Positions 1-64,000 of a stretch of DNA of 64,000 nt are shown here, one piece after another (positions within the stretch are counted from its first letter, which is position 1; each line of letters starts with the position of its first letter). This DNA comes from Algoriphagus sp. NG3 (GTDB lineage Bacteria; Bacteroidota; Bacteroidia; Cytophagales; Cyclobacteriaceae), in the NCBI RefSeq assembly GCF_034119865.1, contig NZ_CP139421.1, positions 3,596,001 through 3,660,000 of the forward strand, given 5' to 3'. Below the pieces are notes generated by a model. The model did no database searches. It was not told the origin of the DNA and was given only the letters and a program-made list of their open reading frames with translations. A program made the position numbers and the translations under genes.

Positions 1-208
1 AAAAATCCCTGAAAAACCCCATTCTCATCCAAGAAATAAATAAATCAAAGATACCTCTGTATGAATGCTAAATCTCTTAATTTCAGATAAAATCGATCCT
101 GCCTGTCGATGGACACACACAGAGGAATGATTATACGCTGCGCAAGATTCCATCCCGTATCCTTCGTCACGGGACAGGTATGGCCTTTAAAAGACAAATT
201 ATAATCAG

Positions 209-955
209 ATGAAAACCTATTTTTCAAGCACATTCCTTTTGCTGCTAATTACAGTAGTTAAATCCTATAGTCAGCAGACAAATCCAATCTACGAATCCGA
301 AACCCTTCAAATTGAACAAATCAGCCCAAACACTTACGTCCACATCAGCTACCTGAATACGGATGATTTTGGGAGAGTAAGTTGCAATGGTATGATTGTC
401 ATCAATGACGGAGAAGCCTTGGTGTTTGACACTCCGGCAAATGAAGAAGCCAGTGTAGAATTGCTGGACTGGTTGGAGAACGGGCAGCAAACAAGCGTAA
501 AAGGGGTGGTGGCTACGCACTTCCACTGGGACTGTCTGGGTGGGCTGAATGAATTTCATGCCAGAGGAATACCTTCTTACGCGTCCAATAAGACTATAGA
601 GTTGGCAAAATCCGCAGGCTACCCCATTCCGAAAAATGGATTTAAAAAGAAAATGAAACTCAATACCGGAAATATAGAAGTGGTCAACCAATTTCTGGGA
701 GAAGGACACACCAAGGATAATTTCGTTGCGTTTGTTTCTTCAGACCATGTGCTATTCGGAGGATGCATGATCAAGGAGCTGGGCGCAGGTAACGGCTACT
801 TGGGAGATGCAAATGTTCCAGCTTGGTCAGCTACTGTCAGAAAGGTAAAAGCAGCTTACCCTGATGTCCAGATTGTGATCCCGGGTCATGGAAAGGTAGG
901 CGGGCCAGAACTATTGGACTATACTGAGGAGATGTTTGAAAAAGAGGGAAAATAA
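209..955 (+). CDS. Secreted subclass B1 metallo-beta-lactamase
   Basis: A 248-residue protein with an N-terminal signal sequence (hydrophobic residues 9-17, probable cleavage near residue 22), so it should act in the periplasm. All zinc ligands of the B1 group are visible. Zn1 is bound by H104 and H106 (motif HFHWDCLGG) and H167 (GEGHT). Zn2 is bound by D108, C186 (GGCMIK) and H227 (PGHGK). K189 sits where B1 enzymes carry the residue that contacts the substrate carboxylate, and N202 lies in the GDAN segment. Length is normal for the family. By family knowledge such enzymes hydrolyse beta-lactam rings; substrate range cannot be read from the sequence. It stands alone with no regulator beside it, and 45 bases of the 5' flank overlap nothing else. 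A chromosomal, species-specific enzyme is the likeliest status. Confidence 0.93.
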   Translation: MKTYFSSTFLLLLITVVKSYSQQTNPIYESETLQIEQISPNTYVHISYLNTDDFGRVSCNGMIVINDGEALVFDTPANEEASVELLDWLENGQQTSVKGVVATHFHWDCLGGLNEFHARGIPSYASNKTIELAKSAGYPIPKNGFKKKMKLNTGNIEVVNQFLGEGHTKDNFVAFVSSDHVLFGGCMIKELGAGNGYLGDANVPAWSATVRKVKAAYPDVQIVIPGHGKVGGPELLDYTEEMFEKEGK

Positions 956-1017
956 GGTGACATCTCCTGTTTGTAAAGAGGGAAGGTTTCCTTCAGATTT
1001 TTAAATGCATAATCCAT

Positions 1018-1050
1018 AAAAAAGCCCTTGCAGATATCCGCAAGGACTTT
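1018..1050 (-). terminator. Rho-independent terminator of the phosphoesterase gene
   Basis: An 11-bp stem (1021-1031 with 1040-1050, one G-U pair) with an 8-base loop. On the minus strand it is followed by a run of six T. It lies 26 bases after the minus-strand stop codon and also faces the metallo-beta-lactamase gene from the other side. Confidence 0.75.
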
Positions 1051-1075
1051 CCAATGTTAAACCATAATTTGTAAT

Positions 1076-2653
1076 TTACTTTTTCTCAACTACTTTAAAT
1101 TTTGCTTCACCTGAATGCACCTGTCCAAAGCGGTCTGTAGCCTGAATGCGAACCACATGCTCTCCCGCTTTCAATTTGGCTGGAATAGCTCCTCTCCACA
1201 GGTGCTTGCTCTGGGCGGGGTTAGAAGGGCGCCTGCCTTCGATCAACTCTTCCGTCACATCCCATTCGAATAAATCTACCAGATAGGAAGGATCATAATC
1301 TTCTACTTTACCCATTGCTTTCCATTCTCCCTCATCAAACCGGATCAGCACCTCATCACCTTCTCCTCCCATGAAGAAGTTTACAAAGATGCCAGCCGTT
1401 GTGCGTTTGTCTTTCTCCAGAACCTTCGGTGCAAAAATCTCCATTTGATAATCGCTGGATTTCCCTGCTACCTGGTAGCGGATTTTGTATTGGTTTCCCT
1501 CGAAATCTATCAGTGCATAGCCCTTTGGAGTACCGTCCCGCATGGTGGACACAGGAACTCCATTTTCATCCAAAGTGCCTTTATACCAATCCCCTGAAGT
1601 AGTACCTACATTGTAATGATGATGCGGCTTATCCTGTTTCCAACCATCTTCCCTGAAGAAATAATCCTGCTTCTGCAAATGGGTGTGTGCAGAAAGCGAA
1701 AGGGTGTAAGGAAAATCTTCCAATAAATCAAAGATCTCCTGCCTGTCTTCATCACGGAATGAATCCCCTTCTTCTGCCAAAGGGATGTGCATAGCAATTA
1801 CGATGAGATGATCCTTAGGCACATACTTCAGGTCATTTCTCAGAAAGTCTAATTGATCTGGACGCATTCCTCCCCAATATCCCTGCTGGTCTCTGGGATC
1901 AGGCCAAAGAATATCATCCAGGACAATGAAATGTACCTTCCCCACATTGTAGGCATAGGCACTTGGCCCAAAATGAGCTTCAAATGTTTCATCTGCCCAT
2001 TCATCCTTGTCCACATCATAATTCTGATCGTGATTCCCCATGACATTGTACCAGGGCAAGCCAACTTTCGCCACAGCTTTGGCATAGGGAGTAAACAAAT
2101 CCAGATCATCACCTACTAAATCTCCAAGTGAAAGTCCAAACGCCACATCTCGAATCCCCACCACTTCGCTTACTATTCCACGGTCAAAGAAGTCAACTTC
2201 CTCTAGCGTATAGGGCTGTGGATCACCGAAAATCAACGCAGTAAAATCATCAGCCTCCTCTGTGGCAGTCATGGCAAAGTTGATTTCCTTTGGCAAGGCT
2301 CCAGTAGGAGCCGAACCTGCATATTTTAGCTCAGGAGAGCCACTAGGCTTATGGATATAATAAAACTGAGGTTTGTTCAAAGAATCCAATGCAACTGTAA
2401 ATCCGCTTGGTTTGATTACGAAGAGTAGCTGCCCATCTTTCAGGCCTATTTCGTAATAGCCTTTTTCATCTGTCTGAACTACCTCTTGGCCATTGGATAC
2501 ACTGACTGCCGGAAGTCCCATTTCCCGCCGCTGTTTCTTTCCATCTCCATTGGCGTCATGATAGACATAGCCCTTTGCCAGCTCCTGAGAAAAGGCAGTG
2601 AAACTTGTGAAAATCAAGGCTGCTGTCAGCCCTGTGTGCAAGATTTTTTTCAT
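1076..2653 (-). CDS. Secreted calcineurin-like metallophosphoesterase
   Basis: A 525-residue exported protein (signal sequence about 1-23). Residues 25-130 form a Cna-B/SdrD-like beta domain with a calcium-type segment DANGDGKKQ (33-41). The phosphoesterase core follows with all five signature blocks: D144/Q146 (GDPQ), D178 (GD), N207-H208-D209 (GNHD), H289 (AMH) and H323/H325 (AHTH). The last 170 residues are a beta-rich C-terminal domain typical of large Bacteroidota phosphoesterases. It is the last gene of the minus-strand sigma/FecR/SusC/SusD locus, 87 bases after susD, so it probably processes a phosphorylated nutrient taken up by that system. The substrate (phosphomonoester, diester or nucleotide) cannot be told. 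Confidence 0.9.
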   Translation of the reverse strand: MKKILHTGLTAALIFTSFTAFSQELAKGYVYHDANGDGKKQRREMGLPAVSVSNGQEVVQTDEKGYYEIGLKDGQLLFVIKPSGFTVALDSLNKPQFYYIHKPSGSPELKYAGSAPTGALPKEINFAMTATEEADDFTALIFGDPQPYTLEEVDFFDRGIVSEVVGIRDVAFGLSLGDLVGDDLDLFTPYAKAVAKVGLPWYNVMGNHDQNYDVDKDEWADETFEAHFGPSAYAYNVGKVHFIVLDDILWPDPRDQQGYWGGMRPDQLDFLRNDLKYVPKDHLIVIAMHIPLAEEGDSFRDEDRQEIFDLLEDFPYTLSLSAHTHLQKQDYFFREDGWKQDKPHHHYNVGTTSGDWYKGTLDENGVPVSTMRDGTPKGYALIDFEGNQYKIRYQVAGKSSDYQMEIFAPKVLEKDKRTTAGIFVNFFMGGEGDEVLIRFDEGEWKAMGKVEDYDPSYLVDLFEWDVTEELIEGRRPSNPAQSKHLWRGAIPAKLKAGEHVVRIQATDRFGQVHSGEAKFKVVEKK

Positions 2654-2740
2654 AATAATATTTTCATTTTAACAAGCATTCCTCGATTCATCTGCATTGA
2701 TATGGGATTTCTCTGAAAAAGGGGAAGGGCTAAGTAAGCC

Positions 2741-4177
2741 CTACTTCTCCCACCATACTTTCGTATTGATATCATCAGCTCCCATTCGGGCTACGGCTAC
2801 TGAATAGTTATCCGGATTATTGATCTGCACGCTTACAGGATAGCGGAACCTTACCGGAGCCTGCTGATTGTTTAGCATCCCATCATTCTTTGGAAGTACA
2901 GGCAAACCAGTTCTGCGGTATTCAAACCACTGCTGGTAATCATTAAAATATAATCCAATATACTTCTGAAGCATTATTCTTTCCAGTGAGCCGTTGTAGG
3001 CAGCTTCAGGATTTTCAAAGTAGTCTTCAGTGATCTCAATTTCCCACTGTTCCATGGCAGCTTTTACGCCATTTTCATAATGGACTGCTGCATCTGTGCC
3101 TATCACGCCGCGTTGCGCCAATTCTGCTTTGATAAATTCCACTTCAGCATATGTCAATAGTAAGGAAATCATCGGTGCTTCCACCAAAGCTCTATTGTGG
3201 TTACTCGGAAGAAACTGGAATTGATTATCATTTCCGGCATATCCACTAGGGATTCCCCTGTACCCAATAGTAGTCGTACCATCAATATCCCTGGCTTGCG
3301 TCATAAACTTGGCGCGACGAGGATCCTCGAGATTATTCAACTGATCAGCGAAAAATTCAGAAATCGAACGGAAAGTCGTGAAATCTATCGCCCTGCCCCA
3401 AGGAGAAAGATTGGGAGTCACCCCAGTTATCTGCAGTATGGCCGATTCTGCGGTGTTTTCAAACACAGGATACTCATCTGGACTGTTGATGATCATAGCA
3501 AGCTTTTCAAAAGAGCTGAACTCTTCCCTGTTCGATACTCTTAGCAACAATCTCATGTGCAGGGAATTCGTGAATTTCCTCCATTTCATCACATCATTGT
3601 GAAAAAGAATATCATCCCCATAAATCATTGTCTGGCTTACATCATAAAGCGAATTTGCCCGCTCCAAATCCTGGAAAATCTGGGTATAAACGGCTTCCTG
3701 AGTATCAAACTGAGGCTGGAAGATCCCTTCTTCTGCACGGCTAGCCTCCACCATAGGTATATCCCCAAAGCTGTCTGTGAGCTGGCTGAGACTATAGGCA
3801 CGCAAAGTCAGCGCAATTGCTTCATAATTCACATCAGTATTGGAAATAGAAGAAGCTTCCATTTCCTTGATATTGATCAGCCATCTGTAATAGGTATTCC
3901 AGGTAGAATTACCCGCAGCTTCTGAAATATCATAGCGATGAATCCCTCCATTGGCACTGGGAAACGGCAAGGCTACTTGCATCACCTGGAAGGTGAAGGC
4001 GTCTGCCCTATCCGTACCAAAGCTGGATATGCCGTAAATAATCGGATTCAATAATGTACCTGGACTGATTTGATCGATCCTATTTGGATCGGTGTTGATT
4101 TTTTCAAAATCTCCGGTGCAGGAAACCGATGTCCACACCAAAGCTCCTAACAAAAGAGTAGCGATATATTTGTTCAT
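2741..4177 (-). CDS. SusD-like outer-membrane nutrient-binding lipoprotein (SusD_2 type)
   Basis: A 478-residue surface lipoprotein partner of the preceding SusC. The signal sequence ends in a lipobox with the lipid-bearing Cys at residue 20. The opening after the Cys (DFEKINTDPN) and the overall pattern resemble the SusD/RagB-like type 2 family (PF12771) rather than classical SusD. I chose the ATG at 4177 because it gives a standard lipoprotein signal and a 12-base gap after susC. An in-frame ATGATG directly abutting the susC stop (4189) would add four residues. The family binds the substrate on the cell surface and closes as a lid over the SusC barrel. The ligand is unknown; the neighbouring phosphoesterase hints at a phosphorylated compound. 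Confidence 0.92.
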   Translation of the reverse strand: MNKYIATLLLGALVWTSVSCTGDFEKINTDPNRIDQISPGTLLNPIIYGISSFGTDRADAFTFQVMQVALPFPSANGGIHRYDISEAAGNSTWNTYYRWLINIKEMEASSISNTDVNYEAIALTLRAYSLSQLTDSFGDIPMVEASRAEEGIFQPQFDTQEAVYTQIFQDLERANSLYDVSQTMIYGDDILFHNDVMKWRKFTNSLHMRLLLRVSNREEFSSFEKLAMIINSPDEYPVFENTAESAILQITGVTPNLSPWGRAIDFTTFRSISEFFADQLNNLEDPRRAKFMTQARDIDGTTTIGYRGIPSGYAGNDNQFQFLPSNHNRALVEAPMISLLLTYAEVEFIKAELAQRGVIGTDAAVHYENGVKAAMEQWEIEITEDYFENPEAAYNGSLERIMLQKYIGLYFNDYQQWFEYRRTGLPVLPKNDGMLNNQQAPVRFRYPVSVQINNPDNYSVAVARMGADDINTKVWWEK

Positions 4178-4189
4178 AGTAATCATCAT

Positions 4190-7100
4190 TTAAAACTTAA
4201 GGGTAAGGTTCACACCCATATTTCGTGTACTTGGCAGTTGTCCCATTTCTATTCCCGGCAGCAATGTTCCTCCATTCAGAGCGGCAGTTTCCGGATCAAA
4301 CATTGGGAACTTAGTCCACATGGCCAGGTCACGGCCATAAAGTGCGATAGAAGCCTGACGAATACCTGTTTTTTGAAGAAGGCTGACAGGAACTCCATAT
4401 TCAACTCTCATTTCACGTAACTTGATAAAAGAAGCGTCAAAGGAATTGGACTCTACATTGGCTCTTCTATAATATTCTGTATAGTAATCAGCAAGGTTTA
4501 CCTCTGCGGTATTAGGCGAATAGGTCCCATCTCCGTTATCCACCACTCCTTCACCGATGATAAATCCGTCTTCCCTTCCTTTTAGGGTATGCGTAAGCTT
4601 TCCTTGTTCAGACATTTTATGGTGTGTCTGGGAATACACAATCCCTCCATATTGTCCATCGAACAAAATGCTCATCCGGAGATTTTTATAGACAAACTCA
4701 TTTCTGAATCCACCTTTCCACTTAGCGTAGGCATTTCCCTGATACTCGATCTCCGCAGGTCTTAGAGGGAGACCGTTTGCCCCGTACACAATTAGCCCCT
4801 CTGGAGATCTCACGAAGCCAAAACCGTATATATCTCCGGTAGTACCTCCTACTTTAGCCAGTATAGTCGCATTCCCCCCGTTCCCTATTACCTGGCTACC
4901 ATCTACTTCATCCGGCAGAGAAAGTACTTCATTCTTGTTTTTGGCCCAGGTGACAAATGAATTCCACTGAAAATTATTCGTTTTTACCGGACTCCCATTC
5001 AACACAAGTTCCACTCCTCGATTCTGGACTTTGCCTGCATTCAGTATCGCCCTGGAGTATCCTGAAGTGATATCTACCGGCACTTCCAAAATCTGGTTTT
5101 TGGTCTCTGAAATGTAGTAATTCACATCAAAGCCCACTCTTCTATTGAAGAAGATCATCTCCAATCCCGTCTCAAAACTGGTAGTGATTTCAGGCTTGAA
5201 GCCCACGTTGTACAAGGTTGAGGGGACGGAAGCGGATCCTGGAAATTCGCTCTGCCCATAGTACTTTGAAGTACGGTAAGGATCCGTATCATTCCCTACC
5301 TGAGCTCCTGACACTCTAAGTTTGGCGAAGGAGATTTCACTTGGTAGCACTAACATATCCGAAAGCACAAAGCTGGTGCTTACCGAAGGATAGAAAAAGC
5401 TGTTGTTTTGAGTAGGCAACGTGCTTGACCAGTCATTTCTTCCCGTGATGTCCACAAATATTTTTTCGTCAAAATCCAATGTCACCAATCCATAGAGAGA
5501 GTTGATCACTCGGTTGTTATCATTGGTAGAAAGAACGGGATTGTTGATACCATTTGCGAGCTTATAGACTCCCGGGATCACCAGGCCATCCACATAAGCT
5601 GACATCATACGGTATTTCCGGGTCATGTGGTTAGCTCCCACACTTGCTCTCAAGGAGATTTTCTCAGCCAGTTTACCATTGTAAGTGAACAAGAAATCTG
5701 AGTTCTGCTCATAGTTGGTGATATTCTGCTCTTTGAAATATCCTCTTTGGAAATTCGCCGTGCTATATGGTCTCTGCTGGGCCCGTTCTTCCTGACTCAT
5801 CGCCAAACCAGTCCTCACCATCAATTCAAAATGGTCGCTAAAGGTGTAATTGGCAGACAAGTTCCCAAAAACCGAATTGTTATTCACGGAGTTGGTCATC
5901 TCATAAGCAATCAAATAAGGATTGTCTATGAAAGAACTAAACGGGTGGACCTGATCTACATTTTCCTGCCCTTCCCTCCAGATAGGTCTATACCATTCCA
6001 GATCAATACTTGGGTTTTGAAAGATCATGAAATAGGAAATAGACTGGTTGTTATAGCCTGTGGCCGGAAGGTTGTCCGAATTCTTATTCGTGTAATTTAC
6101 CTTGGCATTCAACTTCAGCCGCTTGCTGATCTGCTGAGAAGCAGAAAGTGAAGCTACCAGGCGGTCAAATCCTGTATTCGGCATGATCCATTCATTCTTG
6201 GTCTGGGTGATAGATGCTCTCAAGGAACCACCTTCGTTTGCCCCTTCCAGAGATACACTGTTGATCATATTGAATCCTGTCCTCCAAAATCCGGTCACAT
6301 TATCCCGGTATGGTCTCCACAGTTGTCGCTCTGCAGATTGTCCCTCTAGAGTAGGATCATACTGAAAATAAGACTGGCCGTCAAACTTAGGGCCAAAGGC
6401 ACTGCTGGTGCCTCCTGTGCTTGAACCATCTTCAGAAGCACCGTAGCTGTAGTACAATTCGCCTTCGGAATTAAAAGCTCTGCCTGTTCCCTGGCCATAT
6501 TCGTATTGGCGGTCAGGCCATTTAAGCACATCCTGAAAACTGAAGTTGGAATTAATGGTCACCCCAAGCCCTTTGCTTTTTTTAGAACCACTCTTGGTGG
6601 TCACGATCAAAGCGCCATTGGCTGCACGGCTCCCATACAGCGCAGTAGCACTTGCCCCTTTCAGCACAGTGATGTTTTCAATATCATCAGGATTGATGTC
6701 GGCTATTCCATTTCCGAAATCAATGGGAACATCGTTTCCTGAGCCTGCGCCATAGGCATTGCTTACCCCGGAAGAAGTGAGGCCTGAATTCATGGGAACG
6801 CCATCCACGACGATCAACGCAAAATTCCCATTTGGATTAAGGGAATTGTCCCCTCTTAGACTGATCTGCGAAGAATTCATCGGCCCGGAGCCTGCGGATA
6901 GCACATTCAAACCAGCAACTTTTCCCCGGAGTGCATCAGACCAATTATTTGACCTGGCATCGAGCAGTTCCTCGGAGTCCACCTTTTGCGTAGCGTAACC
7001 CAATGCTTTTTCTTCTCTTTTGATCCCCAGCGCTGTAACCACAACTTCTCCTAACACATCATCGTCCAATCTCAATCTGATAGTGAGGTCAGTCTGATTG

Positions 7101-7675
7101 GAAGCCTGCACCTCTTGCTGGTCATAGCCCACGTAAGAGAACACCAAAATCTGGCCCTCATCGACAGAGAGTGTAAACTTCCCGTCCAGATCTGTGGTGG
7201 TACCCGTGGAAGTGCCTTTGATGATAATATTCACACCGGGCAGTTTTTCACCGGATTCTTCATCTACTACAATCCCAGAGATATTCACTTTCTCTGATGT
7301 GATCGTCTGCAGTGTGGATCTCTTCTTGTCGCTCACCGCTATGGTAGAGTTGATCTGCTTGAATTTCAGGTTTGACTGGCCTGAAATTTCCTCAAGGATA
7401 GTCTGCAAGTCTGTCCGGGTTTTGGAATAAGACACTTTTGTGTTAAGCGCCAATCCCTTTTCGTAGGAAAACTTAAATCCTGTCTGGCTCTCTATCTGTG
7501 AAAACGACTCTGAAAGAGCCATTTTGCTAGCACTGAATGAGACTATAGTCTCCTCCAATTTCTGAGCATGAAGGTCACCGGCAAACACCATGGTGTGCAT
7601 CCAGCAACTGAGTAAGCAAGCCGTAAATAATCTCATAATTAAGGTTCTTAAGGCAGGTGGTAACTTTTTTTTCAT
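4190..7675 (-). CDS. SusC/RagA-type TonB-dependent receptor with STN signalling domain
   Basis: A 1161-residue outer-membrane transporter. Domain order: signal/anchor segment (about 10-32), STN (secretin and TonB N-terminus) domain at about 40-115, carboxypeptidase-regulatory-like beta domain at about 131-205 (LPGVNIIIKGTSTG), a TonB-box-like VVVTALGI, plug, then a 22-strand-type barrel ending in hydrophobic LTLKF. The STN domain is what FecA-type receptors use to contact a FecR anti-sigma factor, and fecR and the ECF sigma gene lie directly upstream on the same strand. So this is a trans-envelope signalling transporter: substrate binding should release the sigma factor. It is followed immediately by its SusD partner. 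The substrate is not known. Confidence 0.95.
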   Translation of the reverse strand: MKKKLPPALRTLIMRLFTACLLSCWMHTMVFAGDLHAQKLEETIVSFSASKMALSESFSQIESQTGFKFSYEKGLALNTKVSYSKTRTDLQTILEEISGQSNLKFKQINSTIAVSDKKRSTLQTITSEKVNISGIVVDEESGEKLPGVNIIIKGTSTGTTTDLDGKFTLSVDEGQILVFSYVGYDQQEVQASNQTDLTIRLRLDDDVLGEVVVTALGIKREEKALGYATQKVDSEELLDARSNNWSDALRGKVAGLNVLSAGSGPMNSSQISLRGDNSLNPNGNFALIVVDGVPMNSGLTSSGVSNAYGAGSGNDVPIDFGNGIADINPDDIENITVLKGASATALYGSRAANGALIVTTKSGSKKSKGLGVTINSNFSFQDVLKWPDRQYEYGQGTGRAFNSEGELYYSYGASEDGSSTGGTSSAFGPKFDGQSYFQYDPTLEGQSAERQLWRPYRDNVTGFWRTGFNMINSVSLEGANEGGSLRASITQTKNEWIMPNTGFDRLVASLSASQQISKRLKLNAKVNYTNKNSDNLPATGYNNQSISYFMIFQNPSIDLEWYRPIWREGQENVDQVHPFSSFIDNPYLIAYEMTNSVNNNSVFGNLSANYTFSDHFELMVRTGLAMSQEERAQQRPYSTANFQRGYFKEQNITNYEQNSDFLFTYNGKLAEKISLRASVGANHMTRKYRMMSAYVDGLVIPGVYKLANGINNPVLSTNDNNRVINSLYGLVTLDFDEKIFVDITGRNDWSSTLPTQNNSFFYPSVSTSFVLSDMLVLPSEISFAKLRVSGAQVGNDTDPYRTSKYYGQSEFPGSASVPSTLYNVGFKPEITTSFETGLEMIFFNRRVGFDVNYYISETKNQILEVPVDITSGYSRAILNAGKVQNRGVELVLNGSPVKTNNFQWNSFVTWAKNKNEVLSLPDEVDGSQVIGNGGNATILAKVGGTTGDIYGFGFVRSPEGLIVYGANGLPLRPAEIEYQGNAYAKWKGGFRNEFVYKNLRMSILFDGQYGGIVYSQTHHKMSEQGKLTHTLKGREDGFIIGEGVVDNGDGTYSPNTAEVNLADYYTEYYRRANVESNSFDASFIKLREMRVEYGVPVSLLQKTGIRQASIALYGRDLAMWTKFPMFDPETAALNGGTLLPGIEMGQLPSTRNMGVNLTLKF

Positions 7676-7760
7676 ATTTTTAAGTGTTCATGTGATTAAC
7701 TGTCTGAAGCATTTATTTACTGGAACAGAATGGATTCGTTGGTGCGGATCCATTCATTTT

Positions 7761-8732
7761 TTAGGGGCAGTTTTTGAAGGTTAGGGTTACATTTTTTTCG
7801 TGAATTTGGTACTGAAGCGGGATCGAGTACTGAATCAGTTGAAGTATGCTCTCCAAGCTTTGATTTTCATAAGTCCCTGAAATCTTACAAGAATTAGATG
7901 ATTTGAGATCTGCAATGATTTTCACACCATACCATTCTTCCAGCGTTTTGATCATTTCTTTCATGGGAGTATTATGGAATACCAAAATATCCTCCGTCCA
8001 GAAGAACAATGGATCATTTTCGGCGATAGTTGACACAGCCCCGGCTTTTTCTACATAGTCAAGCCGAAGATTAGGAGTAAGCATAAAAACCGAGTCCACC
8101 TGATCGGAGACCTTTACCAGCCCGGTTTTCACAGCCACTACTTCCTGCTGATCGGGCTGGTTCCTGATCAAAAATGAAGTGCCGAGTACCTCTGTAGTAA
8201 GGTTGGCAGACTCCACTCTGAAAGGATGTAGCGTATCTTTCTTTACTTCGAAAAAAGCTTCTCCGGATAGTGAAATCAATCTGTTTTCCGAGAAGTTTTT
8301 GGCCACTTTGATAGTGGAATTATGGAATAGACTGACTGTGGATCCGTCGGGCAGGCGGACATTTTTGATCATTCCATAGCCATTTTCAAAAGTGATAAAA
8401 GCAGGTTCTGAATCTTCTGCAGGGATAGAAGACGAGAGCTTCACTGCCAATAGACCGATACCGATGAGAAAAACAGTACACGCTGCAACTTTCCATCCGG
8501 CAAAATCCCTTTTGGATACAGGATTATGTGAATGAAGATGGGCGGACTTCTTGATTTTTTGGAGCAGCTCCTCCTCTACCTGCTCCTTACTTCGATTCTT
8601 ATAGTCCTGAATTTGCCACTTGGCATCCATCCCCTGATCATACCAGGAATTGAACTGCCGCACTTCTTCTTTAGAAGCTTTTCCTCTTAGTATTCTGAAA
8701 ATGATGCCCGAAAGGGCAGATGGTAATCTCAT
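7761..8732 (-). CDS. FecR-family anti-sigma factor
   Basis: About 323 residues from the ATG at 8732; an upstream in-frame ATG at 8762 would add ten residues with no family similarity. The N-terminal 80 residues are cytoplasmic and include a short helical sigma-binding region. One membrane segment follows (about residues 79-101). The periplasmic part has a FecR domain (FENGYG...VRLPDGSTVSLF, ...GEAFFEVKKD...PFRVES) and a C-terminal DUF4974-type domain (HNTPMKEMIKTLEEWYGVKI). By family knowledge it holds the neighbouring ECF sigma factor inactive until the STN domain of the receptor signals ligand. It sits between the sigma gene (88 bases) and susC (85 bases), all on the minus strand. Confidence 0.93.
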   Translation of the reverse strand: MRLPSALSGIIFRILRGKASKEEVRQFNSWYDQGMDAKWQIQDYKNRSKEQVEEELLQKIKKSAHLHSHNPVSKRDFAGWKVAACTVFLIGIGLLAVKLSSSIPAEDSEPAFITFENGYGMIKNVRLPDGSTVSLFHNSTIKVAKNFSENRLISLSGEAFFEVKKDTLHPFRVESANLTTEVLGTSFLIRNQPDQQEVVAVKTGLVKVSDQVDSVFMLTPNLRLDYVEKAGAVSTIAENDPLFFWTEDILVFHNTPMKEMIKTLEEWYGVKIIADLKSSNSCKISGTYENQSLESILQLIQYSIPLQYQIHEKNVTLTFKNCP

Positions 8733-8850
8733 GAGTAATTGTCTTTCACTTATTAAGTGCAAAAGACCTCCTTCGACTACCGCCCGATTTGATTATCTAA
8801 TCATGAAATATGCCTGATCAAAAATTAATTTACCCTTAACAAAGAAGCTT

Positions 8851-9378
8851 TCAGACAAGGAGGTATACAGCAAGTGCAGGAGCCAAATGTTTCAATTCAC
8901 CACGCATGATTTTGAGGGATTTGCTCAGCTGATTGTGGACAGTCTGAGGAGAAATCTTAAGTTTATCTGCGATTTCATCTACAGAATAACCTTCCAGTCG
9001 GCTCATCCGAAAGACCAGCTGCGCACGGGGAGGAAGCATTTCAGCAGCGATTTCTATCTCATGGAAAAGCTCCTCAAATCCAAAAACATCCTCTTCATAA
9101 TAGGCCTCAGGAAGGTGATGGCTGTTATCCTTTCTTACTTTGGCCAGCCCGTCAAAGTGCTTCATGACCTGATATTTCACCGCTGTCAATAGATAGGCCT
9201 TTATTCCTGATTTTATTTCCAAGGACTCCCTTCTCTGCCAGATATCTATAAAAATCTCCTGAAGAATATCCTCCACGATAGCCTGATCCCCTATTTTGCT
9301 ATAGGCACTCTGGTACATGAGCTCCCAATTATCCTTGAAAACCTGTTCGAAATGTGCTGTATTCTGAAAAGTGGACAT
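8851..9378 (-). CDS. ECF RNA polymerase sigma-70 factor
   Basis: A 175-residue sigma factor with only regions 2 and 4. Region 2 spans about residues 12-80 (IVEDILQEIFIDIWQRRESL). Region 4 spans about 108-160 (LPPRAQLVFRMSRLEGYSVDEIADKLKIS, a helix-turn-helix). This is the Bacteroidota family 1 type that pairs with FecR. It heads the minus-strand locus, and its expected targets are the downstream susC/susD genes. No ferric-citrate genes are near, so the usual name FecI would be misleading. Confidence 0.95.
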   Translation of the reverse strand: MSTFQNTAHFEQVFKDNWELMYQSAYSKIGDQAIVEDILQEIFIDIWQRRESLEIKSGIKAYLLTAVKYQVMKHFDGLAKVRKDNSHHLPEAYYEEDVFGFEELFHEIEIAAEMLPPRAQLVFRMSRLEGYSVDEIADKLKISPQTVHNQLSKSLKIMRGELKHLAPALAVYLLV

Positions 9379-9694
9379 AATCCTTTAGCTATTACCCAAA
9401 AATAATTCGGCTGAAGGTTAAAGCTGAAAATGGTAGGTTATGATATTATTAAGAGAAGCTGTTTACTAGTTGCAGGTCGTTCATTTTATAAGAAAATTTC
9501 ATGGTAGAAATTACAATTTAGAGTTAAAAAAATCACCACCCTATCTGCGAAGAGCTGCGTCCTTTCCCGTAATAATCTGCGTAAATCTATAAGCCTGCCA
9601 AAAACCATCCCCCTCCACCTAGACTTACCTATACTGAAATGAACTCTCAACCCAAATTTTGAATTAGAGCTATAACTTTTAAAAGATCAATAAA
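9379..9694. other. Intergenic region between divergent sigma-factor and SDR genes
   Basis: 316 bases without a convincing reading frame. It must hold the divergent promoters of the ECF sigma gene and the SDR gene. A TAnnTTTG-like -7 box (TATTTTTG on the minus strand, about 9402-9409) lies upstream of the sigma gene, but no matching -33 box is clear. Confidence 0.5.
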
Positions 9695-10417
9695 ATGCAA
9701 TCACTACAAGGAAAAACCGCGCTCATCACCGGCGCAGGAAAAGGATTAGGCAAGGCAATTTCACTGGCTTTAGCCAAAGAAGGTGTTCATTTGGCGCTTT
9801 TATCAAGGACAGAATCAGACTTACTTGCCGTCAAAGAAACCGTGGCAGGAATAGACTCTTCTCTGAAAGTTGCAATCGCAGTAGCAGATCAGTCTGATTT
9901 CTCCAGCATCAAGCCAGCGATTGCCTCACTGATCTCTGAACTGGGAGAACCCGATATTTTGGTCAACAATGCAGGAGGTGGGAAATTCGGGAAATTCCTT
10001 GATCTGGAAGTGAGCGAATGGGAAAACATCATTAAGGTCAATTTACTCGGGGTGTATTATGTCATACACGAAGTCCTTCCAGGCATGCTTGCCCGCAAGT
10101 CAGGCGATATCGTAAATGTTTCCTCCACTGCAGGCCAAAAAGGAAATGCGATGACCAGTGCTTATAGTGCTTCCAAGTTTGGACTGAACGGACTGACAGA
10201 GTCCCTCATGCAGGAAGTGCGCAAATCAGACATCCGTGTCTTCAGCATGACACCAAGCACAATTGCTACTGACCTGGCGATCGGAAACAACCTGACCGAT
10301 GGCAACCCTGACAAAGTATTACAACCTGAGGATTTTGCCGAGCTGCTTGTAGCCCACTTGAAACTTCCGAAAAGAGCTTTGGTCAAAAACGTGGAGTTCT
10401 GGTCAACAAATCCATAA
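9695..10417 (+). CDS. Short-chain dehydrogenase/reductase (FabG-like)
   Basis: A 240-residue classical SDR. The dinucleotide-binding motif TGAGKGLG is at 12-19, NNAG at 91-94, catalytic Ser143/144, and YSASK with Tyr157 and Lys161. R38 after beta-2 suggests NADP(H) preference. The closest annotated functions are 3-oxoacyl-ACP reductase and sepiapterin-type reductases, but nothing fatty-acid-related is next to it and the substrate is open. It is monocistronic: a strong terminator hairpin follows at 10426. Confidence 0.9.
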
Positions 10418-10425
10418 GATTTGCA

Positions 10426-10470
10426 AGAATCCATAAATGCAATATTGTTGCATTTATGGATTCTGTTTTT
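10426..10470 (+). terminator. Terminator after the SDR gene
   Basis: A perfect 16-bp inverted repeat (10426-10441 with 10449-10464), 7-base loop, followed by GTTTTT. It starts 8 bases after the SDR stop codon. Confidence 0.85.
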
Positions 10471-10477
10471 ACCTTTG
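10447..10477 (+). promoter_or_regulatory. Bacteroidota-type promoter of the CPYC flavoprotein gene
   Basis: GTTG (10447-10450), a 19-base spacer, then TACCTTTG (10470-10477), matching the -33 TTTG / -7 TAnnTTTG consensus at 7 of 8 bases in the -7 box. It lies 20 bases before the ATG at 10498 and overlaps the 3' arm of the preceding terminator. Confidence 0.6.
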
Positions 10478-10497
10478 TGTCTCTAACTGGATAAAAA

Positions 10498-11403
10498 ATG
10501 GAAGCAAGCAAATTTGATATAATCATCATAGGAGGAAGTTATTCAGGACTGTCAGCGGCGATGGCACTGGGTAGATCTTTGAGGAAGGTGTTGGTGATAG
10601 ATGCCGGCAACCCCTGCAACCGACAAACTCCGCATTCCCACAACTTTTTGACTCAGGATGGAAGAACTCCGGCAGAGATCTCTGCTCTTGCCAGGCAGCA
10701 AGTGGAGCAATACAACACGGTTTCATTCTTGTCCGGCAATGCGGTATCCGCCAAAAAATCGGGGGATGGCTTTGAAATCCAAACCGAGGATGGAGAAGTA
10801 TTCCAAAGCAAAAAATTGATTCTCGCCACGGGGGTCCAGGATATTATGCCAGATATTCCCGGCTTTGCCGAGTGCTGGGGAATATCCGTAATCCATTGTC
10901 CCTATTGTCATGGCTATGAAGTGAGAAATCAGAAAACCGGGATTTTAGCAAATGGGGACTTCGGATTTGAGTTTGGCAAAATGATCACCAATTGGACAAA
11001 GGATCTGACACTCTTTACGAATGGAAAATCAACTTTGACAGCGGAGCAAACCACTAAACTAACAGCAAAAGGGGTGACTGTTATTGAAACTGAGATTGAT
11101 CATATTTCCCACCTAAACGGAAATCTTGAACGGCTGATACTCAAAGATGGGACAAACATCCCCTTGCAAGCTTTATACGCCAAGGCTGACTTTGTGCAAA
11201 GTTCAAACATCCCTTCCAGCCTTGGGGTTGAGTTGACTGATCACGGTCATATCAAGGTGGATCCCATGCAGAACACATCTATCCCAGGAATATATGCCTG
11301 TGGGGATAATACCACCCAATTCAGGTCAGTATCCTATGCCGTATCTACAGGCACTATGGCTGGAGCGGCATGCAATAAGGAATTGATAGCCGAGGAGTTT
11401 TAA
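10498..11403 (+). CDS. FAD-dependent disulfide oxidoreductase, thioredoxin-reductase-like
   Basis: A 301-residue flavoprotein of the low-molecular-weight thioredoxin reductase fold. FAD motif GGSYSG is at 12-17, redox-active C134-P-Y-C137 is followed by HGYE, and the second FAD motif is GIYACGDNT near the C-terminus. The NAD(P)-binding loop between the two is short and atypical (GILANGDFGFEFG), lacking the usual GxGxxA. The CPYCHGYE signature is shared with fungal GliT/HlmI-type dithiol oxidases as well as with many bacterial annotated thioredoxin reductases, so it may be an oxygen-dependent dithiol oxidase rather than an NADPH enzyme. No thioredoxin gene is adjacent. It has its own promoter and a weak terminator. 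Confidence 0.88.
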   Translation: MEASKFDIIIIGGSYSGLSAAMALGRSLRKVLVIDAGNPCNRQTPHSHNFLTQDGRTPAEISALARQQVEQYNTVSFLSGNAVSAKKSGDGFEIQTEDGEVFQSKKLILATGVQDIMPDIPGFAECWGISVIHCPYCHGYEVRNQKTGILANGDFGFEFGKMITNWTKDLTLFTNGKSTLTAEQTTKLTAKGVTVIETEIDHISHLNGNLERLILKDGTNIPLQALYAKADFVQSSNIPSSLGVELTDHGHIKVDPMQNTSIPGIYACGDNTTQFRSVSYAVSTGTMAGAACNKELIAEEF

Positions 11404-11460
11404 AAATCCCAAAATATTCTCAAGCTTTAAAGGGCAGACAAATTTCAACCTCTTTATCAC

Positions 11461-11491
11461 AGAAGGTCCACCTGGTTACGGCGGGCCTTCT
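11461..11491 (+). terminator. Possible terminator after the CPYC flavoprotein gene
   Basis: A 9-bp stem (11461-11469 with 11483-11491, one G-U pair) and 13-base loop, followed by a pyrimidine tract CTTTCTTCT rather than a clean T run. A weak call. Confidence 0.4.
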
Positions 11492-11584
11492 CTTTCTTCT
11501 ACACGGTGATTTATTGACAAAAGTCAAGGGCAACTTTTTGTGATATTAGGTAGATTTGATAAACCCAAAATATTCTCCTGCATT

Positions 11585-12877
11585 ATGAAAAACGCGCGAA
11601 TCTTTCTGCTCTCCATATTTTCTGTTTGTATTCTCAGCTGTAGCAGTTCATCCAATGAGCAGACCTTCGACAGCTCCAAGTTACCAAGAATGAGTCAGGA
11701 GCAAACGGAGAAAATCGTCGAGGATTTCATTATGGTGGAAGATGGAGCTACCATAGAAATTCCGGCTGGCTTTTATGAATTCAATACCCAGCTGATACTG
11801 GATAACAAGTCAAAAATCACTATCAAAGGTGCCGGACTAAGGGAAACAGTCCTCTCCTTCAAAAACCTAAAATCAGGAGGGGAAGGCATCAAACTAGTAG
11901 GAAACAACATCACCATAGAGGATCTTACGGTAGAGGATGCCCCTGGCGACGGCGTGAAAGCCCAGCATACAGATGGGATTACTTTCCGCAGGATCAATGT
12001 CACCTGGACCAACGGGGATAAATCCAAAAACGGAACCTATGCCATCTATCCTGTGCAGTGTAAGAATGTGATGATTGATGAGGTGATAGCCTCGCATTCA
12101 CGTGACGCCGGAATCTACGTAGGACAGTCTGAAAATATCATTGTTAAAAATTCTCTTGCTTTTGGTAATGTGGCAGGAATAGAAATAGAGAACTGTGACA
12201 ATGCAGAGGTATTCGGTAACGTTGCCCGTGACAATGCCGGCGGTATTTTGGTTTTCAATTTACCCGGTTTGCCAAAAGCTGACGGTGCAAGAGCCAAAAT
12301 CTACAACAATGACATTATTGAAAACAACCACGAAAATTTTGCCACAGCAATCGGAGAAGGGCCAAATGGAAACACAGTGACCATGATTCCTCCCGGATCA
12401 GGAGTAATTCTATTGGCTGCCAAAGAAGTAGAGATCTACAACAACCGGATTCTCAGAAACAAAACCACCGGTGTGGCCATCGCCAGTTACCAGATCACAG
12501 GATTCCCAAGCGACGCGCCCAACTGGTCTCCCTATACGACTGACATCTACATTCATGACAATGAGTATGACCGCACAAAAGGATTCCCTGATCTAAGCAG
12601 AGAACTGGGGCAATTAATAAGCATATACAATGCACATGGCAAAGCCAGGACCCAGGATATTATTTACGATGGAATCTGGGATGAGGAAATCAGTAATGAC
12701 ATCACGACAAACCCTATGCGGATCTGCCTTGCTGAGAAAGGATTGGAGGATCTCTATTTCACTCGATTTGATTTTTCAGAAGGTGAAGATAACATCAAGG
12801 CATTTTCCGATGCTTCCCCTTTCCAAAACTGCACTATACCAGTAAGCACCAATGTAAGCGCAATTGCAGAAATGTAA
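11585..12877 (+). CDS. Parallel beta-helix repeat lipoprotein (TIGR03805-like)
   Basis: About 430 residues from the ATG at 11585, chosen because it gives a clean lipoprotein signal with lipobox Cys at residue 19; an ATG 45 bases upstream adds residues that spoil the signal. The body is a right-handed parallel beta-helix with PbH1-type rungs (repeats such as NITIEDLTVEDAPGDGVK, NIIVKNSLAFGNVAGI, EIYNNRILRNKTTG). The ending has a short Cys-containing tail. It fits the family that co-occurs with a diheme cytochrome (Shewanella SO_2929/SO_2930 type), and that cytochrome is the next gene. The stop and the next start overlap as TAATG, so the two are translationally coupled. The role of the pair is not established; a polysaccharide- or sugar-binding surface is typical of the fold. 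Confidence 0.85.
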   Translation: MKNARIFLLSIFSVCILSCSSSSNEQTFDSSKLPRMSQEQTEKIVEDFIMVEDGATIEIPAGFYEFNTQLILDNKSKITIKGAGLRETVLSFKNLKSGGEGIKLVGNNITIEDLTVEDAPGDGVKAQHTDGITFRRINVTWTNGDKSKNGTYAIYPVQCKNVMIDEVIASHSRDAGIYVGQSENIIVKNSLAFGNVAGIEIENCDNAEVFGNVARDNAGGILVFNLPGLPKADGARAKIYNNDIIENNHENFATAIGEGPNGNTVTMIPPGSGVILLAAKEVEIYNNRILRNKTTGVAIASYQITGFPSDAPNWSPYTTDIYIHDNEYDRTKGFPDLSRELGQLISIYNAHGKARTQDIIYDGIWDEEISNDITTNPMRICLAEKGLEDLYFTRFDFSEGEDNIKAFSDASPFQNCTIPVSTNVSAIAEM

Positions 12878-13980
12878 TGGGATATAATAAGATTTTCTGG
12901 CCATTGAATTTTGTGCTGGCTCTGCTGCTGGTTGTAAGTGCATGTACGACCGAATCATCAAGTAAGAAGATCAAAGAAATTGCTCTGGAAGATGAACTTG
13001 CTGATGGAAGATTTCCATACAAAAGACTATCAACCTATGGCTTCTTTTCAGGAGAATTACATGAATTCATACCTGCAGATGAAGTAATCCCCTATCGGCC
13101 GGCCTCATCCCTTTTCACTGATTATGCCTTGAAAAGCCGCTTTATATCCTTTCCGGAAGGTGAAAAAGCCATCCTTGAGTCTAATGAAATCAACTTTCCG
13201 ATAGGCACTGTGCTGATCAAAAATTTCTACTATCCAGCTGACTTTCGCAAGCCTGAGGAAAACAGAAGAATCATAGAAACCAGGCTTTTAATCAATTCTG
13301 ACAAAGGATGGGAAGCATTTCCTTATATCTGGAATGAAAATCAGACAGATGCGATATTAAAAGTAGTGGGAGCAGACACTGAAGTTGCTTTCATAGATTA
13401 TAATGGCAAAGATCAGGTAATCAACTACCTCGTCCCAAATAAAAACCAATGCAAAACCTGTCATAACCGAAACGAGACTTTAGTACCTATAGGGGTAAAG
13501 GTGCAGCATCTCAATCATGAGCTGGAGTATAAATCAGGAAAGAGCAATCAACTGGCATACTGGGCAGAAGCCGGAAAACTAGAAGGGTATGAAGGAGAAA
13601 AAGCCCATCCAGCTATGATCAACTACGAGGACAAAAATCTTCCCCTAGACGAGCGGGCGATGGCTTATTTAGACATCAATTGCGCTCATTGCCACAGTGC
13701 AGCAGGCCCAGCAAGTACTTCTGGGCTTTTCCTTACTTATGATGAAACTGACCCTAGGAAGCTTGGCGTGAACAAAATCCCTGTAGCGGCCGGAAATGGA
13801 GCCGGTACTTTTGACTTTGATATCCTACCGGGTAATGCGGAGAAATCTATTATGCCCCATCGGATGAACTCCACTGAAGTAGGTATAGCCATGCCTGAAC
13901 TTGGGCGCACCACAGTCCACACAGAGGGTCTGCAGTTGATCAAGGACTGGATTAATAGTATGGAGAAAGAAAATCAGTAG
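12877..13980 (+). CDS. SO2930-family diheme c-type cytochrome lipoprotein
   Basis: A 367-residue exported protein with lipobox Cys23. It has two haem c sites, CKTCH (192-196) and CAHCH (269-273), each CxxCH, and later Met residues (PHRM, AMPEL) that could be axial ligands. The layout (about 180-residue N-terminal domain, then two haem motifs about 77 residues apart) matches the HNE_0200/SO2930 family (TIGR03806). It starts within the stop codon of the beta-helix gene. By inference the pair forms a periplasm-facing redox unit in which the beta-helix protein presents or binds the substrate and the cytochrome passes electrons on. No dehydrogenase is adjacent. Confidence 0.88.
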   Translation: MGYNKIFWPLNFVLALLLVVSACTTESSSKKIKEIALEDELADGRFPYKRLSTYGFFSGELHEFIPADEVIPYRPASSLFTDYALKSRFISFPEGEKAILESNEINFPIGTVLIKNFYYPADFRKPEENRRIIETRLLINSDKGWEAFPYIWNENQTDAILKVVGADTEVAFIDYNGKDQVINYLVPNKNQCKTCHNRNETLVPIGVKVQHLNHELEYKSGKSNQLAYWAEAGKLEGYEGEKAHPAMINYEDKNLPLDERAMAYLDINCAHCHSAAGPASTSGLFLTYDETDPRKLGVNKIPVAAGNGAGTFDFDILPGNAEKSIMPHRMNSTEVGIAMPELGRTTVHTEGLQLIKDWINSMEKENQ

Positions 13981-14055
13981 TATTTCGATTTGGCTTCCAC
14001 CCACGCTATTCTCTTTGCAAAATCATCACAGGCTTAGTTGGTTCAAGTCTCATGA

Positions 14056-14076
14056 CCTGCCTGACCGGTAGGCAGG
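14056..14076. repeat. CCTGCCT palindrome, copy 1
   Basis: Perfect inverted repeat CCTGCCT / AGGCAGG (14056-14062 with 14070-14076) around GACCGGT. Related copies are at 14763 and 37801. Confidence 0.7.
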
Positions 14077-14524
14077 CTTGGACCTATCGTAATGAAGTCT
14101 TCGGACTTCTATTGACGTTGTAGATGGGCGGTCTAAAGACTGCATTGCCTCCCGGCACAAGCCCCCCCCTGCGGAAGGTAGGCCATGAGACTTCCACCAA
14201 AGCTGGACTCGGCTTCAAGAGAAGCAGGACAACCATGAAGTGTAATTTGAACCTAGCAAACTTGTGAAGTTTAGGAAACCCGCGAGGATAACGATTAGGG
14301 AAGAACTTCTGCGAGGCTAGGATCATTGCTATGTTTTTCTATGGTTCTCTGTGGCAAACTAATTAAACCGGATAACACATAGCTTAAAACTCTAATCATC
14401 CGCAGGAGGCCAATTTGACTTTGTGTTTTTGCGGCTAAATTAGATAGGGAAAGCCCTGCTTCTGAAGAAGCTGGACAGCGCTAAATCTGAGCCCTTTGCG
14501 AAATCTTTGCGGCCTTACTTCAGA

Positions 14525-14539
14525 AAACCTGCCAGGTTT
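14525..14539. repeat. AAACCTGCCAGGTTT palindrome, copy 1
   Basis: A 15-base near-palindrome. Its exact reverse complement is at 14591-14605, and a one-base variant is at 42256-42270. All three are intergenic. Confidence 0.7.
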
Positions 14540-14590
14540 ATATCCTCGGGTTTTGTTGAAACAGCTGTTTATTTCTCACTCCCAACAGGA

Positions 14591-14605
14591 AAACCTGGCA
14601 GGTTT
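14591..14605. repeat. AAACCTGGCAGGTTT palindrome, copy 2
   Basis: Exact reverse complement of copy 1, 66 bases away, so the two could also form a long-range stem. Confidence 0.7.
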
Positions 14606-14762
14606 AGAGCATTAGCGAAAATTTAAAAATTGTGGGACAGGAACGTTTAGTGGGAATCATTTCCTTCTCAACAAATAGAGGACTTTTACAACTTGTCTTT
14701 CAGCTCCCCTTCCTCTTCAAGTAGTAATTAGGGCTTGCTGAAAAAGTCTCAGCTATACCAGG

Positions 14763-14803
14763 CCTGCCTGCCCTCCGGGAGGCGGGCCTACCGGACAGGC
14801 AGG
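14763..14803. repeat. CCTGCCTG palindrome, copy 2
   Basis: CCTGCCTG (14763-14770) and CAGGCAGG (14796-14803) enclose a GC-rich inner part that itself contains CCTCCGGGAGG (14772-14782), so a branched hairpin is possible. Same family as the copy at 14056. Confidence 0.7.
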
Positions 14804-15095
14804 TTCAAGGCGGCCGAGTGAAGATGTATGCTTATACTTCGAATGAGGCCAACGTAGAAGATGGTATGGCTGAGGCTAGCTTGAAAACCTTGGTTTTATG
14901 ATCTTCTGATGCATGGATAAAGGCCTTTTATCCTCAAAAAGCTTGCACTTGCTGAAAAACTATTCTCCCAAAAAAAAATGTGCTAATCATTCAAAATTAT
15001 AGTTTATGATATATTAATAGCGTTTTTCAGCGGATCCTAATTAGTGCGATGCAGCTGTGCCCTCTGTGCTATCCTCTGTGGACTTTGTGGTTTAT

Positions 15096-15129
15096 AAAAA
15101 ATGCCTCCAAATTTCTTTAGAGGCATTTT
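15096..15129 (-). terminator. Terminator of the outer-membrane barrel gene
   Basis: 10-bp stem (15098-15107 with 15120-15129), 12-base loop, T run on the minus strand (A run at 15096-15101). It lies 22 bases past the minus-strand stop. Confidence 0.75.
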
Positions 15130-15150
15130 AGTCAATATCAATACTTGTAA

Positions 15151-15750
15151 TTAGAAAGTATATCCGGCAGACAATTTAAAACCTCTGTTATAGACGTCTG
15201 CATCACTATCTTTGAAGATCGGAGTTACCCCATAGTCATAGGAAGCCTGTACATTGAAGCCTTTTGGCAAGTTGTAACCCAAGCCAAATACTAGCCCAAA
15301 ATCTGTCTCTTTAATAGCATCTGAATCATAGGACACTGTGTTGCCAAAGAAATCACCTTCAAATTTGGAATTGGCCAAGAATGAAATCTGTGGCCCGAGG
15401 AAAACATTGAAACCATCGGCCGGGTACAATCTCAATAGTACAGGTACATCTACATAACTCAGAATGGCCCTACTGTCGATGAAGTCATCATTTTGTGTCC
15501 CTTTGACCGAATAATAGACCCCAGGCTCCAGTGCTAAGCGATCCGTCATAAACAACATGGCATACCCCCCTACATGAAAACCTACCCTATTGGTATATGA
15601 GTTTTCTGAAACATCATTTCCGCCAAAATTGTATAAACTGGCGCCACCTCTTATACCGAATCCTCCAGGCTTGTCAGAAGATTGCGCTTGGGCAAATTGG
15701 ATCATCCCAAATCCAAGGGCGATAAATAACATTACTTTTTTCATAGTCAA
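15151..15750 (-). CDS. Outer-membrane beta-barrel protein (porin-like, OMP_b-brl_2 type)
   Basis: A 199-residue protein with a signal sequence ending AQAQ (about residue 23; the ATG two codons in, at 15744, is an equally good start). It then has alternating beta strands ending in aromatic-rich GFKLSAGYTF, a standard barrel C-terminus. The pattern (GIRGGASLYNFGG, DVPVLLRLYP, GLGYNLPKGFNVQASYDYG) is that of the small 8-strand barrels common in Bacteroidota. It is transcribed alone or at the tail of the racemase operon 53 bases upstream. No specific function can be assigned. Confidence 0.85.
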   Translation of the reverse strand: MTMKKVMLFIALGFGMIQFAQAQSSDKPGGFGIRGGASLYNFGGNDVSENSYTNRVGFHVGGYAMLFMTDRLALEPGVYYSVKGTQNDDFIDSRAILSYVDVPVLLRLYPADGFNVFLGPQISFLANSKFEGDFFGNTVSYDSDAIKETDFGLVFGLGYNLPKGFNVQASYDYGVTPIFKDSDADVYNRGFKLSAGYTF

Positions 15751-15803
15751 ATACTAGTTGGTTTCTCCGCTGTATCCCCATGACCATGCCAAAAACCGAT
15801 TTC

Positions 15804-16886
15804 TCAGTCCAATTTCTCAATTACTTTCTTCTCTATGTAATCTGAATTCAACAGACTCAGCGCCCCCATATATTTCATGTCAAAATTAAGCGTATCCCCT
15901 ACTTTATATCCATTGGGGTTTTTGCCTAGATTGATAATCAGCATATCAGAGCTACCCCCAAGTATCTCGTATTTTTCGTCACTTGGAATTAAATATTTGG
16001 GATCTACATCCAGCAAACCAATATCGATAATCGCCCTGAATGAACTCTGCCCGTAGAGCGTCTCATCTATTTCTGCTGTCTCCCCCTGAGGATTAGCTGC
16101 CAGATTCCCAACAGGTAAGAGCGGTTTCTCCTGCATCTCTATAATCTCTGCATGGAGTTCAAAAACATCTCCGTTCATTCCTTCAATGATTTTCTCCTCA
16201 AATAAATCCAGCCCAAAATAAAGTGTTTCCCCTACCCGGAAATGGTTGATTCCTTTTGGAAGTTGGTGGGTGAGCATAAGCGGAATGGTCACCGAGGTTC
16301 CCGCCGATACCCATGGGATTTTCTTGTTGAATTTGAGTTCGATGATCTGCTTGTAAAGTGACAGCTGTATCAGCTTATCCGTCGAAGGCATCACCCCGTT
16401 CAGGCAATTAAGGTTGGTGCCCAAACCTATGATTTCAATGTTTGGAAGGTGGAAGATTTGGGAATAAAATTCCACCAATTGTTCGCCCATCACACCTTCT
16501 CTCAGGTCACCTGTCTCCACCATGATGATAATCTTGTGCTTTTTGCCCTGCTCCACAGCCTCCTGGCTGATCCATCTGATCGTTTCCAGCTCACTGTTGA
16601 GACTTACATCAGCAAACTTCACCATTTTACTGATGTTTCTTTTCGATACAGGCTTGATATACACAGTCTGTATCTCAGGATTGAGGGATTTGACCATCGC
16701 AAGGTTGCTTATCCTGCTATCATGAATCTCATCCACACCTAGATTTATGAGTTCTTGCAGAAACAGCTTGTTGCCACAGAGAAGCTTGGAGACAACACCC
16801 CATGCTACCTCATTCTCTACAAAAGTCTGCTTAAGGTACTCAAAATTCTCCTTGAGCTTTGCCTTATTTAATGTCAGATAAGCCAT
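15804..16886 (-). CDS. Alanine/ornithine-racemase-family PLP enzyme
   Basis: A 360-residue PLP-dependent fold III enzyme. The N-terminal TIM barrel carries the probable PLP lysine K34 in WGVVSKLLCGN, close to the VTKVxCG signature of ornithine racemases rather than the AVVKAxAYG of alanine racemases. It is followed by DEIHDSRISNL, the GDLREGV segment after ETGD, and a C-terminal beta domain. By family it interconverts L and D forms of an amino acid, with ornithine the best precedent. It is the third gene of a tight minus-strand operon: one base separates it from the GNAT gene, which overlaps the symporter by 4 bases. This suggests uptake followed by racemisation or acetylation of one amino acid. 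Confidence 0.82.
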   Translation of the reverse strand: MAYLTLNKAKLKENFEYLKQTFVENEVAWGVVSKLLCGNKLFLQELINLGVDEIHDSRISNLAMVKSLNPEIQTVYIKPVSKRNISKMVKFADVSLNSELETIRWISQEAVEQGKKHKIIIMVETGDLREGVMGEQLVEFYSQIFHLPNIEIIGLGTNLNCLNGVMPSTDKLIQLSLYKQIIELKFNKKIPWVSAGTSVTIPLMLTHQLPKGINHFRVGETLYFGLDLFEEKIIEGMNGDVFELHAEIIEMQEKPLLPVGNLAANPQGETAEIDETLYGQSSFRAIIDIGLLDVDPKYLIPSDEKYEILGGSSDMLIINLGKNPNGYKVGDTLNFDMKYMGALSLLNSDYIEKKVIEKLD

Positions 16887-16887
16887 T

Positions 16888-17328
16888 TTACTTAGTCAAT
16901 CTCATTTCAAGATATTTGTTGGTAAAGCCAATTCTTTCGTAAAGTTTCTTTGCAGGGTTATCCGGCTCCACATGCAGAGCAATAGAACCATTGGCCATTT
17001 TGATGGCCATTTCCATGAGTTTCCCACCGATGCCTTTACCTCTTTGCTCGGCATCTACGGCTATATATACCAGGATATTTTCAGGAATATAGCCTGACAT
17101 CCCTGTTTTGTTCATGACAAGAACCCCGAGAAGTTTGCCATTTTCCCGAGCCATAACTACAAAGCCCCCTGCATGGAGACTTTGATCCAGGGCATAATCC
17201 AAGCATTTCATAATATCATCCTTTGGATCACCATATTGCCCGAGGTGAACAAAGAGGAAGTCTGCGATTTCATTTTTCTGCAAATAGGTAGCAGAATCAA
17301 TAGTGGATAGAGTTTCTAGTTTGATCAT
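16888..17328 (-). CDS. GNAT-family N-acetyltransferase
   Basis: A 146-residue GNAT. The acetyl-CoA loop is in DAEQRGKGIGGKLMEMAI (pattern Q-x-x-G-x-G), beta-4 is VLVYIAVD, and the C-terminal LHVEPDNPAKKLYERIGF is the usual ending. The acceptor is unknown. It overlaps the symporter gene by ATGA and is one base from the racemase gene, so the three are likely made together; an amino-acid acceptor is a reasonable inference. Confidence 0.88.
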   Translation of the reverse strand: MIKLETLSTIDSATYLQKNEIADFLFVHLGQYGDPKDDIMKCLDYALDQSLHAGGFVVMARENGKLLGVLVMNKTGMSGYIPENILVYIAVDAEQRGKGIGGKLMEMAIKMANGSIALHVEPDNPAKKLYERIGFTNKYLEMRLTK

Positions 17329-18761
17329 TTAGATTTTAACTTTGAACTGTGATTTTTTTCATAATAGATCACTGACAAAAATGTCAGTAATGAGAGTGTG
17401 AGCCCGAATAGATTGGCATCCAAACCAAATGGAAGCGGGACTTCGGAGATAATCAACCCGGCGGTCAAAGAACCTCCGGTGATCATGGATGAAGTGGCTG
17501 CCTTGGCACTTGTCTGCCCAAAGAACAAACCCGCCACCACGGGAACCAATAGCCCCGAAACCATAAATGCATAGGAATATAGCATCAAACTGAGTACTTC
17601 CGTCATCTGCCATGCAATAATTATTGCCACAATTCCTATTGCCAAAGTCAAGAGCTGGGATATTCTCATCTCCTCTTTCAGAGTCTTGTTCGTGAAGAAT
17701 TTCCCTAAAATATCTGTAGTCATATTTCCAGAAGCTGCCATCAGACAGGAATCCGCCGTAGAAAGAACCGCTGAGAAATAGGCCGACATCATCACTCCCA
17801 ATATCCCCGCAGGCAAGATTTGGCTCAGCAACACAGGAAGTCCCATCTCAGGATCCATTGCCGTGGTGAAGCCCTCCAAAGCTCCTTGCTCTACTGCCAC
17901 TCTGGATAGTAAACCCAAAGAGACCCCTAAAAGTGCCATAATGGGCCACTCAAACAGTCCTGCGATAAACCAAGCCTTCTTGGCCGATTTCACATCACGG
18001 GCCGCAAATATCCGCTGATAAAGCGTCATGCCCACAAACCAGATGGGAATAATCGTAATCCCCCAGTTGGCAAGGTCCTGCCAGGTAAGATTGGAAAAAG
18101 AGAAAAATTCCTGAGGCAGGGTATTCTGGATTCCTTCCCAGCCACCTACGTAATTGTAGGCAATCGGAATCCCGATAAACATCAATCCCGCCATCAGGAC
18201 AATCCATTGAATGGTATCGGTGTAGATCACTGCCTTTAATCCACCCATCACGGTATAAATCACCGCAACAGCTCCCATGATTAACAGCGCATAGGAAAGG
18301 TCAAGTTCTACGAAAGTCCCAGAAGCCAGCTTGGCACCTGCCAGCAACTGGGAAGAAGTAAATCCCAAGTACCCTAAAAAACAGATCACTGCGGCGACTT
18401 TGGCCGTGGTGGAATTATACAAATGACCGATGATCTGTGGAAAGGTAAAAAACTTGGCAAAAGCAGGATCGGACTTTACTCTTGGAATCAACACCACTGC
18501 AGCTAACCAAGCGCCTAAAAGTCCGGTGAAAAGCATCCAGGATCCCGAGAGCCCCATCACAAATCCCAGTCCTCCCAGGCCGATGGAAAATCCTCCTCCT
18601 ACGTCAGTGGCAACGACAGAAAGGCCTATATGCCACGGCCCAATACTTCGACCTCCCACATAGAAATCCTCCTGACCTGAGTTCTTTTTCATGTAAAAAA
18701 ATCCCACACCCAGCATAGCCAGCATGTAGGCAACAAAGATCCCAAGATCTATATAACTCAT
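17325..18761 (-). CDS. Sodium:solute symporter (SSS family)
   Basis: About 478 residues and 13 predicted membrane segments of the LeuT-fold SSS family. Visible SSS features are DVGGGFSIGLGGLGFVMG near TM2, the long TM5-6 region with VMGGLKAVIYTDTIQ (a strong family signature), and PAGILGVMMSAYFSAVLSTADS in TM8, whose adjacent Ser-Thr residues are sodium ligands in homologues. Start chosen at 18761 (MSYIDLG): a longer frame from 18809 would begin upstream of the promoter's expected transcription start. Neighbours (GNAT, racemase) point to an amino acid or related cation as substrate; proline, pantothenate and sugars are other SSS substrates. Confidence 0.9.
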   Translation of the reverse strand: MSYIDLGIFVAYMLAMLGVGFFYMKKNSGQEDFYVGGRSIGPWHIGLSVVATDVGGGFSIGLGGLGFVMGLSGSWMLFTGLLGAWLAAVVLIPRVKSDPAFAKFFTFPQIIGHLYNSTTAKVAAVICFLGYLGFTSSQLLAGAKLASGTFVELDLSYALLIMGAVAVIYTVMGGLKAVIYTDTIQWIVLMAGLMFIGIPIAYNYVGGWEGIQNTLPQEFFSFSNLTWQDLANWGITIIPIWFVGMTLYQRIFAARDVKSAKKAWFIAGLFEWPIMALLGVSLGLLSRVAVEQGALEGFTTAMDPEMGLPVLLSQILPAGILGVMMSAYFSAVLSTADSCLMAASGNMTTDILGKFFTNKTLKEEMRISQLLTLAIGIVAIIIAWQMTEVLSLMLYSYAFMVSGLLVPVVAGLFFGQTSAKAATSSMITGGSLTAGLIISEVPLPFGLDANLFGLTLSLLTFLSVIYYEKNHSSKLKSK

Positions 18762-18806
18762 ATCTATTTTTAATTTGTAACAAAATCCTCTTGAAATATA
18801 ATTTTT

Positions 18807-18836
18807 CAAAGGTAAGCAATAAGGCTCACATTCAAA
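18807..18836 (-). promoter_or_regulatory. Promoter of the symporter/GNAT/racemase operon
   Basis: On the minus strand, TTTG (18833-18836), an 18-base spacer and TACCTTTG (18807-18814), both full matches to the Bacteroidota primary sigma consensus. Transcription should start near 18800, which rules out the ATG at 18809 as the symporter start. Confidence 0.7.
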
Positions 18837-18984
18837 ATTTTAATCGGTGGAAAGGGCAAATTTGAACTTTCAGTGCAATTAAAAACTGGAATAATTCTAA
18901 AAGCTAACACTCTCCTTAAAGATTAAAATTCTTGATTTTACTTCAACGATATACATCGTCCAAGATAGTTCTAAGTAAAAAATG

Positions 18985-19302
18985 CTACAATCCCCTACTC
19001 ATTTCAGAAGGATTTATCCGGGTATCAAAGACATCGGCAATTTTAATAACTCCATTATCCAGATCGACTGAATATATCAGCTTATAGTTTTTAAAAAGTA
19101 GATAGCGGTATTTTATTTCTCTGTCTTTAAGCCATTCTTCTTCTTGACCTATGAAAGGAGACCTTACTAGGCTTTGGGGAGCGTTAAGAATTCCTACTAA
19201 AAGCTTACTTGCAACCGAAAAACTAGCCTTGTTAAGATAATATTCGAAAATATCATCGAGTTGCTGTTCTGCAAAATCTGACCAGACAACTGCGAACTCC
19301 AT
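18985..19302 (-). CDS. RelE/ParE-family toxin
   Basis: A 105-residue protein with the ParE/RelE fold pattern: helix SDFAEQQLDDIFEYYLNKAS, then strands YRYLLFKNYKLIYSV and VIKIADVFDTRINP. ParE types poison gyrase and RelE types cleave mRNA; the FDTRxNP ending is usual for ParE-like members. The antitoxin gene precedes it with a 1-base overlap. No sign of decay. It sits at the edge of the accessory island. Confidence 0.88.
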   Translation of the reverse strand: MEFAVVWSDFAEQQLDDIFEYYLNKASFSVASKLLVGILNAPQSLVRSPFIGQEEEWLKDREIKYRYLLFKNYKLIYSVDLDNGVIKIADVFDTRINPSEMSRGL

Positions 19303-19535
19303 TATTGAAACTTCTCAAGAAGCTGTTCGGTCGTTTTAAATTTCCCGTTTTGGAAGTCAGATTCAGACTGGTCAATCCGCTTATTCAAGTCCTCCTTTGT
19401 CAAACGCTTCGGTATATTGTCTGCAGAAGTTTCCTCCTTCAAAAGATCTTCCAATTTAGACAGGGAATCAGCATCCTCAAGTTTCAGAAATTTCTGAACA
19501 AATTCGATTTTTCTAGAAGCAATATCCATCAGCAA
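19302..19535 (-). CDS. Antitoxin of the ParE-type pair
   Basis: A 77-residue, highly charged protein. It opens MDIASRKIEFVQKFLKL, a form very common in Bacteroidota antitoxins of ParE toxins. A disordered C-terminal part (DLNKRIDQSESDFQNGKFKTTEQLLEKF) would wrap the toxin. The start may be 19535 or the second ATG at 19529. It overlaps the toxin gene by one base and should repress the shared promoter. Confidence 0.85.
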   Translation of the reverse strand: MLMDIASRKIEFVQKFLKLEDADSLSKLEDLLKEETSADNIPKRLTKEDLNKRIDQSESDFQNGKFKTTEQLLEKFQ

Positions 19536-19552
19536 ATCATTAGGTTAAAACT

Positions 19553-19560
19553 CAAATATA
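19553..19560 (-). promoter_or_regulatory. Likely -7 box of the toxin-antitoxin promoter
   Basis: TATATTTG on the minus strand, 18 bases before the antitoxin ATG, a full TAnnTTTG match. The -33 partner is weaker (GTTG at about 22 bases). Confidence 0.45.
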
Positions 19561-19642
19561 TAAAATTAACGATTCATCGCTCCAACTAGTTGTACTTCGA
19601 TCCTATTAGAAAAGTACCTTCAACCCACTGTTCACAGATCAT

Positions 19643-19927
19643 TCATTCTTCTTCCTTTTTCAGAATCCCCTTTTCCACGCTTTCGTTATTGAGATTTTCC
19701 GCATAGTCCCAAATAGATGTAAAACCATGCTTAATCGCTTATTTCTTGTCGTTAACTTCGAACATCAAATCCCCCCTAAGTTCATCTGTTATTCGAGGCA
19801 CTTCACTCTTCACTGAAGCCGAGTAGAACTCCCGGTTCATTCTTGCAATATTGGTCAGGCTGACGTCCATTGGACACGCTGCTTCTGGTAAGTAAATTTG
19901 ATGATCGTTCCCATATAGGACCTTACG
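19643..19927 (-). pseudogene. Displaced, decayed 3' end of an sdhB-like gene
   Basis: A minus-strand frame holding a copy of the SdhB C-terminus. Between 19802 and about 19885 it reads [20 protein letters not shown] then YSASVKSE, matching 22 of 28 residues of the end of the intact SdhB at 24754. At the DNA level most differences are in third codon positions, so the copy diverged while coding, before it was cut off. The frame then runs on (PRITDELRGDLMFEVNDKK), meets an in-frame TAA at 19739-19741, and continues AIKHGFTSIWDYAENL to a TGA at 19643. That later part resembles nothing I know. There is no start codon and no SdhB upstream of the last 30 codons. It has the same orientation as the intact sdhB 4.9 kb away. 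Confidence 0.75.
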
Positions 19928-20055
19928 TCATTCTAGTGCTACCCTAAACTTTACATTAAAAGAAAGTGAAAAAAAAATCGAGAAATTTGGAATTCTATAT
20001 GTTTTTTTTTAATTGAAACTAACAACTAATTATTCACATTTAACACTAAACAATT

Positions 20056-20250
20056 ATGAAAAAAATCATGCTAATTCTTGGTTTAGGGGCTTTAGGATTA
20101 TCCCCGTATGTACAGGTCAATGCAGCCTGTACAGATGGGGAAGGTAATGAGATGCTCTTTGAAGATCCTAGCGGAATTTATGTGAAGTCCAAACATGCTG
20201 GAAGTGGTGCCTGCAGAGGCTGTGGAGATTGTATCATCTACATAAATTAG
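20056..20250 (+). CDS. Small secreted Cys-rich peptide (64 residues)
   Basis: A 64-residue precursor with a clear signal sequence (hydrophobic 4-16) and an AxA-type cleavage site near residue 23 (VNA-AC). That leaves a mature peptide of about 41 residues with four cysteines: C25, C53, C56, C59. The last three form CRGCGDC (C-x2-C-x2-C). If C25 is instead lipidated, it would be a tiny lipoprotein, but the lipobox is poor. It resembles in size and setting the NVEAL-type peptide precursors found beside beta-propeller lipoproteins in Bacteroidota, though it lacks that motif. It stands 176 bases before a DUF4221 lipoprotein gene in the same direction. No function is known; disulfide-bonded or metal-binding peptide are the obvious options. 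Confidence 0.75.
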   Translation: MKKIMLILGLGALGLSPYVQVNAACTDGEGNEMLFEDPSGIYVKSKHAGSGACRGCGDCIIYIN

Positions 20251-20426
20251 AGCCAGCCACAGGGATTATCCGCAATTCTACCTATTTGCAAACCAGCTTA
20301 TACCTCCTTGATGTGTAAAATTATGGTTGTAAATTTCATGGGAAATTTCGCTTCCATGCTTTGCGAGTTAAATTGCGGATATCCCTTTAAGCCAAAGTCA
20401 ACTATTTACTGAAAAATAACCTTATC

Positions 20427-21647
20427 ATGTATTTTTTTTCATCTCAAATTATAAACCAATTACCTAGGTATTTCCCATCAGTACCAATAATCGTATTATT
20501 AATAATATTTTCAGCTTCTTGCAATCAAAGCAAGAACGTTGAAGAAGAAAACACATCCCACGCCAACTACCTGACAAAAAAAATATCACTTGCACTGGAT
20601 GATTCCACGTCCAATGAGTTCCATTACACCCAGTATTACCAAGAGGATTCAGAGGAATATCTGGTCACGCTTAATACCTTGACCTACACAGTGGACAAGT
20701 ATTCCCTTAGCTCAGGAGGAATGATCAAGCGTACAAAAGTCCCCATGGGCGGCCCGGAGGGAGTCACAGGCAGTGTATTACAAGGATTGACCTATAGTTC
20801 GCCAGACTCCATCTTCGTATTTGTAAGAGGAAATATCAATGGCAGTATTTGTATAGATGAAGACGGGAATTTTGTACATAAGCTTAGCCCGGCCCGGAAT
20901 AAATTAATTGACCATGGACTGGTTAACCATGTTTCTACAGTACCCAATCCAACGTTCAAGTCCGGAAATAAACTTCATTTTGTGCGATACAGCCTGGGAG
21001 ACAATTATAATCCCTCAGAATTCAATAAACAATTCCCCATAACCCTAGAGTATAATATTGAAACGAATGAACTGACCTATGATTCCCTAAACACCTATCC
21101 AGACCTATATCTGGATAAAATATGGCCATTCACGGACACAGACTATTCTCGCACTGCTATATCAGACTCCTTGTACCTGATCTCATGGCCTTTGATGGAC
21201 TCCTTGGTGGTATTTGATAAAAAGAACCAATCGATAAACCACATTTCAGCGCAAAGCAAGTACTTTAAGAGTGACCCACAAGACTTTAAAATAAGACCCA
21301 GTGAAGAACAGGACAATGAACTTGTACTGAGCAACTATCGCTACGGCGATGTTCACTACGACCCGTACAACAAACTCATTTATCGAATAGCCCTCCACCC
21401 TTTGAAAGATTATAAGAACAAGACAGCCTGGCCTGCTGCGAGCGAACAGGACTTTTCCATTATCGTGATGGATGAGCGCTTTGAAATCATCCATGAAGTG
21501 GATTTCCCGGGAAGCCAGTATTCGTCTTTTTTAATTATCCCCAGCAAAGCAGGGTTAATGCTTTTCAGAAACAATATCTACGATGAAACAGTGTCAGAAG
21601 ACGAACTAGTCGTGGAGATTTTTGATCTTTCTAAGCCCATCCAATAA
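20427..21647 (+). CDS. DUF4221-like beta-propeller lipoprotein
   Basis: A 406-residue lipoprotein with lipobox Cys32 (FSASC) after a membrane segment at about 19-30. The body is beta-rich with repeated units such as YTVDKYSLSSGGMI, FVFVRGNINGSICIDEDG, LISWPLMDSLVVFDKK and SIIVMDERFEIIHEVDF, as expected of a six-bladed propeller; DUF4221 is my best family match. Its stop codon overlaps the next ATG (TAATG). Members of this group cluster with small secreted peptides in Bacteroidota; the biochemical role is unknown. Confidence 0.75.
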   Translation: MYFFSSQIINQLPRYFPSVPIIVLLIIFSASCNQSKNVEEENTSHANYLTKKISLALDDSTSNEFHYTQYYQEDSEEYLVTLNTLTYTVDKYSLSSGGMIKRTKVPMGGPEGVTGSVLQGLTYSSPDSIFVFVRGNINGSICIDEDGNFVHKLSPARNKLIDHGLVNHVSTVPNPTFKSGNKLHFVRYSLGDNYNPSEFNKQFPITLEYNIETNELTYDSLNTYPDLYLDKIWPFTDTDYSRTAISDSLYLISWPLMDSLVVFDKKNQSINHISAQSKYFKSDPQDFKIRPSEEQDNELVLSNYRYGDVHYDPYNKLIYRIALHPLKDYKNKTAWPAASEQDFSIIVMDERFEIIHEVDFPGSQYSSFLIIPSKAGLMLFRNNIYDETVSEDELVVEIFDLSKPIQ

Positions 21648-22054
21648 TGAGTCTATATAAAAAAATATGCTGTTTTTTACTGATTCTTGCTTCATGCTCA
21701 CCAAGGCAGCAAGATGACACCATTTTGGCGGAAAGGGTTAATTTAACCAAAGAGGCCTTGAATATCAATACAGATGATTTTTTAGTAGTACTATTAGATG
21801 AATGCCCTTCGTGCCAAGTAGTTTATAAAGACGTTGCGCGAAAATACCTAGACTCAGGGGCCGTGGTCATTGCTTCAAAAAACTCAAAGAAAGCCAAACT
21901 ATTTATTGGGGGAGACTTTCCTAATTTTAATCTGGATAAGGACTTTATCAGTAAGCGGTTGAAGTTAATAGAGAGCTTCCCAGTATTTTACAGGAAAAAC
22001 GGAAATTCATATGATTCCTTGGTCATATTACCTCCAAAAAACCCCGGTCAATAA
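21647..22054 (+). CDS. CPSC thioredoxin-like lipoprotein
   Basis: A 135-residue protein with lipobox Cys17 (LASC). A short thioredoxin-like segment begins FLVVLLDECPSCQVVYKDVA, with C53-P-S-C56 placed after a beta strand and at the start of a helix exactly as in thioredoxin folds. SFPVFYRKNG could be the strand with the cis-Pro. It is shorter than TlpA-type thioredoxins. It is coupled to the propeller gene upstream (TAATG) and overlaps the next gene by 44 bases. The natural inference is that it makes, breaks or checks disulfides in the Cys-rich peptide encoded two genes upstream. Confidence 0.75.
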   Translation: MSLYKKICCFLLILASCSPRQQDDTILAERVNLTKEALNINTDDFLVVLLDECPSCQVVYKDVARKYLDSGAVVIASKNSKKAKLFIGGDFPNFNLDKDFISKRLKLIESFPVFYRKNGNSYDSLVILPPKNPGQ

Positions 22055-23081
22055 GCACTCTGCCATACTTAGCATCCTAATTCTGTCTCTACTTCTTTCC
22101 TGCCACTCCAATCCTCAAAAGGCAGACAAGACAGCATTCAGTTATCCTATAGCTTTATCCTCCGCTTTCCCGGAAAAATCTACCATCAAGGATTTTCACT
22201 TTGATGAAGATGATTTATTTATAGTGAGTAGTTACAACCAGATTTTTAAAGTAACTCCCTCAGGAGAGCTGGATTTAATCTATTCCGATAAAGTGGATCT
22301 AGACCCTTCGGGGATTCCTTATCAATATCCAAACGGAGCAATAGCCCAAATTTCCTATTACGATCAAGAGCTTGCCATTCATTATGCCCAACAAAAATAT
22401 TTAGAAAAATTCTCCCTGATAGACGCTGCCCTTCTGAAAAAAATCAACATTCCATCATTGGAAGAGGATTCTTTTATTAACATGTATAACCTTGGCTTAT
22501 CGAACAAAGAACTTGTAAATATTGCAAATCTTTCACGACAAACTGGCCTATTTCAAATTCAGAGGTTGAATATGGAAACCGGGGAAAGTAAACTTATGGT
22601 TACTGGTGAATTCCGCCACACAAGTAAGTCCATTGCCACCCATATTGCGAAAGACCACTTTTTCATTATCGATCCTTCGGAGGCATATCTTACCTTCTAT
22701 GATAAGAATGGAAACAAAATCTCTGATTTTAATTTATACTCTGAAAAATTAACCTTTACTGAAGGACAGGGAGCGGTTGAAGAGACATTCAAATCTGCCC
22801 TAGAAGGTGGCAACATACGGATAATAGGAGGAACCGGTACCCCGGATCATTTCACACTAATTGTCGGTATCTCTAAACGCGACCCCTTAACGAATTCTCT
22901 TGAATACAGCTATTTTCTTTTTGAGAAATCTGAGAATTCATCTTCTATTTATCCCATGGACAAGCTTACGGAAACAATCATCACCAAAGGAAACTTAGTG
23001 CTAGTAGCGAGAAAAGCTGATAAAAAACTGAGTATAGAGATAGCAACTTGGCCTGAAATAATTGCGGGAATAATTCCTTAA
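22011..23081 (+). CDS. Second beta-propeller-like lipoprotein of the peptide cassette
   Basis: A 356-residue lipoprotein. The only usable start is the ATG at 22011, inside the previous gene, giving a 31-residue signal that ends LLLSC (Cys31). The body has repeated strand patterns (DEDDLFIVSSYNQIFKVT, FFIIDPSEAYLTFYDKNG, YSYFLFEKSENSSSIYP) like the BF3164/DUF4221-type propellers. It is the last gene of the cassette. Its stop codon (23079-23081) lies exactly over the broken end of a DUF2071 gene on the other strand, which marks an insertion or deletion junction. Confidence 0.68.
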   Translation: MIPWSYYLQKTPVNKHSAILSILILSLLLSCHSNPQKADKTAFSYPIALSSAFPEKSTIKDFHFDEDDLFIVSSYNQIFKVTPSGELDLIYSDKVDLDPSGIPYQYPNGAIAQISYYDQELAIHYAQQKYLEKFSLIDAALLKKINIPSLEEDSFINMYNLGLSNKELVNIANLSRQTGLFQIQRLNMETGESKLMVTGEFRHTSKSIATHIAKDHFFIIDPSEAYLTFYDKNGNKISDFNLYSEKLTFTEGQGAVEETFKSALEGGNIRIIGGTGTPDHFTLIVGISKRDPLTNSLEYSYFLFEKSENSSSIYPMDKLTETIITKGNLVLVARKADKKLSIEIATWPEIIAGIIP

Positions 23082-23221
23082 AGGATTCCAACGATAGCTT
23101 TGCCCTTGTAAATTTTTGGATTAAAAGGCAAGGGAATAATTTTCTCCACAACCTTTGGATCAGCCGTGAAGTTGATTAAAATTCTTCTGTCGATGTATCC
23201 GTGTATGGTCGGAATTTTCAT
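23078..23221 (-). pseudogene. Truncated DUF2071-family gene (first 47 codons)
   Basis: A minus-strand frame of 47 codons that reads MKIPTIHGYIDRRILINFTA and then DPKVVEKIIPLPFNPKIYKG. This is the usual N-terminus of DUF2071/YqjF-like proteins, which are over 200 residues long. Here it breaks off at ...GKAIVGIL and runs into a stop codon formed by sequence belonging to the convergent lipoprotein gene. The rest of the gene is missing. It is a clean remnant and evidence of a rearrangement at about 23081. Confidence 0.75.
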
Positions 23222-23426
23222 TGTCCTGTCGATTTTTCTTCCATTGCAAATAAAGGTCGGCGACTAAGAAATTTGGGGATTACGAAGCGATTGCCTATCC
23301 ACCCAGGACATAGGCTGCCACGAAGGACAAACCTAGCGGAGACTACCATCTCTCACTTAGGTGTCCAGTAGCTGGGTAATTTCTATAGTTATTTAGTCAT
23401 TGGTGACATTAGGTTTCATCGTTGTT

Positions 23427-24467
23427 TTATTTTATCGTATAACTCACATTGCGTCCGCGTCCATGTTTTTCAATCAATCCCTTATTTAGCAACTCCGGCA
23501 AAATACGTTTTACGGTTGGTGAAGGTATTCCCAATTTTTCAGAAATTTCTCCAGACTGAATGTTCGGGCGGTTTTGGATAATCACAAAGATTGATTTTTC
23601 CTTGGACGAAAGCTGCGTTTCCAAACCGCTTTTATGTAATTTCGTCATTAGTTGTGATTGAATATTTGACAAGGAACTCAAAAAGAACTGCATCCAAACG
23701 GTTACATCTTCGTTGGGGCGTTGTGCCTGACAACTTCTAAGAACCTGATAATATTCGTTTTTTCGGTTTTCAATTTCGTGCTCAAAACTCACATATTGTA
23801 TCCATTTATATCCGTTTTTGAGCAACAAAAGCGTTGATATCAAACGGCTAAGCCTGCCGTTTCCGTCTTGGAAAGGGTGAACGCTCAAAAAATCATAAAC
23901 AAAGGATGCTATTTTTATTAACGGGTGTACTTCCGTTTCGGAATTATACCAATTGAGCAACTGCCTTATGGCATCTTCGGTGGCAAATCCCGCTTCGGTG
24001 GTTTGAAAAATGATTTGTCGTGTGCTGTCGGGAAATGAAGCTTCAACTGCGTTGCTGTGCACCTTATAATTGCCTTTATGCCATTCGTCTTTAACACTAT
24101 ATTTCATCAGACTATTGTGTAAACCTTTGATATGGCTTTCGGTAAGATTAATGGTTGAGTAAGATTCCGAAATCAAATCCAATGCTTCAAAGTAACCGAC
24201 TACCTCCTGCGAATCTCTGTCGGTAAGTTTTGAAATGTCAATTTTTTGAAGCAGCACATCAACCTCTTCATCGCTCATTTTGTTGCCTTCAATGCGGTTT
24301 GAGGCCCCTACGCTTCGCACGGTAGCAATGCTTTTCAACTCTTTGAGGCTTTGTCCTTCTTTTCGTTCAATGGCTGTCCAATTTGCATCAAAACGGTCTA
24401 TTTCACTGATTAAGTTAATCAGTTTCCAATCAATATTCAGTTTGAAATTATATACTCCGCTGCCCAT
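23427..24467 (-). CDS. Fic-family protein with inhibitory motif and C-terminal HTH
   Basis: A 346-residue protein. The catalytic loop H197-PFQDGNGR205 matches HPFx(D/E)GNGR, so an active AMPylase (AMP transfer from ATP to a protein hydroxyl) is expected. An N-terminal inhibitory helix motif S56-NRIEG61 fits (S/T)xxxE(G/N), making it a class II Fic protein that represses itself. The last 60 residues form a winged helix-turn-helix (SGEISEKLGIPSPTVKRIL), a common arrangement in Fic/DUF4172-type proteins. It likely binds the GATACG repeats just upstream of its start. It lies in the accessory island with no antitoxin gene beside it. Confidence 0.92.
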   Translation of the reverse strand: MGSGVYNFKLNIDWKLINLISEIDRFDANWTAIERKEGQSLKELKSIATVRSVGASNRIEGNKMSDEEVDVLLQKIDISKLTDRDSQEVVGYFEALDLISESYSTINLTESHIKGLHNSLMKYSVKDEWHKGNYKVHSNAVEASFPDSTRQIIFQTTEAGFATEDAIRQLLNWYNSETEVHPLIKIASFVYDFLSVHPFQDGNGRLSRLISTLLLLKNGYKWIQYVSFEHEIENRKNEYYQVLRSCQAQRPNEDVTVWMQFFLSSLSNIQSQLMTKLHKSGLETQLSSKEKSIFVIIQNRPNIQSGEISEKLGIPSPTVKRILPELLNKGLIEKHGRGRNVSYTIK

Positions 24468-24470
24468 TTT

Positions 24471-24562
24471 GATACGATTTGATACGCAAAGATACGATTA
24501 CGATTTGAAACCGCAAGTACAAAATGATACGATTTGATACGATTATATTTGTTTATGATACG
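24471..24562. repeat. Six GATACG repeats upstream of the Fic gene (probable operator)
   Basis: GATACG occurs at 24471, 24481, 24491, 24526, 24536 and 24557. The 10-base spacing within each group puts the copies on one face of the helix. The unit GATACGATTTGATACG is repeated in part at 24471 and 24526. The cluster begins 4 bases upstream of the Fic start codon, so it covers the promoter. Binding by the Fic protein's own HTH domain is the likely use. Confidence 0.7.
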
Positions 24563-24705
24563 AAAAATGTCATTGTTTTCTGTTGGAAAATTGCCTTGTT
24601 GCGAGTTTGTCACGCCTTTGCTTAAACTAAAATAAAACTTGCGGATATTTCCCTATAGTGAAGATATACGCAACTCTAATCAATTAACTCATTTTTCTCT
24701 AAACC

Positions 24706-24733
24706 AAAAAAAGCCGACTCTCGCCGGCTTTTA
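24706..24733 (-). terminator. Terminator of the sdhCAB operon
   Basis: 6-bp GC-rich stem (24711-24716 with 24725-24730) extended by A/T pairs, 8-base loop, and a minus-strand T run (A run at 24706-24712). It lies 20 bases after the sdhB stop. Confidence 0.8.
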
Positions 24734-24753
24734 CTATAAAATCTATGCTTCAA

Positions 24754-25503
24754 TTACACATTCTCGCTTTTCACTGAAGCTGAGAAATATTCTCTGTTCA
24801 TTCTGGCTATATTCGTAAGACTGATCCCTTTTGGACATTCAGCTTCGCAGGCACCAGTATTGGTACATGCACCGAATCCTTCCGCATCCATCTGGGCCAC
24901 CATCTTCTCCGCTCTGGTCATTCGTTCTACTTGACCTTGAGGTAGCATGGCTAGCTGGGATATTTTAGCAGAGGTAAATAGCATCGCAGAGGCATTTTTA
25001 CATGCTGCCACGCAAGCTCCACAGCCTATGCAGGTCGCCGAATCAAAGGCTTCATCAGCGATTCTCTTAGGAATAGGGATCTCATTTGCGTCAGGAACAC
25101 CACCCGTATTCACAGATACGTAGCCTCCAGCCTGGATGATTCTGTCAAAAGAACCACGGTCTACCACCAAATCCTTTATCACAGGGAAAGCTGCTGCTCT
25201 CCATGGCTCGATCGTGATGGTGTCCCCATCAGAGAAGGAACGCATATGAAGTTGGCAGGTAGTCGTCTGCTTAGGGCCATGTGGATGGCCATTGATGTAA
25301 AGTGAGCACATGCCACAGATGCCTTCTCGACAGTCGTGATCAAAGTGTACTGGGTCTTCACCTTTTGCGGCAAGTTCCTCGTTCAAGACATCCATCATCT
25401 CCAGGAATGACATGTCAGAGGATATTCCATCTATAGGATAGGTGACAAATCCGCCTTTATCGTTGGCGTTTTTCTGTCTCCATATTTTTAATGTCAGTTT
25501 CAT
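24754..25503 (-). CDS. sdhB: Succinate dehydrogenase/fumarate reductase iron-sulfur subunit
   Basis: A 249-residue cytoplasmic-side subunit of respiratory complex II that carries electrons from the flavin to haem and quinone. The plant-type [2Fe-2S] cluster ligands are C58, C63, C66 and C83. The [4Fe-4S] motif [11 protein letters not shown] has C158, C161, C164 and then C168. The third cluster uses C213, C219 and C223 ([12 protein letters not shown]). Third gene of the operon after sdhC and sdhA (30-base gap). A diverged copy of its last 30 codons is stranded at 19802-19885 beyond the accessory island, so the present 3' end may have been supplied by an inserted element. Confidence 0.96.
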
Positions 25504-25533
25504 ACTAGTATAGTTATGAATTAAGTCTTGAAT

Positions 25534-27468
25534 TTATTTGTAGGATCTCTGAGTCAGCTTCACGTTTTCGAAAACCAGCGGCTCCTTGTGCAATGTCTCA
25601 GGGGTATTTTCAGCCATAAACTCCCAAGCTGCCACGTAAGCAAAGTTCTCGTCATCTCTCAGCGCCTCCCCTTCCGGTGTCTGGGATTCTAATCGGAAGT
25701 GTCCACCACATGATTCAGATCTGTTCAGCGCATCGTCCACCATCAGTTCTCCAAGCTCCAAGAAATCAGCTACACGACTGGCTTTCTCCAGTGTCTGGTT
25801 CAGTTCCTCATTGGCTCCCATTACTTTCACATCCTTCCAGAATTCCTTTCTCAACTCCTGGATCATGCCTTTGGCTTTTGTCAGGCCTTCAGCATTTCTG
25901 GCCATACCGCAGTACTCCCACATGATATGTCCTAGCTTTTTATGGAAGTAATCCACTGTTTTGGAGCCATTGATACTTAGTAACTTCTGTATCGCATCTT
26001 TCACTCCTTTTTCTGCTTTCGCAAATTCCGGATGCTTTGGATCTACCGGGCTTGGCCCGATTTGCGCCAGATAATCACCGATTGTGTAAGGAATAACAAA
26101 GTATCCATCAGCCAGTCCCTGCATCAAAGCGGAAGCCCCGAGACGGTTTGCTCCATGATCTGAGAAGTTAGCTTCTCCGAGGGAATAAAGTCCCGGAACG
26201 GTAGTGGACAAATTGTAATCCACCCAAAGACCACCCATGGTATAGTGGACGGCCGGATAGATCTTCATCGGAGTCTGGTAAGGGTTTTCTCCGGTGATCT
26301 GCTGATACATGTCAAACAGGTTGCCGTATCTAGCACGGATCGCATCTTCACTGTCCCTGTTGATCGCATCCCGGAAATCAAGGAATACCGCCTGTCCGGT
26401 TTCATTTACGCCGCGTCCTTCGTCACATACGTCCTTGGCATTTCTGGAAGCCACATCACGGGGCACCAAGTTACCGAAGGAAGGATACTTTCTCTCCAAG
26501 TAATAATCTCTGTCCTCGTCCTTAATATCTTTAGGCTTGATCTCTCCTTTGCGAAGTTTCTCAGCCATTTCTTTTGTTTTTGGAACCCAAACCCGTCCGT
26601 CGTTTCTCAGTGATTCGGACATCAGGGTCAACTTAGACTGATGGTCTCCGGACACTGGGATACAAGTTGGGTGGATTTGTGTGTAGCAAGGATTGGCGAA
26701 GTAAGCGCCTTTTTTATGTGCTCTCCAGGCAGCGGTCACATTAGACCCCATAGCATTGGTAGAAAGGAAAAACACATTTCCATAACCACCTGTACAAAGT
26801 AGTACCGCATGGGCAGCATGGGTTTCGATAGCTCCTGTGATCAGATTTCTGGTCACAATACCTCTGGCATGGCCATCGATAGTCACCACGTCCATCATTT
26901 CTGTACGTGGATAAAGCTTCACTTTGCCATTGGCTACCTGACGGCTGAGAGCTGAATAAGCTCCCAAAAGTAATTGCTGTCCCGTTTGGCCCCTGGCATA
27001 GAAAGTCCTGGACACCTGGGCCCCACCGAAAGAACGGTTGGCCAGTAGCCCACCGTATTCTCTGGCGAAAGGAACACCCTGTGCCACGCACTGGTCAATG
27101 ATATTTACAGATACTTCTGCCAGGCGATACACATTGGATTCACGGGAACGATAATCTCCGCCTTTGATCGTATCATAGAATAGACGAAAAACCGAATCAC
27201 CGTCATTCTGGTAATTTTTTGCTGCGTTGATCCCGCCCTGAGCGGCGATAGAGTGCGCGCGACGGGGGCTATCCTGAAAGCAAAACGCCTTCACTTTATA
27301 CCCTAATTCCGCCAAAGAAGCGGCAGCTGAAGCTCCGGCAAGTCCGGTGCCTACTACGATTACCTCGTACTTTCTTTTATTGGCTGGGTTTACCAGCTTA
27401 CTGTTGAATTTATGTTTAGTCCACTTTTCGGCTAAAGGGCCTATTGGGGATTTTGAATCTAGTATCAT
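25534..27468 (-). CDS. sdhA: Succinate dehydrogenase/fumarate reductase flavoprotein subunit
   Basis: About 644 residues. The FAD-binding motif GTGLAGAS is near residue 40, the histidine for covalent FAD is in [13 protein letters not shown], and [15 protein letters not shown] and [19 protein letters not shown] are the expected active-site and FAD segments. I take the ATG at 27468 as start: the longer frame from 27519 would overlap sdhC and adds residues outside the family. It oxidises succinate to fumarate (or the reverse) at the inner face of the membrane. The long form with the C-terminal extension is the usual Bacteroidota/delta type B enzyme. Confidence 0.96.
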
Positions 27469-27478
27469 GAGGGACTGA

Positions 27479-28159
27479 TTAGCTCTGTGTGAAATAGATA
27501 TAAACTGGCATGCTGGCAAATAGAATCGGAACCAGAATACTGAAGAGTATTCCTACCGTATGGATCGCCGGAGAATATTTTCTGTGGTTTAAACCAAGGG
27601 TTTGGAAAGCGCTGGAAAAACCGTGTGAAAGGTGAAACGCAAGGAATGCCATCGCGATTACATACCCTATTACCATTAACTCATTTTGGAATGCAAATAA
27701 TACTACGGTGTAAAGATCCTTGAATTCCTCACCTCCATAATTCACAAAGGGAAGGCCTCCCCAATGCATCTCATACCAGAAAGTCTTCATATGCACTACC
27801 AAGAAGATCAGGATCAGTGTGCCCAATATGCCCATATTACGGGATGCGGCAGAAGTAGACGGAGGAGTGGATTCTCCGTATCCTATAGGACGAGCCGCTC
27901 TATTGGTTTTGGTAAGCCAAATAGACCAAACAACGTGAAGTATAATGGAAATATACGTCACCCATGAAAGAAGCTTTACTGCGGGATTGGTGGTCATAAA
28001 GTGTGCATAAATATTAAATGCCTCTCCTCCATCATCCTTGAACAATAACATGTTCCCTGACACGTGACCTATTAGAAACAGAATCAGGAAAAGTCCGGTC
28101 AATGCCATGATCAGTTTCCTGCCTATTGTGCTACTCAAGGTTTTTGTAACCCAGCTCAT
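27479..28159 (-). CDS. sdhC: Succinate dehydrogenase cytochrome b subunit
   Basis: A 226-residue membrane anchor with five hydrophobic segments, as in the single-polypeptide diheme b558 anchors (type B complex II). Conserved histidines for haem ligation occur in [30 protein letters not shown] and [13 protein letters not shown]. First gene of sdhCAB with its own promoter. Menaquinone is the expected partner in this phylum. Confidence 0.94.
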
Positions 28160-28205
28160 ACAATTTTAGTGATTAGATTAAAACGAAATCTTTGATTATT
28201 ACTGC

Positions 28206-28237
28206 CAAATTTACATGCCGAACAACTAGCAAACAAT
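28206..28237 (-). promoter_or_regulatory. Promoter of sdhCAB
   Basis: Minus-strand TAAATTTG (28206-28213), a full -7 match, with ATTG 20 bases upstream (28234-28237) as -33 box. Predicted start near 28200 leaves a leader of about 40 bases before the sdhC ATG. Confidence 0.6.
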
Positions 28238-28458
28238 CCATTCCAAGGCACTTTCCTTATTTTAATCGGTTCTAAATAGGAAATATCCCTTGCTGAATTA
28301 TCTTCCCGGATAACCGGAAGAAAGGATTATATGTTTGATTTTATGGGGATTTTCTACTTATTTCAGTTTCTTTCGTACAAGAAGATAGTATAGTAAAAAC
28401 CTGAAAATGGAATAAATTCGTACATTCTATACTTTCCTTACTAATGACTTTGACCAAC

Positions 28459-31239
28459 ATGAAGCTGAAACTCGCCCTCGGACTTTTTCTAATATTCCTG
28501 ATAGCCGGAATTTCTGAAGCTTGGGCTACCCATATTCGCGCCGGTGAAATCACAGCAGAGCGGCAATCACCACAATCCTTGGTATATAAAATCACGGTAG
28601 TAGGATATACAGATACCAGATCGAATGTGATTTTTGGCCCGGGAACAATAGATTTTGGTGATGGGAGAGTCGTAGAAGGACTAAATACAGAAAGTGCATT
28701 TGAACTTGTAGAGGATCTAGGCAACCAAATCGAGAAAAACACCTTTGTTATCGAACATACTTTTCAGGGTCCAGGCACCTATACAATCCGTTTTCTGGAA
28801 CAAAACCGAAATGACCGTACCCTGAATATGGACAATTCGGTGGATACGCCATTTTATGTGGAGACCACCATCACCATAGATCCTTTCATCGGAGTAAACA
28901 ACTCCCCTGTCCTCACCATCCCTCCTGTGGATAACGGAGCTGTAAACGTGAGATATATCCATAATCCAGGAGCTTATGACCCGGATGGAGATAGCCTTGC
29001 ATATGTGATGGATGTTCCAAAACAAGCCTTTCAAAGACCTGTAAACAATTATAGAAGCCCTGCCTCTGCGGAGTTTAGTTTCAGTCAGGAAGACGGAACT
29101 ACCCCTGCATTCCTGACTTTGGATCCTGTCACAGGCGATCTGGTGTGGGACGCTCCCGGTACTGCCGGACAGTTTAACATCGCATTTCGGGTCAACGAAT
29201 ACAGAAAACTGAACGGTAAGTGGGAACTCATAGGCAGTGTGGTCAGGGATATGCAGATCATAATAGAAAATTCGAATAACCGAAGACCTGAGCTTATCCT
29301 GCCACCTGATCTCTGCGTAGAAGCAGGGACACTGATCGAGGAAATTATCCAAGGAGAAGACCCGGATGGTGATCCAGTAAGGATTGAGATTTTTGGAGAA
29401 CCCATGGAGATCACTTCTTCTCCGGCGAGCTATTCACCTGAAAGTGCATTCCAACCCTCCCCAGGTATAGTCAACTTCAATTGGCAGACCGTCTGCAACC
29501 ATGTGCGTGCCAGAGAATATGAAGTGCGGGTGCGCATCACTGACCAACCTAGATCCGGCCCGGCATTGGTGGACATCAAGACCTGGCGAATCAAAGTGGT
29601 TGGCCCACCCCCTGTTTTTGATGAGATAGAACAGATGTCCGGTAGGTCGGTGGAACTAAACTGGGATCCTTATGTATGTGCCAATTCCGCTAATGAAATG
29701 CAGGTCTGGAGGAGAATCAATTCCGATCCATATCAGCCCGATAGTTGTGAGACCGGAATCCGTGCCGGCTACGAACTGATAGGAACGACCGATATGCAGA
29801 CGCAAGATTTCCTTGACACAAACGGAGGGGATGGTTTGGCTCCTGGAAACACGTATTGCTATAGATTGGTGGCCGCCTTCCCTGAACCTAGACTTGGGGA
29901 AAGCATAGTCTCAGAAGAAATCTGCGTCACCATAGATGTGGATGTTCCTATCATCACTAATGTGAGTGTGGAAGAAACCGACCCTACGGCTGGTGAGATA
30001 TTCGTAAAATGGACACCTCCATATGATATAGACAAAGTGCAATTCCCTGGCCCGTACAGTTATGAATTACTCAGAAGCACGGGATTTACGGGGAATGCGG
30101 GACAGGTATCATTAGGAATAACATCAGACACACTCTTCACAGATACAGGCTTGAACACAGCGTCTTTGGTTTACAATTATGAGGTGGTTTTGCTAGACAG
30201 AAACACCAAAATTGACACCTCTTCCAAGGCATCTTCCGTTTGGGCAGATCTGACGATTATCAATGAAGCCATTGAAGTAAATTGGCAATTTACCGTTCCT
30301 TGGAACAATGCTGTAAGTGAATTCAAGCATGAGGTATATAGAAACAAAACTGATGCTGATGCAGCTGATGCGGATACTTTTGTAAAGATCGCAGAAGTAG
30401 ATGTGACTACTGAAGGCTATACCTTTCTTGATGATGGCAGTTTCAACGGAGTTCCTCTGAATAAAGAAATTGAGTACTGTTATTACGTGATTACCAAAGG
30501 ATCTTATAATGTAAGCGGGTTGGTCTATCCTTTAGAAAACAAGTCCCAAATCGTATGTGGCAAGCCCGATGACAACCGATTGCCATGTCCGCCGGTACTG
30601 ACTTTTGAAGGGCCTGAATGCTCTGCCTATCTTGCGGAGGTTCCTTGCAACAACTCCACCTATGAGCATGATTTAAGCTGGACACCTGATTTCTCAGGAG
30701 AGTGTGATGATGAACTCAGTGGCTATAATCTTTACTTCACTCCTGATGGAGAATCAGGCCAGTTCGAAATAGTAGCTACCTTATCATCACTGGAACTCGA
30801 GACTACTATTACCAATCTGCCTAATTACAGAGGTTGTTATTATATCACAGCAGTAGATAGATCTGGCAATGAATCTGATCCTAGCAACATTGTTTGTGTG
30901 GACAATTGTCCTAACTACGTTCTTCCCAATGCGTTTACTCCAAACGGCGATGGATTTAACGAGACCTTTATGGCTTTTGACAATCCATTCCCACAATGTC
31001 CTCGATTTGTGTTGGGAGTGGATATCTTCATTGTGAATAGATGGGGAGTAGAGGTGTTCTCATACAACAGCCTGGAATCTGCAGAGAATGACATTTATAT
31101 CAGATGGGATGGTACAGATAAAAACGGAAATGAATTGCCGTCCGGCACATATTTCTATTCCGGCAACGTAGTCTTTGATGTGCTCGATCCGGCACTCAAA
31201 GAGCAAACCCTAAAAGGAACAATTCAGCTCCTTAGATGA
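28459..31239 (+). CDS. Large secreted multidomain protein with CHU_C (type IX secretion) C-terminal domain
   Basis: About 926 residues from the ATG at 28459 (an ATG five codons upstream lengthens the signal needlessly). The signal sequence ends near EAWA. The body has PKD/cadherin-like and fibronectin type III-like domains; DPDGDSLAYV and DPDGDPVRI are typical Ig-like linkers. Several Cys-containing beta domains follow (WRRINSDPYQPDSC, DLSWTPDFSGECDDELSGYN). The last 100 residues are the gliding-motility-associated C-terminal domain: LPNAFTPNGDGFNETF, IVNRWGVEVF, WDGTDKNGNELPSGTYFY. That domain directs type IX secretion and surface attachment. It overlaps the DCC gene by ATGA. The ligand or partner is unknown. 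Confidence 0.92.
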   Translation: MKLKLALGLFLIFLIAGISEAWATHIRAGEITAERQSPQSLVYKITVVGYTDTRSNVIFGPGTIDFGDGRVVEGLNTESAFELVEDLGNQIEKNTFVIEHTFQGPGTYTIRFLEQNRNDRTLNMDNSVDTPFYVETTITIDPFIGVNNSPVLTIPPVDNGAVNVRYIHNPGAYDPDGDSLAYVMDVPKQAFQRPVNNYRSPASAEFSFSQEDGTTPAFLTLDPVTGDLVWDAPGTAGQFNIAFRVNEYRKLNGKWELIGSVVRDMQIIIENSNNRRPELILPPDLCVEAGTLIEEIIQGEDPDGDPVRIEIFGEPMEITSSPASYSPESAFQPSPGIVNFNWQTVCNHVRAREYEVRVRITDQPRSGPALVDIKTWRIKVVGPPPVFDEIEQMSGRSVELNWDPYVCANSANEMQVWRRINSDPYQPDSCETGIRAGYELIGTTDMQTQDFLDTNGGDGLAPGNTYCYRLVAAFPEPRLGESIVSEEICVTIDVDVPIITNVSVEETDPTAGEIFVKWTPPYDIDKVQFPGPYSYELLRSTGFTGNAGQVSLGITSDTLFTDTGLNTASLVYNYEVVLLDRNTKIDTSSKASSVWADLTIINEAIEVNWQFTVPWNNAVSEFKHEVYRNKTDADAADADTFVKIAEVDVTTEGYTFLDDGSFNGVPLNKEIEYCYYVITKGSYNVSGLVYPLENKSQIVCGKPDDNRLPCPPVLTFEGPECSAYLAEVPCNNSTYEHDLSWTPDFSGECDDELSGYNLYFTPDGESGQFEIVATLSSLELETTITNLPNYRGCYYITAVDRSGNESDPSNIVCVDNCPNYVLPNAFTPNGDGFNETFMAFDNPFPQCPRFVLGVDIFIVNRWGVEVFSYNSLESAENDIYIRWDGTDKNGNELPSGTYFYSGNVVFDVLDPALKEQTLKGTIQLLR

Positions 31240-31679
31240 CAGCAAAAAAATCCATCATCTTTTTTGATGGCGTATGCAACCTATGCAATGCTTCCATTGA
31301 TTTTGTGATCCGACGAGATAAGAAAGATCGCTTTTTGGTGGGTGCATTGCAAGATGATTTCAGCAGAAAAATCCTTTCCGGATTTGAAGTGGAGGAAGAT
31401 TACCTTGACTCCTTAGTCTTGTTGGAAAAAGGCAGGATTTACTATAAAAGTACCGCTGCGCTGAAAATAGCCCGAAACCTTTCAGGGTTATGGCCAGCTT
31501 TATATCCAATTATTATTTTGCCCAAATTCCTCAGGGATCCAATATATAATTGGATCGGCGCAAACCGGTATCGCTGGTTTGGCAAAAAAAACACCTGCCG
31601 TCTCCCTACCCCTGAGGAAAAATCCAAATTCCTTTCTGAAGCGACCCTGTCCCAAACAGGACTAAGTCAAAGGCCCTGA
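31236..31679 (+). CDS. DCC-family thiol-disulfide oxidoreductase (DUF393)
   Basis: A 147-residue protein with the DxxCxLC signature D11-GVC14-NLC17 and the late NRYRWFGKKNTCRLP segment, both diagnostic of the DCC/DUF393 family, which has a thioredoxin-like fold. No signal sequence, so it is probably cytoplasmic. The overlap of start and stop (ATGA) with the Cys-containing surface protein is unusual, but function and substrate in this family are not established. Confidence 0.9.
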   Translation: MTAKKSIIFFDGVCNLCNASIDFVIRRDKKDRFLVGALQDDFSRKILSGFEVEEDYLDSLVLLEKGRIYYKSTAALKIARNLSGLWPALYPIIILPKFLRDPIYNWIGANRYRWFGKKNTCRLPTPEEKSKFLSEATLSQTGLSQRP

Positions 31680-31687
31680 ATGATCGT

Positions 31688-31722
31688 CTTGCTGACGCAC
31701 TTTGGGAAAAGCCTTATATTTG
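31688..31722 (+). promoter_or_regulatory. Probable promoter of fabD
   Basis: TATATTTG (31715-31722), a full -7 match, 24 bases before the ATG. The best -33 candidate is CTTG at 31688-31691 with a longish 23-base spacer. Confidence 0.45.
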
Positions 31723-31746
31723 CCCCGAACAAAATCACACTAGTCA

Positions 31747-32622
31747 ATGAAGGCATTTGTTTTTCCGGGCCAAGGAGCCCAATTCCCAGGAATGGGAAAA
31801 GAACTTTATGAAGAAAATCCCAAAGCAAAAGAATTGTTTGAGCAAGCAAATGAAATCTTGGGTTTCCGTATCACGGACATCATGTTTGAGGGAACTGCGG
31901 AGCAGCTACAGCAAACCAACGTAACACAGCCGGCGGTATTTCTTCATTCTGTAATTTTGGCTAAAACAACCCCTGATTTCGCTCCGGATATGGTAGCTGG
32001 TCATTCTTTAGGTGAACTTTCTGCCCTTGTTGCCAATGGGACTTTAGCATTCGAAGATGGCCTTAAGCTAGTTCACCAAAGAGCGCTGGCCATGCAGGAA
32101 GCATGTGAAATCAATCCTTCCACTATGGCAGCTATCCTAGGGCTGCCAGATGAAAAAGTAGAAGAAATCTGTGCCGGCATCACAGAAGAAGTAGTGGTTC
32201 CCGCTAACTACAATTGCCCTGGCCAGCTGGTGATCTCCGGATCCAACAAGGGAATAGAAATCGCCTGTGCTAAAATGAAAGAGGCCGGAGCCAAGCGGGC
32301 ACTGCCACTTCCTGTAGGAGGAGCTTTCCACTCCCCATTGATGGAACCTGCACGTGAGAAATTACAAAAAGCGATAGAAGCCACTGAGTTCCATACACCA
32401 AGTTGCCCGGTGTACCAAAATGTAAGCACCACAGCAGTAACCGACGTTTCGGAAATCAAAGCAAACCTAATCGCCCAACTGACTGCTCCGGTGAAGTGGA
32501 CCCAATCCGTACAAAATATGGTAGCTGATGGGGCAATTGTGTTTGTAGAGTGTGGCCCTGGTAAAGTACTCCAAGGATTGGTCAAGAAAATACATGCTGA
32601 AGCTGAGGTTTCAGGTCTTTAA
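31747..32622 (+). CDS. fabD: Malonyl-CoA:ACP S-malonyltransferase
   Basis: A 291-residue enzyme that moves malonyl from CoA to acyl carrier protein to feed fatty-acid synthesis in the cytoplasm. FPGQGAQFPGMG is at 6-17, the nucleophile Ser87 in GHSLGE (85-90), Arg112 in QRA binds the malonyl carboxylate, and His195 lies in AFHSPLM. Normal length. It has its own promoter and a perfect terminator, so it is transcribed alone. Confidence 0.96.
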   Translation: MKAFVFPGQGAQFPGMGKELYEENPKAKELFEQANEILGFRITDIMFEGTAEQLQQTNVTQPAVFLHSVILAKTTPDFAPDMVAGHSLGELSALVANGTLAFEDGLKLVHQRALAMQEACEINPSTMAAILGLPDEKVEEICAGITEEVVVPANYNCPGQLVISGSNKGIEIACAKMKEAGAKRALPLPVGGAFHSPLMEPAREKLQKAIEATEFHTPSCPVYQNVSTTAVTDVSEIKANLIAQLTAPVKWTQSVQNMVADGAIVFVECGPGKVLQGLVKKIHAEAEVSGL

Positions 32623-32662
32623 CTGCTAAGCCCACTGAGGTCTCACAGAGAAATCAATGCAT

Positions 32663-32705
32663 AAGCTTGGTTCAAATTATGAAGATTTGAACCAAGCTTT
32701 TTTAT
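32663..32705 (+). terminator. Terminator of fabD
   Basis: A perfect 15-bp stem (32663-32677 with 32685-32699), 7-base loop and T run. About 40 bases after the stop. Confidence 0.9.
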
Positions 32706-32778
32706 GTGGCCAAACAAAAGTTATTTGCATAGTCAAGCATTTTTTAACCACCCAACTTTTAAGACTGATCCTAAACCA

Positions 32779-33261
32779 CTAACATTCCCATACCCTCACC
32801 TCGCTCCTATCCTGGCATTCGATCAGCATCTGTCGATTGGTTTTGCCTATAATCGGATGTGTCAAATCAGGAAGAATTTCAGCCAATGGCACAAGTACAA
32901 ATTTTCTTTCTGCTAAGAAGGGGTGTGGAACCTGAAGTGCGGGAGAGTCAATCACCCTTTCTCCAAAATAAATAATATCAATATCCATGGTACGGTCTCC
33001 CCAGTGTTCATCTCTTTTTCTCCCAAGATCAGTTTCGATTTGCTGAATAAAACCTAAGAGTTCAAATGGAGAACAAGTTGTTTTTATTTCCACCATTTGG
33101 TTCAAAAAGGGTCCCTTAGCCACTCCACCCCAAGCTTCTGTCTCGTATATACCAGAGCTCAATGTCAATTCTCCCAAGCGGGAAATCGCCTCTACAGCTG
33201 CTTTCAGAAGTGTGAACCTATCCCCTTTGTTACCTCCCAGTAGTAAAACGGCTTTCTCAAA
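32779..33261 (-). CDS. folK: 2-amino-4-hydroxy-6-hydroxymethyldihydropteridine pyrophosphokinase
   Basis: About 160 residues from the ATG at 33261 (MFEKAVLLLGGNKGD); an ATG 39 bases upstream adds a tail without similarity. It transfers pyrophosphate from ATP to the pterin in folate synthesis. Signature R-DEHWGDRTMDIDI carries the magnesium-binding Asp pair, and LGGNKGDR is the opening strand/loop. Convergent with fabD and divergent from sppA; no other folate genes nearby. Confidence 0.95.
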   Translation of the reverse strand, partial: FEKAVLLLGGNKGDRFTLLKAAVEAISRLGELTLSSGIYETEAWGGVAKGPFLNQMVEIKTTCSPFELLGFIQQIETDLGRKRDEHWGDRTMDIDIIYFGERVIDSPALQVPHPFLAERKFVLVPLAEILPDLTHPIIGKTNRQMLIECQDRSEVRVWEC

Positions 33262-33335
33262 CATGCTCAGTATATTATTGTTTTTGTAAACATGGCCCAA
33301 ATTAGGTTATTTTGGAACTTCAAATAATCTAGCTT

Positions 33336-35102
33336 ATGAAATTCTTAGGAAATGTACTGGCAGTCATCGTCGGGCTTTTTGTTTTCAGCATATTGAGTGT
33401 GCTCGTAATGTTTGGCTTGATCGGAATGCTGGCAGCGACGGGGAGCGACAAAGTCACCGTGAATGAGAACACCGTTCTACATCTAGATCTTAACGGAAGA
33501 ACTATCGTGGAACGCACCTCGGAAGATGATCTGGATTTTTCTAGCTTAGGCAACCCATTTGGTCAGGATCTCACTGCCGGGTTGCTCAATCTGAAAAAAG
33601 CTATAGCTGAGGCCAAAACCAATGATAAGATCAAAGGCATTTACCTTAATACCGGATTGGTTTTCGCAGGCCAGGCCAGTTTGCTTGAATTGAGAGAAGC
33701 TCTACTTGATTTCAAAACTTCGGGCAAATTCATCCTCGCCTATGACGAAGCCTATACTGAAGGCGGCTATTATGTCGCCTCAGTAGCAGATGAAATCTAC
33801 TTAAACCCACTTGGAGGCATAGACTTTAATGGATTCTCAGCAGAAGGCATTTTCTTCAAGGGATTGTTTGAAAAAGTCGGTGTTAAGCCGGAAATTTTCA
33901 GAGTTGGGGAATTCAAATCTGCAGTAGAACCGTTTATTTTAGAAAAAAGCAGCCCTGAAGCCAGATTGCAAACCCAGTCATTTTTGGATGACATGAATGA
34001 GTTTGCTCTGCATGAGGTGGCTGAATCAAGAGGAATAACTTATGATTCCCTGAAAAAGACCAATGACCTGATGCTTGTGCGCAAGCCGCAGGACGCTGTT
34101 ACTTATGGCCTTGCCACTGATCTACTCTATTTTGACCAAGTACTTTCCAAATTAAAAGATAAGCTGGGCGTAGATGAAGATGATGATATCAAGACGATCA
34201 ATGTCACAGATCTTAACTCCACTGTGAAGTCCAAAAACATCACTTCTTCCAATAGAATCGCAGTAATAGTGGCGGAAGGTGAGATCGTAGGCGGTAAAGC
34301 TGATGGGGTGATCAGTTCTGATAAATTTGCCAAAGAAATCCGCAAGGCTCGAAAAGATGACAATATCAAAGCTATCGTACTCCGTGTAAACTCTCCTGGA
34401 GGATCTGTAGTGGCCTCTGAGGTGATCTGGAGAGAAATGGCCGAAGCCAAGAAAGCCAAGCCAGTCTATGTTTCTATGGGTGAAGTGGCGGCTTCCGGTG
34501 GATATTATATTTCTGCCCCAGCCGATACCATCGTGGCCCAGCCAAACACCATCACGGGATCTATCGGCATTTTCGGCATGATGTTCAATGCCCAGGAGTT
34601 GCTGAATGACAAGCTTGGAATCACAACCGATGTAGTGAAAACAGGTGAATTGTCCGACTTTATGAATCCTACCAGACCCATGACTGACGTGGAGCGATCT
34701 ATTATTCAAAACATCATAGAGGATGGTTATGAAACCTTCATCTCACGCGTGTCCGAAGGAAGGGGAATGTCTGCCGAAGCCGTGAAGGAAATAGCATCGG
34801 GGCGTGTATGGACTGGAAACCAAGCCAAAGAACGGGGCTTAGTAGATGTAATGGGAGGACTTAATACTACTATCCAACTCGCTGCTGATAGAATCGGTGC
34901 AGGAGATGATTACAGAGTAGTGTACTATCCAGCCCAAAAATCATGGATAGAAACACTCATGGAAGATTTTGGAAAGAATGTCCAAACAAAAATCCTGAAG
35001 AGCGAATTAGGAACCAATTACACCCTTTACCAGCAGGTAGAAAAATTAAAATCCTACGAAGGTATCCAGGTAAGAATGCCACAGGATATCATCATTAAAT
35101 AA
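33336..35102 (+). CDS. sppA: Signal peptide peptidase SppA, 67-kDa form
   Basis: A 588-residue membrane protease with one N-terminal transmembrane segment (about 8-33) and two tandem ClpP-like halves. The catalytic dyad is Lys194 in the N half (GEFKSAVEPF) and Ser387 in the C half (AASGGYYIS), the same split arrangement as E. coli SppA. SPGGSV near 353-358 forms the oxyanion region. It degrades signal peptides cut off by leader peptidase. A clear terminator follows at once. Confidence 0.95.
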   Translation: MKFLGNVLAVIVGLFVFSILSVLVMFGLIGMLAATGSDKVTVNENTVLHLDLNGRTIVERTSEDDLDFSSLGNPFGQDLTAGLLNLKKAIAEAKTNDKIKGIYLNTGLVFAGQASLLELREALLDFKTSGKFILAYDEAYTEGGYYVASVADEIYLNPLGGIDFNGFSAEGIFFKGLFEKVGVKPEIFRVGEFKSAVEPFILEKSSPEARLQTQSFLDDMNEFALHEVAESRGITYDSLKKTNDLMLVRKPQDAVTYGLATDLLYFDQVLSKLKDKLGVDEDDDIKTINVTDLNSTVKSKNITSSNRIAVIVAEGEIVGGKADGVISSDKFAKEIRKARKDDNIKAIVLRVNSPGGSVVASEVIWREMAEAKKAKPVYVSMGEVAASGGYYISAPADTIVAQPNTITGSIGIFGMMFNAQELLNDKLGITTDVVKTGELSDFMNPTRPMTDVERSIIQNIIEDGYETFISRVSEGRGMSAEAVKEIASGRVWTGNQAKERGLVDVMGGLNTTIQLAADRIGAGDDYRVVYYPAQKSWIETLMEDFGKNVQTKILKSELGTNYTLYQQVEKLKSYEGIQVRMPQDIIIK

Positions 35103-35130
35103 AAAAAAAGCGGCTCAGGCCGCTTTTTTT
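35103..35130. terminator. Bidirectional terminator after sppA
   Basis: A perfect 12-bp stem (35103-35114 with 35119-35130) with a TCAG loop, an A run on one side and a T run on the other. It starts on the base after the sppA stop. Confidence 0.9.
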
Positions 35131-35202
35131 ATTGGCCTATCTTCAAATATTGAGATTGTAACATTTTTGAGCAAAAGTATTTTTTAAAACAGTTATCACT
35201 TT

Positions 35203-35252
35203 TGACAACTGACCACTGTAAACTGCGACTGCCCACTGGAACTGCCACTTGC
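35203..35252. repeat. ACTGnCCACTG-type low-complexity repeat at a gene 3' end
   Basis: Short degenerate iterations of ACTG(C)CCACT just past the stop of the flavin-reductase gene. A similar stretch (CACTGTGACTGTTCACTGCC) lies past the proline dehydrogenase stop at about 48791-48825. Confidence 0.5.
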
Positions 35253-36164
35253 TCACTCAGCCTCTTCTCCAAAACCTGTTTGCAACAATATCAACCATGC
35301 TCTCTCCACATCATCTTCATCCAATGCCTCTTTGGCCAGTAAATGCAAATGATCAATCAATGAGTCTGGATCATGCTGGAAACGTACCCTCATCTCCTGA
35401 ACCTCAGCCCCCCTGCCAAAAGCAGCAACCTCCTCCTCTCCCGGTAAAACCTCCACATTCCCCAGCCTTCCCAGATTATTCCCACTAAGAATCATGCTGT
35501 TTTTTATCGATGCAGGCATTTGGTCTATGCCTATTCCCAAGTTTCTGGCAGGTTTTGGGATTTGAAAAAGAGAAGCACCATTTGCCCTACTATACCAATT
35601 CCCTCCAAGTCTAGCCACAGCATCCAGCTTTTTAGGATCGATTACTCCCTTTTCATCCAAAATCTCTCGTCTCACATGAGCTGCCAGAACCTCACAGATC
35701 ACCAAATTGCCAGCCCCACCACTTTCTCCAAGTGATTTCACCTCATTCACCCTACACTCAAACGCCACATGTGCTTCCTTGATTCGGGGAGGTTTTATTT
35801 CATTACAATTAACCGGAGTAAACCCTGCTTTTTCAAATTCATTGACACCTTTGTCATATTCGGCACTTGCAAGGGACATCTGCTCCACCATACCAAAATG
35901 AACCACATGGATAACTGCCTCCGGCACCTCCAGCACATTCTGTAACGTGTGCTTTGTGGTGTTATCTCTCATCCTACGCAATGGGGAAAAAATCAAAATG
36001 GGAGGATCTGAACTGAACAAATTGAAAAAACTGAAAGGACTAAGATTGACATTGCCTTCTTTGTCAATTGTACTTACAAAAGCAATGGGTCTTGGAGCCA
36101 CCGCTCCTTGCAGTAACCCATAAAATTCAAGCGTAGAGAGGTCTTTGGGATAAATGGTTTTCAT
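35253..36164 (-). CDS. Flavin reductase-like FMN-binding split-barrel protein
   Basis: A 303-residue protein. The first 200 residues are a flavin reductase-like domain (PF01613): RPIAFVSTIDKEGNVNLSPFSFFNLFSSDPPILIFSP is its usual core, binding FMN. The last 100 residues are an acidic extension seen in longer Bacteroidota members. The substrate is unknown; homologues range from flavin reductases to unassigned FMN proteins. Transcribed alone on the minus strand, divergent from the EEP gene. Confidence 0.88.
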   Translation of the reverse strand: MKTIYPKDLSTLEFYGLLQGAVAPRPIAFVSTIDKEGNVNLSPFSFFNLFSSDPPILIFSPLRRMRDNTTKHTLQNVLEVPEAVIHVVHFGMVEQMSLASAEYDKGVNEFEKAGFTPVNCNEIKPPRIKEAHVAFECRVNEVKSLGESGGAGNLVICEVLAAHVRREILDEKGVIDPKKLDAVARLGGNWYSRANGASLFQIPKPARNLGIGIDQMPASIKNSMILSGNNLGRLGNVEVLPGEEEVAAFGRGAEVQEMRVRFQHDPDSLIDHLHLLAKEALDEDDVERAWLILLQTGFGEEAE

Positions 36165-36226
36165 TTGATGAAATTATGATTCAATTTTAAATACTTAAAC
36201 CATTTTCAAGAATAAGTTCTAAAATC

Positions 36227-37084
36227 ATGAGAAGATTCGTAAGAGATATTTTAAAAACAGGTGTTTTCCTATTCGCTGTGACGATGGGAACGCAAGCTGT
36301 TTCCCTGGCCCAAACACACAATCTCGCCACCTTCAACATCCGCTATGCCAATCAAACTGATACAGGAAACCTTTGGGAAGACAGACTTCCGCATGTGGCC
36401 AGCCTGATCCAATTTCACAAGATCGACCTAGTGGGAGTTCAGGAAGCCCTGAACAAACAACTTCTGGATCTGAGTGAAACTCTCGGATATGAATTCATAG
36501 GCGTAGGACGTGATGACGGAACCGAAAAAGGTGAATATGCAGCCATACTGTATAATCCCGCTAAATTTGAAATACTTGACGAAGGGACTTTCTGGCTTTC
36601 TCCTACACCAGAGAAACCTAGCAAAGGCTGGGACGCTTCACTGAACAGAATTTGTACCTGGGGTAAATTCAGACAATTGGACGGGCATGTATTTTATGTA
36701 TTCAACATCCACTATGATCACATCGGTCAACAGGCCCGTGAAGAAAGCAGCAAGTTGGTAATGGCTCACGTATCCATACTCAACAAGGAAAATGCCCCTG
36801 CAATTCTGATGGGAGACTTCAATGTCACTCCTGAAAACGCAGCCTACAGCACCATCACGGCGAACCCGGATTGGAAAGATGCCAAGACGATTTCTGAAAT
36901 ACCTTCCTATGGACCGGCAGGCACGTTTACTGCTTTTGACTGGGACAAATTACCTGACGGGGTAATCGACCACATATTCGTAAAAGGAGATCTAAAAGTA
37001 ATCCGTCACGGTATCCTCACTGATAATTACGGCAAGAAATATCCTTCCGATCATTTTCCTGTGATGGTGGAGCTGAAATTTTAA
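36227..37084 (+). CDS. Secreted endonuclease/exonuclease/phosphatase-family protein
   Basis: A 285-residue exported enzyme (signal about 1-29, ending SLAQ). EEP motifs are all present: N37 (FNIRYANQTD), E73 (GVQEAL), the His in NIHYDHIG, D and N in MGDFNVTP, and SDHFPV at the C-terminus. This subgroup with RYANQTDTGNLWEDR is usually annotated as a periplasmic phosphatase or sugar-phosphatase/phosphodiesterase rather than a nuclease. No partner genes. Confidence 0.9.
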   Translation: MRRFVRDILKTGVFLFAVTMGTQAVSLAQTHNLATFNIRYANQTDTGNLWEDRLPHVASLIQFHKIDLVGVQEALNKQLLDLSETLGYEFIGVGRDDGTEKGEYAAILYNPAKFEILDEGTFWLSPTPEKPSKGWDASLNRICTWGKFRQLDGHVFYVFNIHYDHIGQQAREESSKLVMAHVSILNKENAPAILMGDFNVTPENAAYSTITANPDWKDAKTISEIPSYGPAGTFTAFDWDKLPDGVIDHIFVKGDLKVIRHGILTDNYGKKYPSDHFPVMVELKF

Positions 37085-37359
37085 GCCTTCTGATGATCTT
37101 TTGATTTTCTCATTGTGTCGTTGGCACTCTGGGGAATTTCATCATGATTTCTTAGCCCTGAATTTCGCCTTGTTGCATTCAGGGCTTTTAGCTGTTTTGT
37201 CTTTTACAGGGAGAACATTTACATCATATTTAGATAGTCTTTTCTTGCTGGATAGGAGTATGTTAGATATATCAACATCTGATTCACCCCATTTCCCCTC
37301 AGAATGCTGCGTGGCGAAGATCTAATTGAAGCACTGATCCGACCGAAGCCTTAATCACC

Positions 37360-37376
37360 CCGTTCCGTAGGAACGG
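37360..37376. repeat. REP-like palindrome CCGTTCC-GTA-GGAACGG
   Basis: Perfect 7-bp arms around GTA. First of a local series. Confidence 0.75.
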
Positions 37377-37411
37377 ATGGTCGGTAGATTTATGGATATG
37401 GAATTTATCAT

Positions 37412-37426
37412 CGTTCCGCAGGAACG
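37412..37426. repeat. REP-like palindrome CGTTCC-GCA-GGAACG
   Basis: 6-bp arms. The following 40 bases resemble those after a GGAACG at 14640-14690 (shared TTTRGTGRSAATCATTTC), so the repeat unit is longer than the palindrome. Confidence 0.75.
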
Positions 37427-37537
37427 TTTGGTGACAATCATTTCTTTTTCAACAAACCAAATCAAGCCATTCAAAACCGAATGCATTTACCCAATACAAT
37501 TCTTTATTTTCAGAATTCGCTAAAAATAGATCACCAG

Positions 37538-37554
37538 GCGTTCCCATGGAACGC
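37538..37554. repeat. REP-like palindrome GCGTTCC-CAT-GGAACGC
   Basis: Perfect 7-bp arms. The preceding GATCACCAG recurs as GATCCCCAG before the copy at 44256. Confidence 0.75.
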
Positions 37555-37590
37555 TACCAACTAACCCATCTCCTATTTCTACCGACCAAC

Positions 37591-37605
37591 TGTCCCGATG
37601 GGACA
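37591..37605. repeat. REP-like palindrome TGTCCC-GAT-GGGACA
   Basis: 6-bp arms, same N3-loop design with a shifted core sequence. Confidence 0.65.
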
Positions 37606-37800
37606 AACCCATAAGCAACCTGAAACTATAATACCCTTCCTTAAAAAGGCATAAATGCGATTAGTCCTAAATGTGGATTATCGTGATATTGATTATATGG
37701 TAAGGGGTTTTTTGATCACATAGCCCTAAGTTGAGTCTTCAGGCTTCGTTAATCACTTTTTCCACGGCAGTCACGAGACTGCATAAGTATAGAAACAAGC

Positions 37801-37823
37801 CTGCCTGCTGGCTGGTCAGGCAG
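37801..37823. repeat. CTGCCTG palindrome, copy 3
   Basis: CTGCCTG (37801-37807) and CAGGCAG (37817-37823), same family as 14056 and 14763. Confidence 0.65.
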
Positions 37824-37902
37824 ACCTTGAGCCAAAAGATCCAGAATTAGAACAGAGGCATGAACTACCCATATATGTCTCTGTCAATTTTCATAAACAT
37901 TC

Positions 37903-38433
37903 CTATGGCGGTCCGCTCATAGGCATAGGGGATTTCGGCTTAAACTCCTTTTGTTTTTTAGTAAGATATGTTTCCCACTTGGCATATTGTCTTTCACTTA
38001 ATAATCCCGAAATCCAATTATCAAGTTCGAATCCCAACGCATAAATTGGAGGACTGAATCTCTTCACTTCTTCAGTGTACTCTCTCACCACAGCAAAGAC
38101 TTGATCAAAGTCATTTCTGTCATCTATCTCGGCGACTTTTCTCCAATAGGAGCTTTCAATAGCCTCTAATTGTGGTTTGTGTTCTTGATATATACTATCG
38201 GTCTTAGTCTCATACCAAGAGATGATATGCTCTAATTTACGGTAGTCCGATGATTGGTTTTTGAGACGTAATCGTTTCGCGAGCACTTCTAAATCCAAAT
38301 CGATTATCCCCAGCACATTTTCAACAGGCAAATAGAAGAAGCTTGATGTTTTTTCGGGTTTTAATTCTTGGGAAAACGAGGAATTAGCTACAAATATGAA
38401 TAGTAGTACTAAGTTTATTTTCATGGCCATCAT
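37903..38433 (-). CDS. Secreted hypothetical protein, helical
   Basis: A 176-residue protein with a signal sequence ending SSFSQ (about residue 21). The mature part is mostly charged helix (LEHIISWYETKTDSIYQEHKPQLEAI and later ERQYAKWETYLTKKQKEF) and ends in a Pro/Met-rich tail. The LSERQYAKW segment recalls Spy-like or LTXXQ periplasmic proteins but is not a clear match. It overlaps the outer-membrane protein gene upstream by ATGA, so the two are co-expressed. Not recognised. Confidence 0.75.
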   Translation of the reverse strand: MMAMKINLVLLFIFVANSSFSQELKPEKTSSFFYLPVENVLGIIDLDLEVLAKRLRLKNQSSDYRKLEHIISWYETKTDSIYQEHKPQLEAIESSYWRKVAEIDDRNDFDQVFAVVREYTEEVKRFSPPIYALGFELDNWISGLLSERQYAKWETYLTKKQKEFKPKSPMPMSGPP

Positions 38434-39650
38434 TCAAATTTTCTACGGAAAAACCAAGTATCTCCAAAACTGAAGTTGAGTGTAATTGTGTTCAGGGACT
38501 CTTTGGAAATAATATCGACATCCCCCATATTTCTATACTTATAACCTATAGCTAATCTACTGGATCTATTGAGGGGTATTCCGATAGCTGAACTCACTTC
38601 GTAAGAGGAAACTTTGGCTCCTTCGATCGTAATGGATCCCGTATCGTAATTCGCTCCAAGTGAGAAGCTCATTTGTTTGATAAATTCTGAGTCGAAAAAA
38701 TCGGGAACAAACTCAGCTCCGACGCTATACACTTGATTGGGAATGCCATAATCTTCGTCTGTTGCAGAAAATCCATAAAGAACATCAGCTCCAATGGTCC
38801 AGGATTTATTCTGGAAAGAAAGACCTGAACGAACAGTACTGCCAAGCTTATAATCCAATTCAACTTCGTCAGCCTCGTAAAGCACTTCTTGACCTAGATT
38901 TTCAACCCGGGAAGTCCCCGTCCCGTTGAGTTCAGAATACCACTGGCCGGAAGTCCCGAAGGTGAGCATGTGCTTTTCATTTTGAAGTAAATTGACCTGA
39001 ATACCTGCTTCCGTCCCCAATCCGGTGTAGGAATTATTCCTAGCATATAAAAACCCAGCCCCATATTGATCCAGGTAGGTCGTTTCTTTTTGGAAATTCC
39101 CAAACAGAAACGAAGGTCTAATACCCACCGAAATCCGTGGGGTGAGACTAGTGGCAAAATTAAGATATGCTTTATTGATATTTCCCCAGCCCTTGAATAT
39201 CCTTGTGTATCTATCGGCCATACCTTCAAAGTAATAGGTATCCGAATAGCTGTAGTCTTGGATCGTAACCGGGCTTAATCCCAATGAAACTGTGGATTTC
39301 GGAGAAAACCGAAACCAGATATTGAAGTAATTGAGGTTAGAAAAGTTGTTTGAGATTGTCTCGTTGCCCGTAGTGATTTTTTGCTGATTGTAGGAAACAT
39401 CTACATCTAGGATAAAGGTATGAGATAGGCCAATACTCGTTTGCGAAGCAGGATTGATGGTGTTCAAGAAATACGGGGATCTCACTCCTGCTCCAACTCC
39501 CCCCAATCTCTTGGCCAAACCATAACTGTCGTATGTCGGCAAGCCTAACCCAACAGTGGAATACAATGACCCATGGCCGCGCTGAGCCATGCCTGAGGTA
39601 GCGGACATAAGCCAAAAACAAATCAACAAGCCCGGAAAGTATTTACTCAT
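38430..39650 (-). CDS. Outer-membrane beta-barrel protein
   Basis: A 406-residue protein with a signal sequence ending MAQ (about residue 22). It then opens GLGLPTYDSYGLAKRLGGVGAGV...NTINPAS, the start seen in FadL/OmpP1- and PorQ-like Bacteroidota barrels, followed by regular amphipathic strands to the end. Nothing fixes a substrate. First gene of a minus-strand pair with the helical secreted protein. Divergent from the DUF4270/kelch lipoprotein genes, with which it may form one surface system. Confidence 0.82.
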   Translation of the reverse strand: MSKYFPGLLICFWLMSATSGMAQRGHGSLYSTVGLGLPTYDSYGLAKRLGGVGAGVRSPYFLNTINPASQTSIGLSHTFILDVDVSYNQQKITTGNETISNNFSNLNYFNIWFRFSPKSTVSLGLSPVTIQDYSYSDTYYFEGMADRYTRIFKGWGNINKAYLNFATSLTPRISVGIRPSFLFGNFQKETTYLDQYGAGFLYARNNSYTGLGTEAGIQVNLLQNEKHMLTFGTSGQWYSELNGTGTSRVENLGQEVLYEADEVELDYKLGSTVRSGLSFQNKSWTIGADVLYGFSATDEDYGIPNQVYSVGAEFVPDFFDSEFIKQMSFSLGANYDTGSITIEGAKVSSYEVSSAIGIPLNRSSRLAIGYKYRNMGDVDIISKESLNTITLNFSFGDTWFFRRKFE

Positions 39651-39888
39651 CTCTATATTTTTGAATGCAAGCTATATACAACAAGTAAGTGCAAGGCTGA
39701 ATCTAGATGAACAGCCAATTTTTGTAGATCAAGAAGTAAATTACCCAGACATAGAAGCATACTGTACAATACTCACCCCATCTCATTTGATAGATGGGAT
39801 ATAGCTTTTCATCTAGACAATATGTCCGTTGTTCTACTTTCTCATTATATCCATAGTAGCGGAGATAGTTTTGAAACAAAAAAATATG

Positions 39889-41157
39889 AAGTCCAGAATA
39901 GCATTCAGCTTGCTGGTTTTGATCCTAAGCTCCTGCTACGAAAATAGCTTCTTGGAGGAAATACCCGAAGTAGATATCGAAGATGATCTCTCTATCCGTA
40001 AAATAGAGCTGACTGAAATTTTCTATTCCAGCTATTTTCAAGACAGTATGGTCACCAGTACACAGGAGACTTTTCTTTTGGGAAACAATACGGATCCTTA
40101 CAGAGGAACGGTCAAAGCAAGTCCATATTTCGAGTTTGAATTGAGCAGCACTGTCACCGGATTTGATGATGACACCTTATTGGATTCTATTGTATTTGTC
40201 TTAAAAATAGATGCCTCACATTTCGATACTTTACCTGAATTTGACCTTAGCATTTACCAACTCTCACAGCGATTGGAATATCAAAACGATGATGATGTAT
40301 TTTACGACTTTGAGACCCTCGCCACTTATAGCAATCCACTGATCACGACTAAAGTCCAATACCTTCCTTCACGGGATTCGATCAGGATCACTTTGCCGAT
40401 GGAATTTGGAATGGAACTACTGGAAAAAGCCAAAGGATCAGACAAAATATTTGAGAATAATGAAGATTTTCTGGACTTTTTCCCCGGGTTTATGCTGGAA
40501 GTCACAGGTCAGAGCCCACTTATGCTAGTCTCTAAAGGATCTTACATCTCACTTTACCATAAAGCTCCTTTAGAGCTTCGTGAAGACAGTGATGAGTACA
40601 AAATTCCCATTGGCGAATATGCTCTGGGTTATACACATCTGCAAGTCGATCGATCAAATACCCCCTTCTCTGCAGCACAGAATTACACCGCCCTTCCCTC
40701 TGAAGAAAGTCAAGATCTTGTTCTTGCAGATGATCTGGGATTTGGAGGAATACGGATTGACTTGGGTGATCTAGCCTATATCGGAGATGTACCTTATGAT
40801 TATTATATCTCGGAAGCTTACCTCTACATGCCTGTCAAGAAAGGCACTTATGATGGCAAACTCAATCCGCCTCTACAGGAATTCGATGTATATGTGATGG
40901 ACAAAAACAATAATATCCAATCCTACCTTACACAAGCTACATTGACATCTTTTGATGAAATTTTCCAAGAAGCTACTTACTTCAAAATCCCCATCAAAGA
41001 CTTTGTCGAAAGTCAAATTTCGGGCAGTCGGCAGACTGACGGACTTTGGGTCGATGTCCCTTCCTCCACCACATTCAATATGGGCTATTTGGTGGTAGGC
41101 GAAAACAACACCCAATACAAATCAAAATTAGAAATCACTATTATCCCTTTAAACTAA
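39889..41157 (+). CDS. DUF4270-family lipoprotein
   Basis: About 422 residues from the ATG at 39889, which gives a proper lipoprotein signal with Cys17 (ILSSC). The longer frame from 39829 adds a hydrophobic stretch that breaks the signal. The opening IPEVDIEDD...IRKIELTEIFYSSYFQDSMVTS..TFLLGNNTDPYRG fits DUF4270, a Bacteroidota-only outer-membrane lipoprotein family of unknown function. It is followed after 4 bases by a kelch lipoprotein gene, an association repeated across the phylum. Confidence 0.85.
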   Translation, partial: KSRIAFSLLVLILSSCYENSFLEEIPEVDIEDDLSIRKIELTEIFYSSYFQDSMVTSTQETFLLGNNTDPYRGTVKASPYFEFELSSTVTGFDDDTLLDSIVFVLKIDASHFDTLPEFDLSIYQLSQRLEYQNDDDVFYDFETLATYSNPLITTKVQYLPSRDSIRITLPMEFGMELLEKAKGSDKIFENNEDFLDFFPGFMLEVTGQSPLMLVSKGSYISLYHKAPLELREDSDEYKIPIGEYALGYTHLQVDRSNTPFSAAQNYTALPSEESQDLVLADDLGFGGIRIDLGDLAYIGDVPYDYYISEAYLYMPVKKGTYDGKLNPPLQEFDVYVMDKNNNIQSYLTQATLTSFDEIFQEATYFKIPIKDFVESQISGSRQTDGLWVDVPSSTTFNMGYLVVGENNTQYKSKLEITIIPLN

Positions 41158-41161
41158 GATT

Positions 41162-42151
41162 ATGAAAAAAGTAAACCTGCTTTTATCAACTCTGGCAGTA
41201 TTGTTTGTGCTAGTCCCACTCTATTCTTGCCAAGATTCGGAAGACACCACCACAGAAGGAAATTGGGTACGAAGATCCTATTTCGAAGGAAGCAACCGAT
41301 CCAACTCATCCTCATTCAGTGTGGGCAGCAGACATTTCGTCGTAGGTGGCTACACGGGTAATGAGTACACCAGGGATGTATGGGAATATGATGCTGAACA
41401 GAATTCATGGATCAGAAGAGCTGATTTCCCCGGAACTGCCCGATCCAATGCTGTGGCTTTTGCCATAGGCTCCAAAGGTTATTATGGCACAGGATACGAT
41501 GGTAGAAACAGGCTTGGGGATTTCTGGTCTTATGACCCAGACGCTGATATCTGGAGTGAGGTGAGCTCTTTTCCGGGTACTGCCAGATATAGTGCAATTG
41601 GATTTGAATTAGCTGGTAAAGGCTACATCGGAACTGGGTTTGATGGAAGCGAGCAGAAAGATTTTTGGCAGTATCAGCCTGAGACGGATACTTGGAATTC
41701 ATTTATAAGCATGGGCGGAGCAAAGCGACAAGGAGCATTTGTTTTTGTAATCAATGATGTAGCCTACATTGGTGGGGGTATCAACAATGGCTCGTATGAG
41801 TATGATTTCTGGGCTTTAGACGGAACCTTGGAAACATGGGCTCAAAAAAACGACTTGGATGAAGATGATAATTATACCATTGCCAGAAGTGAAGCCATTG
41901 CCTTTAGCATCGGCTCACTCGGGTATTTAACAACAGGATCACTGGGTTCTCTACTCAATGAGACGTGGGAATACGATCCCTATTTGGATGAGTGGGATGA
42001 TAAAACAGCTTTTGAAGGAACGGCAAGAAGCGGAGCTTCGGCGTTTTCTGATGGGAACAGGGCTTATGTTCTTCTAGGCAGAAGTTCTTCTCTCCGTTTT
42101 GATGATATCTGGGAATTCCGGCCTTTTGAAGAATCGGACGAGGATGATTAA
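41162..42151 (+). CDS. Kelch-repeat lipoprotein
   Basis: A 329-residue lipoprotein (Cys23 in LYSC) made of six or so kelch units, each with a paired Gly and a Tyr-Trp spacing: VGGYTGNEYTRDVWEYDAEQNSW, GTGYDGRNRLGDFWSYDPD, TGSLGSLLNETWEYDPYLDEW. A single beta-propeller on the outer surface is expected. Co-transcribed with the DUF4270 gene. Binding partner unknown. Confidence 0.9.
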   Translation: MKKVNLLLSTLAVLFVLVPLYSCQDSEDTTTEGNWVRRSYFEGSNRSNSSSFSVGSRHFVVGGYTGNEYTRDVWEYDAEQNSWIRRADFPGTARSNAVAFAIGSKGYYGTGYDGRNRLGDFWSYDPDADIWSEVSSFPGTARYSAIGFELAGKGYIGTGFDGSEQKDFWQYQPETDTWNSFISMGGAKRQGAFVFVINDVAYIGGGINNGSYEYDFWALDGTLETWAQKNDLDEDDNYTIARSEAIAFSIGSLGYLTTGSLGSLLNETWEYDPYLDEWDDKTAFEGTARSGASAFSDGNRAYVLLGRSSSLRFDDIWEFRPFEESDEDD

Positions 42152-42255
42152 ACCTGTTGTTATGTTACGTTATGTGCAATTAGTTCAGGATACGCCTGTT
42201 GGGTTTTGCCATTAGAACTGTCATAGCCTACTTTTTTATCAAAAGTGGATTGTAC

Positions 42256-42270
42256 AAACCTGACAGGTTT
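42256..42270. repeat. AAACCTGACAGGTTT palindrome, copy 3
   Basis: Same family as 14525 and 14591, one base different at the centre, between the kelch gene and the LytS gene. Confidence 0.65.
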
Positions 42271-42382
42271 TGGTTAACACTACACTAGTCTTAAGGTTTA
42301 ATTTTTCTTAAAACAATTCTTCATGTTGTTATGGAAAGACCTGACTCAGTTTCATTTGCAACTTGATCTAACTGCATCAAAC

Positions 42383-43462
42383 ATGGAACAAAGGAAACTA
42401 TTGAAAGGGATCGTACACCTGCTGATCATCGGGGTGCTACTTTCCCAATCAATCCCCTCTTTCTCCAGACCAAATCCCGGAGGTAATGTAATCAATATCA
42501 GCCTGACGAATATCAATCTGGTACTTTTTTACATTCTTAACATCGCAGTATTAATTCCCAAGTATATTGAAAAACGCTCCTATCATAAATACTTCGTGAG
42601 CGTTCTTATTCTATTGTTGGCCTCACTTAGTATCCATCACTTGATTGATTATTACCTTTGGGATCCTGACCGGATGATCCCAATAAAGCATCAGTTTAGC
42701 GAACGAGAATTCATCCCTAAGCCACAGGGCGTCCTATTTCCGCTCCCCCCCTTTTTCTTCCGGACGATATCATTCACTTTCCGGTATTTCCTGCTTTTAG
42801 GGTTGGGCACAGCATTCGAAGTACTGTTGCTTTTCGACAACGAGCGCACAAGAAATGACGAGATGGAAAAGCAAAAGGCCATCGGGGAACTCAATTTCCT
42901 GAAAACCCAGCTAAACCCACATTTCCTCCTAAACGCTTTAAACAACATCTATGCGCTGGCCCGGAAAAAATCAGAGGACACAACAAACGCTATTTTGCTG
43001 CTTTCGGATATCCTGAGGCATGTCCTCTATGAAGCAGGCAAAAGCAAGATACCTATCAAACAGGAAATAGACTTTATCCACAATTACATCAAAATGGAGA
43101 AGTTGAAATTCACTGAAGAAAATGCGCCGAATATAAACTTCAATGTAAACATACAAAACAAGGATTTACTTATTGAACCGCTCATCCTGATGACTTTGGT
43201 GGAGAATGCCTTCAAACATGGTGTCAGCTATTTAAGTCCTTCATTTATCCTCATCTCATTGGAGGAAAATGAGCGTGAATTAAAGTTCTCCGTAATCAAC
43301 AGCATCGCAAAGAAGTTTGAAGATCCCCCAGAAAAAAGACATGTGGGACTGGGAATCAAAAATCTGGAAAACCAGATGGAACTGATCTATCCGGGAAAAT
43401 ACTCCTTCCGGCAAAAACGGGAAAACAACCTTTTCAAAAGCTTCTTGACTATCAAAAAATGA
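42383..43462 (+). CDS. LytS/YehU-type sensor histidine kinase
   Basis: About 359 residues from the ATG at 42383 (MEQRKLL); a longer frame from 42323 looks untranslated. Four membrane segments fill residues 8-150. Then comes the His_kinase domain with phospho-acceptor H180 in LKTQLNPHFLLNALNNIY and an ATPase part with LVENAFKHGV (N box) and HVGLGIKNLENQM. No separate sensor domain, so the membrane helices must sense. It overlaps its response regulator by ATGA. Signal unknown; the surface-protein genes around are possible targets. Confidence 0.92.
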   Translation: MEQRKLLKGIVHLLIIGVLLSQSIPSFSRPNPGGNVINISLTNINLVLFYILNIAVLIPKYIEKRSYHKYFVSVLILLLASLSIHHLIDYYLWDPDRMIPIKHQFSEREFIPKPQGVLFPLPPFFFRTISFTFRYFLLLGLGTAFEVLLLFDNERTRNDEMEKQKAIGELNFLKTQLNPHFLLNALNNIYALARKKSEDTTNAILLLSDILRHVLYEAGKSKIPIKQEIDFIHNYIKMEKLKFTEENAPNINFNVNIQNKDLLIEPLILMTLVENAFKHGVSYLSPSFILISLEENERELKFSVINSIAKKFEDPPEKRHVGLGIKNLENQMELIYPGKYSFRQKRENNLFKSFLTIKK

Positions 43463-44196
43463 ACTACAAGTGTATAGTGATCGATGATGAAGCACTCGCC
43501 ATCGATGTCGTAGAAGATTACATTAGCAAATTTCCGAATTTGGAACTGATAGGCACCTTCGACTCTCCTCTAAAGGCGATGCAAACGATTTTGACACAGT
43601 CTGTGGATTTGGTATTCTTGGACATCAACATGCCTGATATCAATGGGATTTCATTTTATGAAAACCTACCTGTGAAACCCAAAGTAATCTTCACCACGGC
43701 ATACAGTGATTTTGCCGTGAAAGGATTTGAAATCAATGCCGTTGACTATCTCGTGAAGCCATTCAGTTTCGAGAGGTTTTTCATGGCTGTAAATAAGCTA
43801 ATGGCAGCAGGAAAAAACATGCCTATACCCCAAGCTTCATTGTCAAATTTCACCTTGAATGATTCTCAGGATTATATCTTTGTGAAATCTGAATATTCCT
43901 CCATCAAAATCAATCTGAAAGACATTGTAGTTTTGGAAAGCTATAAAGACTATGTCAAAATACACTTGCTGGATGAGCTGAAGCCAATTCTGACGCTGAG
44001 CAGCATCAAGCATTACGAAACATCACTCTTTTCCAAGGGGTTTGTCCGTGTGCATAAGAGACACATTATCTCCATAGACAAAATCGAAAACATCAGTAGA
44101 AACCGTGTTAAGATGAAGACCAAGGAAGAGTTCATTCTTATCGGTGCCAGCTATAAAGACTTTTTCTATGAACTGGTCGTGAATAAAAACCTTTAA
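43459..44196 (+). CDS. LytTR-family response regulator
   Basis: A 245-residue cytoplasmic regulator. Receiver domain 3-120 with acidic pair D9/D10, phospho-acceptor D55 (VFLDINMP), T84-type switch (TTAYSDFA) and K104 region (YLVKPF). LytTR DNA-binding domain about 140-240 (YIFVKSEYSSIKINLKDI, FVRVHKRHIISIDKI). Partner of the adjacent LytS kinase. LytTR sites were not identified. Confidence 0.95.
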   Translation: MNYKCIVIDDEALAIDVVEDYISKFPNLELIGTFDSPLKAMQTILTQSVDLVFLDINMPDINGISFYENLPVKPKVIFTTAYSDFAVKGFEINAVDYLVKPFSFERFFMAVNKLMAAGKNMPIPQASLSNFTLNDSQDYIFVKSEYSSIKINLKDIVVLESYKDYVKIHLLDELKPILTLSSIKHYETSLFSKGFVRVHKRHIISIDKIENISRNRVKMKTKEEFILIGASYKDFFYELVVNKNL

Positions 44197-44255
44197 TAGT
44201 CAACTAAATCTTTTTCCTAAAGCTAAGATTTGCTGTAGAAATAAGATCCCCAGGC

Positions 44256-44268
44256 GTTCCCATGGAAC
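44256..44268. repeat. REP-like palindrome GTTCC-CAT-GGAAC
   Basis: Shares the CCAGGC lead-in with the copy at 37538; lies between the convergent LytTR and YbjQ-domain genes. Confidence 0.65.
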
Positions 44269-44343
44269 ACATATATGGATGGCTTTAATTTATCGGTGCC
44301 ATGAGTGGTGACTCACAATGGCATAGGATGATATATTCCATGC

Positions 44344-45399
44344 TTAGTTCAAAAGGCAATCTAAGGCTTTACTTTTCAATTTAAATGCCTCAATTTTTCG
44401 AAGACCACTTTCTCTAATTCCTTTTATATTTCGACCACATCCATCTGCCGTGCAGAATTGAACATCAACACTATTTTGGTGATTTCTTTCGCAGATGAAC
44501 TTCTCTTTAGAGCCACCAAGTAGTCCCTTTACCATTTCTATTTTTCCTGTATCAGGAAGATTTTCCAATTCACGCACAATTTCATTCATATTAATGAGGT
44601 CTGCATTCCTATAACCTCTTTTATCTGACTCCAAAGTGTGTATTGCTAAATTATTGTCTCCAGCCTTTATCAATCCTAAGGTTCTCTCAGGACAAAAACA
44701 TCTGCTTTCTTTGATAAGAACGGAGACAACCTCAGGATTTTCTGAAATTTTGGAATACAGTAACTCTGCGACTATTTCGTCATTTTGATTTGAGAGGAAC
44801 ATTGGAAAATAGGTTCGCAGGTTTTTCTGCGTATCATAAATAGCATTGATTCCGTCTTTGAAATGAAACAAATAGATTTTCAAAAGATCATCCAATATCT
44901 CACTAATAGGATTTTCCATTAAAAATTCCCATTCAGGAATGGATGGAGGCTCCTCGTTTCTAATCTTCTCAATGAGTATGTTTTTCTGGATTTGGATCGC
45001 CAATTCTTCAGGTTGAATAACAGTATCACCTGAAGTTTCAATCTGATTTTTATTAGCTTCATCCCTTTTCAGTTTTACAGCCATGCCAACTACAGACAGC
45101 ATGAACATGGACTTCCCACCACCACTTACTTCATCAAAGTCTATTCGAATTCCTACAATGCCATTTGCACCAACCTGCTGTGCTTTCCGCTTCAATTTAT
45201 CAATCCCTATTTTGTATATCTTCTCCAGTTTATTTTGATAGATATCAGAAGACCCACCAAAAATATCAGACAATGACACTCCAAAGTCAGAAAAAATATT
45301 CGTACCCAATACCACATTGGTAGAAATCAAATCGAAGTACCGTTCGATGTTCATCCCTTCTATGGATTCTGTACTCGAAATAAGGATGGATAAGGTCAT
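44344..45399 (-). CDS. YbjQ-domain (heavy-metal-binding-like) protein with C-terminal zinc-ribbon-like segment
   Basis: A 351-residue cytoplasmic protein. Residues 5-112 are a YbjQ/UPF0145-type domain (ISTNVVLGTNIFSDFGVSLSDIFGG, KAQQVGANGIVGIRIDF), a fold known to assemble into pentameric rings. A helical region of about 130-300 follows, with no family I recognise. A Cys/His cluster near the end (C303, H307, C316, C321) reads as a zinc ribbon. Second gene of an AT-rich pair, 6 bases after the SIR2-like gene, so they almost certainly work together. The YbjQ ring could act as scaffold or sensor and the SIR2-like protein as effector; this is inference. The gene is intact. Confidence 0.72.
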   Translation of the reverse strand: MTLSILISSTESIEGMNIERYFDLISTNVVLGTNIFSDFGVSLSDIFGGSSDIYQNKLEKIYKIGIDKLKRKAQQVGANGIVGIRIDFDEVSGGGKSMFMLSVVGMAVKLKRDEANKNQIETSGDTVIQPEELAIQIQKNILIEKIRNEEPPSIPEWEFLMENPISEILDDLLKIYLFHFKDGINAIYDTQKNLRTYFPMFLSNQNDEIVAELLYSKISENPEVVSVLIKESRCFCPERTLGLIKAGDNNLAIHTLESDKRGYRNADLINMNEIVRELENLPDTGKIEMVKGLLGGSKEKFICERNHQNSVDVQFCTADGCGRNIKGIRESGLRKIEAFKLKSKALDCLLN

Positions 45400-45405
45400 A
45401 ATATA

Positions 45406-46701
45406 TTAGTTCATATGTTTTAAATATTCTTCAAACTTCATAGGAAAAATAAAAAGTTTATCAAACTTATAATAAATCCCTTCTTTTCTACACCCCTCAT
45501 TCACCAACTTTTCTTCATTAAATAACTCAGGAAAAACTTCAGTCACTAACTTATTAAACGAATTCAGATTAAAGGAAGGATCAACTATGTATACTTTCAT
45601 CTTCTTATTTCCAATAAATGCAGACCTTATACTAGAATTGATATGTGCATCTGAAAATGAATACCCGATAATATACATTTCATCAGCCTGCAAACAATCC
45701 ATCTCAAAACTAGCATGCATTTGCTTAAATGGTGTATTGAAGCTTCTTTGAATTTTTCTGTAACCAGCAATTATGTTAGACAGAACAAATGGTCTTCCAA
45801 CCTCGAGTTTTATGTGAGCCTTGGACTGTTCCTCAGTAAATTCTAAATAAGGAAAATCACCTAATTCAAATACAAATTCTTCAAGCCCGTAACTCTCTTT
45901 ATGATTTGACAAATGCCAATAGGTTGACCCGTGTAAATTATAATGACAATTCTGTTCTCTATTGAAGAGGATTTGATTCGCATCAGGAGATTTTTCTATA
46001 AAACCTTGAAAAATCTGAACGTCTGCCCCCTTTCCTTTTTCCTGCATATAATTTTCAAACAGAACTTTGTAAAGCTTATCATAATTGAGTGTGTAAGACC
46101 GTATAAAAGAGTGGTCTAAGCCAATTTTCGAAGCCCAAGCGTTAAATAGACTGACTAAATAAATTCTTTCTTTTTTTTCACATAAGTCAAAATGTTGATC
46201 ACAGGGTAAAATTTTAGAATCCTCATTAGACAAATGTCTTGAATATTTATGCACAAAAAGCCTGATTGACCTAAGAATAGCATTTAACGAATCTACTAAA
46301 TTTTCGTATATGCCATCCCCATTTGAAAAACAAGCTTCTAAATCCTTTTCAAAGTCAGGTTTTAGATCAAAAAAGTGAGGAAGTATACGCTTTTCTCCCT
46401 CCTCTATTGGGATATGATAATACAAAATCAATTCCTCTACCACGCTTATAATATCCTCAAAATTTATTTCAATTTGAACTTTCTCAGGGCTTTGAGAAGA
46501 TTTATAAACGAGAAAATTATAAATCAAATTTGTAAATTGGCTATTTGCATGGGTTGTATTCTCATTCTCTAATTTACCAAGAATTAAATCAGTTACTTTT
46601 GCGGTACTTGGGCCACCCCATGACATAGCTGCACCTGCACCAAGCAAGAAAACCTTTCGTTTTTTCTTAGGTTCATTCATGTACTTATTGATTTCAATCA
46701 A
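45406..46701 (-). CDS. SIR2-like fold protein, probable NAD-binding effector
   Basis: A 431-residue protein with the hallmarks of the defence-type SIR2-like superfamily. GAGAAMSWGGPST (21-33) is the NAD phosphate loop, LNYD (205-208) the usual TNYD box, NLHGS (255-259) carries the catalytic-type His257, and YIIGYSFSDAHIN (343-355) is the late motif of SIR2-like/SIR2_2 proteins. Family members in Thoeris, DSR and SIR2-APAZ systems destroy NAD during phage attack. The long insert between 45 and 200 is not recognised. The ATG at 46680 (residue 8) is an alternative start. The region is strikingly AT-rich: by hand, 12 of 60 bases are G/C at 45421-45480 against 27 of 60 at 47041-47100 in lysS. That suggests recent acquisition. 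Confidence 0.78.
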   Translation of the reverse strand: MIEINKYMNEPKKKRKVFLLGAGAAMSWGGPSTAKVTDLILGKLENENTTHANSQFTNLIYNFLVYKSSQSPEKVQIEINFEDIISVVEELILYYHIPIEEGEKRILPHFFDLKPDFEKDLEACFSNGDGIYENLVDSLNAILRSIRLFVHKYSRHLSNEDSKILPCDQHFDLCEKKERIYLVSLFNAWASKIGLDHSFIRSYTLNYDKLYKVLFENYMQEKGKGADVQIFQGFIEKSPDANQILFNREQNCHYNLHGSTYWHLSNHKESYGLEEFVFELGDFPYLEFTEEQSKAHIKLEVGRPFVLSNIIAGYRKIQRSFNTPFKQMHASFEMDCLQADEMYIIGYSFSDAHINSSIRSAFIGNKKMKVYIVDPSFNLNSFNKLVTEVFPELFNEEKLVNEGCRKEGIYYKFDKLFIFPMKFEEYLKHMN

Positions 46702-46842
46702 TATACTAAAACCTTTGAAATTACTACCCGAAACAGTTTCAGATTACTCGGTTCTTAGAGTAAGCCCTGAGTGACACTCAGGGAGGCGTACAAATTTCCC
46801 GGCGTCTCTCCGCGCCCTACTCCGTGCTGCCCGCGGCTAAAA

Positions 46843-46870
46843 ACAAAAAAAACGGGCCTCTCGGCCCGGT
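46843..46870 (-). terminator. Terminator of lysS
   Basis: CGGGCC (46853-46858) and GGCCCG (46863-46868) with TCTC loop, extended by A/T pairs and a long minus-strand T run. About 20 bases past the lysS stop. Confidence 0.85.
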
Positions 46871-46888
46871 TTTCAATTCCAATTTCTA

Positions 46889-48592
46889 TCAAAGCGGATG
46901 TACCGTCAACAGATCACCATCCTTTTGGACTTTGGCGAGCTCCTTCTTGGTCAAACCTTTCATGGCCACATCCCATTTCTTGTTGCTTAGCCCGGTTTGT
47001 TCTTTAAGCTTTGACAAGTCAATTGGGTGTTCTTTTTTAAGTAAATCCATTACCAGTTTCTCCTCTTCAGTCATTTCCACCTGTTTTTTCTCCGGGCGCA
47101 TCTGAGGGAAGAACAGCACCTCCTGAATGGTAGTATTATTGGTCATCAGCATGGTCAGTCGGTCTATACCTATACCAAGACCAGAGGTAGGAGGCATCCC
47201 ATATTCCAATGCACGGAGAAAATCCTCATCCATAGCCATGGCTTCGTCGTCACCTCGTTCAGCCAGTTTCAGTTGATCTTCAAAGCGCTCACGCTGATCG
47301 ATCGGATCATTAAGCTCGGTGTAGGCATTGCCGATTTCTTTGCCGTTTACAAAAAGTTCGAATCGCTCTACCAGCCCAGGTTCAGTTCTGTGCTTTTTAG
47401 CCAATGGGGTCATCTCTATAGGGTAATCCGTGATGAAAGTAGGCTGGATCAAGTTAGCCTCCACCTTCTCACCGAAGATCTCATCCACCAGTTTGCCTTT
47501 GCCCATGGAGTCATCCACAGCTATTCCTATTTCCGCACAGACTGTCCGTAAGCCCGCTTCATCCATCTTGCTGACATCTATACCCGCATATTCCTTAATG
47601 GAGTCATACATGGTCAACCTTCTATATGGCCCGGCAAATTCAATTTCATGATTGCCCACTGTGATGTTGGTTTTGCCATGGATTGATTGTGTCACCTGCT
47701 CGATCATCTCCTCCACCATTTTCATCATCCAGATGTAGTCCTTATAGGCTACGTAGATCTCCATGGAGGTGAATTCCGGGTTATGCGTACGGTCCATGCC
47801 TTCATTTCGGAACATCTTCCCAAACTCATAAACCCCATCAAAACCTCCAACAATCAATCTCTTAAGATAAAGCTCATTTGCTATACGCAAATAGAGAGGC
47901 ATATCCAAGGTATTGTGGTGTGTATTGAAGGGGCGTGCAGCAGCACCTCCGTGAACCGCCTGCAAAATCGGGGTCTCCACTTCCAGCCATCCGTGATCGT
48001 CGAAATATCGACGCATTTGGGTGATGATTCTGGAGCGGGTTATAAAAACTTTCTTCACTTCCGGGTTAACAGTCAGATCCACATACCGCTGACGATACCT
48101 GAGCTCAGGGTCTGTAAACCCATCATGCACATTGCCGTCCTCATCTCTCTTCACGATGGGAAGAGGTTTCACAGCCTTGGAAAGAACGGTCAGCTCTGTC
48201 ACATGAAGGGAAATTTCTCCCGTCTGGGTGGTAAAAATATAACCTTTCAAGCCTAGGAAGTCACCTATGCCTAACAGCTTTTTGAAAACAGTGTTATAAA
48301 GTGTCTTATCCTCTCCTTCACATATATCATCCCGACGGACATAGAATTGCAGACGTCCGGTGGCATCCTGGATCTCCCCAAAGGAAGCCGAGCCCATAAT
48401 CCTGCGGCTCATTAATCGGCCGGCGATGGAGACCCCTTTGTAGTCATTCTTTCGGTTTTCATAGTTTCTATGAATATCCTCTGAAGTGACATTGATAGGA
48501 AAAGCCTCTGCCGGATATGGATTTATCCCCAGCTTCATCAATTCTTCCCGGTCTTTACGACGCTCAAGTTCCTGTTCGCTTAAAAGTTGCAT
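46889..48592 (-). CDS. lysS: Lysyl-tRNA synthetase, class II
   Basis: 567 residues from the ATG at 48592 (MQLLSEQELERRKDREEL). A longer frame from 48703 runs into a low-complexity repeat and is rejected. N-terminal OB-fold anticodon domain with SIAGRLMSRRIMGSASFGEIQD. Class II motif 1 near RYFDDHGWLEVETPIL, motif 2 GKMFRNEGMDRTHNPEFT, motif 3 GLGIGIDRLTM. The C-terminal 60 residues after motif 3 are an extra helical extension usual in Bacteroidota. It charges tRNA-Lys. Transcribed alone. Confidence 0.97.
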   Translation of the reverse strand: MQLLSEQELERRKDREELMKLGINPYPAEAFPINVTSEDIHRNYENRKNDYKGVSIAGRLMSRRIMGSASFGEIQDATGRLQFYVRRDDICEGEDKTLYNTVFKKLLGIGDFLGLKGYIFTTQTGEISLHVTELTVLSKAVKPLPIVKRDEDGNVHDGFTDPELRYRQRYVDLTVNPEVKKVFITRSRIITQMRRYFDDHGWLEVETPILQAVHGGAAARPFNTHHNTLDMPLYLRIANELYLKRLIVGGFDGVYEFGKMFRNEGMDRTHNPEFTSMEIYVAYKDYIWMMKMVEEMIEQVTQSIHGKTNITVGNHEIEFAGPYRRLTMYDSIKEYAGIDVSKMDEAGLRTVCAEIGIAVDDSMGKGKLVDEIFGEKVEANLIQPTFITDYPIEMTPLAKKHRTEPGLVERFELFVNGKEIGNAYTELNDPIDQRERFEDQLKLAERGDDEAMAMDEDFLRALEYGMPPTSGLGIGIDRLTMLMTNNTTIQEVLFFPQMRPEKKQVEMTEEEKLVMDLLKKEHPIDLSKLKEQTGLSNKKWDVAMKGLTKKELAKVQKDGDLLTVHPL

Positions 48593-48609
48593 TCTATATA
48601 ATTTGAAAT

Positions 48610-48825
48610 TTGTTGTCCTATGTGTTGTTAGGTGACTGATATCCGATGTCAGGTGTGTGTTCAACTTTACAACATTACCACTTTTCAACCTTCTACCTTT
48701 CACCTACTACTATTTACTACTTTCTACTCAAAGAGGCTTCGACTCCGCTCAGCCTGACCAAACTGTTGCCTAAATCAATGATTACTGAACCACTGTGACT
48801 GTTCACTGCCCACTGCTCACTTACC
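48610..48825. repeat. Low-complexity CACT/CTAC-rich repeat stretch
   Basis: Between lysS and the proline dehydrogenase gene, the sequence is built from short degenerate units (TTCAACCTTCTACCTTTCAC, TACTACTATTTACTACTTTC, CACTGTGACTGTTCACTGCC). The last unit echoes 35203-35252. No gene. Confidence 0.55.
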
Positions 48826-49999
48826 CCTTCCTTCTCTCCATCTCCCGCTTGATCAGCTCAAACTCCCGGCTGCTCTGTCCAGCAATACTTGAGTTCTCAG
48901 CTGCTCTACGGGTCAGGTATGGCATCACTTTCTCCACTGGGCCATAAGGCACATATTTCAATACGCGATAGCCTGCATTGGCCAGATTGAAAGAAATATT
49001 GTCGCTCATTCCGTACAGCTGTCCGAAGAAAACCTGATCAGATTTGGGATCAATCCCAAATTTACCCATCAGCTCCACGACTAGCAAGTTACTGTTCTCA
49101 TTATGCGATCCACTCATTAAATAGACCACCTGATTATTAGCCAGGCAAAACTCTACTCCCGCATCATAATCCCTATCAGTGGCAGCTTTGTCCGGCTGAA
49201 TCGGACTTGCATAACCCAGCTTTTCAGCCCGCTCCCGTTCCTTCTCCATATACGCCCCCCTTACAAGCTTGGCCCCTAGCTTAAAGCCCAGCTGCTCAGC
49301 CGACATCTTAGCTTCCTTCAATCTTCCCAGCATATCTGCCCGGTACATCTGAAAGGTATTATATACCACACAGCGCTCTTTATTGTACTTTTCCATGGCC
49401 TCATAGGTCAAGGAATCCACTACATCCTGAAACCATGATTCTTCGGCGTCAATGAGGATTTTCAGCTTCAAATCATGGGCTGTTTTACAAAGTAAATCTA
49501 TCCGGGCCTTGCATCGCTGGAAAGCTTCTTCTTCGGCTGGGGAAAGCTTTTCCATTGCCTGGATTTTGGTCAGAATATGATAGTCTCCCAAGCCTGTCAC
49601 TTTTACCACACCAAACGGCAGGTAATCAGTTTTGGCAGATTCTATCAATGTCTGTCTAATTTCCTTCGCTGTTCTCTCAAAACTCTCTTCATCTCCTTTA
49701 CCTTCTACCGAATAATCCAAACAGGACTCTACCCCATAATCAGCCAGTTTTTTACAATCTTCCACACTTTCCTCTATGGTCTCTCCACCACAGAAGTGTC
49801 CAAACATGGTCTGCTTCATGATCCACTTGATAGGAAGATGAAGCTTCAGCGCAAAATGAGTTAAGCCAATGCCTATATCTGAAACCGTTTTATTGTTCAG
49901 CAAAGCAAAGACGAAATACATCCTTTTTAGCTCCGCATCTGATTTGGATGCAAAGGCTACTTTTAAATTCTCAAAAGAAATATTGGGTTGGGCGGGCAT
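48821..49999 (-). CDS. Proline dehydrogenase
   Basis: About 392 residues, a stand-alone FAD-dependent proline dehydrogenase that turns proline into pyrroline-5-carboxylate. The (beta-alpha)8 barrel shows KILIDAEESWFQDVVDSL, KLVRGAYMEKERERAEKLGY (FAD/substrate segment), VYLMSGSHNENS, and the C-terminal YRVLKYVPYGPVEKVMPYLTRRAAENSS, where the two Arg bind the substrate carboxylate. Start at 49999 (MPAQPNISFENLKVAF) rather than 50020 because the latter adds seven residues with no similarity. No P5C dehydrogenase gene adjacent. Confidence 0.93.
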   Translation of the reverse strand: MPAQPNISFENLKVAFASKSDAELKRMYFVFALLNNKTVSDIGIGLTHFALKLHLPIKWIMKQTMFGHFCGGETIEESVEDCKKLADYGVESCLDYSVEGKGDEESFERTAKEIRQTLIESAKTDYLPFGVVKVTGLGDYHILTKIQAMEKLSPAEEEAFQRCKARIDLLCKTAHDLKLKILIDAEESWFQDVVDSLTYEAMEKYNKERCVVYNTFQMYRADMLGRLKEAKMSAEQLGFKLGAKLVRGAYMEKERERAEKLGYASPIQPDKAATDRDYDAGVEFCLANNQVVYLMSGSHNENSNLLVVELMGKFGIDPKSDQVFFGQLYGMSDNISFNLANAGYRVLKYVPYGPVEKVMPYLTRRAAENSSIAGQSSREFELIKREMERRKG

Positions 50000-50359
50000 A
50001 ATCCTCAAATAAAGCTGCAAAGATATTAAAAAAACTGCTTTTGGATAGGTATCCTTCGGATAATTGACACAAGACTTACTTGTTCTTATTCATGGCTTTA
50101 CCTAGGTAAATGCACTCGGAATAGAGTGCTTCATTCTTAATCATAAGGAAGCGGAAAAATCAATTGTTTAATTAAAACATAGATAGCTTTCATTATCAGC
50201 CAGTTTCCTGAACTTTTTTTTCTGGAATAAACATAAAAATTTCAAACCAGAAACAGAATATAATTTTGAGTTTGCACTGTTTTTGGCAGAGAATTACATA
50301 AAACACAAATAATTCAGCTAGGTATTAGGAGAATGTTAAATAAAGAGAAGAAAATTTAT
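50000..50359. other. Intergenic region upstream of the aromatic operon
   Basis: 360 AT-rich bases with no gene. A 6-bp hairpin GCACTC/GAGTGC (50112-50129) has no T run and no clear role. Confidence 0.5.
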
Positions 50360-50390
50360 TTTGTTTTTAAAATTTGGTCTAGTACATTTG
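50360..50390 (+). promoter_or_regulatory. Promoter of the aromatic amino-acid operon
   Basis: TTTG (50360-50363), exactly 19 bases, then TACATTTG (50383-50390): full matches to both boxes of the Bacteroidota consensus. Transcription should begin close to 50395-50398, at or next to the leader-peptide ATG, so the leader may be read as a leaderless or nearly leaderless mRNA. Confidence 0.8.
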
Positions 50391-50394
50391 GCAC

Positions 50395-50490
50395 ATGTTA
50401 AAAACAGCAGCGACATATTTTACCTTCTTTTACTTTTACTTTCGAAGCCAAAATCGAATCGGTGCTGTGTATTGCCTAGCCAAAAACTAA
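50395..50490 (+). CDS. Phe/Tyr-rich leader peptide of the aromatic operon attenuator
   Basis: A 31-codon frame, ATG to TAA. Codons 8-16 read YFTFFYFYF, that is five Phe and three Tyr in nine codons, placed between a perfect promoter and a terminator hairpin ahead of genes that make phenylalanine and tyrosine. The whole peptide is MLKTAATYFTFFYFYFRSQN followed by RIGAVYCLAKN. Stalling of the ribosome on Phe/Tyr codons when charged tRNA is short would cover the 5' segment 50404-50411 and free 50454-50462 to form the antiterminator. It is too short and too skewed to be an ordinary protein. Classical pheA and trp leaders are the model. Confidence 0.85.
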   Translation: MLKTAATYFTFFYFYFRSQNRIGAVYCLAKN

Positions 50491-50522
50491 AAGAAAATAT
50501 AAACACATAAAGCCCGATTCGA
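50404..50522 (+). promoter_or_regulatory. Attenuator pairing segments (1:2 and antiterminator 2:3)
   Basis: Segment 1 (50404-50409, ACAGCA) pairs with 50463-50468 (TGCTGT). The base directly before that, segment 2 (50454-50462, TCGAATCGG), is a perfect 9-bp complement of segment 3 (50514-50522, CCGATTCGA), which is also the 5' arm of the terminator. The 1:2 and 2:3 pairings compete sterically, and 2:3 and 3:4 are mutually exclusive. Segment 2 lies inside the leader reading frame after the Phe/Tyr codons. Confidence 0.75.
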
Positions 50523-50540
50523 AAGAGTCGGGCTTTTTTT
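50509..50540 (+). terminator. Attenuator terminator before the DAHP synthase gene
   Basis: 12-bp stem (50509-50520 with 50525-50536, one G-U pair) closed by a GAAA tetraloop and followed by T to 50540. It lies 19 bases after the leader stop and 19 bases before the first structural gene, so it must be read through for expression. Confidence 0.9.
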
Positions 50541-50559
50541 ATTTAATGCTCAGAAAATT

Positions 50560-51657
50560 ATGAAAGCGCACAAACAAATCAAAGACTGGGGCTTGGGCCT
50601 GACCGGACCAACCATCATCGCAGGACCTTGCTCCGCAGAATCTCCTGAGCAGATCGAAAAGATCTGTCTGGAAATGAAAGAAAACAACATAGTTCCTTCT
50701 ATGTTCCGTGCCGGAATCTGGAAACCAAGAACCAGACCGGGAAGTTTCGAAGGTATAGGCGAGGAAGGGTTGAAATGGATGGAAATCGTCCGTCATCACC
50801 TGAACATCCCTATTACCGTGGAAGTCGGAAACGCAGCCCATGCTGAAATCGCCCTTAGAAACAAGGTGGATGTAGTATGGGTAGGTGCCAGAACTACCGT
50901 GAACCCATTTGCAGTTCAGGAAATCGCCGATGCCTTGAAAGGCACCGATATTCCTGTAATGGTGAAAAACCCGATGAACCCTGATCTTGATCTTTGGATG
51001 GGAGCTTTGGAAAGATTCCATGCAGTGGGTCTTGATAAACTGGCTGCAATCCACAGAGGATTCTCTGACGCTTACGACAAGAGATACAGAAACAAGCCAA
51101 ACTGGTCAATGCCGATGCACCTGAAGCGTGTATGGACAGGAATGGAAGTAATCAATGATCCGTCCCACATTGTGGGCAAAAGAGACGGTATTCTGGAGAT
51201 CTCCCAGAAAGCGATGAACTTCGGCCTGGATGGTTTGATGATCGAAACTCACCACGATCCGGACAATGCATGGTCTGATGCCAAGCAGCAAGTGACTCCG
51301 GCAAGATTAAAGGAGATCATTGCAGCCATTGACTTCAAGAAGCCGCTAGAATCTGAGCAGCCTAGCGAGAGACTGAATGATCTGAGAAGAGCTGTAGATC
51401 ATCTCGATGAACAATTGCTGGATATTCTTCAGGAAAGATTCGCTGTAATCGATCAGATCGGTGCGCACAAAAGAGAGCACCACCTTTCCGTATTTCAGTC
51501 AGATCGCTGGAAAGAGGTGATGGAAGGACGTACCGCAAAGGGGGTAGCCAAAAACCTAAGCGAGAAGTTTATGCGTGAGTTGCTCTATTGTATCCATGAG
51601 GAGTCAGTAAAGCGTCAGGAGAAGCAGCTGAGAGAGGCTGATCCGGTAAAGAAGTAA
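50560..51657 (+). CDS. Bifunctional DAHP synthase / chorismate mutase (type II)
   Basis: A 365-residue fusion. Residues 1-260 are a type Ib (KDO8P-synthase-like) DAHP synthase that joins PEP and erythrose-4-phosphate; IIAGPCSAES (19-28), FRAGIWKPRTRP (49-60), VWVGARTT and a late IETHHDPDNAWSDA (metal/substrate) are visible. Residues about 275-360 are an AroQ-type chorismate mutase (LRRAVDHLDEQLLDILQERFAVI, HKREH), giving prephenate. Such fusions let prephenate or chorismate feed back on the first step. It opens the operon under the Phe/Tyr attenuator. Confidence 0.95.
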   Translation: MKAHKQIKDWGLGLTGPTIIAGPCSAESPEQIEKICLEMKENNIVPSMFRAGIWKPRTRPGSFEGIGEEGLKWMEIVRHHLNIPITVEVGNAAHAEIALRNKVDVVWVGARTTVNPFAVQEIADALKGTDIPVMVKNPMNPDLDLWMGALERFHAVGLDKLAAIHRGFSDAYDKRYRNKPNWSMPMHLKRVWTGMEVINDPSHIVGKRDGILEISQKAMNFGLDGLMIETHHDPDNAWSDAKQQVTPARLKEIIAAIDFKKPLESEQPSERLNDLRRAVDHLDEQLLDILQERFAVIDQIGAHKREHHLSVFQSDRWKEVMEGRTAKGVAKNLSEKFMRELLYCIHEESVKRQEKQLREADPVKK

Positions 51658-51824
51658 TATACCTTTCCGCAATGATGCTTTCAGCCATGTTTTCTGTGAT
51701 TGGCTGGACGGAAGACCGAAGTAGCGTGAATATAAGTGTTTAGCATACATTAAGTCGCTTTTACCTTATACTTGAACAATTGCGGAATGCAGAAACAGTA
51801 AATTCATAATCACTGAGCTTATTC

Positions 51825-51864
51825 AAGTCTGAGGGGAAGGTTTCCTCTCCCCTTAGACTTTTTT
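51825..51864 (+). terminator. Internal hairpin/terminator between DAHP synthase and aroB
   Basis: AAGTCTGAGGGGA pairs with TCCCCTTAGACTT (13 bp, one G-U) around a 10-base loop, then TTTTTT. It stands 34 bases before the aroB start, so it should lower expression of the downstream genes relative to DAHP synthase, or be a second control point. Confidence 0.75.
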
Positions 51865-51898
51865 AATTTAATTTTAGACTCAGCAAACTCCATTCTTC

Positions 51899-52942
51899 GT
51901 GAAGCCAATTATCTTTTCTGAAAAGGCCTCTGTAGACCTGACCGCTGTTCTCAGTGAGATCAGATATTCCAGCCTTTTTATTCTAACAGACGAAAACACC
52001 AAGCAGCATTGCCTTCCTCTGGTAGAAGAGGTATTCCCTTCCAACAGCACCTTCTATACCATTGAAGCGGGCGAAAAAAACAAGTCCATCGCTACCTGCA
52101 TGCAGATCTGGGGAGCTATGACTGATGCCCAACTTGACCGTAAAGCACTATTTCTAAATATAGGCGGAGGAGTACTGGGTGACATGGGAGGTTTTTGTGC
52201 CAGTATATATAAAAGAGGAATCCGCTTTATCAATATGCCTACTACCCTACTTTCCCAGGTAGATGCAAGCGTAGGCGGGAAATTGGGAGTGGACTTTGAA
52301 GGATTGAAAAACCACTTGGGTGTATTCAATGAACCGGAAACGGTCATAGTGGCATCTGAATTCCTGAAGTCCTTGCCTGAAAATGAAATCCGGTCTGGCT
52401 ATGCTGAGATCATCAAGCATGGATTGATCAAAGACAGGGCGTACTTCGAAAGTCTTGATTTTGACAATTGGGCAAATTCCTATTGGACGCCATTGATCCA
52501 CCATTCTGTAGGGATAAAAAAAGCGGTGGTAGAAGAAGACCCGAAAGAAGCCGGACTTAGGAAAATCCTGAATTTTGGGCATACGATCGGGCATGCTTTC
52601 GAAACCTATTTTCTCGATGGCCCCAGACATTTATTACATGGAGAAGCCATTGCTGTAGGCATGATTTGCGAAGCGTGGCTGTCTCATAGGAAATTAGACC
52701 TTTCTATGGCCGAACTGAAACAGATTCAGGGCGCCTTACTGAAAGTATACGGCAAAATAGAAATCCAGGAAAGCGACCTTGCTCCTGTATTGGATTTTTG
52801 CCTGCAAGACAAAAAGAATGAAGGCAAAGAGCTCATGTTTTCTTTGCTGAGCACCATCGGCGAATGCACGTATAATATTCCCGTCACCAGGGAAGAAATC
52901 CGCGAAGCCATACATTATTACCAAAACCTATCTCATTCCTAA
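51899..52942 (+). CDS. aroB: 3-dehydroquinate synthase
   Basis: A 347-residue NAD- and metal-dependent enzyme turning DAHP into dehydroquinate, second shikimate step. GGGVLGDMGGFCASIYKRGI is the NAD loop. The metal ligands lie in SGYAEIIKHGLIKD, NFGHTIGHAFE and LLHGEAIAVGM. The start codon is GTG, and no ATG fits upstream; with the terminator in front this suggests deliberately modest expression. Followed after 26 bases by aroA. Confidence 0.95.
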   Translation: MKPIIFSEKASVDLTAVLSEIRYSSLFILTDENTKQHCLPLVEEVFPSNSTFYTIEAGEKNKSIATCMQIWGAMTDAQLDRKALFLNIGGGVLGDMGGFCASIYKRGIRFINMPTTLLSQVDASVGGKLGVDFEGLKNHLGVFNEPETVIVASEFLKSLPENEIRSGYAEIIKHGLIKDRAYFESLDFDNWANSYWTPLIHHSVGIKKAVVEEDPKEAGLRKILNFGHTIGHAFETYFLDGPRHLLHGEAIAVGMICEAWLSHRKLDLSMAELKQIQGALLKVYGKIEIQESDLAPVLDFCLQDKKNEGKELMFSLLSTIGECTYNIPVTREEIREAIHYYQNLSHS

Positions 52943-52968
52943 TACCCAGTCCCTTGAAAACCGAAACC

Positions 52969-54198
52969 ATGGAAGCTATTCATCTGGCTCAAAAATCAGA
53001 TTTCACCTCAACACATATTCCTCTACCCTCTTCCAAAAGTGAATCCAATCGGGTGCTGATCATAGATGCGCTGACTCAGGGGAAAAACACGCTGAGCAAC
53101 TTGGCAGAAGCGCGTGACACGCAGACGATGATCAGCTTGCTGAAGAAAAACCCACCGGTTTTTGACGTGTTGGATGCTGGCACCACTATGCGGTTTTTGA
53201 CGGCATATGCGGCAGTCACCAATCAAAATAAAGTAATGACCGGAACGGCTCGTATGTGTGAGCGCCCTATCGGGATTTTGGTGGATGCACTGAGAACAGT
53301 GGGCGCAGAAATCCATTATTTGGGTGTAGAAGGCTACCCTCCGCTGGCTGTGCATGGGCTAGCTGAGCAAACAAGCAAAACCGTGAAAATCCGTGGTGAT
53401 GTCTCCAGCCAATACATTTCCGCCATGCTGATGATTGCCCCTATACTTCCTCAGGGACTGGAAGTGGAACTGGAAGGAAAAGTCGGCTCCAGATCCTATA
53501 TAGAAATGACACTGGATACCATGAAGCAATTTGGCATAAGCTATTCGTGGGAAGGAAATAAAATCAGCATAGCTCACCAAGCGTATCAGCCTACTACTTT
53601 CGCTGTGGAAAGCGACTGGTCAGGAGCAGGATATTGGTTTAGCTTGCTGGCTTGCGCTGATTCCGGAGAATTATTTTTGGAAGGATTGAAAGAAAACAGC
53701 CTGCAAGGCGATTCGGCAGTAGTGGAAATCATGGGACAACTAGGGATCAAAAGCATGTTTCAGAACGGAGGTGTTTTATTGCAGAAAAAAGAAGTGACGG
53801 GATTGAAAAGCTGGGACTTCACCCACTGCCCTGATCTGGCCCAAACAATTGCTGTCACCTGCGCAATTTTAGGTCAAAACGCAATCTTTACCGGACTGGA
53901 AAGTCTGAAAATCAAAGAAACTGACAGGATATACGCTCTTCAGCAGGAATTGGCAAAATTCAATGCCGACCTGAAAGAAGTAGAACCGGAAGTATATAAG
54001 GTAATCCCATCTGTCACTATGCCTGCTGATGTAAAGATCCACACCTACGATGACCACCGAATGGCAATGGCCTTTATGCCCTTGCTCACTAAGACCCGTG
54101 TCAGCATCGAAGATCCTTCAGTAGTGAACAAGTCTTACCCAAGCTTCTGGAAGCATTGCCAACTTGCCGGCATTTCCGTTCTTAATCAGGGCAACTAA
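52969..54198 (+). CDS. aroA: 3-phosphoshikimate 1-carboxyvinyltransferase (EPSP synthase)
   Basis: About 409 residues from the ATG at 52969; the frame also has a TTG at 52954, judged less likely. Two-domain EPSPS fold: LPSSKSESNR (family LPGSKSxSNR), LDAGTTMRFLTAY (PEP-site loop), ARMCERPIGILVDALR, SSQYISAMLM and KIKETDRI. The P-loop-equivalent reads DAGTTMR where E. coli has NAGTAMR. It joins shikimate-3-phosphate with PEP. Its stop overlaps the pheA start (TAATG), so the two are coupled. Confidence 0.95.
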   Translation: MEAIHLAQKSDFTSTHIPLPSSKSESNRVLIIDALTQGKNTLSNLAEARDTQTMISLLKKNPPVFDVLDAGTTMRFLTAYAAVTNQNKVMTGTARMCERPIGILVDALRTVGAEIHYLGVEGYPPLAVHGLAEQTSKTVKIRGDVSSQYISAMLMIAPILPQGLEVELEGKVGSRSYIEMTLDTMKQFGISYSWEGNKISIAHQAYQPTTFAVESDWSGAGYWFSLLACADSGELFLEGLKENSLQGDSAVVEIMGQLGIKSMFQNGGVLLQKKEVTGLKSWDFTHCPDLAQTIAVTCAILGQNAIFTGLESLKIKETDRIYALQQELAKFNADLKEVEPEVYKVIPSVTMPADVKIHTYDDHRMAMAFMPLLTKTRVSIEDPSVVNKSYPSFWKHCQLAGISVLNQGN

Positions 54199-55022
54199 TG
54201 GCAAAGCTCAAAATAGCGATTCAGGGAGTCCCCGGCTCCTTTCATCACCAGGTCGCACTGCGCAACTTCGGAGAAAACATAGAAATACTAGATTTCACCA
54301 CCTTTGAACCAGTAGCCAGGGCAGTGGCTAATGGAGATGCGGATTTCGCTGTGATGGCGATAGAAAACTCCATAGCGGGAGCGATTTTACCCAATTACGA
54401 TCTTATCGATCGTTATGGCTTATCCATCCGTGATGAATATTATCTGCCGATTGGACATCAGTTTATGGCATTGCCGGGGCAGCGCATTCAGGACATTACT
54501 GAAGTTCGCTCGCATCCAATGGCTTTATTGCAGTGCAAAGCATTTTTTGCGCAGCATCCTCATATACAACTTAAAGAAGATACCGACACGGCTTCTGTGG
54601 CTCGTGATATCGCAGAAGGGAACTGGAAAGGAATAGCGGCTATTGCCTCGACTATTGCTGCTGATATTTATGGGATGGAGATTTTGGCACCGGACATTCA
54701 GACGGTGAAAAGCAATTTTACCAGATTCATCATACTTCAAAAAGAAGCTTTAACACAAGCTACACCAGGCAACAAAGCATCTATTAAAGTCACTATTCAG
54801 AACCAACAAGGTGGCTTGGCAAAATTACTGACCCTGATTGCAGAAAACGGAATAGATCTAAGCAAAATCCAGTCGATTCCCGTAATCGAAAAACCTTGGG
54901 AATATGCATTTTTCCTAGACTTGGTTTTTCAAGATCGTGACATTTTCTCACAGACAATTGAAGAAATTAGGGCTAGCTTTGGCGAGGTGAAAATTTTTGG
55001 AGAGTACCAAAGTAGAAAATAA
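54198..55022 (+). CDS. pheA: Prephenate dehydratase with ACT domain
   Basis: A 274-residue enzyme that turns prephenate into phenylpyruvate. Catalytic-domain landmarks: ENSIAG (56-61) and T175-R-F177 (TRF; the Thr is catalytic). ACT regulatory domain about 195-272 with GGLAKL (205-210). The second Phe-binding motif, ESRP in E. coli-type enzymes, is here QSIP (225-228), so feedback by Phe may be weaker or altered. Coupled to aroA by a one-base overlap; no chorismate mutase domain of its own, as that is on the DAHP synthase. Confidence 0.95.
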   Translation: MAKLKIAIQGVPGSFHHQVALRNFGENIEILDFTTFEPVARAVANGDADFAVMAIENSIAGAILPNYDLIDRYGLSIRDEYYLPIGHQFMALPGQRIQDITEVRSHPMALLQCKAFFAQHPHIQLKEDTDTASVARDIAEGNWKGIAAIASTIAADIYGMEILAPDIQTVKSNFTRFIILQKEALTQATPGNKASIKVTIQNQQGGLAKLLTLIAENGIDLSKIQSIPVIEKPWEYAFFLDLVFQDRDIFSQTIEEIRASFGEVKIFGEYQSRK

Positions 55023-55030
55023 GAAAACAC

Positions 55031-56176
55031 ATGAAAGGCTTTGCAGAACGAGTAGGAAGCGTGGAGGAATATTACTTTTCGGCCAAGCTCCGTGAGGTAA
55101 ACCAGATGATTGCGGAAGGCAAACCTGTGATAAACCTTGGCATAGGAAGTCCAGATCTGGCTCCGGACAAAGTGGTGGTGGATGCGCTGAGAAATACAGC
55201 TGAAAACAGTCAGTCGCATGGATATCAGAGTTATCAGGGAATCCCAGAATTGCGGACTTCTATCGCAAACTTCTACTCCAGAGAATATGGAGTCCAGCTA
55301 GACCCAACAAAAGAGATCCTTCCTATGATGGGGTCTAAAGAAGGGATCATGCACCTCAGCATGACCTTCCTGAATCCAGGAGATGAAGTTTTGATCCCTA
55401 ACCCTGGATACCCGACTTATACCTCAGTGACTAATTTACTGGGTGCAAAACCGGTTTTTTATTCGCTAGACCTATCAAAAGGTGGACGCCCTAATTTGGA
55501 GGAACTGGAAACCCAGGATCTAGGCAAAGTGAAGCTGATGTGGATCAACTATCCCCATATGCCTACGGGAGCTCCCGGTAGCAGAGCCATCTTGGAGGAT
55601 TTGGTCTCTTTTGCAAAAAAGCATGAAATCGTTCTTCTACATGACAATCCTTACAGCCATATCCTGACGAAGGAGCCCATCAGCATTCTGTCTATTCCCG
55701 GAGCTAAAGAAGTTGCCCTGGAACTGAATTCACTCAGCAAAGCTTTCAATATGCCTGGCTGGAGGGTAGGAATGTTGGTCGGACGGGAAGACTGGATAGG
55801 AAAAGTGCTGAAAGTCAAGAGCAATATGGATTCAGGAATGTTTTTAGGCATCCAGAGAGGAGCTATAGCCGCTTTAAACCTAGGCGAAAGCTGGTTTGCA
55901 GATGTACAGACCACCTATCAAAACCGCCGAAAACTCGTTTGGAAATTAGCCGATAAACTGGGGCTAAGCTATGACATACATGCTGCGGGGCTATTTGTCT
56001 GGTGCAAAGTGCCAGAGGGAAAGACTGCAGACCAAGTGGTGGACGAGTTACTTTACGAAAGGAATATATTTATCACACCGGGAAAAATTTTCGGCTCTGA
56101 GGGCAATGATTATGTGAGGTTTTCGCTTTGCATGCCTGAATTTAAGATCCTGGAGGCAATTAACCGCATAAAATAA
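55031..56176 (+). CDS. Class I/II PLP aminotransferase, probably aromatic
   Basis: A 381-residue fold-type I aminotransferase. The PLP lysine is K237 in SLSKAFNMPGWRVG, with N173 and D205 (LLHDNPYSH) as cofactor contacts and R245 plus the C-terminal RFSLCMP arginine for the carboxylate. It resembles LL-DAP/aspartate-type aminotransferases, but its place between pheA and tyrA makes phenylpyruvate, hydroxyphenylpyruvate or prephenate the likely substrate. Eight bases after pheA. Confidence 0.92.
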   Translation: MKGFAERVGSVEEYYFSAKLREVNQMIAEGKPVINLGIGSPDLAPDKVVVDALRNTAENSQSHGYQSYQGIPELRTSIANFYSREYGVQLDPTKEILPMMGSKEGIMHLSMTFLNPGDEVLIPNPGYPTYTSVTNLLGAKPVFYSLDLSKGGRPNLEELETQDLGKVKLMWINYPHMPTGAPGSRAILEDLVSFAKKHEIVLLHDNPYSHILTKEPISILSIPGAKEVALELNSLSKAFNMPGWRVGMLVGREDWIGKVLKVKSNMDSGMFLGIQRGAIAALNLGESWFADVQTTYQNRRKLVWKLADKLGLSYDIHAAGLFVWCKVPEGKTADQVVDELLYERNIFITPGKIFGSEGNDYVRFSLCMPEFKILEAINRIK

Positions 56177-56182
56177 CAGGTA

Positions 56183-57031
56183 ATGAAAAAACTACATATT
56201 GTCGGACTTGGACTCCTCGGAGGTTCATTTGCTTTGGCAGCAAAAAATAAATTCCCTGAAATTCTGATCACCGGAACGGATTCAAACGAAAAGAACCTAC
56301 AGGATGCAGAAAACCTTGGAATTATTCAGAAGGCTGCGGGTTTGCCGGACCCTGATACCGATATTGTCATTCTGGCCACTCCGGCTGATTCGCTGGGAGA
56401 TTTGCTTTTGAATACTCTTGATCATATAGGTGAGCACACCTTGGTATTTGATGTTGGCTCTACCAAAGCCAAGCTGTGTGAATTGGTGGCAAGTCATCCT
56501 AAAAGAAAGCAATACCTAGCCGCACACCCTATCGCAGGAACAGAATATTCGGGGCCAAAAGCAGCTTTTGGGGATTTGCTGGATCGCAAAGTCTTGATCA
56601 TATGTGAGCTGGAAAAAACAGACTTACAACTGAAAGAGAAGGCTTATCGGCTTTTTGACGCTTTGAATCTAAAATTGAGATTTATGGATCCTGAGGAGCA
56701 TGACCGTCATCTCGCATTTGTGTCCCACCTTTCTCATATTTCCTCCTTCATGCTGGGCAAAACCGTGTTGCAGAAAATGCAGGATGAAAAAAACATCCTG
56801 GATATGGCAGGATCCGGATTTGCCTCCACGGTACGTCTGGCCAAATCAAGTCCAGCCATGTGGGCTCCTATTTTGACAGAAAACAAAGTCAATATCCTTT
56901 CAGCACTAGACGGTTACATAACAAACTTGACTGCTTTCCGTGATAAAATCGCTGCAGGCGATGGAACTGGACTTTCTGATGAAATGGCTGAGATAAATAA
57001 GATCCGGGATATTTTGGATCTGGAAAAATAA
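56183..57031 (+). CDS. tyrA: Prephenate dehydrogenase
   Basis: A 282-residue NAD(P)-dependent enzyme turning prephenate into hydroxyphenylpyruvate, the tyrosine branch. Rossmann motif GLGLLGGS (8-15), DVGSTKAKLCE, AAHPIAGTEYSGPKAA with the catalytic-type His, and HDRHLAFVSHLSHISSFML. It lacks an ACT domain, so direct Tyr feedback is not obvious. Last gene of the operon, followed by a terminator. Confidence 0.94.
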   Translation: MKKLHIVGLGLLGGSFALAAKNKFPEILITGTDSNEKNLQDAENLGIIQKAAGLPDPDTDIVILATPADSLGDLLLNTLDHIGEHTLVFDVGSTKAKLCELVASHPKRKQYLAAHPIAGTEYSGPKAAFGDLLDRKVLIICELEKTDLQLKEKAYRLFDALNLKLRFMDPEEHDRHLAFVSHLSHISSFMLGKTVLQKMQDEKNILDMAGSGFASTVRLAKSSPAMWAPILTENKVNILSALDGYITNLTAFRDKIAAGDGTGLSDEMAEINKIRDILDLEK

Positions 57032-57059
57032 GCCGATTCTTCAAGTCGGAATTTCACTA

Positions 57060-57094
57060 AACGCCATTTGTAGGAATACAGGTGGCGTTTTTTA
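57060..57094 (+). terminator. Terminator of the aromatic operon
   Basis: 13-bp stem with two G-U pairs from AACGCCA (57060-57066) to TGGCGTT, GGAA loop, followed by TTTT. About 30 bases after the tyrA stop. Confidence 0.8.
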
Positions 57095-57414
57095 ATTGTA
57101 TTTTAGCCTCTGGGTACAGAGAATTTCATAAAGGTCACTATTTTCGACTACCCATCAATTGCCAAATACGATCAAACCCAACATTGGAATAATTCGTTAA
57201 TTTGTAAAAAAAGAATAGAAAGATGGATTTAAAAACAGCCAAACTTGAGGTAATAGATTATTAATTATTGATATTTTTTCCACACGGCAATCTCCTGATA
57301 TTCTAGGTTCTATGTAAACAATCTTTAAAATTACTAAATTACTACCTGAGTCAATCTAAATTTTTCTAATCATAATTGCGTATTTATATCTCCTCCATAC
57401 CTAGCTTAAAACCC
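57095..57414. other. Intergenic region with a possible antitoxin-gene stub
   Basis: AT-rich, no full gene. A 13-codon frame at 57223-57264 (MDLKTAKLEVIDY) has the wording typical of the first residues of Bacteroidota ParE-antitoxins and then stops; it may be a remnant but is too short to prove. Confidence 0.35.
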
Positions 57415-58386
57415 ATGAAACACCTCCTGATCGTTATATTTTTGCTGATTTCCATTGGAAGTTTCTCTCAATCCCAAGAGCATTGGGCCACTGTTGAATC
57501 CGTCAATCATCCTCTTCCCAGACATGAAAACTCATTCGTAGAGTGTAATGGAAAATTTTATCTCCTTGGAGGAAGGGGAATCAAACCAATCGAGGAATAC
57601 AATCCCAAAACCAACACTTGGAAAACTTTGGCCGAACCGCCAATGGAGTTCCATCATTTCCAGGCCATCTCATTTAAGAATGAAATCTACGTGATCGGAG
57701 CACTGACAGGCGGCTACCCTCACGAAACACCACTGACACACTTTTTGATTTTCAACCCCAAGACCAATACTTGGCGTGAAGGAGCTGAAATTCCAGAAGA
57801 CAGAAGAAGAGGATCAGCAGGCGTGCTTGTCCGGAAAAATAAAATCTACATGGTCTGCGGGATCGTGGATGGTCATTACGCGGATTTTGTGCCTTGGTTC
57901 GATGAATACGATACCAAAACCGGCAAATGGACCGTACTTCCTGATGCACCTAGACCACGGGATCACTTCGGAGCTGTATTGGTTGATGACAAAATTTACG
58001 CTGCAGGAGGAAGAACCTCACATGCTGAGATAGGAAAAGTATTGGACTTAGTGATCTCAGAAGTGGACTATTTTGACTTTAAAACAAACACTTGGAATAC
58101 AGAGAAAGCAGGCTTGCCAACTCCCAGAGGTGGGACTTCTTCCATCGGAAAAGGGCCGTATTTGCTTGTCATGAATGGAGAAAGCTCAGTGCAGGAAGCT
58201 TCGCATGCTGAAGTGGAAGTACTTGATACTAGGTCGGGAGAATGGTCGCGTCTGCCAGATTTAAATCAGGGAAGACACGGTACAGGCGTCATCTATCACA
58301 AAGGCAAACTTTACGTAGCCGCCGGTAGTGCAAAACGAGGTGGAGGCCCCGAACTTAACACTATGGAAGTGCTGGAATGGAAGTAA
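57415..58386 (+). CDS. Secreted kelch-repeat protein
   Basis: About 323 residues from the ATG at 57415, giving a clean signal sequence (ends GSFSQ, about residue 19); an upstream ATG at 57376 lengthens it needlessly. Kelch units are clear: YLLGGRGIKPIEEYNPKTNTW, YVIGALTGGYPHETPLTHFL, KIYAAGGRTSHAEIGKV, KLYVAAGSAKRGGGPELNTM. A six-bladed propeller in the periplasm or outside is expected. Not a lipoprotein, unlike the kelch gene at 41162. Function unknown. Confidence 0.9.
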   Translation: MKHLLIVIFLLISIGSFSQSQEHWATVESVNHPLPRHENSFVECNGKFYLLGGRGIKPIEEYNPKTNTWKTLAEPPMEFHHFQAISFKNEIYVIGALTGGYPHETPLTHFLIFNPKTNTWREGAEIPEDRRRGSAGVLVRKNKIYMVCGIVDGHYADFVPWFDEYDTKTGKWTVLPDAPRPRDHFGAVLVDDKIYAAGGRTSHAEIGKVLDLVISEVDYFDFKTNTWNTEKAGLPTPRGGTSSIGKGPYLLVMNGESSVQEASHAEVEVLDTRSGEWSRLPDLNQGRHGTGVIYHKGKLYVAAGSAKRGGGPELNTMEVLEWK

Positions 58387-58532
58387 GGTTTTCGGATTGT
58401 GATCTGGACAACAAAATGATTATCAAAATTTGCCCATCCCCTCCTCATTCCTTAATTTCTCTTAACGAACCCTACCCCACTCAAATTTGGCTTTGGTTTT
58501 GAACAGATGTATATAGAACTAACCTAACACAT

Positions 58533-59234
58533 ATGAAAAATTACTTAACTATACTACTGGCTTTGCTTCTCGCAGTGCCTGTTTTTGCCCAGGACAACAT
58601 GACTGTCCCTCTGCTAGAGGTGGAAGGATTCAGTGAGAAAAAGATCGCACCCGATGAGGCTGCTTTTCATATCAATCTGGAAGAAAAGGCCATGAAGGTC
58701 ACCGATGCGGTAAATGTGCTGAATAAAAAAACACAGATCCTATCAGATGCCCTCAAGAAAGCTAAAATCAAAGACTATAAGCTGATAGCGGATAATTACT
58801 CCGTGAATGTAAACAGGATTTACAGAAGCAGCGTCTCTCGGGATTCTGGATATGTGGCCAGACAAACCCTAAGGATCACTACCAATAGTAAGAATGAGGA
58901 TATTCAGAAAATAGTGGAAGCCATCCAAAATGCAGGAGACATGAGTTACAATATAAATTATCAGATTTCTGAAGCTACACAGAAATCGCTTGAAGATGAA
59001 CTTCTTGCCCAGGCATTGAAAAATGCCGAAAGTAGGGCTCAGCTGATCGCACAAACTTTAGGGATTAAATCAATTAGGGTTCACAGAGTGACTTTAGAGT
59101 CTCAACCTATTCCCATGGCATATGCGAAAATGGAAATGATGCGGTCTAGCGCAGATGCTGTAGCTGCCCCACCTCTGCTTAACCCTGACGAGCAAAGCAT
59201 ACAAAAGCGAGTGTATGTAAAGTACACCTATTGA
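58533..59234 (+). CDS. Secreted SIMPL-domain (DUF541) protein
   Basis: A 233-residue protein with a signal sequence ending VFAQ (about residue 20). It then has the SIMPL/DUF541 fold: VEGFSEKKIAPDEAAFHINLEEKA at the N-terminus and ALKNAESRAQLIAQTLGIK near the C-terminus are typical. The family occurs in the periplasm of many bacteria (BP26-like channel-shaped oligomers) with stress-related but unsettled roles. Transcribed alone. Confidence 0.9.
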   Translation: MKNYLTILLALLLAVPVFAQDNMTVPLLEVEGFSEKKIAPDEAAFHINLEEKAMKVTDAVNVLNKKTQILSDALKKAKIKDYKLIADNYSVNVNRIYRSSVSRDSGYVARQTLRITTNSKNEDIQKIVEAIQNAGDMSYNINYQISEATQKSLEDELLAQALKNAESRAQLIAQTLGIKSIRVHRVTLESQPIPMAYAKMEMMRSSADAVAAPPLLNPDEQSIQKRVYVKYTY

Positions 59235-59238
59235 CATT

Positions 59239-59264
59239 AAGTCCGCTAAGGCGGACTTTTTTTT
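59239..59264 (+). terminator. Terminator of the SIMPL gene
   Basis: Perfect 8-bp stem AAGTCCGC/GCGGACTT (59239-59246 with 59251-59258), TAAG loop, long T run. Five bases after the stop. Confidence 0.9.
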
Positions 59265-59936
59265 ATGCCTTCCCGGCAAATCTCATTCTAAACTGGCTCA
59301 CCGGCATACTAGTGCTCACTAAGACCAGTAAAGTAGCCAGACTTGTGGCAAAGTCCCCTCCCTCACATCCAAAATGCGGGAAATTATCTTAGCTGCTTTT
59401 ATGATTCACCAACTAGCTTTTGCTAGTTTTTTTTTGGGTCAGAAACGCATAATACCCTCTTTTTAGGATATGCAGAAAAGCCTACCATCCTTTAGTTAAA
59501 ACAACTAGCCGCCAGCAAATATCCCGCATTTTAATCCCACTAAAAGAAGAGTAAAATTCGAATATTTGCGCAATCGATTACCTATCACTCACCGAAATAC
59601 TCCTGCAAAGAACTATTATTCCTTTTGCGACAACCGTCAAAAAAAGGCATCGCTTCACTCTACTATACAGTCATTTAATAAAACTTTAAAAAAAATTAAA
59701 TTTTTTGCTAACGTATTAAAACCCCTCCTATTGCTGAGTAATAAGAGATTTTAGTGAAAAAATCACGCAATCGTTTGTTAGGATTTTAATTAAATCGGGA
59801 CACTACAGGATTCCATAAAAATTCATGAAACATAAATTAGGATTTTAGGCAAGGAATATACCTTTCACAGGTATAGATCCTACTTGTTTTAATTCAAGGA
59901 ATGCAACAAAACTTTAAACCCTTTAACCGATGTTTT
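59265..59936. other. Intergenic region upstream of the second SusC gene
   Basis: About 670 AT-rich bases. A 62-codon frame at 59566-59754 is low-complexity and not credible. Presumably holds the SusC promoter, but no full consensus was found. Confidence 0.5.
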
Positions 59937-62900
59937 ATGAATTTTAAAAATTTACTGAACATGCACAGGCACTTACATCAAAAATTCTTGATGCTGTTGT
60001 TTTGTGGAACAATCACAACGGTTCCGTCACTTGCAGAAAGCACTACTGCAGAGGAAATAGCCAATGGATATACGGAGGATTTCCGGATTCCACAGGCTGT
60101 CAATGTATCAGGTACGGTGACTTCCGGTGGAGACAATCTTCCGCTTCCAGGAGTTAACGTGGTCATCAAAGGCACCACAACTGGAGTAGTAACGGATCTG
60201 GAAGGAAAATACTCCCTATCCGTATCAGATGGAAATGTAGTGTTAGTCTTTTCCACTATTGGTTTTGTGACGCAGGAGATTACGGTGGGCAGCCAGTCCA
60301 TTATCAACGTAACCCTGCACGAGGATCTTCAAAATCTCGATGAGGTCATGGTAATCGGCTATGGTACACAAGAAAAAAGTGATGTCACTGGTGCCATATC
60401 CTCTATAAGCGCAGATCAGATCAAAGCTACACCACTTCAAAACCCCATGCAAGCATTGCAAGGGCGCGCAGCCGGAGTGGATATTTCTACCAATGCAAGA
60501 CCAGGGGAGGTGGGACCTATCCGGATTCGTGGTGTCCGTACTATTGCAGGCGGAAATAGCCCTCTATTCGTCGTGGATGGAGTTCCTCTGATTTCTGGAG
60601 GCATAGAGTCTATCAATCCAAATGACATCGAATCCATGGAAGTACTGAAGGATGCTTCGGCCACTGCTATCTATGGATCCAGAGGAGCTAATGGTGTGGT
60701 GTTGATTTCTACCAGAAAAGGCAAAAACGGCAGAACCCAGCTCAACTTTGATGCTTCGGTCAATTTTGATCAACTGGACAATATTGCAGAATACTTCAAT
60801 GCTTCGGAATTTGCAGCCTACAGAAGAGATGCCGCCAGAGCCATTTCAGGTTCGAATCAATATTCAACTCCATATCCTAACCCAGGTGATGATTTCAGGT
60901 ATTTCGGGACAGACCCAAGTGCTTGGGAGACGATCGCAGCTGGCTACTCTTGGGCAGATAAAGAAAATCTAGTCGCCAATATGAGACCAACCACCGCTGA
61001 AGAACAGGCGATGTGGGGAGTATCTGAAGTTCCTATTTATAACCCTGGAAATATCAGGACTACCCCATGGACGGACTATGTAGAAAGGACAGGCGTCACC
61101 CAAAACTATTCCCTCAGCGCAACCATGGGCAACGAAAAAGTGAAGGCATTTCTTTCAGGAGGAATGCTAGATCAGCTAGGGGTCACCGATGATCAGGACT
61201 ATAAAAGATACAATGCCCTAGCAAATGTTGAAATCCAGGCAGTGGACTGGCTAACCCTTGGCGGAAGCCTGAATGTGTCGTATTCGGTACAAAACTATGG
61301 CTACTCTGCCGGTGGGTCGAGGGGATCAAGAACACTGTATGAAGCCTCTCTGGGTCAGCTGCCCTTTGCCGTGCCATACGATGAGGCTGGAAATTACATT
61401 TTCAATCCGGGAGGAAATCCAAATATAATCAACCCTATTCGGGACGCTGATTACGTAATCAATGAGCGCACCACGCTAAGGGCTTTCGGAAGTTTATTTG
61501 CAGAAGCAAGATTAGCAAAAGGCCTTAGGTTCAGGACTATTTTTGGCCCGGACATCAGAAACTACCGTTCTGGACAATTCCAGGCGGCTGAATCCAGTTT
61601 GCGCGGAGGTGGATCTAGCTCTTCTACAAACTATGCTCGGTTAGGCCAGAGTCAGAACCTTGCTTGGACTTGGGAAAATCTGCTATTCTATGATTTCAAT
61701 GTAGGCACAGACCACCAATTCGGCCTCACTTTTCTCCAAAGCTCTTCTATGCAGAGATCAGAAAGCTCGGATATGACAGCCTCGGATTTGCCGTATGATA
61801 GCCAGCTTTGGTACAATCTGGGATCTACTAACAGAGGAGCACTGGATGGATGGGGATCTGGGTTTTCCAAAAGAAGCTTGCTTTCCTATATGGCCAGACT
61901 CAATTATTCCTTCAAAAACAAATATCTGCTCACTATGACTGGCCGGGCGGATGGTGCCTCAGTGTTGAGCAGCGGAAACAAATGGGACTTTTTCCCGTCT
62001 TTTTCCGCAGGATGGAAACTTGAAGAAGAAGGATTTCTACAAGCCCAAAGCTGGCTAAATCAGCTGAAACTCCGCATAGGATATGGAACAGTGGGTAACC
62101 AGTCTGTATCACCTTACAGTACTGCCGGAGGATTGGTGCAGCTACCTTATCAATTTGGTTCTGAGCCGGCTATTGGATACGTCACCAGTAATCCAAAAGG
62201 TTCTTCACAGGGAGCACTACCAAATAAGAATTTGGGATGGGAAAAGACAAGCACCTTAAACATTGGATTGGACTTTGGAATCCTGAATGACAGAATAAGC
62301 GGTTCCTTGGAATATTATGATGCTTCCACTTACGATCTCTTGCTAAACAAAACACCGAATTCCGTAACGGGATACAGTTCTATAACCGTGAATGCGGGAG
62401 AAACACGCAACAGAGGTTTTGAGCTTAGTGTAAACTCCGTCAACATTCAGAAATCCAACTTCCAATGGTCATCCACAATAAATTTCTCGACCAATAAAAA
62501 TGAGATTGTCAACTTGGCTAATGGCCCTATAGATGACATCAATAACCGCTGGTTCATCGGCCAGCCAATTTCAGTTTTCTATGATTTCAGGAAAATCGGA
62601 ATCTGGCAGGAATCTGACGCAGATCTCATGGCACAATACAATGAAAACGGAGCTAGCTACAAGGCAGGAGACATCCGTGTGGAAGATGTGAACGGAGACA
62701 TGAAAATTGACGCAAACAGCGACCGGGTTATATTGGGAACCAGCAATCCAAAATGGACCAGTGGTCTCGTAAACACTTTCAGGTTTCACAATTTTGAATT
62801 ATCCGCATTTATTTATGCCAGATGGGGATATATGGTGCAGGGCGGAGCTGTAGAGCTTTCTGGGCAGTATGCATCCAGAAAAGTGGACTATTGGACTCCG

Positions 62901-63218
62901 ACCAACCCAAGCACCACCTATCCGAGGGCTGATTTCAGCAATGGCGGGCAGCCGATCCACTATTCTACCATGAACTATCAGGATGGTTCATTTATAAAAA
63001 TCAGATACATCTCATTATCCTATAATTTTGGAGACAAAACCCTGAACAGGCTCAACATGAGCAATCTAAGAGTCTATACACAGGTACTCAACCCTTATTT
63101 CTATTCCAAAACTGACTTTTTGGATCCTGACAGTAGCTTCCAAATCGGAGGGGCAAATCCTAGTGCTTCTTCGATTACCACCAGAAGTTTCGTGTTAGGT
63201 CTGAATGTATCATTTTAA
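59937..63218 (+). CDS. SusC/RagA-type TonB-dependent receptor (no STN domain)
   Basis: About 1093 residues from the ATG at 59937; ATGs at 59901 and 59961 are alternatives. Signal segment, then a carboxypeptidase-regulatory-like domain (SGTVTSGGDNLPLPGVNVVI), TonB-box-like DEVMVIGYGTQ, plug (VTGAISSISADQIKATPLQNP, IRGVRTIAGGNSPLFVVDGVPL), and barrel to a final FVLGLNVSF. Unlike the receptor at 4190-7675 it has no STN domain, and no sigma/FecR pair is near, so it is not a trans-envelope signaller. Followed after 14 bases by its SusD partner. Substrate unknown; glycan is typical but no glycoside hydrolase is in view. Confidence 0.94.
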   Translation: MNFKNLLNMHRHLHQKFLMLLFCGTITTVPSLAESTTAEEIANGYTEDFRIPQAVNVSGTVTSGGDNLPLPGVNVVIKGTTTGVVTDLEGKYSLSVSDGNVVLVFSTIGFVTQEITVGSQSIINVTLHEDLQNLDEVMVIGYGTQEKSDVTGAISSISADQIKATPLQNPMQALQGRAAGVDISTNARPGEVGPIRIRGVRTIAGGNSPLFVVDGVPLISGGIESINPNDIESMEVLKDASATAIYGSRGANGVVLISTRKGKNGRTQLNFDASVNFDQLDNIAEYFNASEFAAYRRDAARAISGSNQYSTPYPNPGDDFRYFGTDPSAWETIAAGYSWADKENLVANMRPTTAEEQAMWGVSEVPIYNPGNIRTTPWTDYVERTGVTQNYSLSATMGNEKVKAFLSGGMLDQLGVTDDQDYKRYNALANVEIQAVDWLTLGGSLNVSYSVQNYGYSAGGSRGSRTLYEASLGQLPFAVPYDEAGNYIFNPGGNPNIINPIRDADYVINERTTLRAFGSLFAEARLAKGLRFRTIFGPDIRNYRSGQFQAAESSLRGGGSSSSTNYARLGQSQNLAWTWENLLFYDFNVGTDHQFGLTFLQSSSMQRSESSDMTASDLPYDSQLWYNLGSTNRGALDGWGSGFSKRSLLSYMARLNYSFKNKYLLTMTGRADGASVLSSGNKWDFFPSFSAGWKLEEEGFLQAQSWLNQLKLRIGYGTVGNQSVSPYSTAGGLVQLPYQFGSEPAIGYVTSNPKGSSQGALPNKNLGWEKTSTLNIGLDFGILNDRISGSLEYYDASTYDLLLNKTPNSVTGYSSITVNAGETRNRGFELSVNSVNIQKSNFQWSSTINFSTNKNEIVNLANGPIDDINNRWFIGQPISVFYDFRKIGIWQESDADLMAQYNENGASYKAGDIRVEDVNGDMKIDANSDRVILGTSNPKWTSGLVNTFRFHNFELSAFIYARWGYMVQGGAVELSGQYASRKVDYWTPTNPSTTYPRADFSNGGQPIHYSTMNYQDGSFIKIRYISLSYNFGDKTLNRLNMSNLRVYTQVLNPYFYSKTDFLDPDSSFQIGGANPSASSITTRSFVLGLNVSF

Positions 63219-63232
63219 AAACGTAACTAAAC

Positions 63233-64000
63233 ATGAAGAAGTCATTTATAAAAATAGCATTATTGGGTAGCATCATGTTTTCTTGCCAGGACTTTCTGGA
63301 AGAGGAAATGGTGGCAGTTTTGACCCAGGAGAGATACGAAACTGCTGCAGGTATAGAAGAACTAGTGAATGGGGCGTATGAAGGTCTGCGCTTCTTCCAT
63401 AACTACGAATGGGCATATACGCTCACCAATTATGGCACTGATGAATTTACAAATGGCGGAGGCACTGACCAAGTCATGTGGAACACCTACACCGGTCTTC
63501 TGGCGCCTACAGAAACCAGTAACCTGGCGCCTCTTTGGGATAACATGTATTCTCAAATCAACCTGACGAATACAGGCATAAGAAACATCCCGGTAGTATT
63601 TGGGAATGACCCTACTACGGTGCAGCTCCGAGACACCCGGCTTGGAGAAGTTCACTTCTTTCGGGGATTCAGCTATCTGAAACTGGTAGAGCAATTTGGT
63701 GATGTACCGCTTAAACTAACTCCTACTGAATCTGACGAATCAGACTTCCCAAGAGACCCGAAAAGTGAGGTAATGAAAGTAGTAATGTCAGACTTGAGAG
63801 CTGCCGCAGCACTACTTCCTGCCACAGCCTCCCAACCTGGAAGACTAACCAAAGCTGCAGCCCAGCATTTCTTGGCCAAAGCATACCTATTCAGAGCCAG
63901 TGAGCGCAATGAAGACATCACAGTCACCACAGATCTGGACAGTGCTGCCTATTTTGCAGACGAGGTGATCCTGAATTCAGGAAAAACCTTGGCGCCCAGC
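63233..64000 (+). CDS. SusD/RagB-like lipoprotein, cut by the window end
   Basis: First 256 codons of a SusD-family surface lipoprotein; the frame is open to the last base. Lipobox Cys18 (IMFSC), followed by QDFLEEEMVAVLTQERYETAAGI, which is the classical SusD opening (FLEE...). Tetratricopeptide-like helices follow: LGEVHFFRGFSYLKLVEQFGDVPL and LTKAAAQHFLAKAYLFRA. It pairs with the preceding SusC. Confidence 0.93.
   Translation, partial: MKKSFIKIALLGSIMFSCQDFLEEEMVAVLTQERYETAAGIEELVNGAYEGLRFFHNYEWAYTLTNYGTDEFTNGGGTDQVMWNTYTGLLAPTETSNLAPLWDNMYSQINLTNTGIRNIPVVFGNDPTTVQLRDTRLGEVHFFRGFSYLKLVEQFGDVPLKLTPTESDESDFPRDPKSEVMKVVMSDLRAAAALLPATASQPGRLTKAAAQHFLAKAYLFRASERNEDITVTTDLDSAAYFADEVILNSGKTLAPS

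Follow-up and report, generated by a model that had tools for sequence, protein, structure and literature searches.

The window (the whole 64,000-nt stretch of DNA that was analysed) lies in the 5.89-Mb, one-contig genome of Algoriphagus sp. NG3. It contains an operon in the order DAHP synthase/chorismate mutase (DAHPS/CM), aroB, aroA, pheA, aminotransferase and tyrA, and the identities of these genes, as proposed in the first-pass annotation, were confirmed with Pfam (Table 1). For the DAHPS/CM gene, 329 relatives were found, and the closest named ones among the best 80 were Algoriphagus species, with identities of up to 97%. A leader region lay between this gene and a divergent gene on the other strand, which encoded a proline dehydrogenase family protein by Pfam. 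From its upstream end, the region contained TTTG, 19 nt, TACATTTG, 4 nt, an ATG opening a 31-codon ORF, and a hairpin followed by seven T before the DAHPS/CM gene; the end of the U-tract (50540) was 19 nt from the start of that gene. On rechecking the sequence, the promoter, the leader and the pairing arms were at the positions given in the first-pass annotation.

Table 1. Features of the aromatic operon and its leader region (positions in the window)
Feature	Position	Strand	Basis
−33 promoter element TTTG	50360–50363	+	sequence; TTG kept in 79/79 leaders
−7 box TACATTTG	50383–50390	+	sequence; Bacteroidota sigma-A consensus TAnnTTTG
Predicted transcription start, A of leader ATG (leaderless)	50395	+	inferred from spacing and C at −1
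Leader peptide ORF, 31 codons plus TAA, MLKTAATYFTFFYFYFRSQNRIGAVYCLAKN	50395–50490	+	ATG 50395–50397, stop 50488–50490
Arm 1, pairs with 50459–50468	50404–50413	+	MFE structure; doubly changed cells
Control codons 8–16 (YFTFFYFYF)	50416–50442	+	five Phe and three Tyr
Arm 2, antiterminator 5′ strand, core 50454–50462	50454–50466	+	pairing; frozen codons CGA-ATC
Arm 3, antiterminator 3′ strand (50511–50522) and terminator 5′ strand (50509–50520)	50509–50522	+	pairing
Arm 4 (50525–50536) and U-tract (50534–50540), intrinsic terminator	50525–50540	+	pairing, sequence
DAHP synthase/chorismate mutase fusion, operon gene 1	50560–51657	+	Pfam PF00793 and PF01817
aroB, 3-dehydroquinate synthase	51899–52942	+	Pfam
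aroA, EPSP synthase	52954–54198	+	Pfam
pheA, prephenate dehydratase with ACT domain	54198–55022	+	Pfam
Class I/II aminotransferase	55031–56176	+	Pfam
tyrA, prephenate dehydrogenase	56183–57031	+	Pfam

The leader ORF had been described as carrying five Phe and three Tyr in nine codons, and eight of the nine codons from 8 to 16 were indeed for F or Y. When the window was scanned on both strands for short ORFs (10–60 aa, starting with ATG, GTG or TTG), this was the only one with at least seven F/Y in nine codons. A mix of Phe and Tyr codons suits an operon that makes both products. Ribosome-mediated attenuation is a classical mechanism, and its elements were present here: a short leader ORF, putatively translated, in which codons for the regulated amino acids are clustered, an intrinsic terminator between this ORF and the first structural gene, and a mutually exclusive antiterminator (50454–50466 with 50511–50522) with one arm in reach of the ribosome.

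The perfect 9-bp antiterminator noticed earlier (50454–50462 with 50514–50522) was recovered and was extended by GCT paired with AGC beyond a one-base bulge. This duplex had an energy of −19.1 kcal/mol, while shuffles averaged −7.0 and none of 500 was as good; its arm 2 started 12 nt past the final base of codon 16. The terminator likewise proved to be a 12-bp GAAA-capped hairpin (50509–50520 with 50525–50536), with one G-U pair and seven T from 50534. A competing upstream pairing had been proposed between 50404–50409 and 50463–50468. These 6 bp were found but on their own miss arm 2; only a 3-bp extension past a G.G mismatch (50411–50413 with 50459–50461) overlaps it, and it is therefore the extension that would make the 1:2 pairing compete. 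The 1:2 helix was present in the MFE structure of the full RNA and was disfavoured before arm 4 had been made. The whole leader RNA folded at −36.5 kcal/mol (z = −4.0), and none of 200 dinucleotide shuffles was as stable.

Among the best 80 of 329 relatives, the leader was found in the 330 b upstream of the gene at 78 of 80 loci. The genera named among them included Algoriphagus, Aquiflexum, Cecembia, Cognataquiflexum, Arthrospiribacter, Echinicola, Mongoliibacter, Rhodonellum, Belliella, Litoribacter, Mongoliitalea and Lunatimonas. At one of the two loci lacking it (L033), the contig ended 195 b upstream, a stretch holding a dispersed repeat in one or more copies; at the other (L064), the match spanned 1.6 kb. 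The longer match probably accounts for this second absence, because a genome taken to be the same (G011) had a strong covariance-model match immediately 5′ of the gene. The covariance model found one strong copy (137–190 bits) in each of 24 same-genus genomes, the host genome included, and no second comparable copy in any of these 24, the next best match anywhere scoring 46.5 bits. With 14 genomes of other families it gave nothing at E 0.001 in 13, and two weak matches, the best of 46.5 bits, in one.

After four rows identical to others were dropped, 75 of the 79 leaders were aligned (alignment A1). F at codons 9, 14 and 16 and Y at codon 15 were kept in all 75 distinct leaders, and W occurred within codons 8–16 in five of them. 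The terminator was paired in 99.2% of cells, and three of its pairs had changed on both sides, in 8 cells where shuffles gave 1.4 (counts that ignore relatedness); its number of further pair types was matched by 92 of 500 shuffles. For the 1:2 helix, doubly changed cells numbered 23 against 10.8 in shuffles (relatedness again being ignored), 77.5% of cells were paired and 22.5% unpaired, and 154 of 500 shuffles had at least as many covarying pairs (4). The antiterminator was paired in 98.4% of cells. No covariation was seen in the 2:3 helix among the 75 leaders, because both of its arms were frozen within the clade, and so freezing at synonymous sites and leaders of other genera were examined instead. 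The antiterminator arm lay within leader codons 20–23, where R21 was encoded by CGA in 74/75 leaders and I22 by ATC in 75/75; of the 167 Arg and 273 Ile codons in ten neighbouring ORFs, 13 were CGA and 113 were ATC, respectively. At R17, outside arm 2, three Arg codons were used. The freezing of R21 and I22 at synonymous sites thus indicated a constraint on the RNA, not on the peptide. The first-pass annotation had expected relatives to keep the Phe/Tyr run and to show compensatory changes in arms 2, 3 and 4; the run was kept and such changes were seen in arms 3/4 and also 1/2, but arms 2/3 were frozen in the clade, and concerted change of the 2:3 pairing was found only in more distant genera.

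In one such genus of the same family (loci L125–L128 and L130), the leader and its arms differed in sequence and still fitted each other, for example AGTGAACCG with CGGTTCACT. To cover other families, 79 stretches around DAHPS/CM genes, a non-random sample hand-picked from the matches listed and spread over families, were scanned for an F/Y-dense short ORF and then a terminator within 450 b of a gene. Leaders of other sequence and the same layout were detected on the gene strand as 24 candidates in 22 of the 79 loci, against one candidate in the reverse-strand control. The class/phylum sample comprised 20 loci, 19 from the same class and one from the same phylum only, and 15 of the 20 had candidates, suggesting that attenuation of aromatic operons is widespread in the phylum. 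The same-order sample gave candidates at 7/59 loci (4/6 in the same family and 3/53 in other families); the other 52 of these 59 loci, all outside the leader clade, had no candidate, so the feature is either patchy in the order or missed by a scan that starts from the DAHPS/CM gene. Antiterminators beating at least 95% of shuffles were found in 26 of 31 tested (L129, near-identical to L128, being omitted from this set), and five failed to do so (L174, L308, L319, L321:4655 and L153:4539).

Leaders were then compared across families in a set of 29, from which the overlapping secondary frames L318:4864 and L321:4655 were dropped before counting, to which L125–L128, L130, the second L153 leader and the leader of the window were added by hand, and in which L129 was left out. 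All 29 mixed F and Y, and 12 also had W in the 12-codon run, W being 1.3% of residues in the proteins of the window's operon. These W codons suggest a wider aromatic readout.

Folding of the RNA was predicted for the 75 leaders, a mean pair probability above 0.5 being called as formed and the ribosome footprint being assumed to extend 15 nt from the P site in each direction. With RNA ending at arm 3, the antiterminator formed in 75/75 leaders when the ribosome was on each of the seven control codons tried (8, 9, 11–14 and 16), and in 0/75 when its footprint was over arm 2; in the full RNA, the terminator formed in 74/75. The antiterminator also formed in naked RNA ending at arm 3 (71/75) and with the ribosome at the stop codon (68/75), and full-length RNA with a stalled ribosome still preferred the terminator (68/75). 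Equilibrium folding alone therefore gave no switch, so a switch in this leader must be kinetic, with timing deciding the outcome.

Taken from sequence comparison and folding models, the leader is very probably a ribosome-mediated transcription attenuator that senses the charging of tRNA-Phe and tRNA-Tyr to control the shikimate/Phe/Tyr operon. This is the reading of the first-pass annotation, and the conserved Phe/Tyr run, the frozen arm 2, the compensatory changes and the leaders of other genera favour it. An arrest peptide such as TnaC is sensed in the exit tunnel, and its mark is a nascent-chain order conserved across homologues. A leader sensed in this way by its sequence, and not codon by codon for charging, would account for the residues invariant in 75/75 clade leaders (F9, F14, Y15, F16, R21, I22, G23 and Y26). 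Across genera and families, however, the order of F, Y and W was scrambled and their density alone was kept (29 leaders), as expected of a charging sensor but not of an arrest peptide, and the frozen synonymous sites of R21 and I22 point to RNA pairing. An order conserved in the clade and scrambled across families led us to reject a TnaC-like peptide, which we consider highly improbable. It is hardly credible, too, that a constitutively leaky terminator simply follows a small functional peptide, with no regulation. The terminator and the ORF are each conserved, as such an arrangement would allow, but the antiterminator arm is inside the ORF, complements the 5′ arm of the terminator and is frozen at synonymous sites, and the arms of other genera differ in sequence yet complement their own terminators.

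The position of the transcription start was considered from the promoter. The Bacteroidota promoter claimed at 50360–50390 was present, with TTTG and TACATTTG 19 nt apart; over the 79 leaders, TTG was 19 nt from the −7 box in 76 and 20 nt in three, and the final base of the box was G in 57 and A in 22. The box ended 4 nt before the leader ATG in 77/79 leaders and 5 nt before it in the other two (Echinicola), while 19 different 4-mers filled this gap and the distance from the leader stop to the terminator varied from 18 to 35 nt. The base at −1 of the ATG was C in 77/79 and T in 2/79; among ordinary ORFs, 117 of 586 had C there. A pyrimidine preceding a purine is the usual context of transcription initiation. 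Ordinary genes with the box had a gap of 3–5 nt in only 5 of 78 cases, with a median of 26. In the second genus of the same family (L125–L130), six leaders, read by eye, began 4 nt past a TAnnTTTA box; the start codon was GTG in one, and four of the six had C at −1. At further loci with TAnnTTTG within 60 nt, 5 of 12 leaders had a gap of at most 8 nt, compared with 8 of 78 ordinary genes (Fisher p = 0.013). A start-site map of a flavobacterium places the TAnnTTTG consensus at −12 to −5 (accessible text of PMC9723704), and +1 would therefore be the A of the leader ATG. The same attenuator could have a conventional 5′ UTR from a start upstream of the ATG, as the gaps of 17–35 nt in the remaining 7 of the 12 leaders of other genera would suggest; leaderless mRNAs are also few in the mapped species of the phylum (5.5%, and ~3.7% with 5′ UTRs shorter than 10 nt), the 5.5% being of mapped Flavobacterium psychrophilum mRNAs (PMC9723704, same text). 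The near-invariant 4-nt gap, the C at −1, the conserved TTG at 19–20 nt from the same box and the rarity of such gaps before ordinary genes nevertheless make a conventional 5′ UTR unlikely. They support the prediction, tentative in the first-pass annotation, that the leader is leaderless, with the 5′ end of the mRNA at the leader start codon.

Other leaders of the same genome were compared. The trp leader (MKTNANKYWWWH...) was 11 nt from its box and the his leader (...HHFHHSS) 9 nt, so near-leaderless starts recur in this genome; the ilv leader (MYKVVILLSVIILIGF) was ~42 nt from its box. Among the leaders read in this genome, exact fusion of box and ATG was seen in the aromatic leader only. 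The pattern TAnnTTTG-N4-ATG had 102 matches genome-wide, against 63 for a reversed control pattern. In 92 matches that were read (seven listed places and the match in the window being left out), 38 had ORFs of 6–75 aa, one of these 38 with a weak terminator-like hairpin (L292), and an F/Y run plus a terminator was found in none of the 92. One short ORF following TAnnTTTG-N4 (L181, MFYYSRLYCHF) was F/Y-rich and had no terminator.

In the mechanism we propose for the attenuator, RNA polymerase would start at, or at most 1–2 bases from, the A of the leader ATG, so that a ribosome could load on the 5′ end while it is emerging. If charged tRNA-Phe or tRNA-Tyr were short, the ribosome would stall in codons 8–16, leaving arm 2 open to pair with arm 3 upon its emergence; with 2:3 paired, the 3:4 terminator would form too late and the operon would be transcribed. 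If both charged tRNAs were plentiful, the ribosome would move over arm 2, 3:4 would pair and transcription would stop near 50540. The 1:2 helix may act as a pause or protector hairpin.

The leader is thus a real, conserved and almost certainly functional attenuator, working by a mechanism already known. Two of its traits are unusual on the sequence evidence: the start codon coincides with the predicted +1, and the control codons pool Phe and Tyr, sometimes with Trp. To our knowledge, how Bacteroidota couple transcription and translation tightly enough for attenuation has been little studied. This leader offers a compact, conserved and testable case, in which ~180 bases hold the promoter, a start codon placed at the predicted +1, the control codons and the switch, and the similar leaders suggest that a single leader can integrate the charging of several tRNAs. 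More tentatively, and with rather less than even confidence, we suggest a class-wide "pan-aromatic" attenuator of Bacteroidia, in which Phe and Tyr (often also Trp) codons gate the common-pathway operon. In Cyclobacteriaceae the leader would have become fused to +1: as the phylum lacks Shine-Dalgarno sequences (accessible text of PMC6847099), a 5′-terminal AUG would guarantee timely loading of the first ribosome and let it follow RNA polymerase to the decision point.

The leader matched no Rfam family at its gathering score. Phe_leader (RF01859) scored 25.6 bits, its gathering score being 55, Thr_leader was a weak match below the curated cut-off, and a T-box riboswitch was absent among 11 Rfam matches up to E 5. 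A literature search over titles and the starts of abstracts, with subscription papers (including a 2010 comparative attenuation study cited in PMC4833913) outside its scope, found no description of the aromatic leader. The accessible text of PMC9723704 reports "strong clues" for leader peptide attenuation 5′ of amino-acid biosynthesis operons in F. psychrophilum, and in Bacteroides thetaiotaomicron sORFs reminiscent of leader peptides have been reported, as far as the accessible account goes. The F. psychrophilum candidates are from the same phylum, and their operons, leaders and start positions are unnamed in the text compared (PMC9723704).

The enterobacterial pheA leader has a Phe-rich peptide and a mutually exclusive antiterminator and terminator, and controls a Phe-pathway gene. 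The present leader resembled it (RF01859) in all three respects and differed in its mixed Phe/Tyr codons, in the whole DAHPS-to-tyrA operon that follows and in being predicted leaderless. A leaderless attenuator had been called unusual in the first-pass annotation; leaderlessness gained support from the sequence, but such attenuators are already known elsewhere. The transcript of the Sinorhizobium meliloti trpL attenuator begins with the ATG of the leader ORF (accessible text of PMC7298713), and the present leader would be leaderless in the same way, as the promoter placement, the spacing and the C at −1 predict; trpL differs in its Trp operon, its 14-aa peptide and the action of this peptide also in trans. 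Mycobacterial polycysteine leaderless short ORFs are likewise described as amino-acid-responsive attenuators (a reference in the accessible text of PMC9094748), differing from the leader described here in amino acid (cysteine) and host.

Downstream of the antiterminator 5′ strand (arm 2), codon 26 of the leader ORF encoded Tyr in all of the 75 distinct leaders aligned from Algoriphagus-clade relatives and was spelled TAT in 74 of them. No pairing partner was identified for codons 26–27 of the leader in the window (TATTGC). Four same-genus genomes (G015, G021, G030 and G034) carried a second DAHPS/CM copy upstream, in tandem, with 44–47% identity to the DAHPS/CM gene of the window; in G021 and G015 the leader remained beside the downstream copy.

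Other Phe/Tyr-rich leaders and a Phe/Tyr-rich short ORF were also seen (coordinates of all features are listed in the table). In the Algoriphagus sp. NG3 genome a short ORF, MFYYSRLYCHF, started 4 nt 3′ of a TAnnTTTG box, and no terminator was found in the 300 nt searched. Stretch L153 contained two Phe/Tyr leaders in tandem, each followed by a terminator-like hairpin, ahead of a prephenate-dehydratase-like start; the antiterminator of the second leader failed to beat 95% of shuffles. Two further Phe/Tyr leaders (L125 and L313) began with GTG 4 nt past a TAnnTTT box and are candidate leaderless GTG starts.

A repeat roughly 92 nt long, spanning ATGAAATCGAGCATG to ..ATGCGAGATTCCATGTGACC.., is dispersed through the NG3 genome: matching a 20-mer with at most 2 mismatches gave 44 copies, versus 0 matches for the reversed 20-mer. 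In 16 of the 20 loci read (two of which were the same place), the repeat ended 21–24 nt 5′ of the ATG of a same-strand ORF of at least 100 aa, and tandem copies were spaced 91–92 nt apart. The repeat appears to have been inserted at start codons, ATGAAA being present at each end. In A. yeomjeoni (L006) a copy was located between the attenuator terminator and the DAHPS start, and in NG3 one copy lay upstream of an ORF matched via the homoserine dehydrogenase family.

Upstream of ORFs matched via the homoserine dehydrogenase family in L248 and L249, a Thr/Ile/Met-rich ORF was visible by eye (MTTWIGTTITG and ..TGMMTTMITG, respectively). The same inspection by eye revealed an ACGGG-TTGAT-CCCGT hairpin across the stop of this ORF in L248 and a stretch common to both, GTACCCGCCCC, with no clear T-run terminator in either.

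The his operon leader of NG3 (...HHFHHSS) was also present in six other stretches. A hairpin across its stop codon was followed by a conserved GGTG..GATGA..GATT..CACC element; no T-run terminator was seen in L206–L212, and an Rfam search of three of the loci gave no family reaching the gathering score. This arrangement is possibly leader control of a non-terminator type. The trp (WWWH) and ilv (VVILLSVIILIGF) leaders of NG3 were classical-looking, each with a terminator.

Coordinates of the leaders and repeats (L, DNA stretches read from genomes; C1, NG3 contig carrying the window)
Feature	Stretch	Position
Leader codons 26–27	window	50470–50475
MFYYSRLYCHF ORF	L181	C1:577695–577709, minus strand
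Tandem F/Y leaders	L153	4384–4690
F/Y leader, GTG	L125	start at 1350
F/Y leader, GTG	L313	2857 (gene-strand orientation)
Dispersed repeat, NG3	L352–L371	e.g. C1:85914, 1571529, 5560847
Dispersed repeat	L006	about 2910–3000
Dispersed repeat	L033	1–195
Dispersed repeat	L248	about 190–300
Thr/Ile/Met-rich ORF	L248	within C1:5560600–5561600
Thr/Ile/Met-rich ORF	L249	
his leader	L208	near C1:1423248, reverse strand
his leader	L206, L207, L209–L212	
trp leader	L216	C1:4234027
ilv leader	L227	C1:5773286
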